This document shows positions 1 to 50,039 of a DNA stretch of 50,039 nucleotides, one piece after another. Under the pieces are notes generated by a model. It was not told the origin of the DNA. It searched no databases and saw nothing but the letters and a program-made list of their open reading frames with translations. Numbering within the stretch: the first letter of the stretch is position 1; the number at the start of each line of letters is the position of its first letter. The translations under genes were made by a program, and so were the position numbers. Origin of the DNA: an uncultured Pelagibacteraceae bacterium (GTDB taxonomy: Bacteria > Pseudomonadota > Alphaproteobacteria > Pelagibacterales > Pelagibacteraceae); NCBI GenBank assembly GCA_902596205.1, contig CACJSY010000008.1, positions 1-50,039 on the forward strand. Direction: 5' to 3'.

Positions 1-269
1 ATATTCCATTTTGCAATGTTAATAGATTTTAAAAATCTTTCGTCTTCCATCATCGCAATATATTTTACGCCAATTCTTGTTTTCAAATACCCATAGAGTG
101 TAGTTTGGGTAACATGTGCAGATCTCTCTTGAATAAAATTCTCGAGATCTTTCTTAGATTTTATTTTTTTAAAAAGTCCTGAAATTTTCCAAATAGGAAT
201 AACATACTCCCAAACGTCAATTAGAGTGTTTCTAAGAATAATTCTCAATTTATGTAAATTCAATTTCAC
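1..269 (-). CDS. Conserved protein of unknown function, partial (5' end of gene)
   Basis: An uninterrupted reading frame runs leftward from a GTG at 269 to the window edge, giving 89 residues with the C-terminus missing. A stop codon lies three codons upstream of the GTG, so this GTG is the only plausible early start. The visible part is basic and rich in aromatic residues, with motifs such as TQTTLYGYLKTRIG and SINIAKWN. This resembles, from memory, a conserved alphaproteobacterial family of unknown function, sometimes loosely labelled esterase; no catalytic motif can be seen in this fragment. It is transcribed away from the symporter genes. Coding status is fairly secure; function is not known. 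Confidence 0.6.
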   Translation of the reverse strand, partial: MKLNLHKLRIILRNTLIDVWEYVIPIWKISGLFKKIKSKKDLENFIQERSAHVTQTTLYGYLKTRIGVKYIAMMEDERFLKSINIAKWN

Positions 270-383
270 GTTGTATTAAAAAACCCTTTATTTACTAGTC
301 TTATAGCATTTCAAATTGGTTTTGGGGTCCTTTTTTCCCTTTAAATTCAACTCATAATCAGTATGCTTCCCAGCAATAAGAGT

Positions 384-401
384 ACTTTTTACGTAAAAAG
401 T
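384..401. promoter_or_regulatory. Perfect 18-bp palindrome in the leader of the symporter operon
   Basis: ACTTTTTACGTAAAAAGT is a perfect 18-bp inverted repeat centred on ACGT and ending 21 bases before the ATG of the small symporter subunit. It could be an operator for a dimeric regulator. In RNA it could form a 7-bp stem with a four-base loop just upstream of the ribosome binding site (AGGGGGAAAT). Nothing in the sequence identifies the binding factor. Confidence 0.45.
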
Positions 402-422
402 TAAAAATAAATAGGGGGAAAT

Positions 423-680
423 ATGTCAAATAAAGACGCATATTGGAATAAGACCAAAAACCATATGATCGTAACATTGGTTCTTTGGGCTTTCTTCTCA
501 TTAGTGATCTTCATGTTCGGTTCAGAACTGAACACGATGTCTTTTCTTGGCTATCCACTAGCATATTACATGACTGCGCAAGGTTCACTTCTTGCCTTTG
601 TGATAATTTTGTTTTGGACTGCAAATAAACAAGAAAAAATCGACGAAGAACATGGTTTCTCAGAAAGAGAGGATGACTAA
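423..680 (+). CDS. Sodium/solute symporter small subunit (DUF4212 family)
   Basis: This 85-residue protein has two hydrophobic membrane segments (about residues 15-33 and 45-66) and a short charged cytoplasmic tail. It matches the DUF4212 / TIGR03647 small subunit that accompanies one subgroup of SSS-family transporters. The N-terminal YWNKTKNHM region and the aromatic first helix fit that family. Its stop overlaps the ATG of the large subunit by one base (TAATG), so the two are translationally coupled. A purine-rich site, AGGGGGAAAT, precedes the start and is unusually strong for this genome. The small subunit is inferred to help assemble or stabilise the transporter. Family assignment is confident; the mechanistic role is not established. 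Confidence 0.85.
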   Translation: MSNKDAYWNKTKNHMIVTLVLWAFFSLVIFMFGSELNTMSFLGYPLAYYMTAQGSLLAFVIILFWTANKQEKIDEEHGFSEREDD

Positions 681-2536
681 TGTTTAAAGGAGATTTTATA
701 CAAAACCTTCCTAAAATATATGGTACCTACACTGGTGGCTTTATAGTGTTCATCATTTTGATGGCATTAGCAGAGCAAGCAGGTGTGTCAGCTAAAAACA
801 TCGGAGTGATGTTCGTGGCTTTCACGGTATTGATTTATGCCTTAATCGGTTATTTATCAAGAACCATTCAAGTAGATGCCTACTATGTTGCAGGAAGACA
901 AGTGCCTACCGTGTTTAACGGGATGGCAACAGCAGCTGACTGGATGTCAGGTGCATCATTCGTAGCTTTAGCGGGTGGAGTTTACTTTGGTGGCTATACT
1001 TATATGGCCTTCTTGGTAGGTTGGACAGGTGGATACGTACTTGTTGCAACTTTAATGGCTCCGTACCTAAGAAAGTTTGGATGTTATACAGTTCCTGATT
1101 TTATCGGAACACGATACGGTGGTAATGCGGTGAGAGCTGCATCAGTATTCGTGCTTTTCATAGCATCATTTACTTATGTAACAGCACAAATTAATGCTAC
1201 GGGAACAATTGCTTCTAGAGCTCTTGGAATTCCGTTCGAAGCGGGTGTATGGGTAGGATTAATAAGTATCCTAATCTGCTCAATGCTTGGTGGAATGAGA
1301 GCCGTAACTTGGACACAGGTTGCTCAGTACATTGTATTAATCATCGCATACTTAATACCAGTATTCTGGATTAGTTCTAACGTAGGTGGAGGAATTTTCC
1401 CTCACTTAATGTTAGGTGATGAAGTTGCAAGACTTGGTGAACTTGAAAAACAATTTGGACTAGTTAAAAACAGCGCCGCAGATATGAAAGCAGCTGGGGT
1501 ACCAGGAGGATTGAAATATATCTCTGGAACTCACTCTGGAGTACCTGAAGGTGGAATGGCTGTCTGGAAATACTTATCGTTAGCGATTTGTATGATGGTA
1601 GGAACTGCATCGTTACCTCATATCTTAATGAGATACTTTACAACTCCTACAGTAAGAGCAGCAAGAAAATCAGTAGCTTGGTCGCTATTCTTTATTTTCT
1701 TACTTTACTCTTCAGCGCCTATGTTAGCGACATTGTCTAAATTAGCATTGATGGATCCAAATCTACCAACTGGAATTATCGGAAAATCTATTTCTGAAGT
1801 TCAGTCGATAGAGTGGGTACAAAGATGGTCTGAAGTTAAACAAGTATTTATAGCAGACTTTAATGGTGACGGAATACTTCAGTTGAATGAATGGTTCATG
1901 AGAGGTGACGTTGTAGTATTAGCTACTCCGGAAGTAGCGGGACTACCGTTCGTAATCTCAGGACTAGTGTTTGCTGGTGGTATGGCTGCTGCCATGTCAA
2001 CTGCCGATGGATTAGTTCTTGCGATCTCAAATGCGTTGTCACACGACATTTACTACAAGATCATAAATCCGAAAGCGGAAACTGCTAAAAGACTATTAGT
2101 TGCTCGTACACTTCTAGTAATAATCGGAGCTGCTGGTGCTTACATAGCCTCTTTCAGGCTAACAAGTATCTTAGGTTCGGTTGCTTGGGCATTCGACTTT
2201 GCAATGTCAGGCTTATTCTTCCCACTTGTACTTGGTGTATGGTGGAAGAGAGCTACTAGAGAAGGTGCAATCGCTGGTATCTTGGCGGGAATTATTTCAG
2301 GAACAGTTTACTTAACGTGGGTGTTCCCTAAATTCTCAGTTCCAATATGGGGCGGTGTAAATGCACCATTCTTAGGTATTGACCACTTAAGATTTGGTTT
2401 AATTGGAGCACCAATTTGTTTAGTTGTAATGGTGGTAGTCAGTTTAATGACTAAAGAGCCAAGCCCAGCTACACAAAAATTAGTAGACGATACAAGAATA
2501 CCGACAGGTAAGGCTATTCTTGGTAAGCAACACTAA
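680..2536 (+). CDS. Sodium:solute symporter, VC_2705-type large subunit
   Basis: This 618-residue polytopic inner-membrane protein belongs to the SSS (SLC5-like) family and pairs with the preceding small subunit, matching the VC_2705 / TIGR03648 subgroup. SSS hallmarks visible include YYVAGRQVPTVFNGMATAAD early on, GMRAVTWTQVAQY near residue 210, and AMSTADGLVLAISNALSHD near residue 440. Family members take up small organic acids such as acetate with Na+, but the substrate here cannot be read from sequence. A hydrophilic loop at residues 393-404 carries a textbook EF-hand calcium loop (DFNGDGILQLNE). Base composition is less AT-extreme than in neighbours, suggesting high expression. A strong terminator follows. 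Confidence 0.9.
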   Translation: MFKGDFIQNLPKIYGTYTGGFIVFIILMALAEQAGVSAKNIGVMFVAFTVLIYALIGYLSRTIQVDAYYVAGRQVPTVFNGMATAADWMSGASFVALAGGVYFGGYTYMAFLVGWTGGYVLVATLMAPYLRKFGCYTVPDFIGTRYGGNAVRAASVFVLFIASFTYVTAQINATGTIASRALGIPFEAGVWVGLISILICSMLGGMRAVTWTQVAQYIVLIIAYLIPVFWISSNVGGGIFPHLMLGDEVARLGELEKQFGLVKNSAADMKAAGVPGGLKYISGTHSGVPEGGMAVWKYLSLAICMMVGTASLPHILMRYFTTPTVRAARKSVAWSLFFIFLLYSSAPMLATLSKLALMDPNLPTGIIGKSISEVQSIEWVQRWSEVKQVFIADFNGDGILQLNEWFMRGDVVVLATPEVAGLPFVISGLVFAGGMAAAMSTADGLVLAISNALSHDIYYKIINPKAETAKRLLVARTLLVIIGAAGAYIASFRLTSILGSVAWAFDFAMSGLFFPLVLGVWWKRATREGAIAGILAGIISGTVYLTWVFPKFSVPIWGGVNAPFLGIDHLRFGLIGAPICLVVMVVVSLMTKEPSPATQKLVDDTRIPTGKAILGKQH

Positions 2537-2555
2537 TAAATAATTATTTAAAATT

Positions 2556-2588
2556 AAAAGGGGCGATTTATTCGCCCCTTTTTTTTTA
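2556..2588 (+). terminator. Rho-independent terminator after the symporter operon
   Basis: A GC-rich stem, AAAAGGGGCGA paired with TCGCCCCTTTT around a five-base loop, is followed by a run of T. It starts 20 bases after the symporter stop. This is one of only two classical intrinsic terminators recognised in the window. The other, after the porin gene, uses the same stem. Confidence 0.93.
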
Positions 2589-2613
2589 CTTAAAAAATGA
2601 TATTTTAAAAAAT

Positions 2614-2949
2614 ATGATACCAACTTGGGCAATCGTTTTAGACTACGTCCTTGGAACGATAATGTGGACATTGATAGGTCGAGCTTTTATGAATATTTTT
2701 CAAAGAGAAGACTCAACCTTCTTTTTCATGAGAGTTTTTGTCAAATACACTAATCCAATAATAAACTTATTTAAATTTATCACGCCAAGTTTTCTTTTTG
2801 GGCCATTTATAGCACTTTATGTAGCTTGGTTTTTTTACTTATTTAGATTCTATGCTATGCCTTATATTTTAGGTTACGATGTTTGGGGGATGTTAGCGTT
2901 TCCCTTAGAGAGCGATTTTTCTCGACAACTTTATCAGTTATTCAACTAA
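2614..2949 (+). CDS. Small integral membrane protein, conserved, possibly YggT-like
   Basis: This 111-residue protein has three probable membrane segments (about residues 5-23, 50-75 and 80-105). Motifs such as LDYVLGTIMWTLIGR and LYVAWFFYLFRFY recall small alphaproteobacterial membrane proteins annotated as YggT-like. YggT proteins have been linked loosely to envelope homeostasis, but no biochemical role is known. The gene lies alone between the symporter terminator and the rpe promoter, so it is probably monocistronic. The ATG at 2614 is the first in frame; no clear Shine-Dalgarno is seen. Membrane location is firm, family assignment tentative. Confidence 0.75.
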   Translation: MIPTWAIVLDYVLGTIMWTLIGRAFMNIFQREDSTFFFMRVFVKYTNPIINLFKFITPSFLFGPFIALYVAWFFYLFRFYAMPYILGYDVWGMLAFPLESDFSRQLYQLFN

Positions 2950-2962
2950 TACCTTAATTTTT

Positions 2963-2990
2963 TTGACAAAGTCTTAGTTTAAAATATAAA
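2963..2990 (+). promoter_or_regulatory. Sigma-70-type promoter in front of rpe
   Basis: A perfect -35 box TTGACA (2963-2968) is followed after 16 bases by TATAAA (2985-2990). The predicted start of transcription, six or seven bases downstream, falls at or next to the A of the rpe ATG at 2997. The transcript may therefore be leaderless. This is the clearest housekeeping promoter in the window. Confidence 0.7.
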
Positions 2991-2996
2991 CAGAAT

Positions 2997-3659
2997 ATGA
3001 GCAGTTTAATTAAAATTTCACCATCTATTCTATCTGCTGATTTTAGTAAATTAGGTAATGAAGTTATTTCCTTAGAGAAAGCAGGGGCTGATTACATTCA
3101 TATTGATGTCATGGATGGACATTTTGTTCCAAACCTCACTATCGGCCCAGAGGTAATTAAAAAACTTAGGCCTCTTACAAAAAAAACATTTGATGTTCAT
3201 TTAATGATTTCACCTGTCGATAATTTTATAAAGGATTTTGCTGATGCAGGATCAGATATTATAACTTTTCATCCAGAGGCAACGTCAGATGTCTCTAAAA
3301 CAATTAAACTAATTAAAAACCAAAATAAAAAAGTTGGTATTTCGTTAAAACCAAAATCAGAAATTAAATTGATCAAAGATTATTTAAGTGAAATTGACTT
3401 AGTTTTAATCATGAGTGTAGAACCAGGTTTCGGTGGCCAAAAATTTATGCCGGAAGTTTTGGAAAAAACAAAAGCTATTAGAAAGCTTATCAATGAAAAA
3501 AAATTAAGCGTAGATGTTGAAATAGATGGTGGTATAAATTTTGAAAATTGTTCAAAAGCAAAAGATGCAGGTGCTAATATACTTGTATCAGGGTCTACTA
3601 TCTTTAAAGAAAATAAGGGTGACCTAAAAAAAAATATAGAAATTCTCAGAAATAATTAA
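2997..3659 (+). CDS. rpe: Ribulose-phosphate 3-epimerase
   Basis: This 220-residue TIM-barrel enzyme interconverts ribulose 5-phosphate and xylulose 5-phosphate in the pentose phosphate pathway. Family signatures are visible in order: ISPSILSADFSKLG at the N-terminus, YIHIDVMDGHFVPNLTIGP with the metal-binding HIDVMDG, DVHLMI, MSVEPGFGGQ, VEIDGGIN, and the phosphate-binding LVSGSTIF near the end. Length is normal for the family. It is followed three bases later by the heparinase-like gene and then purH, the usual alphaproteobacterial cluster. A strong promoter sits immediately upstream. All catalytic Asp and His residues expected from the family appear present. Confidence 0.96.
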   Translation: MSSLIKISPSILSADFSKLGNEVISLEKAGADYIHIDVMDGHFVPNLTIGPEVIKKLRPLTKKTFDVHLMISPVDNFIKDFADAGSDIITFHPEATSDVSKTIKLIKNQNKKVGISLKPKSEIKLIKDYLSEIDLVLIMSVEPGFGGQKFMPEVLEKTKAIRKLINEKKLSVDVEIDGGINFENCSKAKDAGANILVSGSTIFKENKGDLKKNIEILRNN

Positions 3660-3662
3660 TAA

Positions 3663-5297
3663 ATGTTTGGCCTGAAAAGCGTCTATCTTTATTTGATTGC
3701 ATGTCAGATAACATTAATTAAGTTTTTTAAAAAGATTTATTTTTCATCAAGGAACTACAATAAATCTCTGAAGACTAAAACACCACAACAAGTTTACTAC
3801 AATCCTAATCCATTTTTATTATCGATTATTACATCCTATAACGAGCAATCTTTTAAAATCAGTGAAATAGATCCCAATGTTTTTTGGCTTGAGGAAAAAA
3901 AAGATGTTCAATCAATGCATAGTTTTTTTTGGCTTAATTTAATAAACAGAAAAACCGACCACAAAAACTTAAAGAAGGTTATTTATATATGGATGTTAAA
4001 AAATTCAAATTATTCAAAACAAATTTGGGAAACTTCAACATTGAGCGCGAGAATTATTAGTTGGATTTTAAATATTGATATTATACTAAGTAATAGCACA
4101 TTTGACTTCAGAAAAAATTTTTTAAACTGTATTGTAAGTCAAACAAACCACCTTAAAAACAACATTAAATTTGAAAAAGATTTTTCAAAAAAAATTCAGA
4201 TTTTAACCACTATAATCTTAACGGGATTAGTTTTTAAAGAATACGATAAAAATTTTGATTTTGGCTTAAGAGAATTAGAGGCACTTGTAAAAGATTTCTT
4301 TGACAAAGACGGATTCCCATTTTCGCGAAACCCAAATGATTTAATTTTTTTTTCTAAATATCTTATATTTTGTAAAGAAATAATTAAGGATAGCCAAAAA
4401 TATATACCTGAGTTTTTAGAGGAAATTATTGAAAAAAATCTAAAATGTATACATTTTATTAAAACGCCCAATAATCAGATGCCTTTATTTAATGGTGCCA
4501 ACCTAACTAAGTTTAATCAAATTGAGAAATATTTGAAAAGTTCCAAACCTGATAATAAAAATAATAATTTAGGTGGGTTATATAAAGTAAAACATAAAAA
4601 TCATTTTTTATTTATGGATATTGAAAGCCCTCCTCAAAAAAAATTTTCGAAATCTTATCAATCAGGGCCTTTATCTTTTGAGTACTTCGTAGATGGAATA
4701 AAAATAATTACTAACTCTGGCTTTGGCAATTTAATTTCGAAAAAAATAGAAAAACTTAGTAGGCTTACGGCTTGTCAATCGACTTTAACTATTAATGATA
4801 CCTCAATTACAAGATTTGAAAAAAGTGAAATGATCAATAAAGTTTTTGGAAACTCAATTCAAAATAGTTTTAAATCTTTTGATCATTCCTCAATAAATAC
4901 TAGCGATCATATAGGATGCACAGCATCTAATAATGGGTACGAAAAAAAATTTGGATGTATTCACAAAAGAGAGTTATACATCAATAAAGAAAGCAGCTTT
5001 CTCAAAGGTGTGGATCACATCTATAAAGCAAAAGATGGTTATCCAATAAGATATGCTTTTAGGTTTCACATTAACCCAGAGTTAAATGTCGTCAAAACTA
5101 TGAGTGGGAGTAGCGCTTTAATTCAAATTTCAAAAAATAAATCTTTAATCTTTAACGTAAATAACGAAAATTTAGAGATCGAAAAAAGCATATTTTTAGG
5201 TGAAAAAAAAATAATAGATGGTACTTGTATAACAATCAGTGGTAACTTGGTTAATAAAAATAAAATCTTAAATTGGGAAATTAAAAAAAATATTTAA
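3663..5297 (+). CDS. Heparinase II/III family protein
   Basis: This 544-residue protein has an all-helical N-terminal half (about residues 60-290) and a beta-rich C-terminal half (about 310-540), the layout of the heparinase II/III superfamily. The C-terminal GCIHKRELYIN and YAFRFHINPEL stretches match the conserved beta-sandwich of this family. Family members cleave acidic polysaccharides by beta-elimination, but the substrate of the version encoded between rpe and purH in alphaproteobacteria is not known. The N-terminus is hydrophobic but ambiguous as a signal peptide. The gene starts three bases after rpe and ends one base before the purH start, so it is certainly in the same operon. Confidence 0.8.
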   Translation: MFGLKSVYLYLIACQITLIKFFKKIYFSSRNYNKSLKTKTPQQVYYNPNPFLLSIITSYNEQSFKISEIDPNVFWLEEKKDVQSMHSFFWLNLINRKTDHKNLKKVIYIWMLKNSNYSKQIWETSTLSARIISWILNIDIILSNSTFDFRKNFLNCIVSQTNHLKNNIKFEKDFSKKIQILTTIILTGLVFKEYDKNFDFGLRELEALVKDFFDKDGFPFSRNPNDLIFFSKYLIFCKEIIKDSQKYIPEFLEEIIEKNLKCIHFIKTPNNQMPLFNGANLTKFNQIEKYLKSSKPDNKNNNLGGLYKVKHKNHFLFMDIESPPQKKFSKSYQSGPLSFEYFVDGIKIITNSGFGNLISKKIEKLSRLTACQSTLTINDTSITRFEKSEMINKVFGNSIQNSFKSFDHSSINTSDHIGCTASNNGYEKKFGCIHKRELYINKESSFLKGVDHIYKAKDGYPIRYAFRFHINPELNVVKTMSGSSALIQISKNKSLIFNVNNENLEIEKSIFLGEKKIIDGTCITISGNLVNKNKILNWEIKKNI

Positions 5298-5298
5298 A

Positions 5299-6849
5299 AT
5301 GAATCTTAGAGTCAAAAATGCTTTGATATCAGTTTCTAACAAAGAGAATCTTGCTAAACTTCTTAAAACATTAAAAAAATTTAATATTAACATTATAAGT
5401 TCTGGCGGAACCTACAATTCTATAAAAAAATTAGGCTATAAATGTACAGAGTTATCTAAGTATACAGGTTTTAAAGAAATGTTAGATGGGAGAGTCAAAA
5501 CCCTTCATCCTAAAATACATGCTGGAATCCTTCATGATAGACAAAATAAAAAGCATAAAAATGAAATGTCAAAACAGAATTTTCCACCTATCGATCTTAT
5601 TATAGTTAACTTTTACCCATTTCAAAAAATAGTTTTTAATACTAAAAATCCAAAAAAAATTATTGAAAATATTGATATTGGAGGACCAACAATGGTTAGA
5701 GCCGCCGCAAAGAATTTTAAAAATGTAGCTATAATAACAAACAAAGCTGACTACTCACCATTAATTAAAGAATTAGAAAATTTTAAAGGAAAAACATCGT
5801 TAAAATTTAGAGAATTTATGTCCTCAAAAGCATTTGGTCTTACCGCTTATTATGATGCGATGATTGCAAACTGGTTTAATAAAAGACTCGAGATTGAATT
5901 TCCTGAAAGAAAAACAATATTTGGAAAAAAATTTCAAAATTTAAGATATGGGGAAAATCCTCACCAACAAAGCTCAATATATATAAATGATTATAATGAT
6001 ATAGAATTAGGTTTCAGACAAATTCATGGGAAAGAGCTTAGTTACAATAATTACAATGATATGTTTGCTTCCTTGGATATTTTAAATTCATTAAAAAAAA
6101 ACTCTGCGACCGCAATTATAAAACATGGTAATCCATGTGGTGTCTCTGAGAATAGAAAGCCAGTTGTTTCATTCAAAAATGCTTATGCATCTGATCCAGT
6201 AAGTGCTTTTGGAGGAGTTATTGCCTGTAATTATAAAATTAATAGAAAAATTGCCTCTGAAATTAACAAGAATTTCTTAGAGGTTATTCTTGCTAAAGGT
6301 TTTGACAAAGAAGCCTTAAAAATACTTAGAAAGAAAAGAAATTTAAGAATTATTGATATTTCTAATTTTAAATTTAAAAGCCTTATATCAATGAAATCAT
6401 TTGATGGATCTTTTTTATTACAAACTAAAGATTTAATTGTTTTAGACAAAAAAAAGCTAAAGTGTGTTACTAAATTAAAACCTAACAAGAAAGAATTAGC
6501 AGAAATTCAATTTGCTTTTAATGTTTGTAAGCATGTAAAATCAAATGCAATTGTTATATCCAATAACTTTTCAACAATCGGCATTGGAGCTGGGCAGCCT
6601 AGTAGATTAGATAGTTGTAAAATTGCGGTACAAAAAGCTAAACAATTTCAATCATCGAAAATTAGAAATTCTGTTGCTGCATCAGATGCTTTCTTCCCTT
6701 TCGCAGATGGAATAAATACTTTAATTAAAGCTGGTGTTAAAACTATCATACAGCCTGGAGGTTCAATTAGAGATCAAGAAGTTATTAATGCCGCGAATAA
6801 GGCAAAAATTAAAATGTTTTTTACTGGTGTAAGACATTTTAATCATTAA
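5299..6849 (+). CDS. purH: Bifunctional AICAR formyltransferase / IMP cyclohydrolase
   Basis: This 516-residue enzyme performs the last two steps of IMP synthesis. The N-terminal MGS-like cyclohydrolase domain (about residues 1-190) shows IISSGGTYNSIKKLG and DGRVKTLHPKIHAGIL. The transformylase part shows LRYGENPHQQSS, IIKHGNPCGV with the catalytic Lys-His pair, and SDAFFPFADGI towards the C-terminus. The length is standard. It starts immediately after the heparinase-like gene. Its TAA stop is contained in a TTAA palindrome that also supplies the stop of the convergent pterin dehydratase gene, so no terminator separates them. Confidence 0.97.
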   Translation: MNLRVKNALISVSNKENLAKLLKTLKKFNINIISSGGTYNSIKKLGYKCTELSKYTGFKEMLDGRVKTLHPKIHAGILHDRQNKKHKNEMSKQNFPPIDLIIVNFYPFQKIVFNTKNPKKIIENIDIGGPTMVRAAAKNFKNVAIITNKADYSPLIKELENFKGKTSLKFREFMSSKAFGLTAYYDAMIANWFNKRLEIEFPERKTIFGKKFQNLRYGENPHQQSSIYINDYNDIELGFRQIHGKELSYNNYNDMFASLDILNSLKKNSATAIIKHGNPCGVSENRKPVVSFKNAYASDPVSAFGGVIACNYKINRKIASEINKNFLEVILAKGFDKEALKILRKKRNLRIIDISNFKFKSLISMKSFDGSFLLQTKDLIVLDKKKLKCVTKLKPNKKELAEIQFAFNVCKHVKSNAIVISNNFSTIGIGAGQPSRLDSCKIAVQKAKQFQSSKIRNSVAASDAFFPFADGINTLIKAGVKTIIQPGGSIRDQEVINAANKAKIKMFFTGVRHFNH

Positions 6850-7184
6850 TTAATCTTATCTATTTTTGCAGCTAGAATAAAATCACTTTCTGCAAGTCCC
6901 TTTATAGCGTGAGTAAAGATCTTTACTTTGCAATACCCCCAACCAAAAGAAATATCCGGGTGATGATTTTCTGCCTCGGCTATATTTCCAACTTTATTTA
7001 CGAAATTTTGACTTTTTTCAAAATTTTTAAATTTAAAATCTTTTGTTAAGTAGTAACTTTCATCATCATTTTTTTTGACATCCCAGCCATCAATTTTTTT
7101 CAAATATTTGTGAATTTCATTTTTATCAAATGGTGGTATATTTCCTTCACAAGCAATACATTTTTTTTTTGATAAATCTTCCAT
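6846..7184 (-). CDS. phhB: Pterin-4a-carbinolamine dehydratase
   Basis: This 112-residue protein is a 4a-hydroxytetrahydrobiopterin dehydratase of the PCD/DCoH family. It carries the active-site region AENHHPDISFGWGYCKVKI followed by a conserved THAIKGL. The tandem His-His-Pro is the catalytic signature. The N-terminus has a CIACEG pair of cysteines typical of bacterial members. In bacteria the enzyme recycles pterin cofactors for aromatic amino acid hydroxylases or molybdopterin-related reactions. No hydroxylase gene is present in this window. It overlaps purH tail to tail by four bases and lies just downstream of the tRNA-Gly gene on the same strand. Confidence 0.93.
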   Translation of the reverse strand: MEDLSKKKCIACEGNIPPFDKNEIHKYLKKIDGWDVKKNDDESYYLTKDFKFKNFEKSQNFVNKVGNIAEAENHHPDISFGWGYCKVKIFTHAIKGLAESDFILAAKIDKIN

Positions 7185-7188
7185 AATT

Positions 7189-7263
7189 TGGAGCGGGCAA
7201 AGGGGCTCGAACCCTCGACCTTCTCGTTGGCAACGAGACGCTCTACCACTGAGCTATGCCCGC
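7189..7263 (-). tRNA. tRNA-Gly (anticodon GCC), CCA encoded
   Basis: Read on the minus strand, the cloverleaf is complete. It has a 7-bp acceptor stem (GCGGGCA/TGCCCGC), a D arm with GCTC/GAGC, a TCTCG/CGAGA anticodon stem with loop TTGCCAA (anticodon GCC), a five-base variable loop and a T arm with TTCGAGC. A discriminator T and an encoded CCA follow. All stems pair correctly, with one G-T pair in the T stem. Confidence 0.97.
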
Positions 7264-7272
7264 AATAAATTA

Positions 7273-7302
7273 AGTATAGTATAATGCCTTATAGATGGTC
7301 AA
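7273..7302 (-). promoter_or_regulatory. Promoter of tRNA-Gly
   Basis: On the minus strand a TTGACC box (7302-7297) and a TATACT box (7278-7273) are separated by 18 bases and end nine bases before the tRNA 5' end. An overlapping plus-strand TATAAT (7280-7285) could serve the divergent LON-domain gene, making this a shared divergent promoter. Confidence 0.6.
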
Positions 7303-7354
7303 CTCTAATAAAATGTCACTATCGTCAGCTTTATTTTTTTTATATGATGTTTTA

Positions 7355-7972
7355 ATGAAAAAGTTTCCTAGCGTTATTCCGGTTTTTCCTTTAAGTGGAG
7401 TCATTTATTTTCCTAATACAAACTTACCGCTTAACATTTTCGAGCAAAGGTACTTGGATTTAGTTAATGATGCTTATTATAAAGATAAATATATGGGAAT
7501 GGTTCAATCTAAGAAAGAAGGAGACCTAGTTTACGATATTGGCTGCCTTGGGAAAATTAGTGATTATCAAAAAAGTAAGGATGGGAGAATTTTAATAAAC
7601 TTAACTGGAATTTGTAGATTTAAGATTTTAAAAGAGGTCTCTAATAAAAAATTGTATAGAGAATTCCAAGTTGATTATAAGAGTTTTGACAATGATATGG
7701 ATAGTATCCATAATGAAATTAACTCTGAGGCATTGATGGAAAAAGCTAAAATTTTCTTTAAAAAGAATGGCCTTCTTCTAAATTGGAAAGAATTTGAAAA
7801 ATTAGATAATGCTCAAAAAATAAACACCCTAGCAATGATAGCTCCGATAACTAATGAGGAAAAACAAAAACTTCTTGAAACAATTACATTGGAAAATAAG
7901 GTAATAACGCTTGAGAGTATAATAAATTTTTATTTACACGAGAACAATTTGAACAATTATACCGTACAATAA
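7355..7972 (+). CDS. LON substrate-binding domain protein (Lon N-terminal-like)
   Basis: This 205-residue protein consists only of the N-terminal domain found in Lon proteases, without ATPase or protease domains. The opening MKKFPSVIPVFPLSG and the LPLNIFEQRYLDLV stretch are the domain signature. GRILINLTGICRFKI and a helical C-terminal segment follow. Stand-alone LON-domain proteins are common in alphaproteobacteria; their function is unsettled but presumed to involve peptide or protein binding. The start at 7355 is chosen because it matches the usual family N-terminus. An in-frame ATG at 7295 would add 20 unconserved residues. It ends two bases before the convergent rho gene. Confidence 0.85.
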   Translation: MKKFPSVIPVFPLSGVIYFPNTNLPLNIFEQRYLDLVNDAYYKDKYMGMVQSKKEGDLVYDIGCLGKISDYQKSKDGRILINLTGICRFKILKEVSNKKLYREFQVDYKSFDNDMDSIHNEINSEALMEKAKIFFKKNGLLLNWKEFEKLDNAQKINTLAMIAPITNEEKQKLLETITLENKVITLESIINFYLHENNLNNYTVQ

Positions 7973-7974
7973 GT

Positions 7975-9249
7975 CTAATTGGCGGTTTTGTTCATGGAGT
8001 CAAAAAAGTCTGCATTATTTTTTGTATTTTTTAATTTAGAAATAAGGAATTCAATGCCGTCCATTGTGCCCATTGGGCTTATGATTCTTCTAAGCACATT
8101 CATTTTTGAAAGATCATCTTTTTCAAAAAGAAGTTCCTCTCTTCTAGTTCCAGATCTAGTTATATCTAATGCAGGGTAAATACGTTTATCAGCAACCTTT
8201 CTATCGAGGATTAATTCTGAATTTCCTGTTCCTTTAAACTCTTCAAAGATTACTTCATCCATTCTGCTTCCTGTGTCAATTAAGGCTGTCGAAATTATAG
8301 TTAGAGAACCACCCTCCTCCACATTTCTTGCAGCCCCAAAAAATCTTTTAGGTCTTTGAAGAGCGTTAGCATCAACTCCTCCAGTTAAAACCTTACCTGA
8401 ACTAGGTATGACTGCGTTATAAGCTCGTCCTAATCTTGTAATAGAGTCCAACAAAATTACTACATCTTTTTTATGTTCAACTAAACGTTTAGCTTTTTCT
8501 ATTACCATCTCAGCTACGGCAACGTGTCTAGATGCAGGTTCATCAAATGTTGATGCAACAACTTCACCTTTTACAGATCTTTGCATATCTGTAACTTCTT
8601 CTGGTCTTTCATCAATTAGTAAAACCATCAAATAACACTCTGGGTGGTTTGCGGTAATTGATTGAGCAATATTCTGTAAGATAATTGTTTTTCCTGCTCT
8701 GGGCGGTGAAACTATTAATGACCTTTGTCCTTTCCCTATTGGGCTCACAAGATCAATAAGTCTTGCAGTGTTATCTGGTTTTTTTTCAACTTTCGTTGTC
8801 TCTACTTCTAATTTAATTCTTTCGTTTGGATAAAGAGGTGTTAAATTATCGAAAGCTATCTTATTCTTACCTTTATCCGTCTCATCAAAGTTAATTTTAT
8901 TTACTTTTAAAAGCGCAAAATATCTCTCTGCATCTTTCGGTCCTCTAATTTCTCCTTCAACAGAATCACCGGTTCTCAAACCAAATCTTCTAATTTGACT
9001 AGGGCTAACATAAATATCATCTGGGCCCGGTAGATAATTTGACTCTATGGCTCTTAAAAAACCAAATCCATCTTGTAATACCTCTAGTACGCCTGTAGCA
9101 GTAATTTGTTCATTTTTTTCGGCTAGTTTTTTTAATATTGCAAAAAGAATTTCTTGCTTCCTTAATGTACTAGGATTTTCAATACCTAATTTTTCAGCCT
9201 CATTAATAAGCTCTGCTGGGTTTTTTTGCTTTAATTCTTGTAAATTCAT
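7975..9249 (-). CDS. rho: Transcription termination factor Rho
   Basis: This 424-residue protein is a full-length Rho helicase. The N-terminal helical domain (residues 1-45) begins [15 protein letters not shown]. The cold-shock-like RNA-binding fold follows with [14 protein letters not shown]. The RecA-like ATPase part carries the Walker A PPRAGKT, the Walker [17 protein letters not shown] with the Q-loop region after it, and the R-loop [21 protein letters not shown]. No insertion domain is present. Rho is likely important here because few intrinsic terminators are visible in the window. It lies downstream of the hem genes on the same strand, a common alphaproteobacterial arrangement near the origin. 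Confidence 0.98.
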
Positions 9250-9312
9250 GAGATTTTATTGATTAAAAGGAAAGTATTAAAAATATATGTTTTTTTTCAA
9301 AAAATTCAAGTC

Positions 9313-9747
9313 CTATATTAAAGGCTTAAATATCACAACAAACACTACAACAATTAGTATAATTGTGGGAACTTCATTAATAATTCTATAAAATCTTGAG
9401 GTCTTACTATTATTTTCTATAGCAAAATCATTAAGGTATTTTCCCAGTAAAAAATGGTAAAAAGTTAGAACTACTACCAAAACAGTCTTTATTTGCATCC
9501 AAAATTCAGTAAATACGCTAAAGCCTAGACTATGTATTAACAAAACACCAAACAACCAGGATAGCAGCATCGCGGGCATCATAATGTAATTATAAAGTCT
9601 TCTTTCCATAATTTTGAAAATATCTTTTTGAGAGTCGTAAGTTGCTTCAGAATGATAGACAAATATTCGCGGAAGATACAGAAGTCCAGCCATCCAAGAT
9701 ATAACAGCTATTAAATGAAGAGATTTAAATAAAAGATACAGATTCAT
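9313..9747 (-). CDS. hemJ: Protoporphyrinogen IX oxidase HemJ
   Basis: This 144-residue membrane protein has four hydrophobic segments and the HemJ signature LHLIAVISWMAGLLYLPR at residues 11-28, containing the conserved His and Arg-ending motif. A second conserved block, WMQIKTVLVVVLTFYH, has the invariant Lys. HemJ oxidises protoporphyrinogen IX to protoporphyrin IX in the inner membrane, replacing HemG or HemY. The gene ends the hemE-hemH-hemJ cluster and abuts hemH with no gap (9747/9748). The product would feed directly into ferrochelatase encoded next door, which supports the assignment. Confidence 0.92.
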   Translation of the reverse strand: MNLYLLFKSLHLIAVISWMAGLLYLPRIFVYHSEATYDSQKDIFKIMERRLYNYIMMPAMLLSWLFGVLLIHSLGFSVFTEFWMQIKTVLVVVLTFYHFLLGKYLNDFAIENNSKTSRFYRIINEVPTIILIVVVFVVIFKPLI

Positions 9748-10740
9748 CTAGATGTATTTTTTAACCAACTTCTCAAATAAATCAATATGATCAGAACTAT
9801 CATTGAGACAAGGTATTAAATCAAAATTTTCTCCTCCGCTTTCTAAGAAACTTTCTCTGCCTTGAATATTAATTTCTTCCAAAGTCTCAACACAATCCGA
9901 AGCAAACCCAGGGCAAATAACTAAAAGATTCCTTATTCCTTTCTTCGGTAAGCTTTCTAGAGTTTTGTCCGTGTATGGTGTTAACCATTCTTGAGGTCCA
10001 AATCTTGACTGAAATGTAGTTTGAATATCAATTAAAGAATATTTTTCTTTCAATAATCTCGTCGTCTTATGACAGTAACAGTGATAAGGGTCTCCCTGAT
10101 CAAAGTACTTTTTAGGTATCCCGTGATAAGAGGAAACAATTAGTTCCGGTTTCCAACTTATTGATTGAATTTTATTCTCAATACTTTTAACAAGCGCATT
10201 AATATATAATTCTTCAGATTCGTAATGTGGAATAATTTGAAGACTTGGTTGCCATCTCATTCTCATTAATGTTCGGTAAACCTCGTCACAAACTGTTGCT
10301 GTTGTAGCTGCAGCATATTGAGGATACAATGGTAGTATAATTATATTCTCGCAGCCCGCTTCTTTTAATAAGTTAAGTTTTAAATTTATACTTGGGTTTC
10401 CGTATCTCATAGCAAAATCTATTATAATATTTTCATTTCCTATTTTTTCTTTTAATTTTATTGCCTGACTTCTTGTAAAATATAAAAGTGGGGACTCGTT
10501 AGTTTCTTTTCTCCATATCTTTTTATATGCATGTGCTGTTTTTGAGGGTCGAAAAGTAAGAATAAATAAGTTTAAAATTATTTGCCAAACTATTGGGTTT
10601 ACTTCTATAACCCTTCTATCAGACAAGAATTCTTTTAAATATTTTCTTATATCCCACCAGTTAGTAGAATCTGGTGTTCCTAGATTTACCAATAAGACAC
10701 CAGTTTTTCCAAATTTTACTTCTGGGTGATCATCTTTCAT
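9748..10740 (-). CDS. hemH: Ferrochelatase
   Basis: This 330-residue enzyme inserts Fe2+ into protoporphyrin IX, the last step of protoheme synthesis. The N-terminal GVLLVNLGTPDS, the central IILPLYPQYAAATTATV, the active-site SSYHGIPKKYFDQGDPYHCYC with the catalytic His, and the later GFASDCVETLEEI (conserved Glu) are characteristic. No C-terminal membrane anchor is present, as in other alphaproteobacteria. It starts two bases after the hemE stop and is contiguous with hemJ, so the three genes are one operon transcribed away from the putative origin. Confidence 0.97.
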   Translation of the reverse strand: MKDDHPEVKFGKTGVLLVNLGTPDSTNWWDIRKYLKEFLSDRRVIEVNPIVWQIILNLFILTFRPSKTAHAYKKIWRKETNESPLLYFTRSQAIKLKEKIGNENIIIDFAMRYGNPSINLKLNLLKEAGCENIIILPLYPQYAAATTATVCDEVYRTLMRMRWQPSLQIIPHYESEELYINALVKSIENKIQSISWKPELIVSSYHGIPKKYFDQGDPYHCYCHKTTRLLKEKYSLIDIQTTFQSRFGPQEWLTPYTDKTLESLPKKGIRNLLVICPGFASDCVETLEEINIQGRESFLESGGENFDLIPCLNDSSDHIDLFEKLVKKYI

Positions 10741-10742
10741 GA

Positions 10743-11747
10743 TTAATACTTTCTATAAAAATTTATTAATTTCTCAACTTTATCCGGGTCTGTCTCAGGA
10801 AGCAAACCATGTCCAAGATTAAATACGTAAGGTGTATCATTAAATATATTCAAGTATTTTTCAGTATTTTTAATTATCTGACTTTCATTCGATAGTAAAA
10901 TTTTAGGATCTAGACCACCTTGAATCACTACGTTCTTTAAATTTTGTTTGGCCCAACTAGGGTCTATAGTATAATCCAAATTGATACCGTGCGGTTTAAC
11001 AATATCGTTGAATTTTTTGTAATTCTTTCCAATACCTTTTGGGAAACATACAACAGGTATATTATTTTCCTTACAAAAGTCGACAAGTCTTAAGTTGGGG
11101 TTAATGCAATAATTAACCAAATCTTTCTCTGGTATTAAGCCAGCCCAAGAGTCAAAAATTTGAATAACGTCCGCACCTGCTTTAATTTGGTTATCAATAT
11201 GGACACAAAGATATTCGTGTAATTTATCTATAATTTGATCGATATCAGATTTTTTTGAATTAATCTTTTCAAGATTAACATTATTTTTATCTAATTTTAC
11301 CCCATACATGTAAATTAACAAAGTCCAAGGTGCCCCTATAAAAGCTATCAAAGATTTTTTTTTATCCAATTTTTTCCTAGTTTTTCCTATAGATAAATAA
11401 ACTGGTTCTAATTTCTTGGTAAATGAAATTTTATTATTATCGAAAAATTTTTTTTTATCAAATTTTTCTAATATCGGCCCTTTATCTTTAATAAATTTTA
11501 CTTTCTGCCCAGTGGCGTGTGGCACCATAAGTATATCTGAAAAAATTATTGCTGAGTCTAAATCAAATCTTTTGATAGGTTGCAAAGTGATTTCGGAACT
11601 TAATTCACTATTTAAACAAAGTTTTATAAAATCTTGATTTTGAGATCTAATTTTTCTAAATTCTGGAAGATATCTACCAGCTTGTCTCATAAACCAAACT
11701 GATTTACAAATATTTTTATTTATTAAGATTTTTTTTAGATTACTCAT
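10743..11747 (-). CDS. hemE: Uroporphyrinogen decarboxylase
   Basis: This 334-residue TIM-barrel enzyme decarboxylates uroporphyrinogen III to coproporphyrinogen III. The N-terminal signature SVWFMRQAGRYLPEFRKIR contains the substrate-binding Arg residues. IFSDILMVPHA holds the conserved Asp, FIGAPWTLLIYM is a core block, and FNLGHGLLPETDP near the C-terminus carries the conserved His. It is the first gene of the heme operon. In Caulobacter and Rickettsia the origin lies between hemE and an RP001 homologue; the same pair flanks the AT-rich gap here. Confidence 0.97.
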   Translation of the reverse strand: MSNLKKILINKNICKSVWFMRQAGRYLPEFRKIRSQNQDFIKLCLNSELSSEITLQPIKRFDLDSAIIFSDILMVPHATGQKVKFIKDKGPILEKFDKKKFFDNNKISFTKKLEPVYLSIGKTRKKLDKKKSLIAFIGAPWTLLIYMYGVKLDKNNVNLEKINSKKSDIDQIIDKLHEYLCVHIDNQIKAGADVIQIFDSWAGLIPEKDLVNYCINPNLRLVDFCKENNIPVVCFPKGIGKNYKKFNDIVKPHGINLDYTIDPSWAKQNLKNVVIQGGLDPKILLSNESQIIKNTEKYLNIFNDTPYVFNLGHGLLPETDPDKVEKLINFYRKY

Positions 11748-12017
11748 TAAATAAATAAAGTTTATTAACTTAGTTAGTGTTGTAGGTCTTGTTAATTAGT
11801 TATATAACGATTTTTACAACTTTTATACAAGGCTAGGTTAATAAGTTTTATTGGATTTCCTCGTTTTTAAGTTTTTATTCATTTTATAAACACTAAAAAA
11901 ACATTATTATCAACATTTAACAAATTGTTTAAATATTGTTGATTATTGTTAATTATTTTTTTGAAATGCGAACAGAAATGTAAAACATGAACCTGTCAAT
12001 ATTTTATTAACATAGAT
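11748..12017. other. Candidate chromosomal replication origin (oriC)
   Basis: This 270-base non-coding gap between divergent hemE and the DUF299 (RP001-like) gene is the position of the mapped origin in Caulobacter crescentus and the proposed one in Rickettsia. It is extremely AT-rich. It holds a DnaA-box-like TTATCAACA (11907-11915, one mismatch to TTATCCACA), a weaker TTATAAACA (11884-11892), and several TGTTRATTA-type elements at 11790-11798, 11937-11945 and 11947-11955. TTATTAACA is at 12004-12012. An imperfect inverted repeat spans 11911-11941. It must also contain the promoters of both flanking operons. The origin role is inferred from synteny. Confidence 0.6.
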
Positions 12018-12836
12018 ATGAACGAAAAATACAATGTATATCTTGTGTCTGACTCTACTGGTGAAACCTTAGATAGAATATTTTTATCCCTCAAGTCACA
12101 GTTTGCAAACTTTGAGTATGAAAAAAAAGAATTTGCTTTCATAAGAACTGAACAACAGATTGATAAAATTATAAATGAGTGCAATAAAATCAACAATTCT
12201 ATTATCTTATATACTATTGTTGAAACTAAATTGGCTAAGTATTTGGCAAGTCAAAGCGAGAAAAATACCGTTCCATGTTTTGGTGTATTAGGAAATTTAA
12301 TCCTAAGCTTTTCAAAACTTTTAAATCAAAAGGCAATTCATAAACCAAGCGCTCAACACGTTTTAGATGAAGATTATTATAAGAGGATTGAAGCTATTCA
12401 GTTTACAATGACACATGATGACGGAAAAAAAGTAGACGATATTAATGAAGCAGATGTTGTTTTGTTAGGCGTAAGCAGAACAAGCAAAACACCTACCTCA
12501 ATTTATTTAGCCAATAGGGGATATAAAACTGTCAATATTCCTTTAGTGCTTGACCAAAAAATTCCTGAGGATTTGAAATCAAATCAAAACTCATGCATCA
12601 TTGGTTTAATTGCTGATCCTGAAAGGCTCTCTGATATTAGACGTAACCGAGTAGCAATAATGAAAGATCAAAATTTAAAAGAATATACTGATTTGGACTC
12701 AATCAAGAAGGAAGTTGAAGATTCAAAAAATTTGTTTAAAAAGAACAACTGGCCTATCATTGATGTAACCAGGAGATCTGTCGAAGAAACGGCTGCCTCT
12801 ATATTAAAAATTATTGAAATTAAAAAAAATAAATGA
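12018..12836 (+). CDS. Pyruvate, phosphate/water dikinase regulatory protein (DUF299, RP001 family)
   Basis: This 272-residue protein belongs to the DUF299 kinase/pyrophosphorylase family, which switches pyruvate phosphate dikinase (or PEP synthase) off by ADP-dependent phosphorylation and on by phosphate-dependent dephosphorylation. The N-terminal VYLVSDSTGETLD and the P-loop GVSRTSKTPTSIYLANRG are diagnostic. The C-terminal DVTRRSVEETA is also conserved. It is the homologue of Rickettsia RP001 and of the gene beside the Caulobacter origin. It leads an operon in which maf, aroE, coaE and dnaQ follow with short overlaps. Whether the target is PPDK or PpsA cannot be decided from this window. 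Confidence 0.93.
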   Translation: MNEKYNVYLVSDSTGETLDRIFLSLKSQFANFEYEKKEFAFIRTEQQIDKIINECNKINNSIILYTIVETKLAKYLASQSEKNTVPCFGVLGNLILSFSKLLNQKAIHKPSAQHVLDEDYYKRIEAIQFTMTHDDGKKVDDINEADVVLLGVSRTSKTPTSIYLANRGYKTVNIPLVLDQKIPEDLKSNQNSCIIGLIADPERLSDIRRNRVAIMKDQNLKEYTDLDSIKKEVEDSKNLFKKNNWPIIDVTRRSVEETAASILKIIEIKKNK

Positions 12837-13417
12837 AAATAATCTTAGCTTCTAAAAGTGGAGTGAGAAAACAAATATTGGATAATCATAACATAGACAA
12901 TGAAGTAATAGTGTCAAATGTTGATGAAGAAGAAGTTAAACAATCTCTCTTGGCTGAGGGAGCAAATCCCTTAGATATTTCCAAAAATCTTGCAGAGATT
13001 AAATCTATAAGAGTAAGTAGTAAACATCCCGATCGAATCGTAATTGGAGCGGACAGCGTTATATCCCTTAATGAAGAATTAATTAACAAACCCAATTCTA
13101 GAGAAGAAGCTTATACTATTTTAAAAAAACTAAATAATTTAAAGCATTATTTAATAAGTTCAGTTTGTATATCTAAAAATGGTGCTATGATCTGGAATCA
13201 CACAGATTCATCTGAATTAAAAATGAAAAATTTGACAGATGATGAATTATTAAAATATTTAAGCAAAATAGAGACAAAAACACTTCTTGATTATGGTGTT
13301 TATCAAATTGAAGCAGGCGGATTAGAACTTTTCGAGTATGTGAAAGGTGATAAAAATTCAATTATGGGATTGCCCGTGAAAGAAATTTCAAATTATATTA
13401 AACAATTGAAAATATGA
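12833..13417 (+). CDS. maf: Maf-family nucleotide pyrophosphatase
   Basis: This 194-residue protein is a Maf/YhdE-like nucleoside triphosphate pyrophosphatase, thought to clean modified nucleotides or act at septation. Family motifs are IILASKSGVRKQIL at the N-terminus (usually S-x-S-x-R-R), GADSVISLNEELINKP in the middle with the catalytic Asp, and a C-terminal SIMGLPVKEI. Its ATG overlaps the DUF299 stop by four bases (ATGA) and its own stop overlaps aroE in the same way. Which subgroup-specific substrate it uses (dTTP/UTP or m7GTP) is not clear by eye. Confidence 0.92.
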   Translation: MKIILASKSGVRKQILDNHNIDNEVIVSNVDEEEVKQSLLAEGANPLDISKNLAEIKSIRVSSKHPDRIVIGADSVISLNEELINKPNSREEAYTILKKLNNLKHYLISSVCISKNGAMIWNHTDSSELKMKNLTDDELLKYLSKIETKTLLDYGVYQIEAGGLELFEYVKGDKNSIMGLPVKEISNYIKQLKI

Positions 13418-14235
13418 AAAAAAGCTTTGGCATAATAGGAAGTCCTATAAAACATTCTCTTTCACCAGTTTTACATAAATATTGGTTTGATAAATATAAT
13501 CTTAAAGCAGACTATTCTATCATTGAAGCGAAGGATAATGATCTATCTCAAATAATAAATAGGATAAGAGATGGTTCTCTATCTGGGATAAACGTAACAC
13601 TGCCTTTTAAACAAAAAATTATAAATCACGTTGATAAGGTTATAAATGATGCTGAGCTAACTGGATCAGTAAATACAATTCTTTTAGACGGAAATAAATC
13701 AATCATTGGAGAAAATACCGATGTATTTGGATTGCAAGCAGCTTATCTTAAAGAGATCTACGAGAGTTCAAATAAAAAAGCTTTAGTTATAGGTGCTGGG
13801 GGTGTATCACCCTCAGTAATATTATCCCTTCAAAAATCTTCAATAAGAAATATTACATTAACTAATAGAACTAACGAAAAATGCATATTTCTAAAAAAGA
13901 AATTTAATTTTATAAATATTTTGCCTTGGGAAAAATTACAATCAGAAATAAAGAATTTTGATATTATAGTAAATGCCACCAGTCTTGGATTGAAAGATGG
14001 AGAAGATTTTAATTTTAATTTCTCTAGTACTAAAGAAAATGTGATATATATCGACACTATTTATAACCCATTGGAAACAAAGACTTTTAAATTTCTTAAA
14101 GAGGAAGGAAAAAAAGTTTTTAATGGTTTAGATATGTTTATTTATCAAGGCCAAAAATCGTTTTATTTATGGAATAAGATTAATCCTGAAATTGATGATG
14201 GATTAATACAGTTATTAAATTCAAAACTTAAATGA
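13414..14235 (+). CDS. aroE: Shikimate dehydrogenase
   Basis: This 273-residue enzyme reduces 3-dehydroshikimate with NADPH in the aromatic amino acid pathway. The substrate-binding GSPIKHSLSPVLHKYW opens the protein, NVTLPFKQKI holds the catalytic Lys, GENTDVFGL holds the catalytic Asp, and the Rossmann part contains VIGAGGVSPSVI and NATSLGL. The coenzyme basic patch appears as TNRTNEK. Length and order fit AroE. It overlaps maf by four bases and coaE by four bases inside the origin-proximal operon. Confidence 0.96.
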   Translation: MKKSFGIIGSPIKHSLSPVLHKYWFDKYNLKADYSIIEAKDNDLSQIINRIRDGSLSGINVTLPFKQKIINHVDKVINDAELTGSVNTILLDGNKSIIGENTDVFGLQAAYLKEIYESSNKKALVIGAGGVSPSVILSLQKSSIRNITLTNRTNEKCIFLKKKFNFINILPWEKLQSEIKNFDIIVNATSLGLKDGEDFNFNFSSTKENVIYIDTIYNPLETKTFKFLKEEGKKVFNGLDMFIYQGQKSFYLWNKINPEIDDGLIQLLNSKLK

Positions 14236-14798
14236 TAAAAGTTGGTATTACAGGATCTCTGGCGTCAGGAAAAACTACAGCTAGTAAGATTTTATCTTAC
14301 AGAAGAGGCCCACTTTTCAGCGCAGATAAAGTAGTTAGAGAACTTTATCAAAAAAGAGATTTTAAAAATACGCTCTATAAAAAATTTAATTTAAAAAGTA
14401 AAAATAAGATTAAAATTAACTTAAAAAAAAAGATTTTAATGGACAGCAAAAATATAAGAAAATTAGAAAAAATTATTCACCCTCTTGTAAGAAATCGCAT
14501 GAAAAGCTTCACTTACAAAAATAAAGAAAGAAAAATCCTATTTTTTGAAATACCACTTTTAATTGAGAGCAAACTTATGAAGAACTTTGATGTGATTATA
14601 TTTATTAAAGCGAGAAAAAAAATTAGGTTAAAAAGATTTTTATCGAAAAATGGAAATAAAAAAATCTTTAATTTATTAGATAACAAACAACTAAGTGAGA
14701 GAAAAAAGATTAAATATTGTGATTATGTAGTTGTTAATGAAAATAACATTAAGATTTTAAAGCGAAAATTATTAACTATAATCAAAAATTATGAATGA
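14232..14798 (+). CDS. coaE: Dephospho-CoA kinase
   Basis: This 188-residue kinase phosphorylates dephospho-CoA in the final step of CoA synthesis. The P-loop GSLASGKTTASKIL lies at the very N-terminus, FSADKVVRELYQ contains the conserved Asp, HPLVRNRM is the substrate-binding region, and FFEIPLLIES is the conserved IPLL block. The protein is exceptionally lysine-rich and the lid region is shorter than in enterobacterial enzymes, consistent with a streamlined genome. It overlaps aroE by four and dnaQ by eight bases. Confidence 0.94.
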   Translation: MIKVGITGSLASGKTTASKILSYRRGPLFSADKVVRELYQKRDFKNTLYKKFNLKSKNKIKINLKKKILMDSKNIRKLEKIIHPLVRNRMKSFTYKNKERKILFFEIPLLIESKLMKNFDVIIFIKARKKIRLKRFLSKNGNKKIFNLLDNKQLSERKKIKYCDYVVVNENNIKILKRKLLTIIKNYE

Positions 14799-15450
14799 AG
14801 TTTTTTTAGACACTGAAACAACAGGATTAAAATTTAGAGAAGGTCATAGAATAGTTGAGATTGCTTGCATAGAAACTAAAGATTTAATACCAACTGGAAA
14901 TATATTCCATAAGTTTATTAACCCAATGAGAAGTGTGCCAGAAGAAGCATTTAAAATTCATGGATTTTCAGAACAATTTCTACAAGATAAAGAAACCTTT
15001 GATCAAATAGCAGATGATTTTTTAAAATTTATAAAAGATAAAAAAATTATTATTCATAATGCCCCTTTTGATTTAGGGTTTTTAGACGGTGAACTAGCAT
15101 TATTGAAAAAACAAAAAATTGAAAAAAAATTGGTTACAGACTCTTTAGAACTCGCTAGAAATAAATTTCCTGGAACTTCTAATTCTCTAGATTCATTATG
15201 TAAAAGATTTAATATAGACTTATCAAAAAGAACAAAGCACAATGCTCTCTTAGATTGTGATCTCTTGAGAGAAGTTTATATCAACTTGTTAGATGTTAAA
15301 GAACCTAAGTTCAATCTTTCAAATAACTCTTCAGATCAAAACTTTAATAAGACGAATAATTACAATAAATTAATTTTAAAGATTTCTGATCATGAATTAA
15401 GAAAGCATAAAAATTTTTTAAAATCTGAATTGAAAAAAAACTTTTATTGA
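14791..15450 (+). CDS. dnaQ: DNA polymerase III epsilon subunit (3'-5' proofreading exonuclease)
   Basis: This 219-residue DEDDh exonuclease supplies proofreading for the replicative polymerase. Exo I is FLDTETTGL, Exo II is IIHNAPFDLGFLDGEL, and Exo III is KHNALLDCDLLREVY with the catalytic His. The roughly 55 C-terminal residues are lysine- and asparagine-rich and would hold the alpha-subunit contact. It closes the DUF299-maf-aroE-coaE-dnaQ operon and runs tail to tail into secB with a seven-base overlap. The epsilon subunit and the delta subunit (holA, 35.0-36.0 kb) are the replisome genes in this window. Confidence 0.95.
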   Translation: MNEVFLDTETTGLKFREGHRIVEIACIETKDLIPTGNIFHKFINPMRSVPEEAFKIHGFSEQFLQDKETFDQIADDFLKFIKDKKIIIHNAPFDLGFLDGELALLKKQKIEKKLVTDSLELARNKFPGTSNSLDSLCKRFNIDLSKRTKHNALLDCDLLREVYINLLDVKEPKFNLSNNSSDQNFNKTNNYNKLILKISDHELRKHKNFLKSELKKNFY

Positions 15451-15863
15451 AATTTTTTCATCTTATAAAGTTTTTCAAAATCTACTGACTCATTTATCTT
15501 TACATCTTTAAAACCAGAATTCTCAAATAAAAAAATGAATATCTTTCTCAGTTCTGGGTATATTCTAGAAGGCACTTCAATCAGAATAATTCTTTCCAGT
15601 TCTTCTTTAGTTAATTTATCTTTTTCTAATTGTATTATTGATGCATAAACAATTTTTGTAGCAATTTTTTCAAAATCATCCTTAACTGGTATTAGACTAA
15701 GGCTTATTAGAACTTCTATTATATTTTGCTTAGATTGAGAGCTCTTTATATCAATATTAATCTTATAATTTGATATATCTTTAGATAGCAAAAAAAAAGT
15801 CTTTGAATTAGGAATATCAAAATTTAAATCCTTTATGTATTTTCCAATGATTTTATAATTCAT
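15444..15863 (-). CDS. secB: Protein-export chaperone SecB
   Basis: This 139-residue protein is a divergent SecB, the tetrameric chaperone that keeps preproteins unfolded for SecA. The N-terminal YIKDLNFDIPN, the central LEKDKLTKEELERIILIEVP, the RIYPELRKIFIFL stretch and the C-terminal SVDFEKLYKMK correspond to conserved SecB blocks. Identity to classical SecB is modest and the protein is lysine-rich. Position supports the call, since secB follows dnaQ near the origin in other alphaproteobacteria. It overlaps fxsA at its 5' end by 11 bases and dnaQ at its 3' end by seven. Confidence 0.85.
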   Translation of the reverse strand: MNYKIIGKYIKDLNFDIPNSKTFFLLSKDISNYKINIDIKSSQSKQNIIEVLISLSLIPVKDDFEKIATKIVYASIIQLEKDKLTKEELERIILIEVPSRIYPELRKIFIFLFENSGFKDVKINESVDFEKLYKMKKFQ

Positions 15864-16272
15864 CTTTTTTATTATCTACAATCTCGCCGTCTATAATTTT
15901 ATTTTGACTTTCATTACTCGTTTTAGTTTTATCCTTAATAATAAATCTAAATAAGATTTTTCTTGTAAAAGGGATTAACAATAAAAAACCTATAACGTCG
16001 GTAAAAAACCCGGGTACAATTAATAACAAAGCCGCTAGAGCAATTGAGGCACCAGAAATGACTTCGTAAATTGGTATTTTATTTCGATACAAATTAATCA
16101 TACCTGATTTAAGAGTTTGTATTCCTTGAAGTTTTGCAAAATACACGCCAATTATTGCAGTTAAAAAAACTAAGCCAATGGTGTTTAAAGCCCCCACTTC
16201 CGCCCCTACTTTAATCATTAAATATATTTCTATGGCCGGAAGGCATATAAATATGAGAAAAAATGGGTTCAT
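15853..16272 (-). CDS. fxsA: FxsA family membrane protein
   Basis: This 139-residue protein has the FxsA layout. There is a first helix with FLIFICLPAIEIYLMIKVG, a second after GALNTIGLVFLTAIIGVYFAK, a short loop, and a hydrophobic pair around ALAALLLIVPGFFTDVIGFL. The final 30 residues are charged and cytoplasmic. FxsA was named for suppression of phage T7 exclusion by F plasmid in E. coli; its normal function is not known. The gene sits upstream of secB with an 11-base overlap, forming a two-gene operon divergent from the Tim44-like gene. Confidence 0.88.
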   Translation of the reverse strand: MNPFFLIFICLPAIEIYLMIKVGAEVGALNTIGLVFLTAIIGVYFAKLQGIQTLKSGMINLYRNKIPIYEVISGASIALAALLLIVPGFFTDVIGFLLLIPFTRKILFRFIIKDKTKTSNESQNKIIDGEIVDNKKDEL

Positions 16273-16316
16273 TTGTCTAATATAAAAATATATGATTAAT
16301 GTATAATTATCAAATT

Positions 16317-16919
16317 ATGAGTAACAGTTTTGGATATTTGGACATTATTTTATTAGGAATGATAGCAGGCTTTATCATTTTACGCCTAAGAAGTATTTTA
16401 GGTAGAAAGACAGGTCATGAGTCGAAAGTGTACCCAAATTTTGCAGAGAAGAGATTTAATGTCCCAAAAACCGAAGTAAAACCTGCTGAACAAAATCACG
16501 AAGTTCTAGAAGGTAAAGATAAAAAAGAGTTTTTAAAAGGAGCTGAAGTTGCTTATGAAACAATTTTAACAGCATTTGCTAATGGTGAAGTCAAAAAGTT
16601 TAAAGGATTATTAACACCTACGATGAATAGAAATTTTTCTGACGCTATTGAGTCTAGAAATTTAGAGAAAATAAAATCAGAGTTTACTTTCATTGGTATT
16701 AAAGAGTCTTCTTTAGAAAAATATGAAAAAATAAGAGATGATTTATATGCAACTGTGAAATTTGTGGCTGAGGTAATTTCATTTAAAAAAGATAAAGATA
16801 ATAAAATTATAGAGGGTAATCCTGATAAAATAAAGTATGTCTCGGATGTTTGGAAATTTAAAAAAAATATAAAGATTAATAGCCCTAATTGGTATTTAGC
16901 CGAAATTATTAGTAAGTGA
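16317..16919 (+). CDS. Tim44-like domain protein (TimA-type)
   Basis: This 200-residue protein has one N-terminal membrane helix (about residues 5-25) followed by a linker and a Tim44-like domain (about residues 60-200) with FLKGAEVAYETILTAFANG and a C-terminal WKFKKNIKINSPNWYLAEI. Alphaproteobacterial homologues are the bacterial relatives of mitochondrial Tim44 and are inferred to act at the inner membrane. The start at 16317 is preferred because it matches the family N-terminus; an ATG six codons upstream at 16299 is also in frame. It is divergent from fxsA-secB and overlaps the smr start by four bases. Confidence 0.85.
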   Translation: MSNSFGYLDIILLGMIAGFIILRLRSILGRKTGHESKVYPNFAEKRFNVPKTEVKPAEQNHEVLEGKDKKEFLKGAEVAYETILTAFANGEVKKFKGLLTPTMNRNFSDAIESRNLEKIKSEFTFIGIKESSLEKYEKIRDDLYATVKFVAEVISFKKDKDNKIIEGNPDKIKYVSDVWKFKKNIKINSPNWYLAEIISK

Positions 16920-17335
16920 ATAAAAAAAAAGATCTCTCCAAAGAAGATAAAAAAACTTGGGAGACTTACATAAAAAATCCCTCCGATCTGTTCGATAAAG
17001 AAAAGAACCTTTTCCAAGATAAGAAAAGAAAAGAAAGGTTTAAGTATGATCTCCATGGTTATTCTCTTGATGAGGCTAATCAAAAAGTAAAAGCAATTAT
17101 TATTTCATGTGCAAATGAGAATTATAAAGAAATACTTTTAATTACAGGAAAAGGACTACACTCCACTTCAGATAAAGACTCATACGTTTCTAAAGAATTT
17201 AGTAAACTAAAATATTCTGTCCCAGATTTTATTAAAAATAATAATGATCTTAATAAACTAATCACCTCAATTACTGATGCGGACAGAATTGATGGGGGAG
17301 AAGGAGCTATCCTTATAAGGCTTAAAAATCTATAG
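16916..17335 (+). CDS. Smr domain protein
   Basis: This 139-residue protein carries a small MutS-related (Smr) nuclease-like domain. The [10 protein letters not shown] motif near residue 45 and the [10 protein letters not shown] motif near residue 80 are the two Smr signatures. A roughly 40-residue charged N-terminal extension resembles YdaL/SmrA-type proteins. Smr domains act as endonucleases on DNA or RNA. Translation starts with GTG inside the Tim44-like stop (GTGA). The stop is within the palindrome CTATAG, which gives TAG on both strands and so also ends the convergent hslU gene. Confidence 0.88.
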
Positions 17336-18706
17336 AATAAATTTAGATAAATCCGTATCTTTCACTAAATTACCTAAATTATCTTGAACATATTTTTTAT
17401 CAACTTTAATGGTTTCACCCGCTTTATCAGTTGCGTTAAAACTGATTTCATCCAAAACTTTTTCGATTATTGTGTGAAGTCTTCTCGCACCAATATTTTC
17501 TACAGACGAGTTCACTTCTGCGGAAATTTTAGCTAGCATGTCGATACCATCATCAGTAAACTCAAGATTTACATTTTCTGTTTTGAGAAGAGCTTTGTAT
17601 TGTTTAATTAAACTATTATCTGGTTCCTTAAGAATTCTTTTAAAGTCTTCCTCTTTAAGAGCATTTAATTCAACTCTTATAGGAAGTCTCCCTTGTAACT
17701 CAGGTAGCAAATCTGAAGGCTTAGCTAATTGGAATGCGCCAGAGGCAATAAATAATATATGATCGGTTTTTATTGGGCCATGTTTGGTGCTCACTGTTGT
17801 GCCTTCAATAAGTGGTAATAAATCCCTTTGAACCCCTTCTCTTGATACATCTCCACCAACCCTATCACTTCTTGCAGAAACTTTATCAATCTCATCTAAA
17901 AAAACTATCCCGTTTTCTTCAGTAGCTTTTTTTGCCTCTTTAATAATTTTATCTTCCTCGATCATTTTATCTGATTCCTGTGCAACTAAGATGTCATGAG
18001 ATTCTTTAACAGTCATTTTTTTCTTCTTGCCCTTTTTATTTCCCATTGACTTACCTAGAATATCGCCAAGGTTAACCATGCCTACATTTCCTCCTGGCAT
18101 TCCCGGTATCTCAAAGCTTTGAAGGCCCGAAGTATTATCTTGAACTTCTATTTCAATTTCATTGTTATCTAAGTCTCCGTTTCTTAGTCTTTTTCTAAAA
18201 CTTTCTCTTGTTGCGACACTTGCCTTGTTACCAACTAAGGAATCAAGGACTTTTTCTTCTGCTTTCAATTCTGCTTTAGCTTTAACTTCCTTTCTTTTTC
18301 TTTCTCTTTCCATTGCAATAGCAATTTCAATTAAGTCTCTTACGATTTGTTCAACATCTCTACCGACATATCCTACTTCGGTAAATCTTGTAGCTTCTAC
18401 TTTAATAAAAGGAGCTTCAGCTAATCTTGATAATCTTCTAGAAATTTCTGTTTTTCCTACCCCAGTTGGTCCAATCATTAAAATATTTTTTGGCAGAACC
18501 TCATCTCTCATTTCATCAGTAAGGGCTTGTCTTCTCCACCTATTCCTTAAAGCAACTGCTACTGCCTTTTTTGCTTCTTTTTGACCAATTACGTATCTAT
18601 CTAATTCAGAAACAATTTCCCTTGGAGACAAAGCACTTACTTTTGAAGACTCTTCTTTTGAACCTTTAACTAATTTTAGATTTGTTTCTTTTGTTGATTT
18701 GGACAT
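17330..18706 (-). CDS. hslU: HslU, ATPase subunit of the HslVU protease
   Basis: This 458-residue AAA+ unfoldase feeds substrates to HslV. The N-terminal [23 protein letters not shown] cannot be mistaken, and the Walker A is [10 protein letters not shown]. The I domain (about residues 115-240) is intact, with Walker [12 protein letters not shown], sensor [20 protein letters not shown] as the conserved block, and a C-terminal tail ending KFIL that would insert into HslV. The start at 18706 is chosen because [11 protein letters not shown] fits the family. It starts one base after hslV ends and overlaps smr tail to tail by six bases. Confidence 0.96.
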
Positions 18707-18707
18707 T

Positions 18708-19247
18708 TTAAATCTTTTCAATTGTAACGTTATTATTTGTAAATACGCAGATATCAGATGCAACCTTCAAAGCTTTTCTTGCAATCTCTTCAGCTTTCAA
18801 ATCAGTTTCAATTAAAACTTTTGCGGCAGCCAATGCATAATTCCCGCCAGAGCCTATACCGATGATTCCATCTTCAGGTTCTAATACATCTCCTGTGCCT
18901 GAAATAATGAAACTATGGCTTTTATCTGCCACTGCCATTAGTGCCTCTAGTCTTCTAAGAAACTTGTCACTTCTCCAATCTTTTGCTAACTCAACTGCTG
19001 CTCTTTGCAAGTTCCCTGCATGTTTTTCAAGTTTAGCTTCTAATCTTTCAAACAAAGTTAAAGCATCCGCAGTAGATCCAGCAAAACCAGCGATGACCCC
19101 TCTGCTATCAATTTTTCTAACTTTTTTTGCTTTGCTTTTTAAAACTGTATTACCGAGACTTACCTGGCCATCACCAGCAACTATAGTTTCACCACCTTTT
19201 CTAAGCAGTACAATCGTTGTTCCATGCCATTTTTCAGCTGTATTCAT
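18708..19247 (-). CDS. hslV: HslV, protease subunit of the HslVU complex
   Basis: This 179-residue protein is a proteasome-beta-like threonine peptidase. The predicted nucleophile is Thr10 in [13 protein letters not shown], so nine residues (MNTAEKWHG) would be removed as a propeptide. This is typical of alphaproteobacteria but not of E. coli. [11 protein letters not shown]-like sequence, KVRKI with the catalytic Lys, and [13 protein letters not shown] near the C-terminus follow. It is co-transcribed with hslU and divergent from hisB, the common alphaproteobacterial order. A possible heat-shock promoter lies directly upstream. Confidence 0.96.
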
Positions 19248-19255
19248 AATATTAT

Positions 19256-19283
19256 ATGTGGAGATTAATTTCAGATCTTCAAT
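19256..19283 (-). promoter_or_regulatory. Possible sigma-32-type promoter of hslVU
   Basis: On the minus strand ATTGAAG (19283-19277) is followed after 13 bases by CTCCACAT (19263-19256). These resemble the heat-shock consensus CTTGAAA and CCCCATnT with one and two mismatches. The -10-like box lies only eight bases from the ATG, implying an almost leaderless transcript. This is weaker than the dnaK promoter and is offered tentatively. Confidence 0.35.
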
Positions 19284-19292
19284 AGTGATTTA

Positions 19293-19321
19293 TTGATAAA
19301 ACTAGTGTTTGACTATATATC
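19293..19321 (+). promoter_or_regulatory. Probable promoter of the his operon
   Basis: TTGATA (19293-19298) and TATATC (19316-19321) are separated by 17 bases and lie about 20 bases before the hisB ATG. This gives a leader of roughly 15 bases, too short for a classical his attenuator. No leader peptide with a histidine run was seen. Confidence 0.42.
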
Positions 19322-19342
19322 AATGATAATTTGGCTAAGTTT

Positions 19343-19933
19343 ATGAGTAGAAAAGCAAAAATTATAAGAAAAACAAAAGAAACAAGTATTTCTGTCGCGG
19401 TTAATTTAGATGGAAAAGGAAAATATAAAGTAAAGACTGGAATAGGTTTTCTCGATCATATGTTAGAGCAACTTTCTAAGCATTCACTTATAGATTTAGA
19501 TGTTAAAGCTAAAGGAGACACGCATATTGATTTACATCACACTACAGAAGATACAGGTATTGCTATTGGTGAAGCTATTAAAAAAGCTGCAGGCAATCGA
19601 AAAGGAATTACAAGATATGCGTCGACCATGATACCTATGGATGAAACTTTAAGTCGAGTCTCAATAGATGTATCAAATAGACCTTATTTAATTTGGAAAG
19701 TTAATTTACCTGTAGAAAAATTAGGTGAAATGGATACAGAATTATTTAAAGAATGGTTTCAAGCTTTTTCACAATCTGCTGGAGTTACTTTGCACATTGA
19801 AAATATTTATGGCGAGAATAGTCATCACAAGATTGAGTCATGTTACAAAGGTTTAGCTAGATCATTAAAAGATGCTTTAGCGATTGATAAAAGAATTAAA
19901 AACTCAATACCTTCGACAAAAGGCTCTATTTAA
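19343..19933 (+). CDS. hisB: Imidazoleglycerol-phosphate dehydratase
   Basis: This 196-residue enzyme dehydrates imidazoleglycerol phosphate in histidine synthesis. It is the monofunctional type without the phosphatase domain. Metal-binding motifs are [30 protein letters not shown] and, near the C-terminus, [17 protein letters not shown]. The ATG at 19343 is chosen over an in-frame TTG four codons upstream. It heads the hisB-hisH-hisA-hisF-hisE cluster and is divergent from hslV. Confidence 0.96.
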
Positions 19934-19938
19934 AATTG

Positions 19939-20565
19939 ATGAATGTCACAATTGTTGACTACCAATCGGGCAATATAAGCTCTGTTATAAATTCTTTTAC
20001 AGAGGTAGCTAAAGGTAAAGTTAATCTAGCGGTAACTTCTGATGTTAATAAAATTAAATCTAGTGACAAAATTGTTTTACCAGGACAAGGTTCATTTAAA
20101 AGCTGCGTAGACTCTCTCAATAGTATTAACGGATTAGTTGATACGCTTAAAGAATTTGCAATTACAAACAAGAAACCTTTATTAGGAATTTGTGTAGGCC
20201 TACAAATGTTCGCAGATATTGGTTATGAAGAAGAAGAAACAAAGGGATTAGGTTGGATTTCTGGTAAAGTGTCCAAAATTGATAATCAAAAGGGAAAATT
20301 TAAACTTCCACACATTGGTTGGAACGAAATTGAAATTCAAAAAGTAAGTAAAATATTTAAAGACATAAAAAATAAATCTCATATGTATTTCGTTCATAGT
20401 TATGAGTTTATCCCTGAGGATAAATCAGTCATTTCAGCAACAACAGACTATTCATCAAAAATTGTCTGCTCTGTCGAAAAAGATAATTTATTTGGGACAC
20501 AGTTTCATCCTGAGAAGAGTGATAAAATTGGATTAAAAATAATTGATAACTTTTTAAAATTATAA
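19939..20565 (+). CDS. hisH: Imidazole glycerol phosphate synthase, glutaminase subunit
   Basis: This 208-residue class I glutamine amidotransferase supplies ammonia to HisF. The catalytic Cys is in LLGICVGLQMF, and His and Glu are in FGTQFHPEKS. The N-terminal VTIVDYQSGNISSV and LPGQGSF (oxyanion strand region) are typical. The ATG at 19939 is preferred to an adjacent in-frame TTG. It ends exactly where hisA begins, with a one-base TAATG overlap. Confidence 0.95.
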   Translation: MNVTIVDYQSGNISSVINSFTEVAKGKVNLAVTSDVNKIKSSDKIVLPGQGSFKSCVDSLNSINGLVDTLKEFAITNKKPLLGICVGLQMFADIGYEEEETKGLGWISGKVSKIDNQKGKFKLPHIGWNEIEIQKVSKIFKDIKNKSHMYFVHSYEFIPEDKSVISATTDYSSKIVCSVEKDNLFGTQFHPEKSDKIGLKIIDNFLKL

Positions 20566-21290
20566 TGAAAATATTTCCTGCTATAGATATAAAAGATAAG
20601 AAATGCGTAAGATTAATCAAAGGAGACTTTGAAAAAAAAACTGAATATGAAACTTCACCTATTGATCAAGCAGGTAAATTTAAAAAGCATGGCTTTAAAA
20701 ATTTACATATTGTTGATTTGGATGGCGCATTAACTGGGAGGACGGTTAATTTAGATATTATTCAAGAAATAGTAAGTAAACACAACTTTAAGATTGAAAT
20801 AGGTGGCGGTGTTAGATCTCTTGATAGTATTAAACAATATATTGATGCAGGTGTGGATAAGGTAATTTTAGGGAGTGGTGCTATTAAAAATAAAGAATTT
20901 TTAAAAGAAGCCTGCGAAAAATTTAAAGATCAAATTGCATTAGGATTAGATGCAAAGGATGGGTATCTTTCTGTCTCTGGTTGGAAAGAAAATCTTAACA
21001 TTAATACTTTAGATTTTCTTAAAGAAGTGAACAGCTATGGAGTGAGCAGAATTATTTACACGGATATAAATAGAGATGGAATGAAAACTAGCCCTAATTT
21101 TGAAGAGACTTTAAAAATTGCAGAACTATCTAATTGTCCTGTAGTTATTTCTGGTGGTGTTTCATCAATGAATGATATTAAAAAAGCTAAAGAATTAAAT
21201 AATAAAAAAATTGAAGGTATCATTGTTGGTAAAGCCATTTATGATGGAGATATTAAACTTGATGAGTTAGCGAGGGAGATAAGTGCTTAA
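20565..21290 (+). CDS. hisA: Phosphoribosylformimino-AICAR-phosphate isomerase
   Basis: This 241-residue TIM-barrel isomerase opens the ribose ring of ProFAR. The catalytic N-terminal Asp is in [39 protein letters not shown] and VILGSGA form the first half, and YTDINRDGM (second catalytic Asp) and VISGGVSS the phosphate site. The two half-barrels are visible. It overlaps hisF by eight bases, so the two homologous enzymes are translated in coupling. Confidence 0.96.
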
Positions 21291-22041
21291 AAATAGGATT
21301 ATACCTTGTCTTGATGTTAAGAATGGAAGAGTAGTTAAAGGTATTAACTTTGTTGAATTAAAAGATGCTGGAGATCCAGTTGAACAAGCTAAAATTTATA
21401 GCGACGGTGGTGCTGACGAGATTTGTTTTTTAGATATTACTGCATCAAACGAAAATAGAGATACAATTATTGATATTGTAAGAAAAACTGCAAAAGAATG
21501 TTTTGTGCCTTTAACTGTTGGTGGCGGTGTAAGAACTATTCAAAATATAACTGATTTATTATTAGCTGGCGCAGATAAAGTTTCTATTAATACAGCGGCA
21601 GTTAAAGATGTTAGTTTTGTAAAAGAAGCTTCTAAAAAATTTGGCTCTCAATGTATCGTTGTAGCTATCGATGCTAAAAAAGTCTCAGATAATAAATGGG
21701 AAGTCTTTACTCATGGTGGAAGAAATAAAACAGGTATTGATGCCGTTGAATTCGCTAAACAAGTGGAAACAATTGGGGCAGGAGAAATTTTATTAACTTC
21801 TATGGATAGAGATGGAACAAAGTCTGGCTATGACGTTGAATTATTAAAAGTAATTACAGATAAAACTAATATTCCTGTTATTGCCTCTGGTGGTGTAGGA
21901 ACTTTAGATCATCTCTACGATGGTATAGTTAAAGGTGGAGCGAGTGCAGTTTTAGCAGCTTCTATTTTTCACTATGGAGAATATAAAATCAAAGAAGCTA
22001 AAGAATATTTGAATTCTAAGAATGTATCGGTAAGATTATAA
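21283..22041 (+). CDS. hisF: Imidazole glycerol phosphate synthase, cyclase subunit
   Basis: This 252-residue TIM barrel forms imidazoleglycerol phosphate and AICAR with ammonia from HisH. The catalytic Asp residues are in [16 protein letters not shown] and [37 protein letters not shown] and VIASGGVG are further family blocks. Translation starts with GTG at 21283 within the hisA end, followed directly by the conserved [16 protein letters not shown] released here can be used by PurH encoded at 5.3-6.8 kb. Confidence 0.97.
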
Positions 22042-22042
22042 A

Positions 22043-22315
22043 ATGTTTGAAAACCTTGAGCAATTAATACAAATCATTAGAGAGAAAAAAAATTCTTCTC
22101 CTGATAAATCTTATACGAATAAACTTCTCAGCGATAAAAACTTAAGTGTTGCAAAAGTTAAAGAAGAAATAGCAGAATTAATTGAGGCTGTTGAACAAAA
22201 CTCTAATAAAATACACGAAGCGGCAGATGTAATTTATCATTTGATGGTTTATCTTGAGGCTAATAATATTAAGATCGAAGATGTTATGAGTGAATTAAAA
22301 AAAAGACAAAAATGA
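22043..22315 (+). CDS. hisE: Phosphoribosyl-ATP pyrophosphatase
   Basis: This 90-residue all-helical enzyme hydrolyses phosphoribosyl-ATP to phosphoribosyl-AMP, the second step of histidine synthesis. The MazG-like metal-binding helices are visible as KVKEEIAELIEAVE and HEAADVIYHLMVYL. It is a stand-alone HisE, not fused to HisI; hisI is not in this window. It follows hisF after one base and overlaps the HIT gene by four bases (ATGA). Confidence 0.93.
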   Translation: MFENLEQLIQIIREKKNSSPDKSYTNKLLSDKNLSVAKVKEEIAELIEAVEQNSNKIHEAADVIYHLMVYLEANNIKIEDVMSELKKRQK

Positions 22316-22668
22316 GTTACGATAAAAACAATATATTCGCAAAAATTCTTAGAGGAGAAATTCCTTGTAAGAAAGTTTATGAAAACGATCACGTTTTAGC
22401 TTTTCATGACATTAATCCTCAAAAGAAAGTGCACGTATTAGTAATACCAAAAGGTGAGTATGTTGATTTAGATGATTTCAATAACAAAGCCTCTGATAAA
22501 GAGATTATTGAATTAAATAAAGCTGTTACACATGTTGCAAATTTAATGGGTTCAAAAGATAAAGGTTACCGAACTCTTACAAATATTGGTAGTGATGGAG
22601 GGCAAGAAGTACCCCATCTACATTATCATATTTTTGCAGGTGAAAAGATAGGAAAGATGGTCAGCTAA
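22312..22668 (+). CDS. HIT-family (histidine triad) nucleotide hydrolase
   Basis: This 118-residue protein is a HinT-type nucleotide phosphoramidase. The N-terminal NIFAKILRGEIPCKKVYEND, the VLVIPK strand and the C-terminal triad VPHLHYHIFAGE are diagnostic. Members hydrolyse AMP-linked phosphoramidates and bind purine nucleotides. It is commonly found at the end of alphaproteobacterial his clusters. The stop overlaps the GNAT gene start by one base. Confidence 0.94.
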   Translation: MSYDKNNIFAKILRGEIPCKKVYENDHVLAFHDINPQKKVHVLVIPKGEYVDLDDFNNKASDKEIIELNKAVTHVANLMGSKDKGYRTLTNIGSDGGQEVPHLHYHIFAGEKIGKMVS

Positions 22669-23174
22669 TGGTTTCTAGAGTTAAAAGATATTTTTTAGAG
22701 ATAAAAGATTTTTCAAAAACTATAGATCTAAATCTCCCTGAAAATTATAAAATTGTTTTGGATAATAAAGATAATTTTCATTTAAATAAATTTTTTTACA
22801 AGCAAATAGGTTTAGATCATTTTTGGAGAGACAGGTTGTTATGGTCTGATAGTGAATGGGTTAAGTATGTAACAAACAAAAATTTAGAAACTCACGTATT
22901 AAAAAAAGGAGAGGATCTAGTTGGTTATTACGAACAAGAATATCATCCAGGTTCTAATGAAGTAGAATTAATAAATTTGGGAATACTGAAAGAATTTAGA
23001 GGTTTAAAACTAGGCTCAACTCTTGTTAATCATGCCATTGCCAGCGCATCAAGAAAAAATCCAGAAAGAATGTGGGTTCATACTTGTAGCTTAGATCATA
23101 AACACGCGCTGCAAAATTATAAATCAAAGGGTTTTGAAATATTCAAAGAGGAAGAGATCGATTTCGTTGCTTAA
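22668..23174 (+). CDS. GNAT-family N-acetyltransferase
   Basis: This 168-residue protein has an acetyl-CoA binding motif A, LGILKEFRGLKLGSTLVNHA, around residues 103-122, preceded by the core strand EVELIN and followed by MWVHTCSLDHKHALQNYKSKGFEIF, a typical motif B with the conserved Tyr-x-x-x-Gly-Phe. The acceptor substrate is not known. The gene overlaps the HIT gene by one base, and its stop is in a TTAA palindrome shared with the convergent lolA stop. Confidence 0.85.
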   Translation: MVSRVKRYFLEIKDFSKTIDLNLPENYKIVLDNKDNFHLNKFFYKQIGLDHFWRDRLLWSDSEWVKYVTNKNLETHVLKKGEDLVGYYEQEYHPGSNEVELINLGILKEFRGLKLGSTLVNHAIASASRKNPERMWVHTCSLDHKHALQNYKSKGFEIFKEEEIDFVA

Positions 23175-23719
23175 TTCATCTCTGGAATTTTGAAAGTTTC
23201 TTTTTTAAAAACAGCATTTTTAGCAACAATGTTTAAAGAGAAATTTATATTATTGTTATACTGGTCAATTATCTGCCAACCTTTTAAATCTAACGTTTTC
23301 TTGTCAAAGAAGACTGTTATCTCGTTATCATCCAAATAAACTAACTTTATAATTTGATCAGACAATTCTAACTTTCCAGATTTTATAATTTCTAAAAGTT
23401 TATCTTTATATAAAATATTTAGGAATGGAGATTTTGAAATGGGATAAAAGTAAGTTTTGTTGTACCTCTTTTGTGTAATTGCTAATCTTTTTTTATTAAT
23501 TATTAATTCTTTTTTTTTATCATCAAAATAATCACACTTTAATTTTCCAGGAAATTCTAAAAGGCAACTCCCCTTCTCAATTTTGTCATTAATTATTTGA
23601 TCAAAGGTAAATTCTAAAGAATTTAAATTGTTTAATTGATTGATTATTTGACTTTTTTCTTCTGCAGAGAGATTAACTGATAATAAAGTAAAAATTATAA
23701 ATATTTTAAAGAACTTCAC
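23171..23719 (-). CDS. lolA: Outer-membrane lipoprotein carrier protein LolA
   Basis: This protein of about 182 residues has a signal peptide of the form MKFFKIFIIFTLLSVNLSA and a beta-rich body consistent with LolA, the periplasmic carrier that takes lipoproteins from LolCDE to the outer membrane. Matching features are LNSLEFTFDQ, CLLEFPGKLKCDY and the run of strands to the end. The GTG at 23719 is chosen because it gives an ideal signal peptide; ATGs at 23731 and 23749 are in frame and would lengthen it. It overlaps the ftsK end by 14 bases under this choice. The family call rests on shape and synteny with ftsK, because sequence identity is low. Confidence 0.82.
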   Translation of the reverse strand: MKFFKIFIIFTLLSVNLSAEEKSQIINQLNNLNSLEFTFDQIINDKIEKGSCLLEFPGKLKCDYFDDKKKELIINKKRLAITQKRYNKTYFYPISKSPFLNILYKDKLLEIIKSGKLELSDQIIKLVYLDDNEITVFFDKKTLDLKGWQIIDQYNNNINFSLNIVAKNAVFKKETFKIPEMN

Positions 23720-25802
23720 GCTTACCAACATGATTTGCTTTACTGACAATGCCTTTTTCTTCCATCATATCAATAATTCTAGCTGCCCTATTGTACCCAA
23801 TCTGCAATTTTCTTTGCAAGAAACTTGTAGAGGCCTTACCTTCTGATTTAATCATTTCAACTGCTTGAGAATAAAGCTCGTCGCCATCTCCGTCCCCATC
23901 TATTGTTGAGGAAACCTCGTTATTTGTTTGAGTAGTAATTTCCTCCATATAGTCTGGTTCACCTTGTGCCCTGATGGAGTTAACTATTTTCTCTATTTCA
24001 TTTTCTGAAACGTAAGGACCGTGAATTCTAACAATTCTGTTTGCTGACGACATAAATAACATATCACCTTTACCCAATAACTGTTCTGCACCCTGCTCTC
24101 CTAATATTGTTCTACTATCTATCTTAGAACTCACTTGAAAAGAAACTCTTGTTGGAAAGTTTGCTTTAATTGTACCCGTGATAACATCAACACTTGGTCT
24201 TTGTGTTGCCATGATGATATGAATTCCTGCGGCTCTTGCCATTTGCGATAATTTTTGAATGTAGTTTTCGATTTCTTTGCCGGCTACAAGCATCAAATCT
24301 GACATTTCATCAACCACTACTACAATGTAAGGCATCTTTAATTTATGTTTAGCATTGTAACCATCAATGTTTCTTACTCCAACTCTGCTCATAAGCTTGT
24401 ATCTGCTATTCATCTCTTTCACAGTCCAAGCCAGAGCAGACGTTGCTTTCTTTGCATCGGTAATTACTGGAGTTAATAAATGAGGAATACCCTCGTAAGT
24501 TGATAGTTCCAACATCTTAGGATCAATTAAAATAAATTTACAAAGATCAGGATTTAATTTGTAAAGCAATGAAACAATAATCGTATTAATACAAACTGAT
24601 TTTCCTGATCCTGTAGTTCCAGCAATTAATAAGTGAGGCATTGACGTAAGATCTCCAACGATAGGCATGCCAGATATACTTTTTCCAAGTGCTATAGGTA
24701 ATTTGATATCTTTCTTTTGAAACTTTTCATAAGTGATTATTTCTCGAAGCGATACACTTTCTCTCGTCTCGTTTGGTATCTCTATACCTACTGTATTTTT
24801 ACCTGGAATTACCGAAACTCTTGCAGATGTTGAACTAGTATTACGTGCTAAATCCTCTGATAAATTTATTATTTTTGAAACTTTTACACCTGGTGCTGGT
24901 TCAAATTCATATAAACTAACAACAGGACCATTATTGATAGCTTTAATTTTTCCATCGATACCAAAATCTAAAAGAATTTTTTCCATAAACTCACCATCAG
25001 GACGATTTTTATTTAATTCCGAAGCACTTAATTTAGTAGAACTTTTGTCTAAATAATCTATTGCTGGAAGTTTGTATTTTGATTTTAGACTAGTTGCTCG
25101 TTTTTCTGATTGAATTAAGTTACCGAAAGAAAATGATTGTTGTGGTCTTTCAATGATTTCACTTTTCTCTTCTATGTGATCTGCTTCTAAATTTATATCA
25201 GGTATAGTATTTTCTTTTCTTCTAAACAATGAAGCAATTATAGAAAAAGTCCCAGTAATTATTTTCTTTATATTTAAATCTGCTGAAAAAATAAAAAAGA
25301 TTAAAGTAAGCAATAACAAACCATAAGCAGAGTAGGTGTTGTCAATATATGGAAACCATGTACTTAAAAATTCATAACCAATCTTTCCGACAAAACCTGA
25401 GTTGCCGTTATCAATAAGCCAAAATGAATTGTTAAAGGTAATATAAATAAAAATGGTACCTAGCACTAAATATGAGACTACTAGAAATAATTTTAAAATT
25501 ATTCTTTTGATTTCTTTTTGAATGATTAAATTAATTCCCCAGAATAAAAAATTAGCCAAAATTAAGAATGAAACGAGACCAAAACTCTGTAGAAGAAAAT
25601 CTGCTATACTGCTGCCATAGATCCCAAAGAAATTTTTAATCTCAAACTCCCTATCACCATAGACAATTGAAGGATCTTCCGGTGAATATGTTGTAAAAGC
25701 TATTGCTAGACCAATACTTGTTGAAATTAAGATTAAACCTATAAATTCAAAGGTTCGTTTTTTTAAAAAATTTGTTACACTATTTAAAAAGTTTGTATTC
25801 AT
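23706..25802 (-). CDS. ftsK: DNA translocase FtsK
   Basis: This 698-residue protein has four N-terminal membrane segments (about residues 20-40, 65-90, 95-120 and 155-175), a very short linker of about 60 residues, then the motor and gamma domains. The Walker A is AGTTGSGKS and Walker B is YIVVVVDEMSDLM. MATQRPSVDVITGTIKANFP is the conserved motor block. The C-terminal winged helix (FLQRKLQIGYNRAARIID) recognises KOPS and contacts XerD. FtsK couples septation to chromosome dimer resolution. The linker is far shorter than in E. coli. It precedes lolA and is divergent from the UbiH-like gene. Confidence 0.96.
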   Translation of the reverse strand: MNTNFLNSVTNFLKKRTFEFIGLILISTSIGLAIAFTTYSPEDPSIVYGDREFEIKNFFGIYGSSIADFLLQSFGLVSFLILANFLFWGINLIIQKEIKRIILKLFLVVSYLVLGTIFIYITFNNSFWLIDNGNSGFVGKIGYEFLSTWFPYIDNTYSAYGLLLLTLIFFIFSADLNIKKIITGTFSIIASLFRRKENTIPDINLEADHIEEKSEIIERPQQSFSFGNLIQSEKRATSLKSKYKLPAIDYLDKSSTKLSASELNKNRPDGEFMEKILLDFGIDGKIKAINNGPVVSLYEFEPAPGVKVSKIINLSEDLARNTSSTSARVSVIPGKNTVGIEIPNETRESVSLREIITYEKFQKKDIKLPIALGKSISGMPIVGDLTSMPHLLIAGTTGSGKSVCINTIIVSLLYKLNPDLCKFILIDPKMLELSTYEGIPHLLTPVITDAKKATSALAWTVKEMNSRYKLMSRVGVRNIDGYNAKHKLKMPYIVVVVDEMSDLMLVAGKEIENYIQKLSQMARAAGIHIIMATQRPSVDVITGTIKANFPTRVSFQVSSKIDSRTILGEQGAEQLLGKGDMLFMSSANRIVRIHGPYVSENEIEKIVNSIRAQGEPDYMEEITTQTNNEVSSTIDGDGDGDELYSQAVEMIKSEGKASTSFLQRKLQIGYNRAARIIDMMEEKGIVSKANHVGKREVL

Positions 25803-25858
25803 ATCGAATCGATTTACGTACTTTTTACCATTTTTATGAAAGTGAGAAAAATTTTAAT

Positions 25859-26956
25859 ATGAAAAAACAGAGAATTTGCATAGTTGGAGACGGTCTTTCG
25901 GGTTTAATGACTGCTTTAGCGTTAAATAAATTAGAAGGTTTGGAAGTCCAATTAATATCTAGAAAAAACAAGCATTCTAAAGATAGACGAACAACAGCTA
26001 TTTCTGCCTCTAATTACGAGTTTTTTAATAAAGTCATAGATAAGCTCAACAAAAAATTATTTTGGCCTTCCAAAAAGATTGATCTTTTCTACGAGACAAA
26101 AGATCAGAACATGAACTTCTTAAACTTTAATGAAGATAGCAAAAATCTTATGTACGTTTTTGAGAACAATAAAATCAAAGAAATTCTAATTAACGAAATT
26201 AAAAAGAAAAAAATTAAAACTCTTCAAAAAAATATTAATGATTTAAAAGATTTAGATGGTAATGACATAAAAATATTATGCCTAGGAAGATCCTCAAAAA
26301 TCTATCAAAGTATAGTTGATAAAAGATCTTTAAACAAAGATTACAAAGAAATTGCTATTACAGGGTATGTAAAACATAATTTAAAAAATTTAAATACTGC
26401 TCAATATTTTTTAAAAGAAGGACCATTAGCAATACTCCCCTTTTCAAAAAATAATTTTTCATTTGTGTGGAGCGTAAATAAAGATTTTCCAACAAAGGAT
26501 ATTAACTCTATTGTTAAATCTAAAATTTCTAAAGTTTTAAAAACAAATAAAATACTGATTTCAAATCAGCAATCTTATCCGCTGATGCTAAATTTAAAAA
26601 GAACCTATTATAAAAATGATATTCTTATTCTGGGTGAAGGATTGCACACTGTTCATCCAGTAGCAGGTCAAGGTTTTAATCTTGTATTAAGAGATATTAA
26701 TAAATTACAAAAGATTTTTAAATATTACACAGAATTAGGCATGTCTTTAAAAAGTACTCCTGCCCTTGAAGAATTTACTAGTAATAGAAAATCCGAGAAT
26801 ATTATTACTGGTATAGGAATTGATCTAACTCATAATTTCTTTAAGCAAAATAAATTATTAAATCCATTTAAAGAAACAATTTTGAAAAATATTTCGAAAA
26901 ATGATACTCTTAAAAAAATAAGCAAATTTATTTCTAATCAAGGTTTATCAATTTAA
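25859..26956 (+). CDS. UbiH/UbiF/VisC-type FAD-dependent monooxygenase
   Basis: This 365-residue flavoprotein fits the ubiquinone-ring hydroxylase family. It has an N-terminal Rossmann motif RICIVGDGLSGLMTALAL, a DRRTTAIS motif typical of UbiH-like enzymes, and the C-terminal FAD motif GEGLHTVHPVAGQGFNLVLR. Which ring carbon is hydroxylated cannot be decided, because alphaproteobacterial UbiL/UbiM/UbiH proteins have overlapping specificity. The start at 25859 is chosen because the Rossmann strand follows at once; longer in-frame starts upstream add a non-conserved leader. The gene is divergent from ftsK and ends four bases before mnmE. Confidence 0.88.
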   Translation: MKKQRICIVGDGLSGLMTALALNKLEGLEVQLISRKNKHSKDRRTTAISASNYEFFNKVIDKLNKKLFWPSKKIDLFYETKDQNMNFLNFNEDSKNLMYVFENNKIKEILINEIKKKKIKTLQKNINDLKDLDGNDIKILCLGRSSKIYQSIVDKRSLNKDYKEIAITGYVKHNLKNLNTAQYFLKEGPLAILPFSKNNFSFVWSVNKDFPTKDINSIVKSKISKVLKTNKILISNQQSYPLMLNLKRTYYKNDILILGEGLHTVHPVAGQGFNLVLRDINKLQKIFKYYTELGMSLKSTPALEEFTSNRKSENIITGIGIDLTHNFFKQNKLLNPFKETILKNISKNDTLKKISKFISNQGLSI

Positions 26957-26960
26957 TTCA

Positions 26961-28289
26961 ATGAATATTTACGCGCTTTCATCAGGCAGAGGTCCGTCAG
27001 GAATAGCTATCGTTAGAATCTCAGGTAAAGACACCCTTAAAATTTGTAAGAATTTAACTAAATTAGAAGAAATTAATTCTAATGAGGTCAATTACTGTAA
27101 ATTCTATGACCCTAAAAATGATAAAATAATAGATCCGGAGGCTCTATTATTGTGGTTTCCCGGGCCTAATAGCTATACTGGCGATGACTTAGCCGAGTTT
27201 CAGGTCCATGGAAGTAATGCTGTTATCAATGCTTTATTGAAGGCACTTTCAGAACAAGAAAATTGTAGATTAGCTGAACCAGGTGAGTTTACAAAGATAG
27301 CTTTTCAAAACGATAAAATTGATCTTGTAAAAGCCGAAAGTATAGGTGACTTAATTCATGCAGAAACAGAGCTTCAAAGAGATCAAGCTGTTAAACTAGT
27401 TCAAGGTAATGCTTCAAATTACTATAATGACTTAAGAGAAAAAATAATAAAATCTCTGGCTTTTATAGAAGCTAAAATAGATTTTGCTGAGGAAGACTTA
27501 CCTGAAAAGGTTTTAAAAGATGCTCACAATTCAATAAAAGAAATTCATTCAGAAATATCTAAAATTATTGAAGATAATAAAGTTGGAGAAAAAATTAGGG
27601 ATGGGTTTAGAGTTTCAATTACAGGAGAGGTAAACGCAGGAAAATCATCTTTGTTGAACTTGCTTTCAAAAAGAGAAGTGGCAATTGTTTCAGATGAAGC
27701 CGGTACAACAAGAGATGTTATAGAAACCTATTTAAATTTAGATGGCTATCCTGTAATTTTAGCTGATACCGCTGGTATAAGAGAAGCTAAAAACGAAGTT
27801 GAAAAAAAAGGTATTTCTTTAGCTTTAGGTAAATCAAAAGAAGCAGATTTAAATATAGTAGTCATCGATAATTCATCTAAAAAAATTAATCAAGAAATAC
27901 AGAATATGATTAATAAAAATACAATAATTCTTTTGAATAAATCAGATGTTTCAGATAAGCAAAATCATAAATTCGATGCTGATACTGTTTTAGCTTCAGT
28001 AAAAATTAATAAAAATATAGATAAATTAATTAATTTGGTTAAAGCTAAATTAAGTAAAAAATTTTCATCAAATAATAGCGCTTTAATTACTAGAGAGAGG
28101 CATAGAGTTAAGCTTAACGAATGCCTAAAAGAGATAGATAAGTTTCTTAAGAAAGACCCAGCCAAAGACCTTGAACTTGCTGCAGAAGACCTAAGAATGG
28201 CTACTAGGCATCTAGGTGGCATTGTCGGAAAAGTAGACGTAGAGGAGATATTAGGGTCTATTTTCAAAGATTTTTGTATAGGTAAATAA
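26961..28289 (+). CDS. mnmE: tRNA uridine-34 modification GTPase MnmE
   Basis: This 442-residue GTPase works with MnmG to install the cmnm5 group on wobble uridine-34. It has an N-terminal formyl-THF binding domain beginning NIYALSSGRGPSGIAIVRISG. The G domain has P-loop GEVNAGKSSLLN, DTAGIREA (G3) and NKSD (G4), and the C-terminus ends in the invariant CIGK with the catalytic Cys. The length is normal. MnmG is its functional partner but is 2.6 kb away here, with an unfamiliar three-gene segment between them. Confidence 0.97.
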   Translation: MNIYALSSGRGPSGIAIVRISGKDTLKICKNLTKLEEINSNEVNYCKFYDPKNDKIIDPEALLLWFPGPNSYTGDDLAEFQVHGSNAVINALLKALSEQENCRLAEPGEFTKIAFQNDKIDLVKAESIGDLIHAETELQRDQAVKLVQGNASNYYNDLREKIIKSLAFIEAKIDFAEEDLPEKVLKDAHNSIKEIHSEISKIIEDNKVGEKIRDGFRVSITGEVNAGKSSLLNLLSKREVAIVSDEAGTTRDVIETYLNLDGYPVILADTAGIREAKNEVEKKGISLALGKSKEADLNIVVIDNSSKKINQEIQNMINKNTIILLNKSDVSDKQNHKFDADTVLASVKINKNIDKLINLVKAKLSKKFSSNNSALITRERHRVKLNECLKEIDKFLKKDPAKDLELAAEDLRMATRHLGGIVGKVDVEEILGSIFKDFCIGK

Positions 28290-28322
28290 TTATTATAATA
28301 TCGGCTTATTTTCTTGTTCTTT

Positions 28323-28385
28323 TTTACCGAAATATGGCTATATATTTACCGACATTTACCGACGATTTCCCTATTGTTTTACCAA
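28323..28385 (+). promoter_or_regulatory. Phased TTTACCGA repeats, probable operator
   Basis: TTTACCGA occurs at 28323-28330, 28345-28352 and 28355-28362, and TTTACCAA at 28378-28385. Starts are 22, 10 and 23 bases apart, close to whole helical turns, and all are on the same strand. A TTGTTC/TATATA pair (28314-28319, 28339-28344, long 19-base spacer) would place a promoter among them. The likeliest ligand is the HTH-like protein encoded just downstream, which would be autoregulated. Confidence 0.5.
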
Positions 28386-28406
28386 TGCTTATTGTAGAAA
28401 GTTTTT

Positions 28407-29660
28407 ATGAGAGCATCAAAAAAGAAATTAAAAGAGTTGAGAGAGAAACTAAAAATTCAAAAGTCCTCAATAGAAGGGCTGTGTTCTGAGCATGGTTTTT
28501 CATTTAAAAAAAAAAATGGAAAAAAGGTTAGTCAAATAAGTCAAAAAACTTATTACAATATGGAAGAGGGATTAGATGTTAAAGAGCGATACTTTGAAAT
28601 TATATGTCAACTTTTTAGTATATTTGCAAAAAGAACAATTCAAAAAAGTGAAATATTATTGGATCAAAGTATAAATTCTAATATTATCACTTGTTATTTA
28701 TACAGAGCAAATTCAGTTGGTGATTTAAAAAAATCAATCTCAAAAAGTTTAGATGCTGCTAAAGAATCAAGAACAACAGAAGAATTAAAAAAACATGTTA
28801 TTTATGATGTAAACATAAATCCTGAAATTGAAAATAATATAAAACAATTATTCGATATTGTTTCAAGAATTAGGGAATCAGAATACATGAATAAACTTGA
28901 AGGACATCAAAAAATATCAATGGGCTATATTCATAGATTTCAAAATGATTTAGAAGGATTTGATAATGATTTAGATTTTCATAGCGATCTGAATGAATTA
29001 AATATCCAGGCATCAGGAAATCAATCTCTTACCGAACTATCAAAAATCCACAATTTAAGTTTATATGTTGGACATATAACAATACCTATCGTTGACTTTA
29101 AAAGAGACAGCTTAAACGATGATCCAAAAAAATATGTGGATGAGGAGGAAATGAAACATATTTTAGAGGGAATTCCTAAAGATAATGATGGTGAATGGGA
29201 AAAAGTATCCCCAATTGTTGTAAATCAAACTTACACACTATTTTATTTTGCAAAATCTTTAGGAGATACGGTTCAAGCTAATTATAGAATTAAAAAAAGC
29301 TATAAAGAAATAATTAAAACATTAGACAAAATAGAAAATAATAGAGATACAATTTGTTATACTTATTCTCAATTAAAAAAAAGTAGTGGTCGAACTTTTA
29401 AGAACAGCTTACCAGACCCTATAAACTCTTATAAACTTAATTGGTTTATTAAAAAGGTTGATTTTCCATATTCTCTAGATAGTAAAAGTTTTGATTTTAA
29501 TAGGGTTAAAAACCAATCTTTCAAACTTGACGAGCAAAAGATTGAACTAGAATCAAGGGAGCTAGAAATTAAAAATCAAGAAAAACAATTAGAATTAGAC
29601 AGAAGAGAAGACGCAATAAACCGAGCAAGAATAAGTCATGATTTAGGAGAAGACAGATGA
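28407..29660 (+). CDS. Unknown protein with HTH-like N-terminus and coiled-coil tail
   Basis: I do not recognise this 417-residue protein. Residues 1-65 look like a divergent XRE-type helix-turn-helix: KKLKELREKLKIQKSSIEGL, a basic insertion, then TYYNMEEGLDVKERYFEIICQ, which resembles the usual recognition helix and following helix. The middle (about 100-350) is mixed and hydrophilic, with no membrane segment or signal peptide. Residues about 360-417 are heptad-rich and strongly charged (KIELESRELEIKNQEKQLEL), a likely coiled coil for oligomerisation. It is the first gene of the accessory segment and is preceded by phased repeats, which suggests a DNA-binding regulator or sensor. Coding is secure; function is open. 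Confidence 0.8.
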   Translation: MRASKKKLKELREKLKIQKSSIEGLCSEHGFSFKKKNGKKVSQISQKTYYNMEEGLDVKERYFEIICQLFSIFAKRTIQKSEILLDQSINSNIITCYLYRANSVGDLKKSISKSLDAAKESRTTEELKKHVIYDVNINPEIENNIKQLFDIVSRIRESEYMNKLEGHQKISMGYIHRFQNDLEGFDNDLDFHSDLNELNIQASGNQSLTELSKIHNLSLYVGHITIPIVDFKRDSLNDDPKKYVDEEEMKHILEGIPKDNDGEWEKVSPIVVNQTYTLFYFAKSLGDTVQANYRIKKSYKEIIKTLDKIENNRDTICYTYSQLKKSSGRTFKNSLPDPINSYKLNWFIKKVDFPYSLDSKSFDFNRVKNQSFKLDEQKIELESRELEIKNQEKQLELDRREDAINRARISHDLGEDR

Positions 29661-29680
29661 TTTTAGGTTTTTTTAAAATT

Positions 29681-29745
29681 CCGGATCGTACGCTGGGCAC
29701 GACCCGAAATAGATTGATATCCAAGTGTTTTATACACTTCAATCT
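29681..29745 (+). other. Structured, locally GC-rich spacer in the accessory segment
   Basis: Two potential hairpins lie in the 117-base gap before the second accessory gene. The first pairs TCGT (29686-29689) with ACGA (29699-29702), extended by GG/CC across one bulged A, in an unusually GC-rich stretch. The second pairs AGATTG (29711-29716) with CAATCT (29740-29745), then, after a six-base bulge, AAGTGT (29723-29728) with ACACTT (29734-29739) around the loop TTTAT. No T-run follows, so this is not a plain terminator. It may be a small RNA or a translational control element. Confidence 0.45.
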
Positions 29746-29777
29746 CATAACAAACAAGTCCCAGCAGAAAGGAAAAA

Positions 29778-30134
29778 ATGAAACAACAAAATGATACCAA
29801 CTTTTTTGCTAGTGAATCTGATCAAGACAGAGTCTCTGTGAATATGAGTGGTGATATTTTGGTAAGAAGAGCATTTAATGCAAACCCTAATCAGCTTAAA
29901 GATGAAGATTGGCAAAATAAAAAATTAGATGTTTTTTATCAATTTATCTTTGAAGTGATTAGAGATTTCAAAAGAGATGGTTATTTAAACATAGACGAAG
30001 AATATTATCCTATTATGAGCCGTCCAATCGTTATGGAGAGTTCAGATATGAATAATAAAAATAAAATATCACACGTAGCTTTTGAAGCAAAAGTGAAGTG
30101 TAGAAAGGAGGTTAATGTCCCTACTAAGCATTGA
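29778..30134 (+). CDS. Small acidic protein of unknown function
   Basis: This 118-residue protein matches no family that I recognise. It is soluble and rich in Asp, Glu and Asn, with no signal peptide or membrane helix. A probable amphipathic helix (KKLDVFYQFIFEVIRDFKRD) lies around residues 47-66, followed by an acidic tract and a basic C-terminus. A clear ribosome binding site, AAAGGA, precedes the ATG, and the last 20 bases overlap the start of the GIY-YIG gene in another frame. The overlap suggests that the two products are made together and may interact. Coding is supported by the ribosome binding site and the coupled arrangement. Confidence 0.7.
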   Translation: MKQQNDTNFFASESDQDRVSVNMSGDILVRRAFNANPNQLKDEDWQNKKLDVFYQFIFEVIRDFKRDGYLNIDEEYYPIMSRPIVMESSDMNNKNKISHVAFEAKVKCRKEVNVPTKH

Positions 30135-30831
30135 AGGTGGAAAAATACAAAAAAAACTCAAGCGTTTAAGACGTAGGAGCCACTATCTTATGCACGAACC
30201 ATCAGTATCTATAAAGTATTCATACTTTTATTTTAGTGCTAGCGCATTCGATCAGCTAGAAGCAAAAAAATTTAAAAGTTGTGCTTTTAGTGTGGAAGAT
30301 GGTGTTGCACCTGAAGAGGCGTTAAAACTGTATATTGAGTTAAATAACGAACCAGAGGGTGAACTAAATTGTCCTATTAATTTTAATAAGGCCAATTCTA
30401 TTTTCACTGTCGGTTGTACAGCTACAATTGTTCAACAAATACCAAGACTAAATACTCTTTTAAAAAAGAAAAGAGAAGAGAGAAGAATCTTTCTAAAATA
30501 TGATAAAGATTTAAATCTTTGGTATTTACCTCTTGTACCTGGATTTGAGTTTAGATGTCGAGATCCACAAAACTTAAAAGATGTTAAAGGAATATATCGT
30601 TTAAGCTATAATGGCCATCCTCAATACATTGGTGAAACAAATAATTTATCGAGACGTATTTATGAACATATTAAAAACGAAGAAATTAAATTCGATGAAA
30701 TACATTATTCTGTTTTAAACAATCAATCTGATGAAGAGCGTAAAGAGTGGGAGTCTTTTCATTTAGACCAGTTTATAAAAGAGTTTGGGCTCTTGCCTCC
30801 TCATAATAGGAATAGAGGAAAAACTCATTAA
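30115..30831 (+). CDS. Unknown N-terminal domain fused to a GIY-YIG nuclease domain
   Basis: This 238-residue protein ends in a GIY-YIG domain (about residues 155-238). GIYRLSYNGHPQYIGETNNL has both signature tripeptides, then SRRIYEHI with the catalytic Arg and His positions. EWESFHLDQF offers the metal-binding Glu, and PPHNRN the terminal Asn. Residues 1-150 are unfamiliar, with a very basic opening (KKLKRLRRR) that could bind nucleic acid. The Shine-Dalgarno AAAGGAGGT, five bases before the ATG, is the best in the window. Arginine codons include an unusual share of CGT. GIY-YIG nucleases occur in homing, restriction, repair and mobile elements; the target here is unknown. Confidence 0.82.
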   Translation: MSLLSIEGGKIQKKLKRLRRRSHYLMHEPSVSIKYSYFYFSASAFDQLEAKKFKSCAFSVEDGVAPEEALKLYIELNNEPEGELNCPINFNKANSIFTVGCTATIVQQIPRLNTLLKKKREERRIFLKYDKDLNLWYLPLVPGFEFRCRDPQNLKDVKGIYRLSYNGHPQYIGETNNLSRRIYEHIKNEEIKFDEIHYSVLNNQSDEERKEWESFHLDQFIKEFGLLPPHNRNRGKTH

Positions 30832-30835
30832 CACT

Positions 30836-30857
30836 TTAGGGCCCTAAAGGGCCCTAA
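30836..30857 (+). terminator. GC-rich hairpin at the end of the accessory segment
   Basis: TTAGGGCCC (30836-30844) pairs perfectly with GGGCCCTAA (30849-30857) around the loop TAAA, five bases after the GIY-YIG stop. It is followed only by a short TTT, so termination may be partial. The first arm and loop also form a 12-bp palindrome, TTAGGGCCCTAA. A -10-like TATAAT (30872-30877) just after it may give mnmG its own promoter. Confidence 0.55.
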
Positions 30858-30899
30858 TTTACTTCTTGTATTATAATTTATCAGCGTTACATTCATCTT

Positions 30900-32768
30900 A
30901 TGACTAAACAAAGCTATGATGTAGTGGTAATAGGGGGTGGACATGCTGGATGCGAAGCAGCAGCAGCATCCGCTAGAATGGGCGTAAATACTGCCCTTTT
31001 TACACATAAAATAGAGACTATTGGTGAGATGTCGTGCAATCCTGCTATCGGAGGGCTTGGAAAAGGTCATCTTGTAAGAGAAATAGATGCTTTAGACGGT
31101 GTAATGGGCTTTGTAGCCGATAAATCAGGTATTCAATTCAGATTATTAAATAGAAGTAGAGGTCCAGCGGTGCAGGGACCACGTACTCAGTCAGATAGAG
31201 CTCTTTACAAAGAGCATATGCAAAAAATTTTACTAAATTATAAGAATTTAGAGGTAGTAGCAGATCCTGTTGTTAAATTTTTATTTGAGGGAGATAGAAT
31301 TATAGGTTTTGTATGTCAAAGTGGAAAAGAGATAAGAACTAAAGAACTAATCTTAACTACTGGTACATTTCTTAATGGGTTAATACATATAGGCGAAACT
31401 CAAATACCAGCAGGTAGGTACGATGAGAAACCGTCTACCGGTTTAAGTGAACAATTAGCAAAATTTAAAATGCAAATAGGAAGGTTAAAGACAGGAACTC
31501 CACCAAGACTAGATGGTAGCACAATTAATTATGATGATTTGGAAATGCAGCCAGCTGATGATGACCATTATTACTTTTCTTTCCTTACAAATAAAATTGA
31601 TAACAAACAAATTAAATGTGGAATGACTTATACTAATAACGAAGTCCACAAAATCATTAGTGACAATATATCTAGAAGTGCAATGTATTCAGGAAACATT
31701 AAAGGAGTTGGACCTCGATATTGTCCTTCCATTGAAGATAAAATTGTTAAGTTCAAAGAGAAACAACAGCATCAAATCTTTCTTGAACCTGAGGGATTAA
31801 AGGACAATACTATTTACCCAAATGGTATATCTACTTCCCTTCCAGAAGAGATTCAGCTCAAAATATTAGCTAAAATCAAGGGTTTAGAGCAGGTTAAGAT
31901 GAAAAGAGCAGGGTATGCTATAGAATACGATTATGTAGACCCAAGAGAGCTTAATGCCACGTTAGAAACCAAAAAAATTAAGTCATTATTTTTAGCAGGA
32001 CAAATTAACGGTACTACTGGTTATGAGGAAGCTGCAGCTCAAGGGTTAATAGCTGGGATCAATGCAGCTTTAAAAATTCAAAATAAATCTGAGTTTGTTT
32101 TAGATAGATCAACTTCTTACATTGGTGTAATGATCGATGATTTAATAACCAAAGGTGTTACGGAACCTTATCGTATGTTTACCTCTAGAGCGGAATATAG
32201 ATTAACTTTAAGAGCTGATAACGCAGATCAGAGATTAACAGATCTTGGTATAAATTTGAATTTAGTAGGATCTGAAAGAAAAAATATATTTTTAGAAAAG
32301 AAAAAAAATATTTATTCACTAAATAATTTTTTAGAGACGAAATTCTTGACTCCTAATGAAGCAAAAAAATATGATATTAAAATTGCTATGGACGGAGTCA
32401 AAAGATCATGTCTAGAAGTTATGGGTCAACGAAAAGTAAATATGGCTAAAATAAGGCAAATATTTAGCGACATCCCTGCATTTCCTGTCCCAATAGAAAA
32501 GCAGGTTGTAACCGACGCTCACTACATGGGTTATCTGAAGAGGCAGACGCGGGACATTAAATCATTTAAAAAAGATGAGTCAGTTATTATCCCTAATAAT
32601 ATAAATTATGAAAATTTAAGTGGTTTGTCTAACGAGGTTAAGTCGAAGTTGATTTCTATAAGACCTAAAACGTTAGGACAGGCAATTAGAATAGACGGTA
32701 TCACCCCTGCAGCTATAATTATCTTATTATCTCATATCAAAAAGTTAAAATTCAAAGCTACTGCTTAA
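30900..32768 (+). CDS. mnmG: tRNA uridine-34 modification enzyme MnmG
   Basis: This 622-residue FAD protein is the partner of MnmE in cmnm5U34 formation. The N-terminal FAD motif is [20 protein letters not shown], and [20 protein letters not shown] and [14 protein letters not shown] follow. [25 protein letters not shown] and [18 protein letters not shown] are family landmarks. The length is full. The stop and the rsmG ATG overlap by one base. Loss of adjacency to mnmE means it must rely on a promoter in or after the accessory segment. Confidence 0.97.
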
Positions 32769-33382
32769 TGCATGATAAAGAAGTTATAAAAACTCTTCAA
32801 AATCAGCTTAATTATAGTGCAAAAAATATATCAGACATTAAAATATTTATAAATGAATTGCTTAAAGCTAATAAAAAACATAATTTTATCTCCAAAAGCA
32901 CTGAAAACGTAATTTGGCACAGGCATATCCTTGACTCAGCTCAATTAGTAAAATTTATCGATTTTTCAAAAAGTTCTTTATCAGATTTAGGCTCTGGAGG
33001 CGGTTTTCCAGGCTTGATTTTAGCTTTATTTAACAAAAATAAGGACTTTCACGTGAAATTATATGAAAAATCACCAGTGAAAAGAGCTTTTTTAGAGCAT
33101 ATCAGTGATAAATTATCCTTAAAAATAGAAATACTTGGCAATGTTTACGAAAATTCTATTGATACAGAATACATAGTCAGTAGAGCTTTTAAGAAATTAG
33201 AAGCAGTAATACAAGTTTCACGTGAAATCGCTAAAAAGTCGCATAAATTAATAATTTTGAAAGGTCAAAACGCACAGGAAGACTTAAAAAAAGCTTTCAA
33301 TAAAGAAAAATACGATTATAAACTTGAAAACAGCATAACAAATGAAGACTCTAAAATTATTATAGTCGATTTTAAAAAATGA
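32768..33382 (+). CDS. rsmG: 16S rRNA (guanine-527-N7)-methyltransferase RsmG
   Basis: This 204-residue SAM-dependent methyltransferase modifies G527 of 16S rRNA. The SAM motif is SDLGSGGGFPGLILAL. The preceding block WHRHILDSAQLV and the later VSRAFKKLEAVI and LKGQ are typical. Two copies of the ParB-binding palindrome TTTCACGTGAAA are embedded in its coding sequence (33047-33058 and 33216-33227). The gene overlaps parA by four bases. Confidence 0.95.
   Translation: MHDKEVIKTLQNQLNYSAKNISDIKIFINELLKANKKHNFISKSTENVIWHRHILDSAQLVKFIDFSKSSLSDLGSGGGFPGLILALFNKNKDFHVKLYEKSPVKRAFLEHISDKLSLKIEILGNVYENSIDTEYIVSRAFKKLEAVIQVSREIAKKSHKLIILKGQNAQEDLKKAFNKEKYDYKLENSITNEDSKIIIVDFKK
33045..33060. other. 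parS-like centromere site 1
   Basis: ACTTTCACGTGAAATT contains the 12-bp core TTTCACGTGAAA of the bacterial parS consensus TGTTTCACGTGAAACA; the outer two bases on each side differ. It lies inside rsmG, 330 bases before parA. Confidence 0.75.
33214..33229. other. parS-like centromere site 2
   Basis: AGTTTCACGTGAAATC contains the parS core plus the G of the left outer pair. It lies 169 bases from site 1, inside rsmG and 165 bases before parA. Two exact cores in 200 bases of an AT-rich genome, beside parAB, are unlikely to be chance. Confidence 0.82.
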
Positions 33383-34164
33383 CAACGACGATTTCGGTGA
33401 TTAATCAAAAAGGTGGAGTAGGAAAAACTACAACTGTAATAAATTTAGCTGCTTCACTGTCCATTATGGGTCAAACAAATCTTGTTGTAGATTTGGACCC
33501 ACAAGGAAACGCTACAACAGGATTTGGTAAAAGTAACAGTGATGAAGATAAAAATATTTACAATTTATTAATTAAAAAAAATAATCTTGAGCACGCAATT
33601 CAAAAAACTAATATACAAAATTTAGATATCATTGGTTCACATGTAAATCTATCTGGATTAGAAGTTGAAACAGCAAACGACTCAAAAAGAGCATTTGTTT
33701 TAAAAGAAATATTATCATCAGAAAAATCAGGTTTACTTAAAAAGTATGACAACATATTTATAGATTGTCCGCCTTCATTAAGCTTACTCACAATTATGTC
33801 CTTAGTGGCTTCAGATGAGTTATTAGTTCCTTTGCAAACAGAGTTTTTTGCTTTGGAAGGAATTACACAACTTGTTAAAACTATTGATAGAATAAAAGAA
33901 AATCTTAATCCAACACTTTCAATAAGAGGAATTTTGTTAACAATGTTTGACAAAAGAAATAAGCTTTCCGCAGAAGTAGACAGGGAAGCAAGAAATTATT
34001 TTAAAGATAAAGTTTATAAAACTGTTATTCAAAGAAATGTGAGATTATCAGAAGCTCCTTCACACGGTTTACCATGTGTTATTTATGATAAAAGTTGCGT
34101 TGGAAGTAAGGCTTATTTTCAATTAGCTGAGGAATTTAAAAATAAATTAGTGAGTGCCGCATGA
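33379..34164 (+). CDS. parA: Chromosome partitioning ATPase ParA
   Basis: This 261-residue deviant Walker ATPase drives segregation of ParB-bound origins. The motif is VINQKGGVGKTTTVINLAAS with the signature Lys, then VVDLDPQGNATTGFG, FIDCPPSLSLLT, and the later RNVRLSEAPSHG that is characteristic of chromosomal ParA/Soj. It overlaps rsmG by four bases and parB by four bases. ParAB near the predicted origin (about 22 kb away) fits the usual position of the chromosomal centromere. Confidence 0.96.
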   Translation: MTTTISVINQKGGVGKTTTVINLAASLSIMGQTNLVVDLDPQGNATTGFGKSNSDEDKNIYNLLIKKNNLEHAIQKTNIQNLDIIGSHVNLSGLEVETANDSKRAFVLKEILSSEKSGLLKKYDNIFIDCPPSLSLLTIMSLVASDELLVPLQTEFFALEGITQLVKTIDRIKENLNPTLSIRGILLTMFDKRNKLSAEVDREARNYFKDKVYKTVIQRNVRLSEAPSHGLPCVIYDKSCVGSKAYFQLAEEFKNKLVSAA

Positions 34165-35012
34165 GTGGAAAAAAAAAAGGATTAGGTCGAGGTTTGTCAG
34201 CGCTTTTTGGTGATGATAAACCTAAAGAGAAACCACAAGAAATTAACCAAACAAACACTGTTTCTATTAGCGATTTGAGCCGAAATCCATACCAACCAAG
34301 ACAGCATTTTAGCGAGGAAAAACTTGAAGAATTGGCTAATTCTATAAGGAAAAACGGCATTATCCAGCCGATAGCAGTAAGAGAGAGTAAATCTCAATCT
34401 GGAAAGTATGAAATCGTTGCTGGAGAGAGAAGATGGTTAGCAGCTCAAAGAGCTGGGTTACATGAAATACCCGTGACTGTTTTGGATTTAACTGATGTGG
34501 AGTCTTTAGAGGTTGCCATTGTAGAAAATATACAGAGAGATGATTTAAATCCGATAGAAGAAGCCAGAGGTTATAAGAGACTTAATGAAGAATTTAATTA
34601 CGACCACGATAGCATTTCAAAACTGATGTCAAAAAGCAGAAGTCATATAAGTAATACTTTAAGGCTATTAACTTTACCTAGCGATGTTATTGCTATGCTA
34701 GAAGAGGGGACATTATCATCTGGTCAGGCCAGACCTCTCATCGGTATAAGTAACGCTTCATCTATAGCAGAGGAAATTGTTTCAAAAAATTATAGTGCTA
34801 GAAAGGTTGAGTATTTAACTAGAAATAAAAAAGGATCTAACAAAGAAAAGGTTGTTGACGCAAATATTCTTAAAGCTCAGGAAAGAATTGAAAAAATATT
34901 AGGTTTAAAAGTTAATATTTTAAATAAAAAAAATAATTCTGGCAAAATAACAATTGAGTATAAAGATCTTGAGCAATTTGAGCTTGTTTCTGAACTTTTA
35001 ACTAAGCATTAG
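34161..35012 (+). CDS. parB: Chromosome partitioning protein ParB
   Basis: This 283-residue CTPase/DNA-binding protein loads at parS. The N-terminal KKGLGRGLSALFG is the ParA-contacting peptide. RNPYQPRQHF and GEIVAGERRW-like sequence (IVAGERRWLAAQRAGL) form the CTP-binding ParB/Sulfiredoxin fold. VAIVENIQRDDLNPIEEA follows, and the helix-turn-helix covers SISKLMSKSRSHISNTLRLL. The C-terminal dimerisation region is present. Its target sites are probably the two palindromes in rsmG. It ends inside the holA stop region with an 11-base convergent overlap. Confidence 0.96.
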   Translation: MSGKKKGLGRGLSALFGDDKPKEKPQEINQTNTVSISDLSRNPYQPRQHFSEEKLEELANSIRKNGIIQPIAVRESKSQSGKYEIVAGERRWLAAQRAGLHEIPVTVLDLTDVESLEVAIVENIQRDDLNPIEEARGYKRLNEEFNYDHDSISKLMSKSRSHISNTLRLLTLPSDVIAMLEEGTLSSGQARPLIGISNASSIAEEIVSKNYSARKVEYLTRNKKGSNKEKVVDANILKAQERIEKILGLKVNILNKKNNSGKITIEYKDLEQFELVSELLTKH

Positions 35013-35985
35013 CTAATAAACATATATCTAATAAAAGTTTTTTGATTAATAAGTTTTTGTTTATTTCAGAATTAGACTTTATGAAAATTTCAGCATCATA
35101 AGTTTTAGCGATTGCTATTTTTAATTTATCAGAGCTCCATAAATGAGCTTGATCTGTAAAATTCTTTTTATCTTTCCAAAATATAGGTGGTTTCATTTTG
35201 TCTATTGCCTGAGACAAACCGCCATTTTTAGCCACTATATTTACTTCTTTAAGTTTATTGAGCCTTTGGTTTAGAAGATTTAAGTACAATGGTATTTTTT
35301 CTGTTTCAAAAACAGTAGTGCTTAATAACTTATTTGTTTTTGAATTATTCCCGTTAATAGCGCTATCTTTTACGTTTTCAAATTCGTTATCAGTTTCTAA
35401 GTTTAAAAGCTTGTCTAATAGATCAATATCAATTTTTTTATTAATAAATAATGTTTTTATTTTATCTATTTCATTAATAATTTTTGATCTATCTAAATTA
35501 CCATTTTCAATAATTCTATTAATTATTTGGGTAGTTAATCCAGAATAATCTTTTAATTTGTCAGAGATAATTTTTCTAATTGTGATCTCATTATCTTTGT
35601 AACAAGGAACAATGTCTAAATCTTTTGCATTTTCAAAGTGATTCCTAATTTTTGATTTTTTTTCCAAAATCTCGCTAAATAAATAAATTAAATTTCCATT
35701 TCGATTAAGCTGAAATTCTTTTACAATATTTAAAAATTTATCATTTACATTAATTATAAAAATTATTTTCTGATCATCAAAAAGTGAAACATTATTTATT
35801 TCATTAAAAATGATGTCATTATTTTTGACTATTTCATCTTGTGAAAATCTTAGTACATTTTTATATTTTTTTAATATTTTGTTTCTGAATTCGTCTATAA
35901 GACCTAGGTTTTCACCATAAAATAAAACAATTTTATTTCTTAGATTTTCAAAATTTTGCTCTATTAAATAACTTTTATGAATCAT
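35002..35985 (-). CDS. holA: DNA polymerase III delta subunit
   Basis: This 327-residue protein is a divergent delta subunit of the sliding-clamp loader. The N-terminal part shows NKIVLFYGENLGLIDEFRNK, which corresponds to the degenerate nucleotide-binding motif of HolA, and SLFDDQKIIFI the conserved second strand. The C-terminal collar domain (about residues 210-327) is helical. Identity is low, so recognition depends also on context: DUF3576-leuS-lptE-holA is a standard alphaproteobacterial order. It overlaps lptE by 11 bases and parB tail to tail by 11. Confidence 0.88.
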   Translation of the reverse strand: MIHKSYLIEQNFENLRNKIVLFYGENLGLIDEFRNKILKKYKNVLRFSQDEIVKNNDIIFNEINNVSLFDDQKIIFIINVNDKFLNIVKEFQLNRNGNLIYLFSEILEKKSKIRNHFENAKDLDIVPCYKDNEITIRKIISDKLKDYSGLTTQIINRIIENGNLDRSKIINEIDKIKTLFINKKIDIDLLDKLLNLETDNEFENVKDSAINGNNSKTNKLLSTTVFETEKIPLYLNLLNQRLNKLKEVNIVAKNGGLSQAIDKMKPPIFWKDKKNFTDQAHLWSSDKLKIAIAKTYDAEIFIKSNSEINKNLLIKKLLLDICLLANA

Positions 35986-36439
35986 TGCTATAATTTGCTA
36001 ATGCTTCTATTATTTGTTCAGAAATATCTATAGTTAGCAAGTCTACTAATTTTTTTTCATTGTTAAGAGTATCAGAATGTCTCGAGCCCACGTTAAAATC
36101 CCCGTTTTTTGTAAACGTGAATTTTTTTGATTTCATATTTGATAGATTGATTAATTCTACTTTTGAGATGATTTGAATATTATGTTTAGTTATTTGATTT
36201 TTAACATTTCTCTCCTTAATAGATTTGGTTTTGTTAGTGATAATATTGATTCTCATGAGCCTATCTTCCTCTTCGCTTGAAATTAAAGATAGTTTATTTT
36301 TTAGGTGATAGCTTATTTTTTTGTCACCAGTTGTAACAATTTCATTTATTCTGAAATTGATTTTATTATCTACTATTTTATAACCACAACTAAATAAAAT
36401 TAGTGTTATTACAATTGTATATAAAAATTTTATCTTCAT
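35975..36439 (-). CDS. lptE: LPS-assembly lipoprotein LptE
   Basis: This 154-residue protein has a lipoprotein signal, FLYTIVITLILFSC, with the lipid-modified Cys at residue 18 followed by GYK, as in other LptE proteins. The body is beta-rich and small. LptE plugs the LptD barrel and delivers LPS to the outer leaflet of the outer membrane. Sequence conservation is weak, and the call relies on the lipobox, size and the leuS-lptE-holA order. It shares one base with the leuS stop. Confidence 0.83.
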   Translation of the reverse strand: MKIKFLYTIVITLILFSCGYKIVDNKINFRINEIVTTGDKKISYHLKNKLSLISSEEEDRLMRINIITNKTKSIKERNVKNQITKHNIQIISKVELINLSNMKSKKFTFTKNGDFNVGSRHSDTLNNEKKLVDLLTIDISEQIIEALANYSNDS

Positions 36440-38949
36440 TATTTTTTTAAAATGTAATTTATTATTTTATCTTCAACAAATATAGTTTTTAAAACTTCTT
36501 TATTTTCAATAAATTTTTTTGCCTTTGAGCTTTGATTAATTATTTTATTTATCTCATCTTTATTAGTTTTTTTCTTAATTGTTAGAATATCTCTGGTTTT
36601 ACCATTAACTTGCACAGCAAACTTTATTTTTTCGATAGCGTCTTTTTTTATTTCCGGCCAATTGTTAACATCTTTACATTTTAATTTCTCTAAACACTCT
36701 AAAGCCATATGAGGAGTAAAAGGTATCATTAATTTCATCATTTTAATTAAATTATCTGCAAGACAATCATTGCTTATGTCTAAATTGATATTTTTAGTGA
36801 AAAATCTGTAGATTTCGTAAAAATGAGCGATGGCTACGTTAAATTTGAAATCTTCTATAGATTTATCTATTTTTAATGTCAAACTATCTAACTCTGCTGT
36901 GAATTGTATGCAAAGTTTTTCATTTATTTTTTTTTCCTTTCTAGATCTAATTTGAAAATTTAAATCCCAAATTTTTTGTAAAAATTTATTCGATGATGAA
37001 ACTCCAGAGTCAGACCACTGAACATCTTTTTCTGGCGGACTGTCAGATAGGATAAACCATCTTACAGCGTCAGCGCCATAAAGCTCAATCATTGTCTCTG
37101 GATCAATTGTATTTTTTTTTGACTTAGACATGGACTCTGGGGGACCAATGATTACTTCTTTTTTGTCAGTTTTGCTTACAGCCTTGTTTGCAGATATTTT
37201 TTCAATTTCATCTGGATAAAGCCAATTTCCCTCTTTGTCTTTGTAAGACTCATGACAAACCATTCCTTGAGTGAATAAATTTTTAAACGGTTCAGATAAA
37301 TTTATATTTTTATAATATTGATTAATACTTTTCATAAAGAAACGTGAATATAATAAATGCAAAATAGCATGTTCCACACCCCCTATGTATTGGTCTACTG
37401 GCATCCAGTATTTAATTTTATCTTCATCTATTGGTCCTTTTTTATATTTTGGCGAGCAAAATCTTAAAAAGTACCATGAAGAGTCTACAAAAGTATCTAA
37501 TGTATCAGTTTCACGTGTTGCTTTTTTTCCACTTGGCTTATGTATAGTATTTTTCCACGTCGGATGTTTTTCTAATGGATTGCCTTTGTAATTTAAGTCA
37601 ATATCTTTCGGCAAAAGTATAGGTAGCTCATCTTTTTCAACAGGTACGACTTTACCGTCCTCGAGATAAATCATTGGAATAGGACATCCCCAATATCTTT
37701 GTCTAGATATTCCCCAATCCTTAAGTCGATAAAGTGTTTTTCTTTTACCCATTTTCTTATTTTCAATTTCAGTAATTATTTTTTCTTTAGCCTCTTGTAT
37801 ATCTAAGTCGTTCAAAAAATCAGAATTAATAATTTTACCGTTCTCAGTGTATGCTTGTTTTAAGACTTTATTATTTCCATTGGAGACTACCTTTATAATT
37901 TCAAGATTATATTTTTTGGCAAAATCAAAGTCTCTTTGATCATGAGCAGGGCAGCCAAATATTGCTCCAGTTCCATAATCCATAAGTACAAAATTTGCAA
38001 AATAAATTGGTATTTGTTTATTTTTAATAAAAGGATGTTTGGCAAATAAATTAGTATTGAAACCAATCTTTTCTGCATTAGCCAGAGCTTCCTCTGTTGT
38101 ACCAGTTTTGTCACACTCTTTTTTGAATTTAACAAAATTTTTATCATTCAAAAAGTTTTTACTTAAAGCATGATCGTTTGATAGTGCTATAAAACTTGCA
38201 CCAAATATTGTATCGGGTCTTGTTGTAAATACAGTAATTATTTCATTTTTTTTAATAACTTCAAAATTTAATTCACATCCAAATGATTTACCTATCCAAT
38301 TTTTTTGCATAAGCTTAACTTTTTCAGGCCAACCACTCAATTTTTCTAAATCCTGTAAAAGTGGTTCAGCTAATTTCGTAATATTAAAAAACCATTGAGA
38401 TAGTTTTTTTCTTTCTACAACTGCATTAGATCTCCATCCTTTTCCATTTACAACTTGCTCGTTAGCAAGCACCGTTTTTTCGACAGGATCCCAATTAACA
38501 TAAGTTTCTTTTCTTGATACTAGACCATGATTATAAAAATCTATAAATAGCTCTTGCTGATGTTTGTAATATTCCTCATCGCAGGTAGATATTTCTAGAT
38601 CCCAATCTATAGACAATCCTAGTAATTTTAATTGGTTTTTCATCGTTTGAATGTTTTGATTAGTCCATTTTTCAGGATGAACATTATTCATCTTTGAAGC
38701 ATTTTCTGCTGGTAATCCAAAAGCATCCCATCCCATAGGATGTAAAACATTGTAACCTTTAAGAAATTTAAATCGAGCTATAACATCTCCGATAGTATAA
38801 TTACGTACATGTCCCATATGGATTTTACCAGATGGGTAGGGAAACATTTCTAAACAATAAAATTTTTGACCTTCTTTATTATAAAGTTTTTCATTAGCAA
38901 ATTTTTTTTGCCATTTTTTTTCAATTAAATGAAAATTTACTCTTTCCAT
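36439..38949 (-). CDS. leuS: Leucyl-tRNA synthetase
   Basis: This 836-residue class I synthetase is full length. The HIGH motif appears as [18 protein letters not shown]. The CP1 editing domain (about residues 220-410) includes [13 protein letters not shown] and [17 protein letters not shown], where the conserved Asp of the editing site lies. The KMSKS motif is [11 protein letters not shown]. The C-terminal anticodon-binding domain ends with [15 protein letters not shown] parS-like half site in the DNA near 37.5 kb is probably chance. It is translated just before lptE with a one-base overlap. Confidence 0.97.
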
Positions 38950-38955
38950 TTGAAA

Positions 38956-39477
38956 TTAATTTTTTTTATTTTTTTTATCTTTATCAATTAAAGATGCTTT
39001 TTTTAGAATTGTTCTGTGTAATTCTTCTTGAATATTTGATTTATCTAAAAGTTGAATTTTGCAATTGCCAGAACTTTTACAAATTCTCTGGTGCACAATA
39101 ATTTTAACACTTTCACTTCTTATATCATTAGATAAGAATCTTACAGTTATCTTAATAGACTCATCAGAACTACCAGACGAGTCAAAATACCAGTCTGTAA
39201 TTATTATTCCTCCAGAATAATCTACCGTTGTTAGAGGCAAAAAATCTAAGGTTTCTAAAGATGCTCGCCACATTGGATTAGCAGTACTAAACTCGTAATT
39301 AGTATCCCTATTAATTAGACCTTTTAGTGAAGTGCCACGCCCTGTTTCTATATTTTTTCTTGCTCTTTCTCCTGCATTAGTTGATACTTCTCTCGTATCA
39401 ACTTTTTTTGGTTTAAAAGCTCCGCTACAGGATAAGGTAAGTAAGCAAACAATTAAAAGTAGAAAAATTCTTATCAT
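38956..39477 (-). CDS. DUF3576 family lipoprotein
   Basis: This 173-residue protein has a lipoprotein signal peptide, MIRIFLLLIVCLLTLSC, with the lipobox Cys at residue 17. The rest matches the alphaproteobacterial DUF3576 family, with NPMWRASLETLDFLPLTTVDYSGGI-like sequence in the middle and IITDWYF after it. Function is unknown; location at the envelope is inferred. The last 15 residues are lysine-rich. It is the first gene of the DUF3576-leuS-lptE-holA operon and is divergent from the porin gene. Confidence 0.88.
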   Translation of the reverse strand: MIRIFLLLIVCLLTLSCSGAFKPKKVDTREVSTNAGERARKNIETGRGTSLKGLINRDTNYEFSTANPMWRASLETLDFLPLTTVDYSGGIIITDWYFDSSGSSDESIKITVRFLSNDIRSESVKIIVHQRICKSSGNCKIQLLDKSNIQEELHRTILKKASLIDKDKKNKKN

Positions 39478-39566
39478 TTTGACCTATTTTTAGTTTAAAG
39501 ATACAAGAAACACAAAATAATAGTCTAAAATCCCTTATTTTATTAGTAAAAACGTAAAGATATTTA

Positions 39567-39586
39567 CTGTTGTATAATTACAACAG
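39567..39586 (+). promoter_or_regulatory. Inverted repeat overlapping a -10 box, probable porin promoter/operator
   Basis: CTGTTGTATAATTACAACAG has perfect 8-bp arms around TAAT, and TATAAT (39573-39578) lies inside it. Transcription from here would give a leader of about 108 bases before the porin ATG. A repressor binding the repeat would block the -10 box directly. No good -35 box is visible. Confidence 0.5.
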
Positions 39587-39655
39587 ACATCAAAAAAGTC
39601 AATAAATTTAGCAAATATTGAGACTTAAAAGAGGTGAAACTGTTATTTTGTCCCC

Positions 39656-39671
39656 GTTTATAATTATAAAC
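39656..39671. promoter_or_regulatory. 16-bp palindrome in the porin leader
   Basis: GTTTATAATTATAAAC is a perfect palindrome 21 bases before the porin start codon. It contains another TATAAT, so it could be a second promoter/operator or fold in the mRNA close to the ribosome binding site AAAGGA. AT-richness makes short palindromes more likely by chance, so support is limited. Confidence 0.35.
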
Positions 39672-39692
39672 AAATATAACAAAGGAAATATA

Positions 39693-40730
39693 ATGAAAAC
39701 AATAATTAAAACTTTATTAGTTTCTATCGCTTCTTTGTCTCTAATGTTTTCTGTTAATGCAGGTGAATTAACAGTTAACGGTACTGCTAAAGCAACATAC
39801 TTTGCTAATAGTGGTGGTACACATGACCAAGGACTTGGTATAACTAACGAGTTAAACTTAACAGCTAGCGGTGAATTGGATAACGGATATACATGGAGCT
39901 ACTCTATGGAATTAGATCCAGCATCTGGTGGAGCTGCTAACAACGACGACACGCAAATCGTGATTGGCCTAAACGACATGGGTTCAGTAAAGGTTTGTGT
40001 ATCTGAGTGTGGAAATAACAAAAAGTACGCTTGGGATGCATCAGCATATACAAAAATGTCTGACACTGGTTTCAGTGAAGGTATAGTATATCCAGGTGAC
40101 GCAGGTGCAGCTGGTACATCAACAATTCAGTACCACACACCAGAATTGCCATTCGGAACAACAGTATCAATCGCTTACAATACAAACATGGCGGGTGATG
40201 CAGCTAGTGGAAACGCTACAGGTTCATCAGGTAATTCAAGTGACGAATACTCTTTAGTAACAAAACCAATTGATGGTTTAACATTATCAGCTCATTACTA
40301 CGCAGTTAATGACTATGATGATGGTACAACTTCAGAACAACAATTAGAAGAAGGTGGTGCGTATGCACTTAAATATTCAGCTGGAAACATTACAGTTGGA
40401 TATGGTAAGTCATTACATGCGCCAGAACTTGGTTCTGTAGTAACTACAGGTGCTTTAGCTGCTGAAGCTGAGTACTATGAAAACACAGGTATGTCTATCG
40501 GTTTCGCAGTAAACGATGATCTATCAGTGTCTTACACTAGAGAAGAGTCAGAAAGAAATTTAGCTAACAGTGGAACAATACAATATGATATCGAAATGGA
40601 TTCAATCCAAGTTGCATACTCATTAGGTGGTGCTACACTTTCAATAGCTAGAGCTGATTATGAAAACGTAAATTACATACAAAACTACGACGCAGAAGAG
40701 ACGATAGTTGCTATGACATTTGCATTCTAA
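39693..40730 (+). CDS. Outer-membrane porin
   Basis: This 345-residue protein has a signal peptide, MKTIIKTLLVSIASLSLMFS, cleaved after SVNA. It then has alternating strands such as YTWSYSMELDP and LSAHYYAV, and ends in VAMTFAF with the C-terminal Phe required for outer-membrane insertion. It fits general trimeric porins. Codon and base use are less AT-extreme than in neighbours, and the site AAAGGA plus a strong terminator suggest abundant expression. A Cys pair (VCVSECGN, residues about 85-89) is unusual for porins. The ATG at 39693 is chosen because the signal peptide starts there. Solute specificity is unknown. Confidence 0.92.
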   Translation: MKTIIKTLLVSIASLSLMFSVNAGELTVNGTAKATYFANSGGTHDQGLGITNELNLTASGELDNGYTWSYSMELDPASGGAANNDDTQIVIGLNDMGSVKVCVSECGNNKKYAWDASAYTKMSDTGFSEGIVYPGDAGAAGTSTIQYHTPELPFGTTVSIAYNTNMAGDAASGNATGSSGNSSDEYSLVTKPIDGLTLSAHYYAVNDYDDGTTSEQQLEEGGAYALKYSAGNITVGYGKSLHAPELGSVVTTGALAAEAEYYENTGMSIGFAVNDDLSVSYTREESERNLANSGTIQYDIEMDSIQVAYSLGGATLSIARADYENVNYIQNYDAEETIVAMTFAF

Positions 40731-40751
40731 TTAGTACTTAATACTTAATTT

Positions 40752-40781
40752 AAAGGGGCGATTTTATCGCCCCTTTTTTTT
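40752..40781 (+). terminator. Rho-independent terminator after the porin gene
   Basis: AAAGGGGCGA pairs with TCGCCCCTTT across a short AT loop and is followed by T residues, 21 bases after the porin stop. The stem is the same as that of the symporter terminator. It also separates the porin from the convergent ThiE-like gene. Confidence 0.93.
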
Positions 40782-40798
40782 GCAACAAACTAATTGAT

Positions 40799-41368
40799 TC
40801 ATTTTAAATTCTTTTGCACGATTAACGTGTGATCTTTAATCAGAGAGGAAATCGCTATAGCTTCACAATTCACAATTTTAAGTTTTGATAAATTCTCTAG
40901 ATTTATACCTCCAAGTGGTACAAGTTTTGTTTTAGCTAATTTTGAAAAAAGATTGAATCTAACCACTCCTAAGTGCCCTATTTTATTGGGATAAGATGTT
41001 TCAAAAATTCGGGATAATAAAATATGTGTGCAATTTTGTTTTTTTTTTATATCAACTTCTTTTATGTTATGAGCTGCTCCAATAATTTCATAATTTTCTT
41101 TCAGATTATTTAAATTTAATTTCTTATTATGTGCAGATATGTAAAGACCATCTGCTTTAAGAGTTTTTAGTAGTTTTACATTGTTTGCTATATAAAACGG
41201 GATTTTTTTTAATTTACAAATTAATCTAAATTTTTTTAATTTATCAATATTTTCATCATTATTATTTCTATAAATCACGCTAAATTTACCGAAATTTTTT
41301 ATATTTTTTAATTCTATATCTTTTATACTTTCTATTATAAAAAAATATTTTTTTTTTTGTAAAAACAT
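40799..41368 (-). CDS. ThiE/TenI-like thiamine phosphate synthase family protein
   Basis: This 189-residue TIM-barrel-like protein recalls thiamine phosphate synthase. ADGLYISAHN corresponds to the GADGVHLGQ block, EIIGAAHNIKEV to the I-G-x-S-x-H block, and LVPLGGINLENLSKL and AIAISSLI to the phosphate-binding end. The usual N-terminal pyrophosphate motif (Q-x-R-x-K) is replaced by SVIYRNNNDE, and the fold is shorter than normal, so catalysis is uncertain. The start at 41368 directly abuts the divergent yggS start. It may be a TenI-like paralogue instead of the true ThiE. Confidence 0.7.
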   Translation of the reverse strand: MFLQKKKYFFIIESIKDIELKNIKNFGKFSVIYRNNNDENIDKLKKFRLICKLKKIPFYIANNVKLLKTLKADGLYISAHNKKLNLNNLKENYEIIGAAHNIKEVDIKKKQNCTHILLSRIFETSYPNKIGHLGVVRFNLFSKLAKTKLVPLGGINLENLSKLKIVNCEAIAISSLIKDHTLIVQKNLK

Positions 41369-42019
41369 ATGAGCACAATAATTGAAAGATATGATAAAAT
41401 AAAATTGAATATCTCTAATATAAATATACCAAAACAACCGAATATTATAGCTGTAAGTAAAACCTTCCCATTGGATCATATACGCCCTCTAATAGATCGT
41501 GGACATGTTCATTTTGGAGAGAATAAAGTTCAAGAAGCATTAGTCAAATGGATGGATATAAAAAAACAATATAAAAATTTAAAATTGCATATGATTGGAA
41601 AGTTACAAAGAAATAAAGCTAAAGATGCGGTAAAACTTTTTGATTATATTCACTCATTGGATAACCAAAAATTAGCTGATGCTCTAGCTAAGCATCAGGC
41701 AAATTTAAATAAAAATCTAAGGTATTTTATACAAGTCAATATAGGTAATGAAATACAGAAATCTGGCATTGCAGTAAATGATTTAGATGCTTTTTATAAT
41801 TATTGCGTTAAAGAAGTTGGTCTTAATATTATTGGACTTATGGTTATTCCTCCTGATGATAACAATACAAAAAAATATTTCAAATCCACGAGTGAGCTTA
41901 ATAATTCTCTAGCGCTTAAGGAGTTAAGTATGGGAATGTCATCAGATTATATTGAAGCAGTGCATTACGGGGCTACATTCTTAAGAATCGGAAGCTCTAT
42001 TTTTGGGAAAAGATCTTAA
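41369..42019 (+). CDS. YggS-family pyridoxal phosphate homeostasis protein
   Basis: This 216-residue protein is a PLP-binding YggS/PLPBP member. The PLP-linked Lys lies in IIAVSKTFPLDHI, then VHFGENKVQEAL, LHMIGKLQRNKAKDAV, and LNIIGLMVIPP. The phosphate-binding loop is MGMSSDYIEAVHYGATFLRIG near the C-terminus. It buffers free PLP and affects amino-acid balance in other bacteria. Its ATG touches the start codon of the divergent ThiE-like gene (CATATG), and its end overlaps the convergent L,D-transpeptidase gene by 23 bases. Confidence 0.94.
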   Translation: MSTIIERYDKIKLNISNINIPKQPNIIAVSKTFPLDHIRPLIDRGHVHFGENKVQEALVKWMDIKKQYKNLKLHMIGKLQRNKAKDAVKLFDYIHSLDNQKLADALAKHQANLNKNLRYFIQVNIGNEIQKSGIAVNDLDAFYNYCVKEVGLNIIGLMVIPPDDNNTKKYFKSTSELNNSLALKELSMGMSSDYIEAVHYGATFLRIGSSIFGKRS

Positions 42020-42494
42020 CTTTAGTATTAATTTTAAGTTCTCTAACAATTTTTAAAAGTTCAAACTTTCTTATAGCAACACAACCTTCAGTTTTTCTAA
42101 AATTTTTTTTTGCCACGTGAATAAAAATTGCACTCCCTTTATTTTTTTTTATAGGGTTCATATTAAAGTTTAATACCAAAACGATATCGTAAACATTTTC
42201 TTTTTTATAAAGTTTTTCATACCTGAAATCGAATGGTAATTTTACAAGTTGATTATATTTTTGTGATCTCGGGTCATCACACCAAACCATATTTTTCTGT
42301 ATAGCAACCTTTTTTAATTTAGTTTTTAATTTAACCCTATCTTTCCTATATAAAATAAGTTTAATTTTAAATTGTCCTTTTGGAGTAATTAGATCACCTT
42401 CTTCTTTTTTATAACCAATTCCTCTTTTTCCTATAGCGCATTTCACTTTATATTTGTTATAAATGAGGTAGTTTTTATTTATTAAAATATGCAT
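41997..42494 (-). CDS. L,D-transpeptidase (YkuD) family protein
   Basis: This 165-residue protein has the YkuD catalytic signature: GSAIFIHVAKKNFRKTEGCV, with His and the active Cys. LITPKGQFKIKLILYRKDR and WCDDPRSQKYNQLVKLP match a compact alphaproteobacterial subgroup. L,D-transpeptidases make 3-3 peptidoglycan cross-links or attach proteins to the wall. No signal peptide is visible, as in other members of this subgroup, so its route to the periplasm is unclear. Its start overlaps the divergent winged-helix regulator by six bases in ATGCAT, and its end overlaps yggS. Confidence 0.85.
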   Translation of the reverse strand: MHILINKNYLIYNKYKVKCAIGKRGIGYKKEEGDLITPKGQFKIKLILYRKDRVKLKTKLKKVAIQKNMVWCDDPRSQKYNQLVKLPFDFRYEKLYKKENVYDIVLVLNFNMNPIKKNKGSAIFIHVAKKNFRKTEGCVAIRKFELLKIVRELKINTKVKIFSQK

Positions 42495-43094
42495 CGATTA
42501 AGTGTTTTAATTTTAGGTCCAAATTCATTTATTTCTACAATAGATGAACTAAAAACTTATTTAAAGTTTAATCCTTCAACAGATAGATCAGATTTTAAAC
42601 ATGATTTAATTCTTTATCATGAAGGAGCGCTTAAAGATAAAAAAAACAATGAATTTATAATGAATAGCAATTCTTTGAAAGTGTGCGCTTCTAATGGAAA
42701 AAAAATAGCTGAAAATTCAGATGCTTTTCTTGAATTACCATGCACCTTGAGAGAAATAAATTCTGTAATAGAAAGTGTGGCAGCTAGAAAAAAATTTAGT
42801 ATCAATTCTTCAATAAAAATAAAAAATTATTTGTTAGATAAGAACGAAAGAAAATTATTTAAAGATGATACCTACATTATTTTAACTGAAAAAGAGGTCC
42901 AGCTTTTAGATTTATTTTTGAATAAAAGTAAACCTATATCAAAAGATAAGATTCTTTCCTCAGTTTGGAACTATTCCTCTGATGCAGATACTCACACCGT
43001 TGAGACACATATATATAGATTAAGAAAAAAAATTAATGAAAAATTTTCTGATGATAATTTTATTCTTAACGATAAAAAGGGATACTCATTATGA
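42489..43094 (+). CDS. OmpR-type winged-helix regulator with degenerate receiver
   Basis: This 201-residue protein has a C-terminal Trans_reg_C domain (about residues 110-201): IILTEKEVQLLDLFL, then the recognition region DTHTVETHIYRLRKKI and the wing DDNFILNDKKGYSL. The N-terminal 100 residues look like a receiver fold but lack the phosphoacceptor Asp; the strand DLILYHEG carries His/Glu where Asp is expected. It is therefore probably phosphorylation-independent. No histidine kinase is nearby. The last four bases overlap the start of the ArfA-like gene, so the two are co-translated. Confidence 0.85.
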   Translation: MHRLSVLILGPNSFISTIDELKTYLKFNPSTDRSDFKHDLILYHEGALKDKKNNEFIMNSNSLKVCASNGKKIAENSDAFLELPCTLREINSVIESVAARKKFSINSSIKIKNYLLDKNERKLFKDDTYIILTEKEVQLLDLFLNKSKPISKDKILSSVWNYSSDADTHTVETHIYRLRKKINEKFSDDNFILNDKKGYSL

Positions 43095-43198
43095 AAAAGA
43101 GAAATAAAATTGCTATAGATCTCTTCACTACGAAGTATAGAAAAAGAGTTGTTAAACCAAAAAAAGGAAAAGGTAGTTTTAAAAGAAGAAAAAAATAA
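43091..43198 (+). CDS. arfA: ArfA-like alternative ribosome-rescue factor
   Basis: This 35-codon gene encodes a very basic peptide. It starts MKKRNKIAIDLFTTKYRKRV and continues VKPKKGKGSFKRRKK. The block L-F-x(5)-R-V-x-K-x-K-K-G-K-G-S-[YF]-x-R closely resembles E. coli ArfA (DUF331), where [20 protein letters not shown] binds the empty mRNA channel and recruits RF2 to non-stop ribosomes. Alphaproteobacterial ArfA-like proteins are similarly short. It overlaps the regulator stop by four bases (ATGA). The 3' hairpin that limits E. coli arfA was not seen. Too short for most gene finders; assignment by motif. Confidence 0.8.
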   Translation: MKKRNKIAIDLFTTKYRKRVVKPKKGKGSFKRRKK

Positions 43199-43203
43199 AC
43201 TAA

Positions 43204-44130
43204 TTAAAGTCTCGCCCCAATTATTTGAATTACTTTAGATGACATTTCGGTTCCAGTCTCTAAGCTCTCTTTTGTAGTTTTATTATTAATTAAACCGTGC
43301 AAAAATCCTCCTGCAAATAAATCTCCCGCACCTGTCAGGTCCTTTATTTTAAGATTTTTTTTTGCAACACACTCTACAATCTTATCTTTATTTATTGCAA
43401 TTGCTCCTTTATCTCCGCGTGTGATTACAATTAATTTATTTAATTCTTTTGCAAAATTGATTACATCATCAAATTTTTTGACATCAATCAACGACATAAT
43501 TTCTTGTTCATTCGCAAAAGTTATATCTAATTTATTTTTAACTAATTCTAAAAAATGAGGTTTGTGTCTTTCCACACAAAACAAGTCTGATAATGACATA
43601 GCAACTTTATTAGAATTATTTATTGCCTTTTCAAATGCTTTTTTTGGTTCACCTTCATCCCAAAGGTAACCTTCCAAAAATAAAATTTCACAATTTTTTA
43701 TTGCACTGCCATCAATATCATTTTCATTTATTTTTCCTGCAGTTCCAAGAAAAGTTACCATTGTCCTCTCAGAATCAGGAGTAACTAATATTAAGCAAGT
43801 TCCGGTTGGCATTGATTCTTTTTTCTTTGAATAGAAGTACTTTACATTTTCTTTTCTTAGTCCCTCCTCATATTTATTACCTAAATCATCATCGCTTACT
43901 TTTCCTATAAAGCCTACTTTATTTCCCAATTGTGAGAGACCTACTATTGAGTTTGCTACAGATCCACCAGAAACAGTTTCTTCTATTTTAAGAGAAGATA
44001 GTAATTTTTTTAATTCAGCTTCATCCACAAGCTTCATTGTGCTTTTTGTTAGATTATTCTGAGTGATAAATTTGTCTTCAACTTTGCAAATTACATCAAC
44101 AATAGCATTTCCAATTCCTAAGATCTTCAT
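43204..44130 (-). CDS. PfkB-family sugar/nucleoside kinase (adenosine kinase-like)
   Basis: This 308-residue kinase has the two PfkB motifs. One is GGSVANSIVGLSQLGNKVGF with GKVSDDDLG at the N-terminus, and the other is DLTGAGDLFAGGFLHGL with the catalytic Asp and anion hole at the C-terminus. The N-terminal ILGIGNAIVDVICKV is typical of the alphaproteobacterial adenosine kinase-like subgroup. The exact substrate (adenosine, ribose or another sugar) cannot be fixed from motifs. It follows nth with no gap (44130/44131) and is the last gene of the grpE-to-pfkB run. Confidence 0.88.
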   Translation of the reverse strand: MKILGIGNAIVDVICKVEDKFITQNNLTKSTMKLVDEAELKKLLSSLKIEETVSGGSVANSIVGLSQLGNKVGFIGKVSDDDLGNKYEEGLRKENVKYFYSKKKESMPTGTCLILVTPDSERTMVTFLGTAGKINENDIDGSAIKNCEILFLEGYLWDEGEPKKAFEKAINNSNKVAMSLSDLFCVERHKPHFLELVKNKLDITFANEQEIMSLIDVKKFDDVINFAKELNKLIVITRGDKGAIAINKDKIVECVAKKNLKIKDLTGAGDLFAGGFLHGLINNKTTKESLETGTEMSSKVIQIIGARL

Positions 44131-44784
44131 TCAAGCTTTTTTCGTTTTAATGGGTTTTTTTCTATTGGGATAACAGCTTTTACAAATTTTACAAGATATT
44201 CCATAACAATCTCGGGCTTTACAATACTCTCTTCCATACCAAATTATTTGCAAGTGGAGCTTGTTCCAATATTTTTTAGGAAAAACTGACTTTAAATCTT
44301 TTTCAGTTTGCATAACGTTTTTTCCATTTGTTAAACCCCACCTTTGAGCCAGTCTATGAATATGTGTATCAACTGGAAAAGCAGGGAAGCCAAAACCTTG
44401 AGACATGACAACGCTAGCAGTCTTATGACCTACACCAGGTAATTGCTCTAATTCCTCATAAGTTTTTGGTACTTTGCCCTTATATTTTTCAACTAAAGTT
44501 TTCGATAAATAAAAAATACTTTTAGCTTTAACTCTAAATATTCCAATTCTTTTTATCAATTTCTCAATTTTTTTTCTGCCCAGTTTTACAAAATGATGAG
44601 GTTTATTATATTTAGGGTAAATATCCTTTGTAACATTATTAACATTTACATCAGTACATTGTGCTGAAAGCAAAACAGAAACTAAAAGAGTAAAAGTGTT
44701 TTTGTAATTAAGCGGTATAGGGACTTTAGGATAAGTTTTATTTAATATCCTTAAAATAATTTTAGCTTTTTCTTTATTGTTCAC
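44131..44784 (-). CDS. nth: Endonuclease III
   Basis: This 217-residue DNA glycosylase/AP lyase removes oxidised pyrimidines. The helix-hairpin-helix is LEQLPGVGHKTASVVMSQGF with the catalytic Lys, followed by PVDTHIHRLAQRWGL with the catalytic Asp. The C-terminal cysteine region is CKARDCYGISCKICKSC, whose spacing does not match the classical C-x6-C-x2-C-x5-C 4Fe-4S motif. Translation starts at GTG, overlapping dapB by four bases. Function in base excision repair is confident; the state of the metal cluster is not. Confidence 0.93.
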   Translation of the reverse strand: MNNKEKAKIILRILNKTYPKVPIPLNYKNTFTLLVSVLLSAQCTDVNVNNVTKDIYPKYNKPHHFVKLGRKKIEKLIKRIGIFRVKAKSIFYLSKTLVEKYKGKVPKTYEELEQLPGVGHKTASVVMSQGFGFPAFPVDTHIHRLAQRWGLTNGKNVMQTEKDLKSVFPKKYWNKLHLQIIWYGREYCKARDCYGISCKICKSCYPNRKKPIKTKKA

Positions 44785-45557
44785 TTAAAGTTAAGAAGAT
44801 CTCTCATAGAATAAAGACCTGCTTTTTTTGACATTAACCAGCTTGCAGCAACAAGAGCACCTTCCGAATACAAAGCTCTATCAAAAGATTCATGATTAAG
44901 TTTTATAATTTCTTTTCCACTAAAAAATCTTACTTCATGTTCACCAATCACCTTACCTTTACGGATAGAATTAAAGTTAATTTTATTAGAGTAAGGAAAA
45001 GATTTTTTATTTAAATATTTTTTACCAACTAAGTTGTAGAAATTCTTATTTTTTCCATCAGCTACACCTTTCCCCAACATTAATGCAGTTCCTGATGGAT
45101 AATCAATTTTATGCTTGTGATGCACTTCGTAAATTTTGGTTAAAAATTCATTTCCAAGAGATTTTGAGGCTATCTCGGTTAAATACATCAGCAAATTTAC
45201 TCCCAAACTCATGTTACCAGCTTTAAGGATGGGAATATTTCTAGAATAAGTTTTTATTAAATTTTCTTCTTTTTTTGAAAAACCGGTTGTCCCTATAACA
45301 ACTCTTCTTTTCAATTTAGATGCAATTTTAAGTATTTCTAATGTGCACTTAGGTACAGTAAAGTCTATTATTACGTTTGACTTTTTAAATGCATCAACAC
45401 TGTTTTTTGTTGGTATTAACCCGGCAATTTTTTTACTTATTAATCTACTTTCTGTTAAAGAAACTAATTTAAAATTTCTATTTTTTTTTGAGGATTTAAT
45501 GAGTTGTTGGCCCATTCTTCCCATACATCCTGAAATAGATATATTTATTTTTCTCAT
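44781..45557 (-). CDS. dapB: 4-hydroxy-tetrahydrodipicolinate reductase
   Basis: This 258-residue enzyme catalyses the second committed step of lysine and diaminopimelate synthesis. The nucleotide-binding motif is ISGCMGRMGQQLIKSS. VIDFTVPKCTLE, VIGTTGFS and KAGNMSLGVNLLMYL follow, and the catalytic region is VHHKHKIDYPSGTALMLG with tandem His and Lys. The length is normal. Its ATG overlaps the stop of the preceding 56-residue membrane protein by four bases, placing it in the chaperone operon. Confidence 0.96.
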   Translation of the reverse strand: MRKINISISGCMGRMGQQLIKSSKKNRNFKLVSLTESRLISKKIAGLIPTKNSVDAFKKSNVIIDFTVPKCTLEILKIASKLKRRVVIGTTGFSKKEENLIKTYSRNIPILKAGNMSLGVNLLMYLTEIASKSLGNEFLTKIYEVHHKHKIDYPSGTALMLGKGVADGKNKNFYNLVGKKYLNKKSFPYSNKINFNSIRKGKVIGEHEVRFFSGKEIIKLNHESFDRALYSEGALVAASWLMSKKAGLYSMRDLLNFK

Positions 45558-45724
45558 AAACTAATTAAATAAATGATTACAATAATAACTAATGTAATTA
45601 TAGCCCAAATAGACAAATTTCTTAAAAACTCTTTTAATTTATAATTTGTTGATAGAAAACCTGGTAAAATTAAAATTAATACTGCAATAAGAAAAATCGC
45701 AGACATTATTTGATCGGTACTCAT
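45554..45724 (-). CDS. Small two-helix membrane protein of unknown function
   Basis: This 56-codon frame on the minus strand begins MSTDQIMSAIFLIAVLILIL and has two hydrophobic helices (about residues 6-22 and 38-55) separated by a short loop with STNYKLKEFLRN. The layout recalls the membrane part of some alphaproteobacterial periplasmic protease precursors, but the similarity is only suggestive. Its stop overlaps the dapB ATG in ATGA, and it starts six bases after the dnaJ stop. Such tight coupling on both sides supports a real gene. Function is unknown. Confidence 0.65.
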   Translation of the reverse strand: MSTDQIMSAIFLIAVLILILPGFLSTNYKLKEFLRNLSIWAIITLVIIVIIYLISL

Positions 45725-45730
45725 TTTGTA

Positions 45731-46852
45731 CTAAGAATTTCTCCAAAATTTTTTGGCTTTTTCAAAAAAACTTTTAATGACAGGATCAGGTTTATTGCTT
45801 TCAATTTCATTAAATTCTTCAAGGATCTCTTTTTGTTTTTTAGTTAATGAAGTTGGTACCTGAGTATTAATTCTTATATATAAATCACCAAAAGCACTTC
45901 CTCTTAATACCGGCATCCCCTTACCTCTAAGTCTAAATTGTTTACCGTGCTGTGTGCCAGCAGGAATTTTAATTTTTGATTTACCTCCATCAATTGATGG
46001 AACTTCAACTGAAGTTCCAAGTGCAGCGTCTGTAAATGAAATAGGAAGTTCGTAGTATAAATTTTCCTCAGCTCTTTTGAAGATATCGTGATTATCTATA
46101 GATATGAACAAATATAAATCCCCGCTTGAACCACCTTTGGATCCTGCCTCACCTTTCCCAGACACTCTTATTCTAGTCCCATCGTCAACACCTTTTGGTA
46201 TTTTTACAGTTACATTTTCATTTGATTGTACTTTTCCGTTGCCACTACATTTGTTACATGGATCATTAATCATTTCACCGTATCCACTACATTGAGGACA
46301 GGTTTGTTGGACGGTAAAAAATCCTTGATTGGTTCTTACTTTACCTCTTCCAGAACAGTAGTCACATCTAACTGGCTTTGAACCTTTAGCGGCTCCACTC
46401 CCAGAGCAAGAAGAGCAAGCCTTGTAAGTTGTGTACTTAACATTTTTTTGAATACCTTTATAGGCTTCTTCCAAATCAATACTAACATCATACCTTAAAT
46501 CATTACCTCTATTGCTTGATCTTCTTGAGGAACTAACTCCACCAAAATCACTGAAAAAGTCTTCAAAAATATCTGAAAAAGATGAAGTGTCAAAACCACC
46601 AAAACCTTGTGAACCTCCACCAGCTCCCTCAAAAGCAGCATGGCCGAATTGATCATAATTAGCTTTTCTCTTCTCGTCCGAAAGAATGTGATAGGCTTCG
46701 CTTGCCTCTTTAAATTTTTCTTCTGAATTTTTATCACCTTTAGTTTTGTCTGGATGGTATTTTAGTGCAAGTTTTCTATAAGCTTTTTTAATGTCATCTT
46801 TTGATGCAGATCTTGGTACACCTAAGACATCATAACAATCTCTTTTAGCCAC
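45731..46852 (-). CDS. dnaJ: Chaperone DnaJ (Hsp40)
   Basis: This 373-residue type I J-protein stimulates DnaK. The J domain (residues 1-70) has [16 protein letters not shown] with HPD. A G/F-rich linker follows, and the zinc domain has four C-x-x-C-x-G-x-G repeats ([32 protein letters not shown]). The two beta domains follow, with [19 protein letters not shown]. Translation starts with GTG at 46852 after a good site, AAGGAGA. It lies 20 bases after dnaK. Confidence 0.97.
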
Positions 46853-46872
46853 AGGACGTCTCCTTTATTTTC

Positions 46873-48795
46873 TTAGGCGCTTTTTTCTTTATCTTCTTCT
46901 TTTACGTCTTCAAAGTCAGCATCCACTACGTTCTCTTTGTCATTAGGTTTAGCCTTTTTTGGATCTCCAGCTTTGTTAGCTTCAGGTTTTTGTTGGCTCT
47001 TATATACTGCTTCACCTAGTTTCATAGAAACTTGTATTAAACTTTGTGTTTTCTTCTTTATATCTTCGACATCGGTTCCCTCGAGGGATTTTTTAAGATC
47101 AGCTATGCCATTTTCTATAGCTTTTTTTTCTTCAGCTGAAATCTTATCGCCATGCTCTTTTAAACTTTTTTCTGTAGAAAAAACTAAGCTATCAGCTTGA
47201 TTTCTTGCATCTACTGAGTCTCTTTTTTTCTTGTCCGCCTCTTTATTGGCTTCGGCATCTTTAACCATCTTATTAATTTCCTCATCGGACAATCCACCTG
47301 AGGCTTGTATTTGAATTTTTTGTTCCTTTCCTGTGCCTTTGTCTTTTGCAGACACATTTACAATACCATTTGCATCTATATCAAATGTAACTTCTATTTG
47401 AGGAGTTCCTCTTGCGGCAGGAGGTATCCCTACTAATTCAAAGTTTCCTAATATTTTATTGTCCGCAGCCATTTCTCTTTCACCTTGAAGCACTCTAATG
47501 GATACGGCTGGTTGGTTATCTTCTGCCGTTGAAAAAACCTGACTTTTTTTTGTAGGAATTGTAGTATTTTTCTCAATTAACTTTGTAGATACGCCGCCCA
47601 ACGTTTCAATCCCCAAAGAAAGAGGTGTTACATCTAAAAGCAAAACATCTTTAACGTCGCCTTGAAGCACACCTCCCTGTATAGCTGCTCCCATTGCAAC
47701 AACTTCATCAGGGTTTACACTTTTGTTTGGATCTTTTCCGAAAAAGTTTTTTACTGTTTCAATAATTTTTGGCATTCTCGTCATTCCTCCTACAAGAACT
47801 ACTTCGTTTATTTCAGCAGCAGAGAAGCCAGAGTCTTTTAAAGCAGTTTTACAAGGCTCGAGAGTTCTATCTACAAGTCCTTGCACTAAAGCTTCAAGCT
47901 TAGCTCTAGTAAATTTCAAATTTAAATGTTTAGGACCAGTTTTATCAGCAGTGATAAAGGGTAAATTAATCTCAGTTTGAGCTGCTGAAGAAAGTTCAAT
48001 TTTTGCTTTTTCAGCTGCTTCTTTTAATCTTTGTAGTGCAAGCTTATCAGCTTTTAAATCTATACCATTATCTTTTTTAAACTCAGCAGCTAAATATTCT
48101 ACTATTGAGTCATCAAAATCTTCACCACCTAGAAAAGTATCACCGTTTGTGGATTTTACTTCGAATACTCCATCACCAATTTCCAAAATTGATATATCAA
48201 AAGTACCACCGCCTAAATCGTAAACAGCGATTTTTTTTCCACCTTTTTTATCGAGACCATAAGCAAGAGAGGCCGCAGTCGGCTCATTAATTATTCTTAA
48301 AACTTCTAAACCAGCGATTTTTCCAGCATCTTTAGTAGCCTGTCTTTGAGAGTCGTTGAAATATGCGGGAACAGTAATAACTGCTTTCGTAACAGCTTGA
48401 CCTAAATATTTCTCGGCTGTCTCTTTCATTTTTTGTAAAACAAAAGCTGAAATTTGAGCAGGGGAATATTTTTTTCCTTTTCCCTCGACCCAAGCATCAC
48501 CATTTTCAGATTTCACAATTTTGTATGGAACTTTCGAAATATCTTTTTGAACTGAAGGGCCATCAAATTTTCTTCCAATAAGTCTTTTAGCTGCAAAAAT
48601 AGTATCACCTGCGTTTGTTACAGCCTGTCTTTTTGCTGGCTGACCTACTAACTTTTCCTCATTTTCTAAAAAAGCCACTACGGAAGGTGTCGTTCTAGCT
48701 CCCTCTGTATTTTCTAAAACTTTGGCTTGTGAGCCGTCCATAATGGCCACACATGAATTTGTTGTTCCTAAATCTATTCCAATTACTTTGCTCAT
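46873..48795 (-). CDS. dnaK: Chaperone DnaK (Hsp70)
   Basis: This 640-residue Hsp70 is full length. The ATPase domain starts [19 protein letters not shown] and includes [36 protein letters not shown] and [11 protein letters not shown]. The substrate-binding domain includes [18 protein letters not shown]. The C-terminal tail is lysine- and glutamate-rich and ends [14 protein letters not shown]. The site GAGAGGA lies nine bases before the ATG. It is flanked by grpE upstream and dnaJ downstream, so the whole Hsp70 system is in one cluster with a heat-shock-type promoter. Confidence 0.98.
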
Positions 48796-48816
48796 TTATA
48801 AAATCCTCTCGTAAAG

Positions 48817-48846
48817 ATATATGGGTGTTATTTCTTCATCTACAAG
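48817..48846 (-). promoter_or_regulatory. Sigma-32-type heat-shock promoter of dnaK
   Basis: On the minus strand CTTGTAG (48846-48840) and ACCCATAT (48826-48819) are separated by 13 bases. The heat-shock consensus is CTTGAAA, about 13 bases, CCCCATnT. The match is five of seven and seven of eight. It lies in the 58-base gap between grpE and dnaK, leaving a leader of about 15 bases. Confidence 0.68.
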
Positions 48847-48853
48847 GCTATTT

Positions 48854-49456
48854 TTACTCCTTTTTATCCTTATTTTCTTGATCTTTAGACGATTTTTTCT
48901 TTGCTACAGTTACCAAGACAGGTCTTAACAATCTATCTCCTAACATGTAACCACTTTGAATTTCTTGCAAGATTGAGCCCGGAGATGTTTTATCATCTTC
49001 GATTTCTGACATAGCTTGATGAAAATTTGGATCAAATTTTTTGTCGCGGACATCAATTTTTTTTATTCTATTTTTTTCAAAAATAGATATTAAGTCTTTT
49101 TCAATAATTGTAATATTTTCCAAAAATTTGTCCAAATCCTTGTTAGTCTTAAGTATTTCATCATTTTTAATAGCCTCTTTTGCTCTTTGAAGATTATCCA
49201 AGATCGATAAACTTTCCTTAGCGAAATTAAATGAACCAAATTCAAAAGCGTCTTTTATATCTTTTTCAAATCTTCTTCTTTGATTTTCAATTTCAGCTAA
49301 AGATCGTAATAATTTTTCTTCAGACTCCTGTAATTTTTCTTCTAGTGTTTTTTCAGGTACGTTTTCCTTGGCACCTATGCTTGGGGCTTTTTCACTATCT
49401 TGAGTTTCTTTAGAAACTTTTAAATCTTTATTATCATTTTCTTTTTCTTCACTCAT
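48854..49456 (-). CDS. grpE: Nucleotide exchange factor GrpE
   Basis: This 200-residue protein releases ADP from DnaK. It has a long charged N-terminal coiled coil (about residues 15-110) with EEKLLRSLAEIENQRRRFEK and LDNLQRAKEAI, and the C-terminal beta domain with GSILQEIQSGYMLGDRLLRP and VLVTVAKK. The ATG at 49456 is preferred to an adjacent in-frame TTG. It is the first gene of the chaperone cluster and is divergent from rdgB with a 44-base gap. Confidence 0.96.
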   Translation of the reverse strand: MSEEKENDNKDLKVSKETQDSEKAPSIGAKENVPEKTLEEKLQESEEKLLRSLAEIENQRRRFEKDIKDAFEFGSFNFAKESLSILDNLQRAKEAIKNDEILKTNKDLDKFLENITIIEKDLISIFEKNRIKKIDVRDKKFDPNFHQAMSEIEDDKTSPGSILQEIQSGYMLGDRLLRPVLVTVAKKKSSKDQENKDKKE

Positions 49457-49500
49457 CAAATTGCTATATAGTTAGTACTTGTTAAATTACTAGATCAAAT

Positions 49501-50039
49501 ATGAAAAAAATTTTAATAGGCACACATAATAAAGGCAAATTCAAAGAAATCGCATATTTACTACCAAAAAAATATAAGAAAATCTCACCGATATCATTAA
49601 AAATTAAAAGCCCTAAAGAGACTGGGAAATCATTTGTTTCAAACTCTAAATTGAAAGCAAAATTTTTTTCAAGGTATGTTGATTATCCCGTTATATCAGA
49701 TGACTCAGGATTAAGCATAAAGGCTCTCAAAAATCAGCCAGGTATTTTTTCAGCTAGGTTAGCAAAAAAGCATGGAAGTTTTCTCAACGCTATGAAATTT
49801 ATTATAAAAAAAATGAAAGGGAAAAAAAATAGAAAAGCTACTTTTGTTTGCAGTCTTTCTTATAAAAATAATTTTGGAAAGATCATTTCAGCAGAAGGTA
49901 AATTGAAAGGAAATATTTCTTTAAAAATTTTAGGAAAAAAAGGATTTGGTTACGATCCTATATTTATACCTAATAAATATAAGATCACTTTTGGACAAAT
50001 GCTTAAATCAAAAAAGATAAAGATGGATCATAGATTTTT
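49501..50039 (+). CDS. rdgB: RdgB/HAM1 non-canonical purine NTP pyrophosphatase, partial (3' end missing)
   Basis: An open frame of 179 codons runs to the window edge. Family signatures are KKILIGTHNKGKFKEIAYLL at the start, the metal site VISDDSGLSIKAL, the block GIFSARLAKKHG, and KGFGYDPIFIP near the end. RdgB hydrolyses ITP, dITP and XTP to keep them out of nucleic acids. The remaining C-terminal residues lie outside the window. rdgB next to grpE is a usual alphaproteobacterial arrangement. Confidence 0.95.
   Translation, partial: MKKILIGTHNKGKFKEIAYLLPKKYKKISPISLKIKSPKETGKSFVSNSKLKAKFFSRYVDYPVISDDSGLSIKALKNQPGIFSARLAKKHGSFLNAMKFIIKKMKGKKNRKATFVCSLSYKNNFGKIISAEGKLKGNISLKILGKKGFGYDPIFIPNKYKITFGQMLKSKKIKMDHRF

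Follow-up and report, generated by a model that had tools for sequence, protein, structure and literature searches.

Where does chromosome replication start in SAR11 bacteria, and which sequence would carry that start? The question is raised here by the intergenic region between hemE and the RP001/DUF299 gene of an uncultured member of the Pelagibacteraceae, which an earlier note had predicted to be the replication origin, oriC. The window, that is, the whole stretch of DNA analysed (50,039 nucleotides), spans contig C8 from end to end; the genome, of 988 kb, comprises 20 contigs and is 82.65% complete. The gap at 11748–12017 separates the divergent genes hemE (10743–11747, minus strand, PF01208) and RP001, a DUF299 kinase-pyrophosphorylase (PPPase; 12018–12836, plus strand, PF03618), and these family matches agree to the base with the boundaries that the earlier note had drawn. 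Ferrochelatase lies beyond hemE, Maf, shikimate dehydrogenase, CoaE and an exonuclease lie beyond RP001 in the window, and the Rfam search at gathering thresholds returned one tRNA. According to the available part of one study, the origins of Caulobacter and Rickettsia are located between hemE and COG1806, with DnaA, CtrA and IHF sites (PMC1914354). For SAR11 or Pelagibacter, this location was not stated as the origin in the excerpts of the literature found, among the matches listed; the oriC of HTCC1062 was "manually identified" according to a figure legend, the part of that source available, which gives no position for it (PMC4033161), and a SAR11 origin prediction is likely to be present in some origin database. 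Judging from the sequence, we believe that the hemE–RP001 gap is very probably the oriC of this SAR11 bacterium, with weak cooperative boxes and an unwinding unit. This applies to the statement as a whole; our confidence is higher for the location alone, and lower for the unwinding unit and for the tuned weakness of the boxes. Two points, the apparently shifted boxes and the trio-like unit at the hemE end, go beyond the first reading.

The AT content of the gap is 79.6%, but the word "extreme" used for it in the earlier note is too strong because 1.85% of the 270-bp stretches of the contig equal or exceed this value; compared with the contig rather than the whole genome, the gap is above average (upper 1.85%), as in a Cori-type origin. 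The divergent hemE and COG1806/RP001 flanks of such an origin are present in the window, and they are conserved in the family. The RP001 search gave matches in 97 of 118 family genomes, and 50 of those 97 loci were examined: the window (L002), the best-scoring loci (L003–L031), and loci picked by hand for complete genomes and other genera (L032–L051). Divergent hemE and RP001 genes with a gap of 261–286 bp were found in 48 of the 50, window included. Across the class, 80 genomes were matched (two of them the window's genome and G009) and 28 loci from other families were counted; hemE was adjacent in 27 of them, and the box and trio counts for the class use these 27 loci, with L171 dropped for having no hemE. 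Family gaps share descent, so counts across gaps are not independent. The 48-gap counts below leave out the two gaps of genus g9, whereas the counts of register, ranking, base 6 and terminal box use all 50.

The two exceptions to the synteny, G009 and G022 (L040 and L042, both of genus g9), carry rho beside a gap of approximately 350 bp. In G009, hemE, hemH and the UPF0093 gene (presumably hemJ) had no one-to-one match within 80 kb. The hemE family search of seven g9 genomes gave one match each, which in G009 and G022 lay far from RP001. Though hemE is elsewhere, both gaps keep the TTAGG..TGTTTATAA unit and the terminal TTATAAACA before RP001; if the region had been nothing but a hemE promoter, they would be unlikely to persist there. 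The hemE matches of G009 and G022 score lower (1.2e-55 and 1.7e-56) than those of G026 and G005 (3.5e-83 and 1.5e-88), which suggests that hemE was replaced by a distant copy in these two genomes. Such a low score was seen in six of the seven g9 genomes; the match in G066 was 1.8e-89. The ferrochelatase beside hemE also varies: its match to that of the window is 27–29% in L034, L036, L044, L047 and L049, where it was possibly replaced in place, and 71–95% in the other matched loci, and none was matched in L048, in L040 and L042, or in six loci that have little sequence at this place.

Six DnaA-box-like nonamers of the form TWATNAACA are located within the 270 bp of the window gap, and of the 17 TWATN[AC]ACA sites of the 50-kb contig, 6 lie within it. 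Starting from hemE, TGTTAATTA (11790–11798, minus strand) adjoins the trio-like triplets described below, and a conserved TTATACA (11823–11829, plus strand), seen in the alignment of 19 same-genus gaps, may be a weak box. These are followed by TTATAAACA (11884–11892, plus strand), by TTATCAACA (11907–11915, plus strand), and by TGTTTAAAT (11926–11934, minus strand), a putative weak box 11 bp before the next one. The remaining sites are TGTTGATTA (11937–11945, minus strand), a second TGTTAATTA 10 bp further on (11947–11955, minus strand), and TTATTAACA (12004–12012, plus strand) just 5' of the RP001 start, a terminal box that is common in relatives. The pattern TTATNAACA occurs three times (11884, 11907 and 12004), a number reached in 0 of 100 dinucleotide shuffles. 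The repeated TGTTRATTA elements that had been pointed out in the earlier note held up well, with three copies (11790, 11937 and 11947) against a shuffle mean of 0.1 and none of 100 shuffles reaching that number. Its inverted repeat was also recovered (11906–11915 and 11937–11946, 90% complementary), as the facing pair TTATCAACA/TGTTGATTA. The one-mismatch DnaA box that it had cited, TTATCAACA, is present, but sites within one mismatch number 12 in the contig, where 14.8 are expected; because a lone box of this kind is at chance level, we rejected it as evidence of an origin. The canonical TTATNCACA, searched as the strict pattern, does not occur in the window gap, and a box cluster like that of a Cori-type origin is found there only when the box is widened to TTATN[AC]ACA.

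In 48 family gaps, TTATNAACA was found 85 times against 6.6 (sd 2.5) in dinucleotide shuffles and TTATNCACA 21 times against 1.5. Among the intergenic regions of 60 bp or more in the 50–160 kb read per genome, the gap ranked first for TTATN[AC]ACA in each of six genomes, which represent five genera. The two patterns differ at base 6, which is A in TTATNAACA and C in TTATNCACA, and in the 50 SAR11 gaps they occur 91 and 21 times, respectively. Genus g1 has 39 A and 2 C, and genus g2 is mixed (13 A and 10 C); some canonical boxes are kept in other SAR11 genera (10 of 23 in g2 and 8 of 28 in g4), which would show the box shift half-way. The 27 gaps of other families have 4 A against 14 C. The closest named relatives identified with the RP001 protein were Pelagibacteraceae single cells, 'Candidatus Pelagibacter ubique HIMB058' and MAGs, which places the window in SAR11, and we also counted 65 further gaps of such relatives. 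For these, the best 80 of 120 loci were kept, from which 2 lacking hemE in the stretch and 13 repeating an earlier gap were removed. These gaps contained 152 TTATNAACA and 0 TTATNCACA. The guess in the earlier note that SAR11 may use degenerate boxes is supported, base 6 being predominantly A rather than C in both sets of gaps.

Canonical and shifted boxes share positions in different genera. For example, the trio-side box is the canonical TGTGAATAA (that is, TTATTCACA) in five loci, L034, L035, L036, L044 and L045 (some of the g4 gaps), where others carry TGTTAATTA, and before RP001 L028 carries TTATCCACA where others carry TTATTAACA. Because of these shared positions, we identified the shifted sites as DnaA boxes. 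A terminal box TWATN[AC]ACA was found in the last 25 nt of 32 of the 50 gaps and 54 of the 65 further gaps, the pattern being absent from 18 of the 50. The shifted sites with A at base 6 are presumably weaker than canonical boxes. When domain IV of the window genome's DnaA was aligned to that of E. coli (1j1v, whose residue numbering we assume), RRSR, SLPEIG and RDHTT were in common, and RRSR and RDHTT were kept in 20 of 20 SAR11 DnaA proteins, with variation at other positions of the domain. Since both motifs are kept, they offer no explanation of the box shift. In the accessible part of a published study, Arg399 and helix 434–451 are assigned to DnaA recognition (PMC5742627).

At the hemE end of the gap, the first box is preceded by a unit that resembles a DnaA-trio element. 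In the window, it consists of the triplets TAG-TTA-GTG-TTG-TAG (11771–11785, plus strand), in a register common to the 50 gaps, and the 4-nt spacer GTCT (11786–11789, plus strand), whose first base (position −4 relative to the box) is G in 76% of the 50 gaps. Beyond the triplets, the 5' end of hemE and the left end of the gap form a candidate duplex-unwinding stretch (11708–11782). By duplex stability calculated from nearest-neighbour energies, the 40-bp segments with starts at 11708 and 11728 rank within the weakest 0.7% of the contig, and the next two, from 11748 and 11768, stand out less (8% and 17%). The gaps were anchored on the first box only, and the anchor never looks at the triplets. 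A three-base rhythm was seen 5' of this box, with T at −7, −10, −16 and −19 in 88–96% of the 50 gaps and A at −6, −9 and −18 in 68–88%; −13 is weak (54% T). These base frequencies, from −4 to −19, include four visibly misplaced rows (L010, L039, L043 and L050), after which the anchor range was narrowed and a TGT bonus was added before the register count; L010 and L050 then landed properly, and L039 and L043, which still look misplaced, were retained in that count. In the shared register, 154 of 250 triplets were TAN, and the largest value of 300 shuffles, each at its best register, was 89. The window's own copy has TAN in 2 of 5. The 65 further gaps averaged 2.58 of 5 in register against 0.31 and 0.28 in the other registers.

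Several results stand against such an element. The strict trio rule (three consecutive NAN from the 4-nt spacer) is followed in 9 of the 50 gaps, and at least three consecutive NAN trios within 16 bp of the box, in any register, are found in 25 of the 50 family gaps; the window's copy follows neither rule. An unanchored scan for TA[AGT] runs gave no excess in the 50 SAR11 gaps (3.78 against 3.66). One study describes, in the part of the text available, an unwinding system with trios, a short spacer and a box in this order (PMC8287927). The SAR11 gap is like the DnaA-trio/BUS of Bacillus subtilis and others in having a box, a 4-nt spacer, TA-starting triplets in fixed register and an AT-rich stretch beyond, but its triplets are degenerate. 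Because the strict rule does not hold in the window and the unanchored scan was null, we likened the SAR11 unit to a DnaA-trio system and did not file it as one. T[ATG]G runs on the same strand exceeded the shuffles in the 27 gaps from other families: the mean best of six was 3.37, the largest mean among 40 shuffles 2.63, and the value on the reverse strand 2.19. Anchoring the class gaps on GGGGAT misplaced many of them, and these placements were left out of the counts. By eye, many gaps among L152–L179 show an AT-rich stretch, TAG/TTG triplets, a GC patch, TGTGAAT and CGGGGATTA. There may be a class-wide unit in L152–L179 that deserves a model of its own.

The window gap contains no CtrA site of the form TTAA-N7-TTAA and no IHF site of the form WATCAANNNNTTR, which we take to be the IHF consensus, and control of this gap by CtrA or IHF was rejected since no consensus site is there. 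Across the 48 gaps, TTAA-N7-TTAA was found 42 times in 18 gaps against 21.6 in shuffles (largest shuffle 38), and TTAA-N7-TTAAC 17 times in 14 gaps against 2.6; this excess is likely to result from overlap with boxes that end in TTAACA. The IHF pattern gave 12 sites in 11 of the 48 gaps against 3.6 expected. GANTC was rarer than in shuffles (4 in 2 of the 48 family gaps, 16.9 expected). Compared with E. coli oriC, the SAR11 gap is alike in its box array beside an AT-rich element and in the DnaA motifs RRSR, SLPEIG and RDHTT; the window gap differs in having no TTATNCACA box, and the flanking genes presumably differ from hemE and RP001. Caulobacter crescentus Cori and the related Rickettsia origin are closer, as far as the available parts of two sources describe them, with the same flanking genes, several weak DnaA sites and an AT-rich stretch (PMC1914354, PMC4468827). 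The window gap differs from Cori in having no CtrA or IHF consensus site, and it is shorter than the origins named in the excerpt of PMC1914354, which exceed 400 bp. Caulobacter has its own weak G- and W-boxes, in the accessible text of PMC4468827, and weak boxes are therefore a theme of the class; the G-boxes carry a T-to-G change, whereas SAR11 boxes differ at base 6 (A). A ctrA orthologue has been reported missing in Pelagibacter (PMC2877005, in part), and SAR11 is named, in ambiguous wording, as an exception to CcrM conservation in the available passage of PMC3973325.

On the chromosome scale, dnaA lies 61–86 kb from the gap and is read away from it in all 16 genomes where one contig carries both; these are 16 of 19 matched genomes, the three others having dnaA on another contig. 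Nine of the 16 (seven g4 genomes, G040 of g12 and G016 of g3) have it on the hemE side, and seven (g1, g2, g5, g9 and G048 of g12) have it on the RP001 side. Relative to G044, G026 is inverted from approximately −4 to +15 kb and G040 from approximately −21 to +31 kb, and in the compared stretches the order of the remaining one-to-one ORF matches is unchanged. Because both inversions span the gap, dnaA switches sides in these two genomes. Inversions that span the origin are of a kind that bacteria tolerate.

The complete relatives G026 and G005 were read as 20 evenly spaced 20-kb samples each, at a spacing of 58–65 kb that cannot alone separate the gap from dnaA. Mean GC skew in these samples is −0.06 to the hemE side of the gap and +0.05 to +0.06 to the RP001 side. 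Third-position skew and coding-strand share also reverse around the gap, and single samples deviate from the trend (e.g., −0.107 at +393 kb in G026). In contiguous stretches of 120–160 kb from G026, G005, G040, G009 and G044, the cumulative GC minima were at +28, −18, −32, −19 and +42 kb from the gap, and none was at dnaA. The keto minima were at −66 kb in G026 (−65.6, with dnaA at −64.6), −20 in G005, −80 in G040, +79 in G009 and +78 in G044, the last three at or near the edge of the stretch and those of G009 and G044 also near dnaA. For the window itself, which is short, GC and purine skew both have their minimum at the left edge. Skew thus supports the neighbourhood of the gap, not a base pair, and resolves to some tens of kb; we rejected cumulative skew for fine mapping of the origin, its minima being scattered (18–42 kb off for GC). 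The purine minima lie consistently on the hemE side in all five genomes (−33, −30, −34, −31 and −28 kb in the same order), even in the two with inverted flanks.

The partition genes were also placed. The earlier note had put parAB with parS about 21 kb away, and parA (33379–34164, plus strand, PF13614) and parB (34161–35012, plus strand, PF02195, PF17762 and PF23552) were indeed found. Its parS stood in part: the inner 14 bp of the parS consensus, as we assume it, is matched on the plus strand 21 kb from the gap by CTTTCACGTGAAAT (33046–33059, two mismatches) and GTTTCACGTGAAAT (33215–33228, one mismatch), but the 16-bp consensus has no match there with at most two mismatches. Four more inner sites have three mismatches, giving 6 in the window against 2.07 expected, and the window parS takes the variant form TTTCACGTGAAAT. 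With at most one mismatch, parS was present in 12 of 15 genomes, in all 12 at 7.4–19.5 kb from the gap; the canonical 16-mer was found at that threshold in none of the other three, which are the window's genome, G044 and G015 (two of g1, one of g2).

Could the gap be only a divergent promoter or regulatory region, with replication starting near dnaA, 61–86 kb off? In favour of this explanation, the promoters of both hemE and RP001 must fit in the gap, and dnaA marks the origin in many bacteria. The elements that remain in G009 and G022 with hemE elsewhere stand against it. Of the skews, the keto minimum favours dnaA in G026, and by its closeness in G044 and G009 (in these two also near the stretch edge), against GC minima that all lie 18–42 kb from the gap. 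In the five stretches that include dnaA, the intergenic regions next to it (60 bp or longer) contained no TTATN[AC]ACA; the 403-bp region upstream of dnaA in G026 is an example. For this absence and for the variable side of dnaA (9 against 7 of 16 genomes, two explained by inversions), we rejected an origin at dnaA, even though the keto skew speaks for it, and we consider it very improbable.

It is very improbable, in our view, that the origin lies nearby but elsewhere and that the gap is an auxiliary DnaA-binding site. Such an arrangement would agree with a skew that resolves to tens of kb, with purine minima clustered 28–34 kb on the hemE side, and with the extent of the smaller inversion (approximately −4 to +15 kb), both inversion midpoints being near +5 kb; yet no other intergenic region (at least 60 bp, in the stretches searched of six genomes) matched the box number of the gap, and the synteny with the mapped Caulobacter origin, as given in the part of PMC1914354 available, also argues against it. 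A further explanation, which we regard as improbable, takes the TTATNAACA sites as leftovers of AT-rich drift rather than DnaA boxes, with the true control elsewhere in the gap. The family is AT-rich and genus g2 is mixed (10 C and 13 A), but the excess of TTATNAACA over dinucleotide shuffles (85 against 6.6) is not shared by the control TTATNNAAA (41 against 50.4 shuffled in the 48 gaps). Base 6 in the five class gaps below 42% GC is A in 4 and C in 9 boxes; the very AT-rich L168, of another family, has two TTATNAACA and no TTATNCACA, as drift would have it, against nine TTATNCACA and two TTATNAACA in the other four. The reading of the gap as oriC is supported by the box ranking, the parS distance, the gap-spanning inversions and the elements kept in G009 and G022.

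From the sequence, we inferred how such an oriC would work. DnaA would bind the boxes cooperatively, and A in place of C at base 6 would make each of them weak. Starting at the 11790 box, the filament would grow toward hemE along the strand with the TAG/TAN triplets; the AT-rich stretch would then open, the helicase would be loaded, and forks would run both ways. With no CtrA site in the window gap, initiation would therefore be set mainly by the DnaA level and box affinity. We also put forward tentatively, leaning slightly against it, that SAR11 has a shifted DnaA-box alphabet and that its whole origin stands on uniformly weakened, cooperative boxes, an affinity-tuned system without CtrA that would fit slow, unsynchronised growth.

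Few cell types in the sea are as abundant as SAR11 bacteria. Their replication has been estimated from origin-to-terminus read depth, according to the excerpt of one study, in which the coverage for SAR11 is V-shaped with a single origin and no position at the level of genes is given (PMC9589681), and one method, as its available text describes, uses dnaA as the origin marker (PMC7852909). An origin predicted at the sequence level would provide a fixed anchor for read-depth methods, the dnaA marker being 61–86 kb off in 16 genomes. The gap also offers candidate sites for how a cell reported to be without CtrA times its replication, and the shift from C to A in the boxes without a matching change in the DnaA motifs poses a clean question of protein–DNA recognition. 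If true, the box shift would mean an affinity-tuned origin that lacks CtrA, the master regulator of the class.
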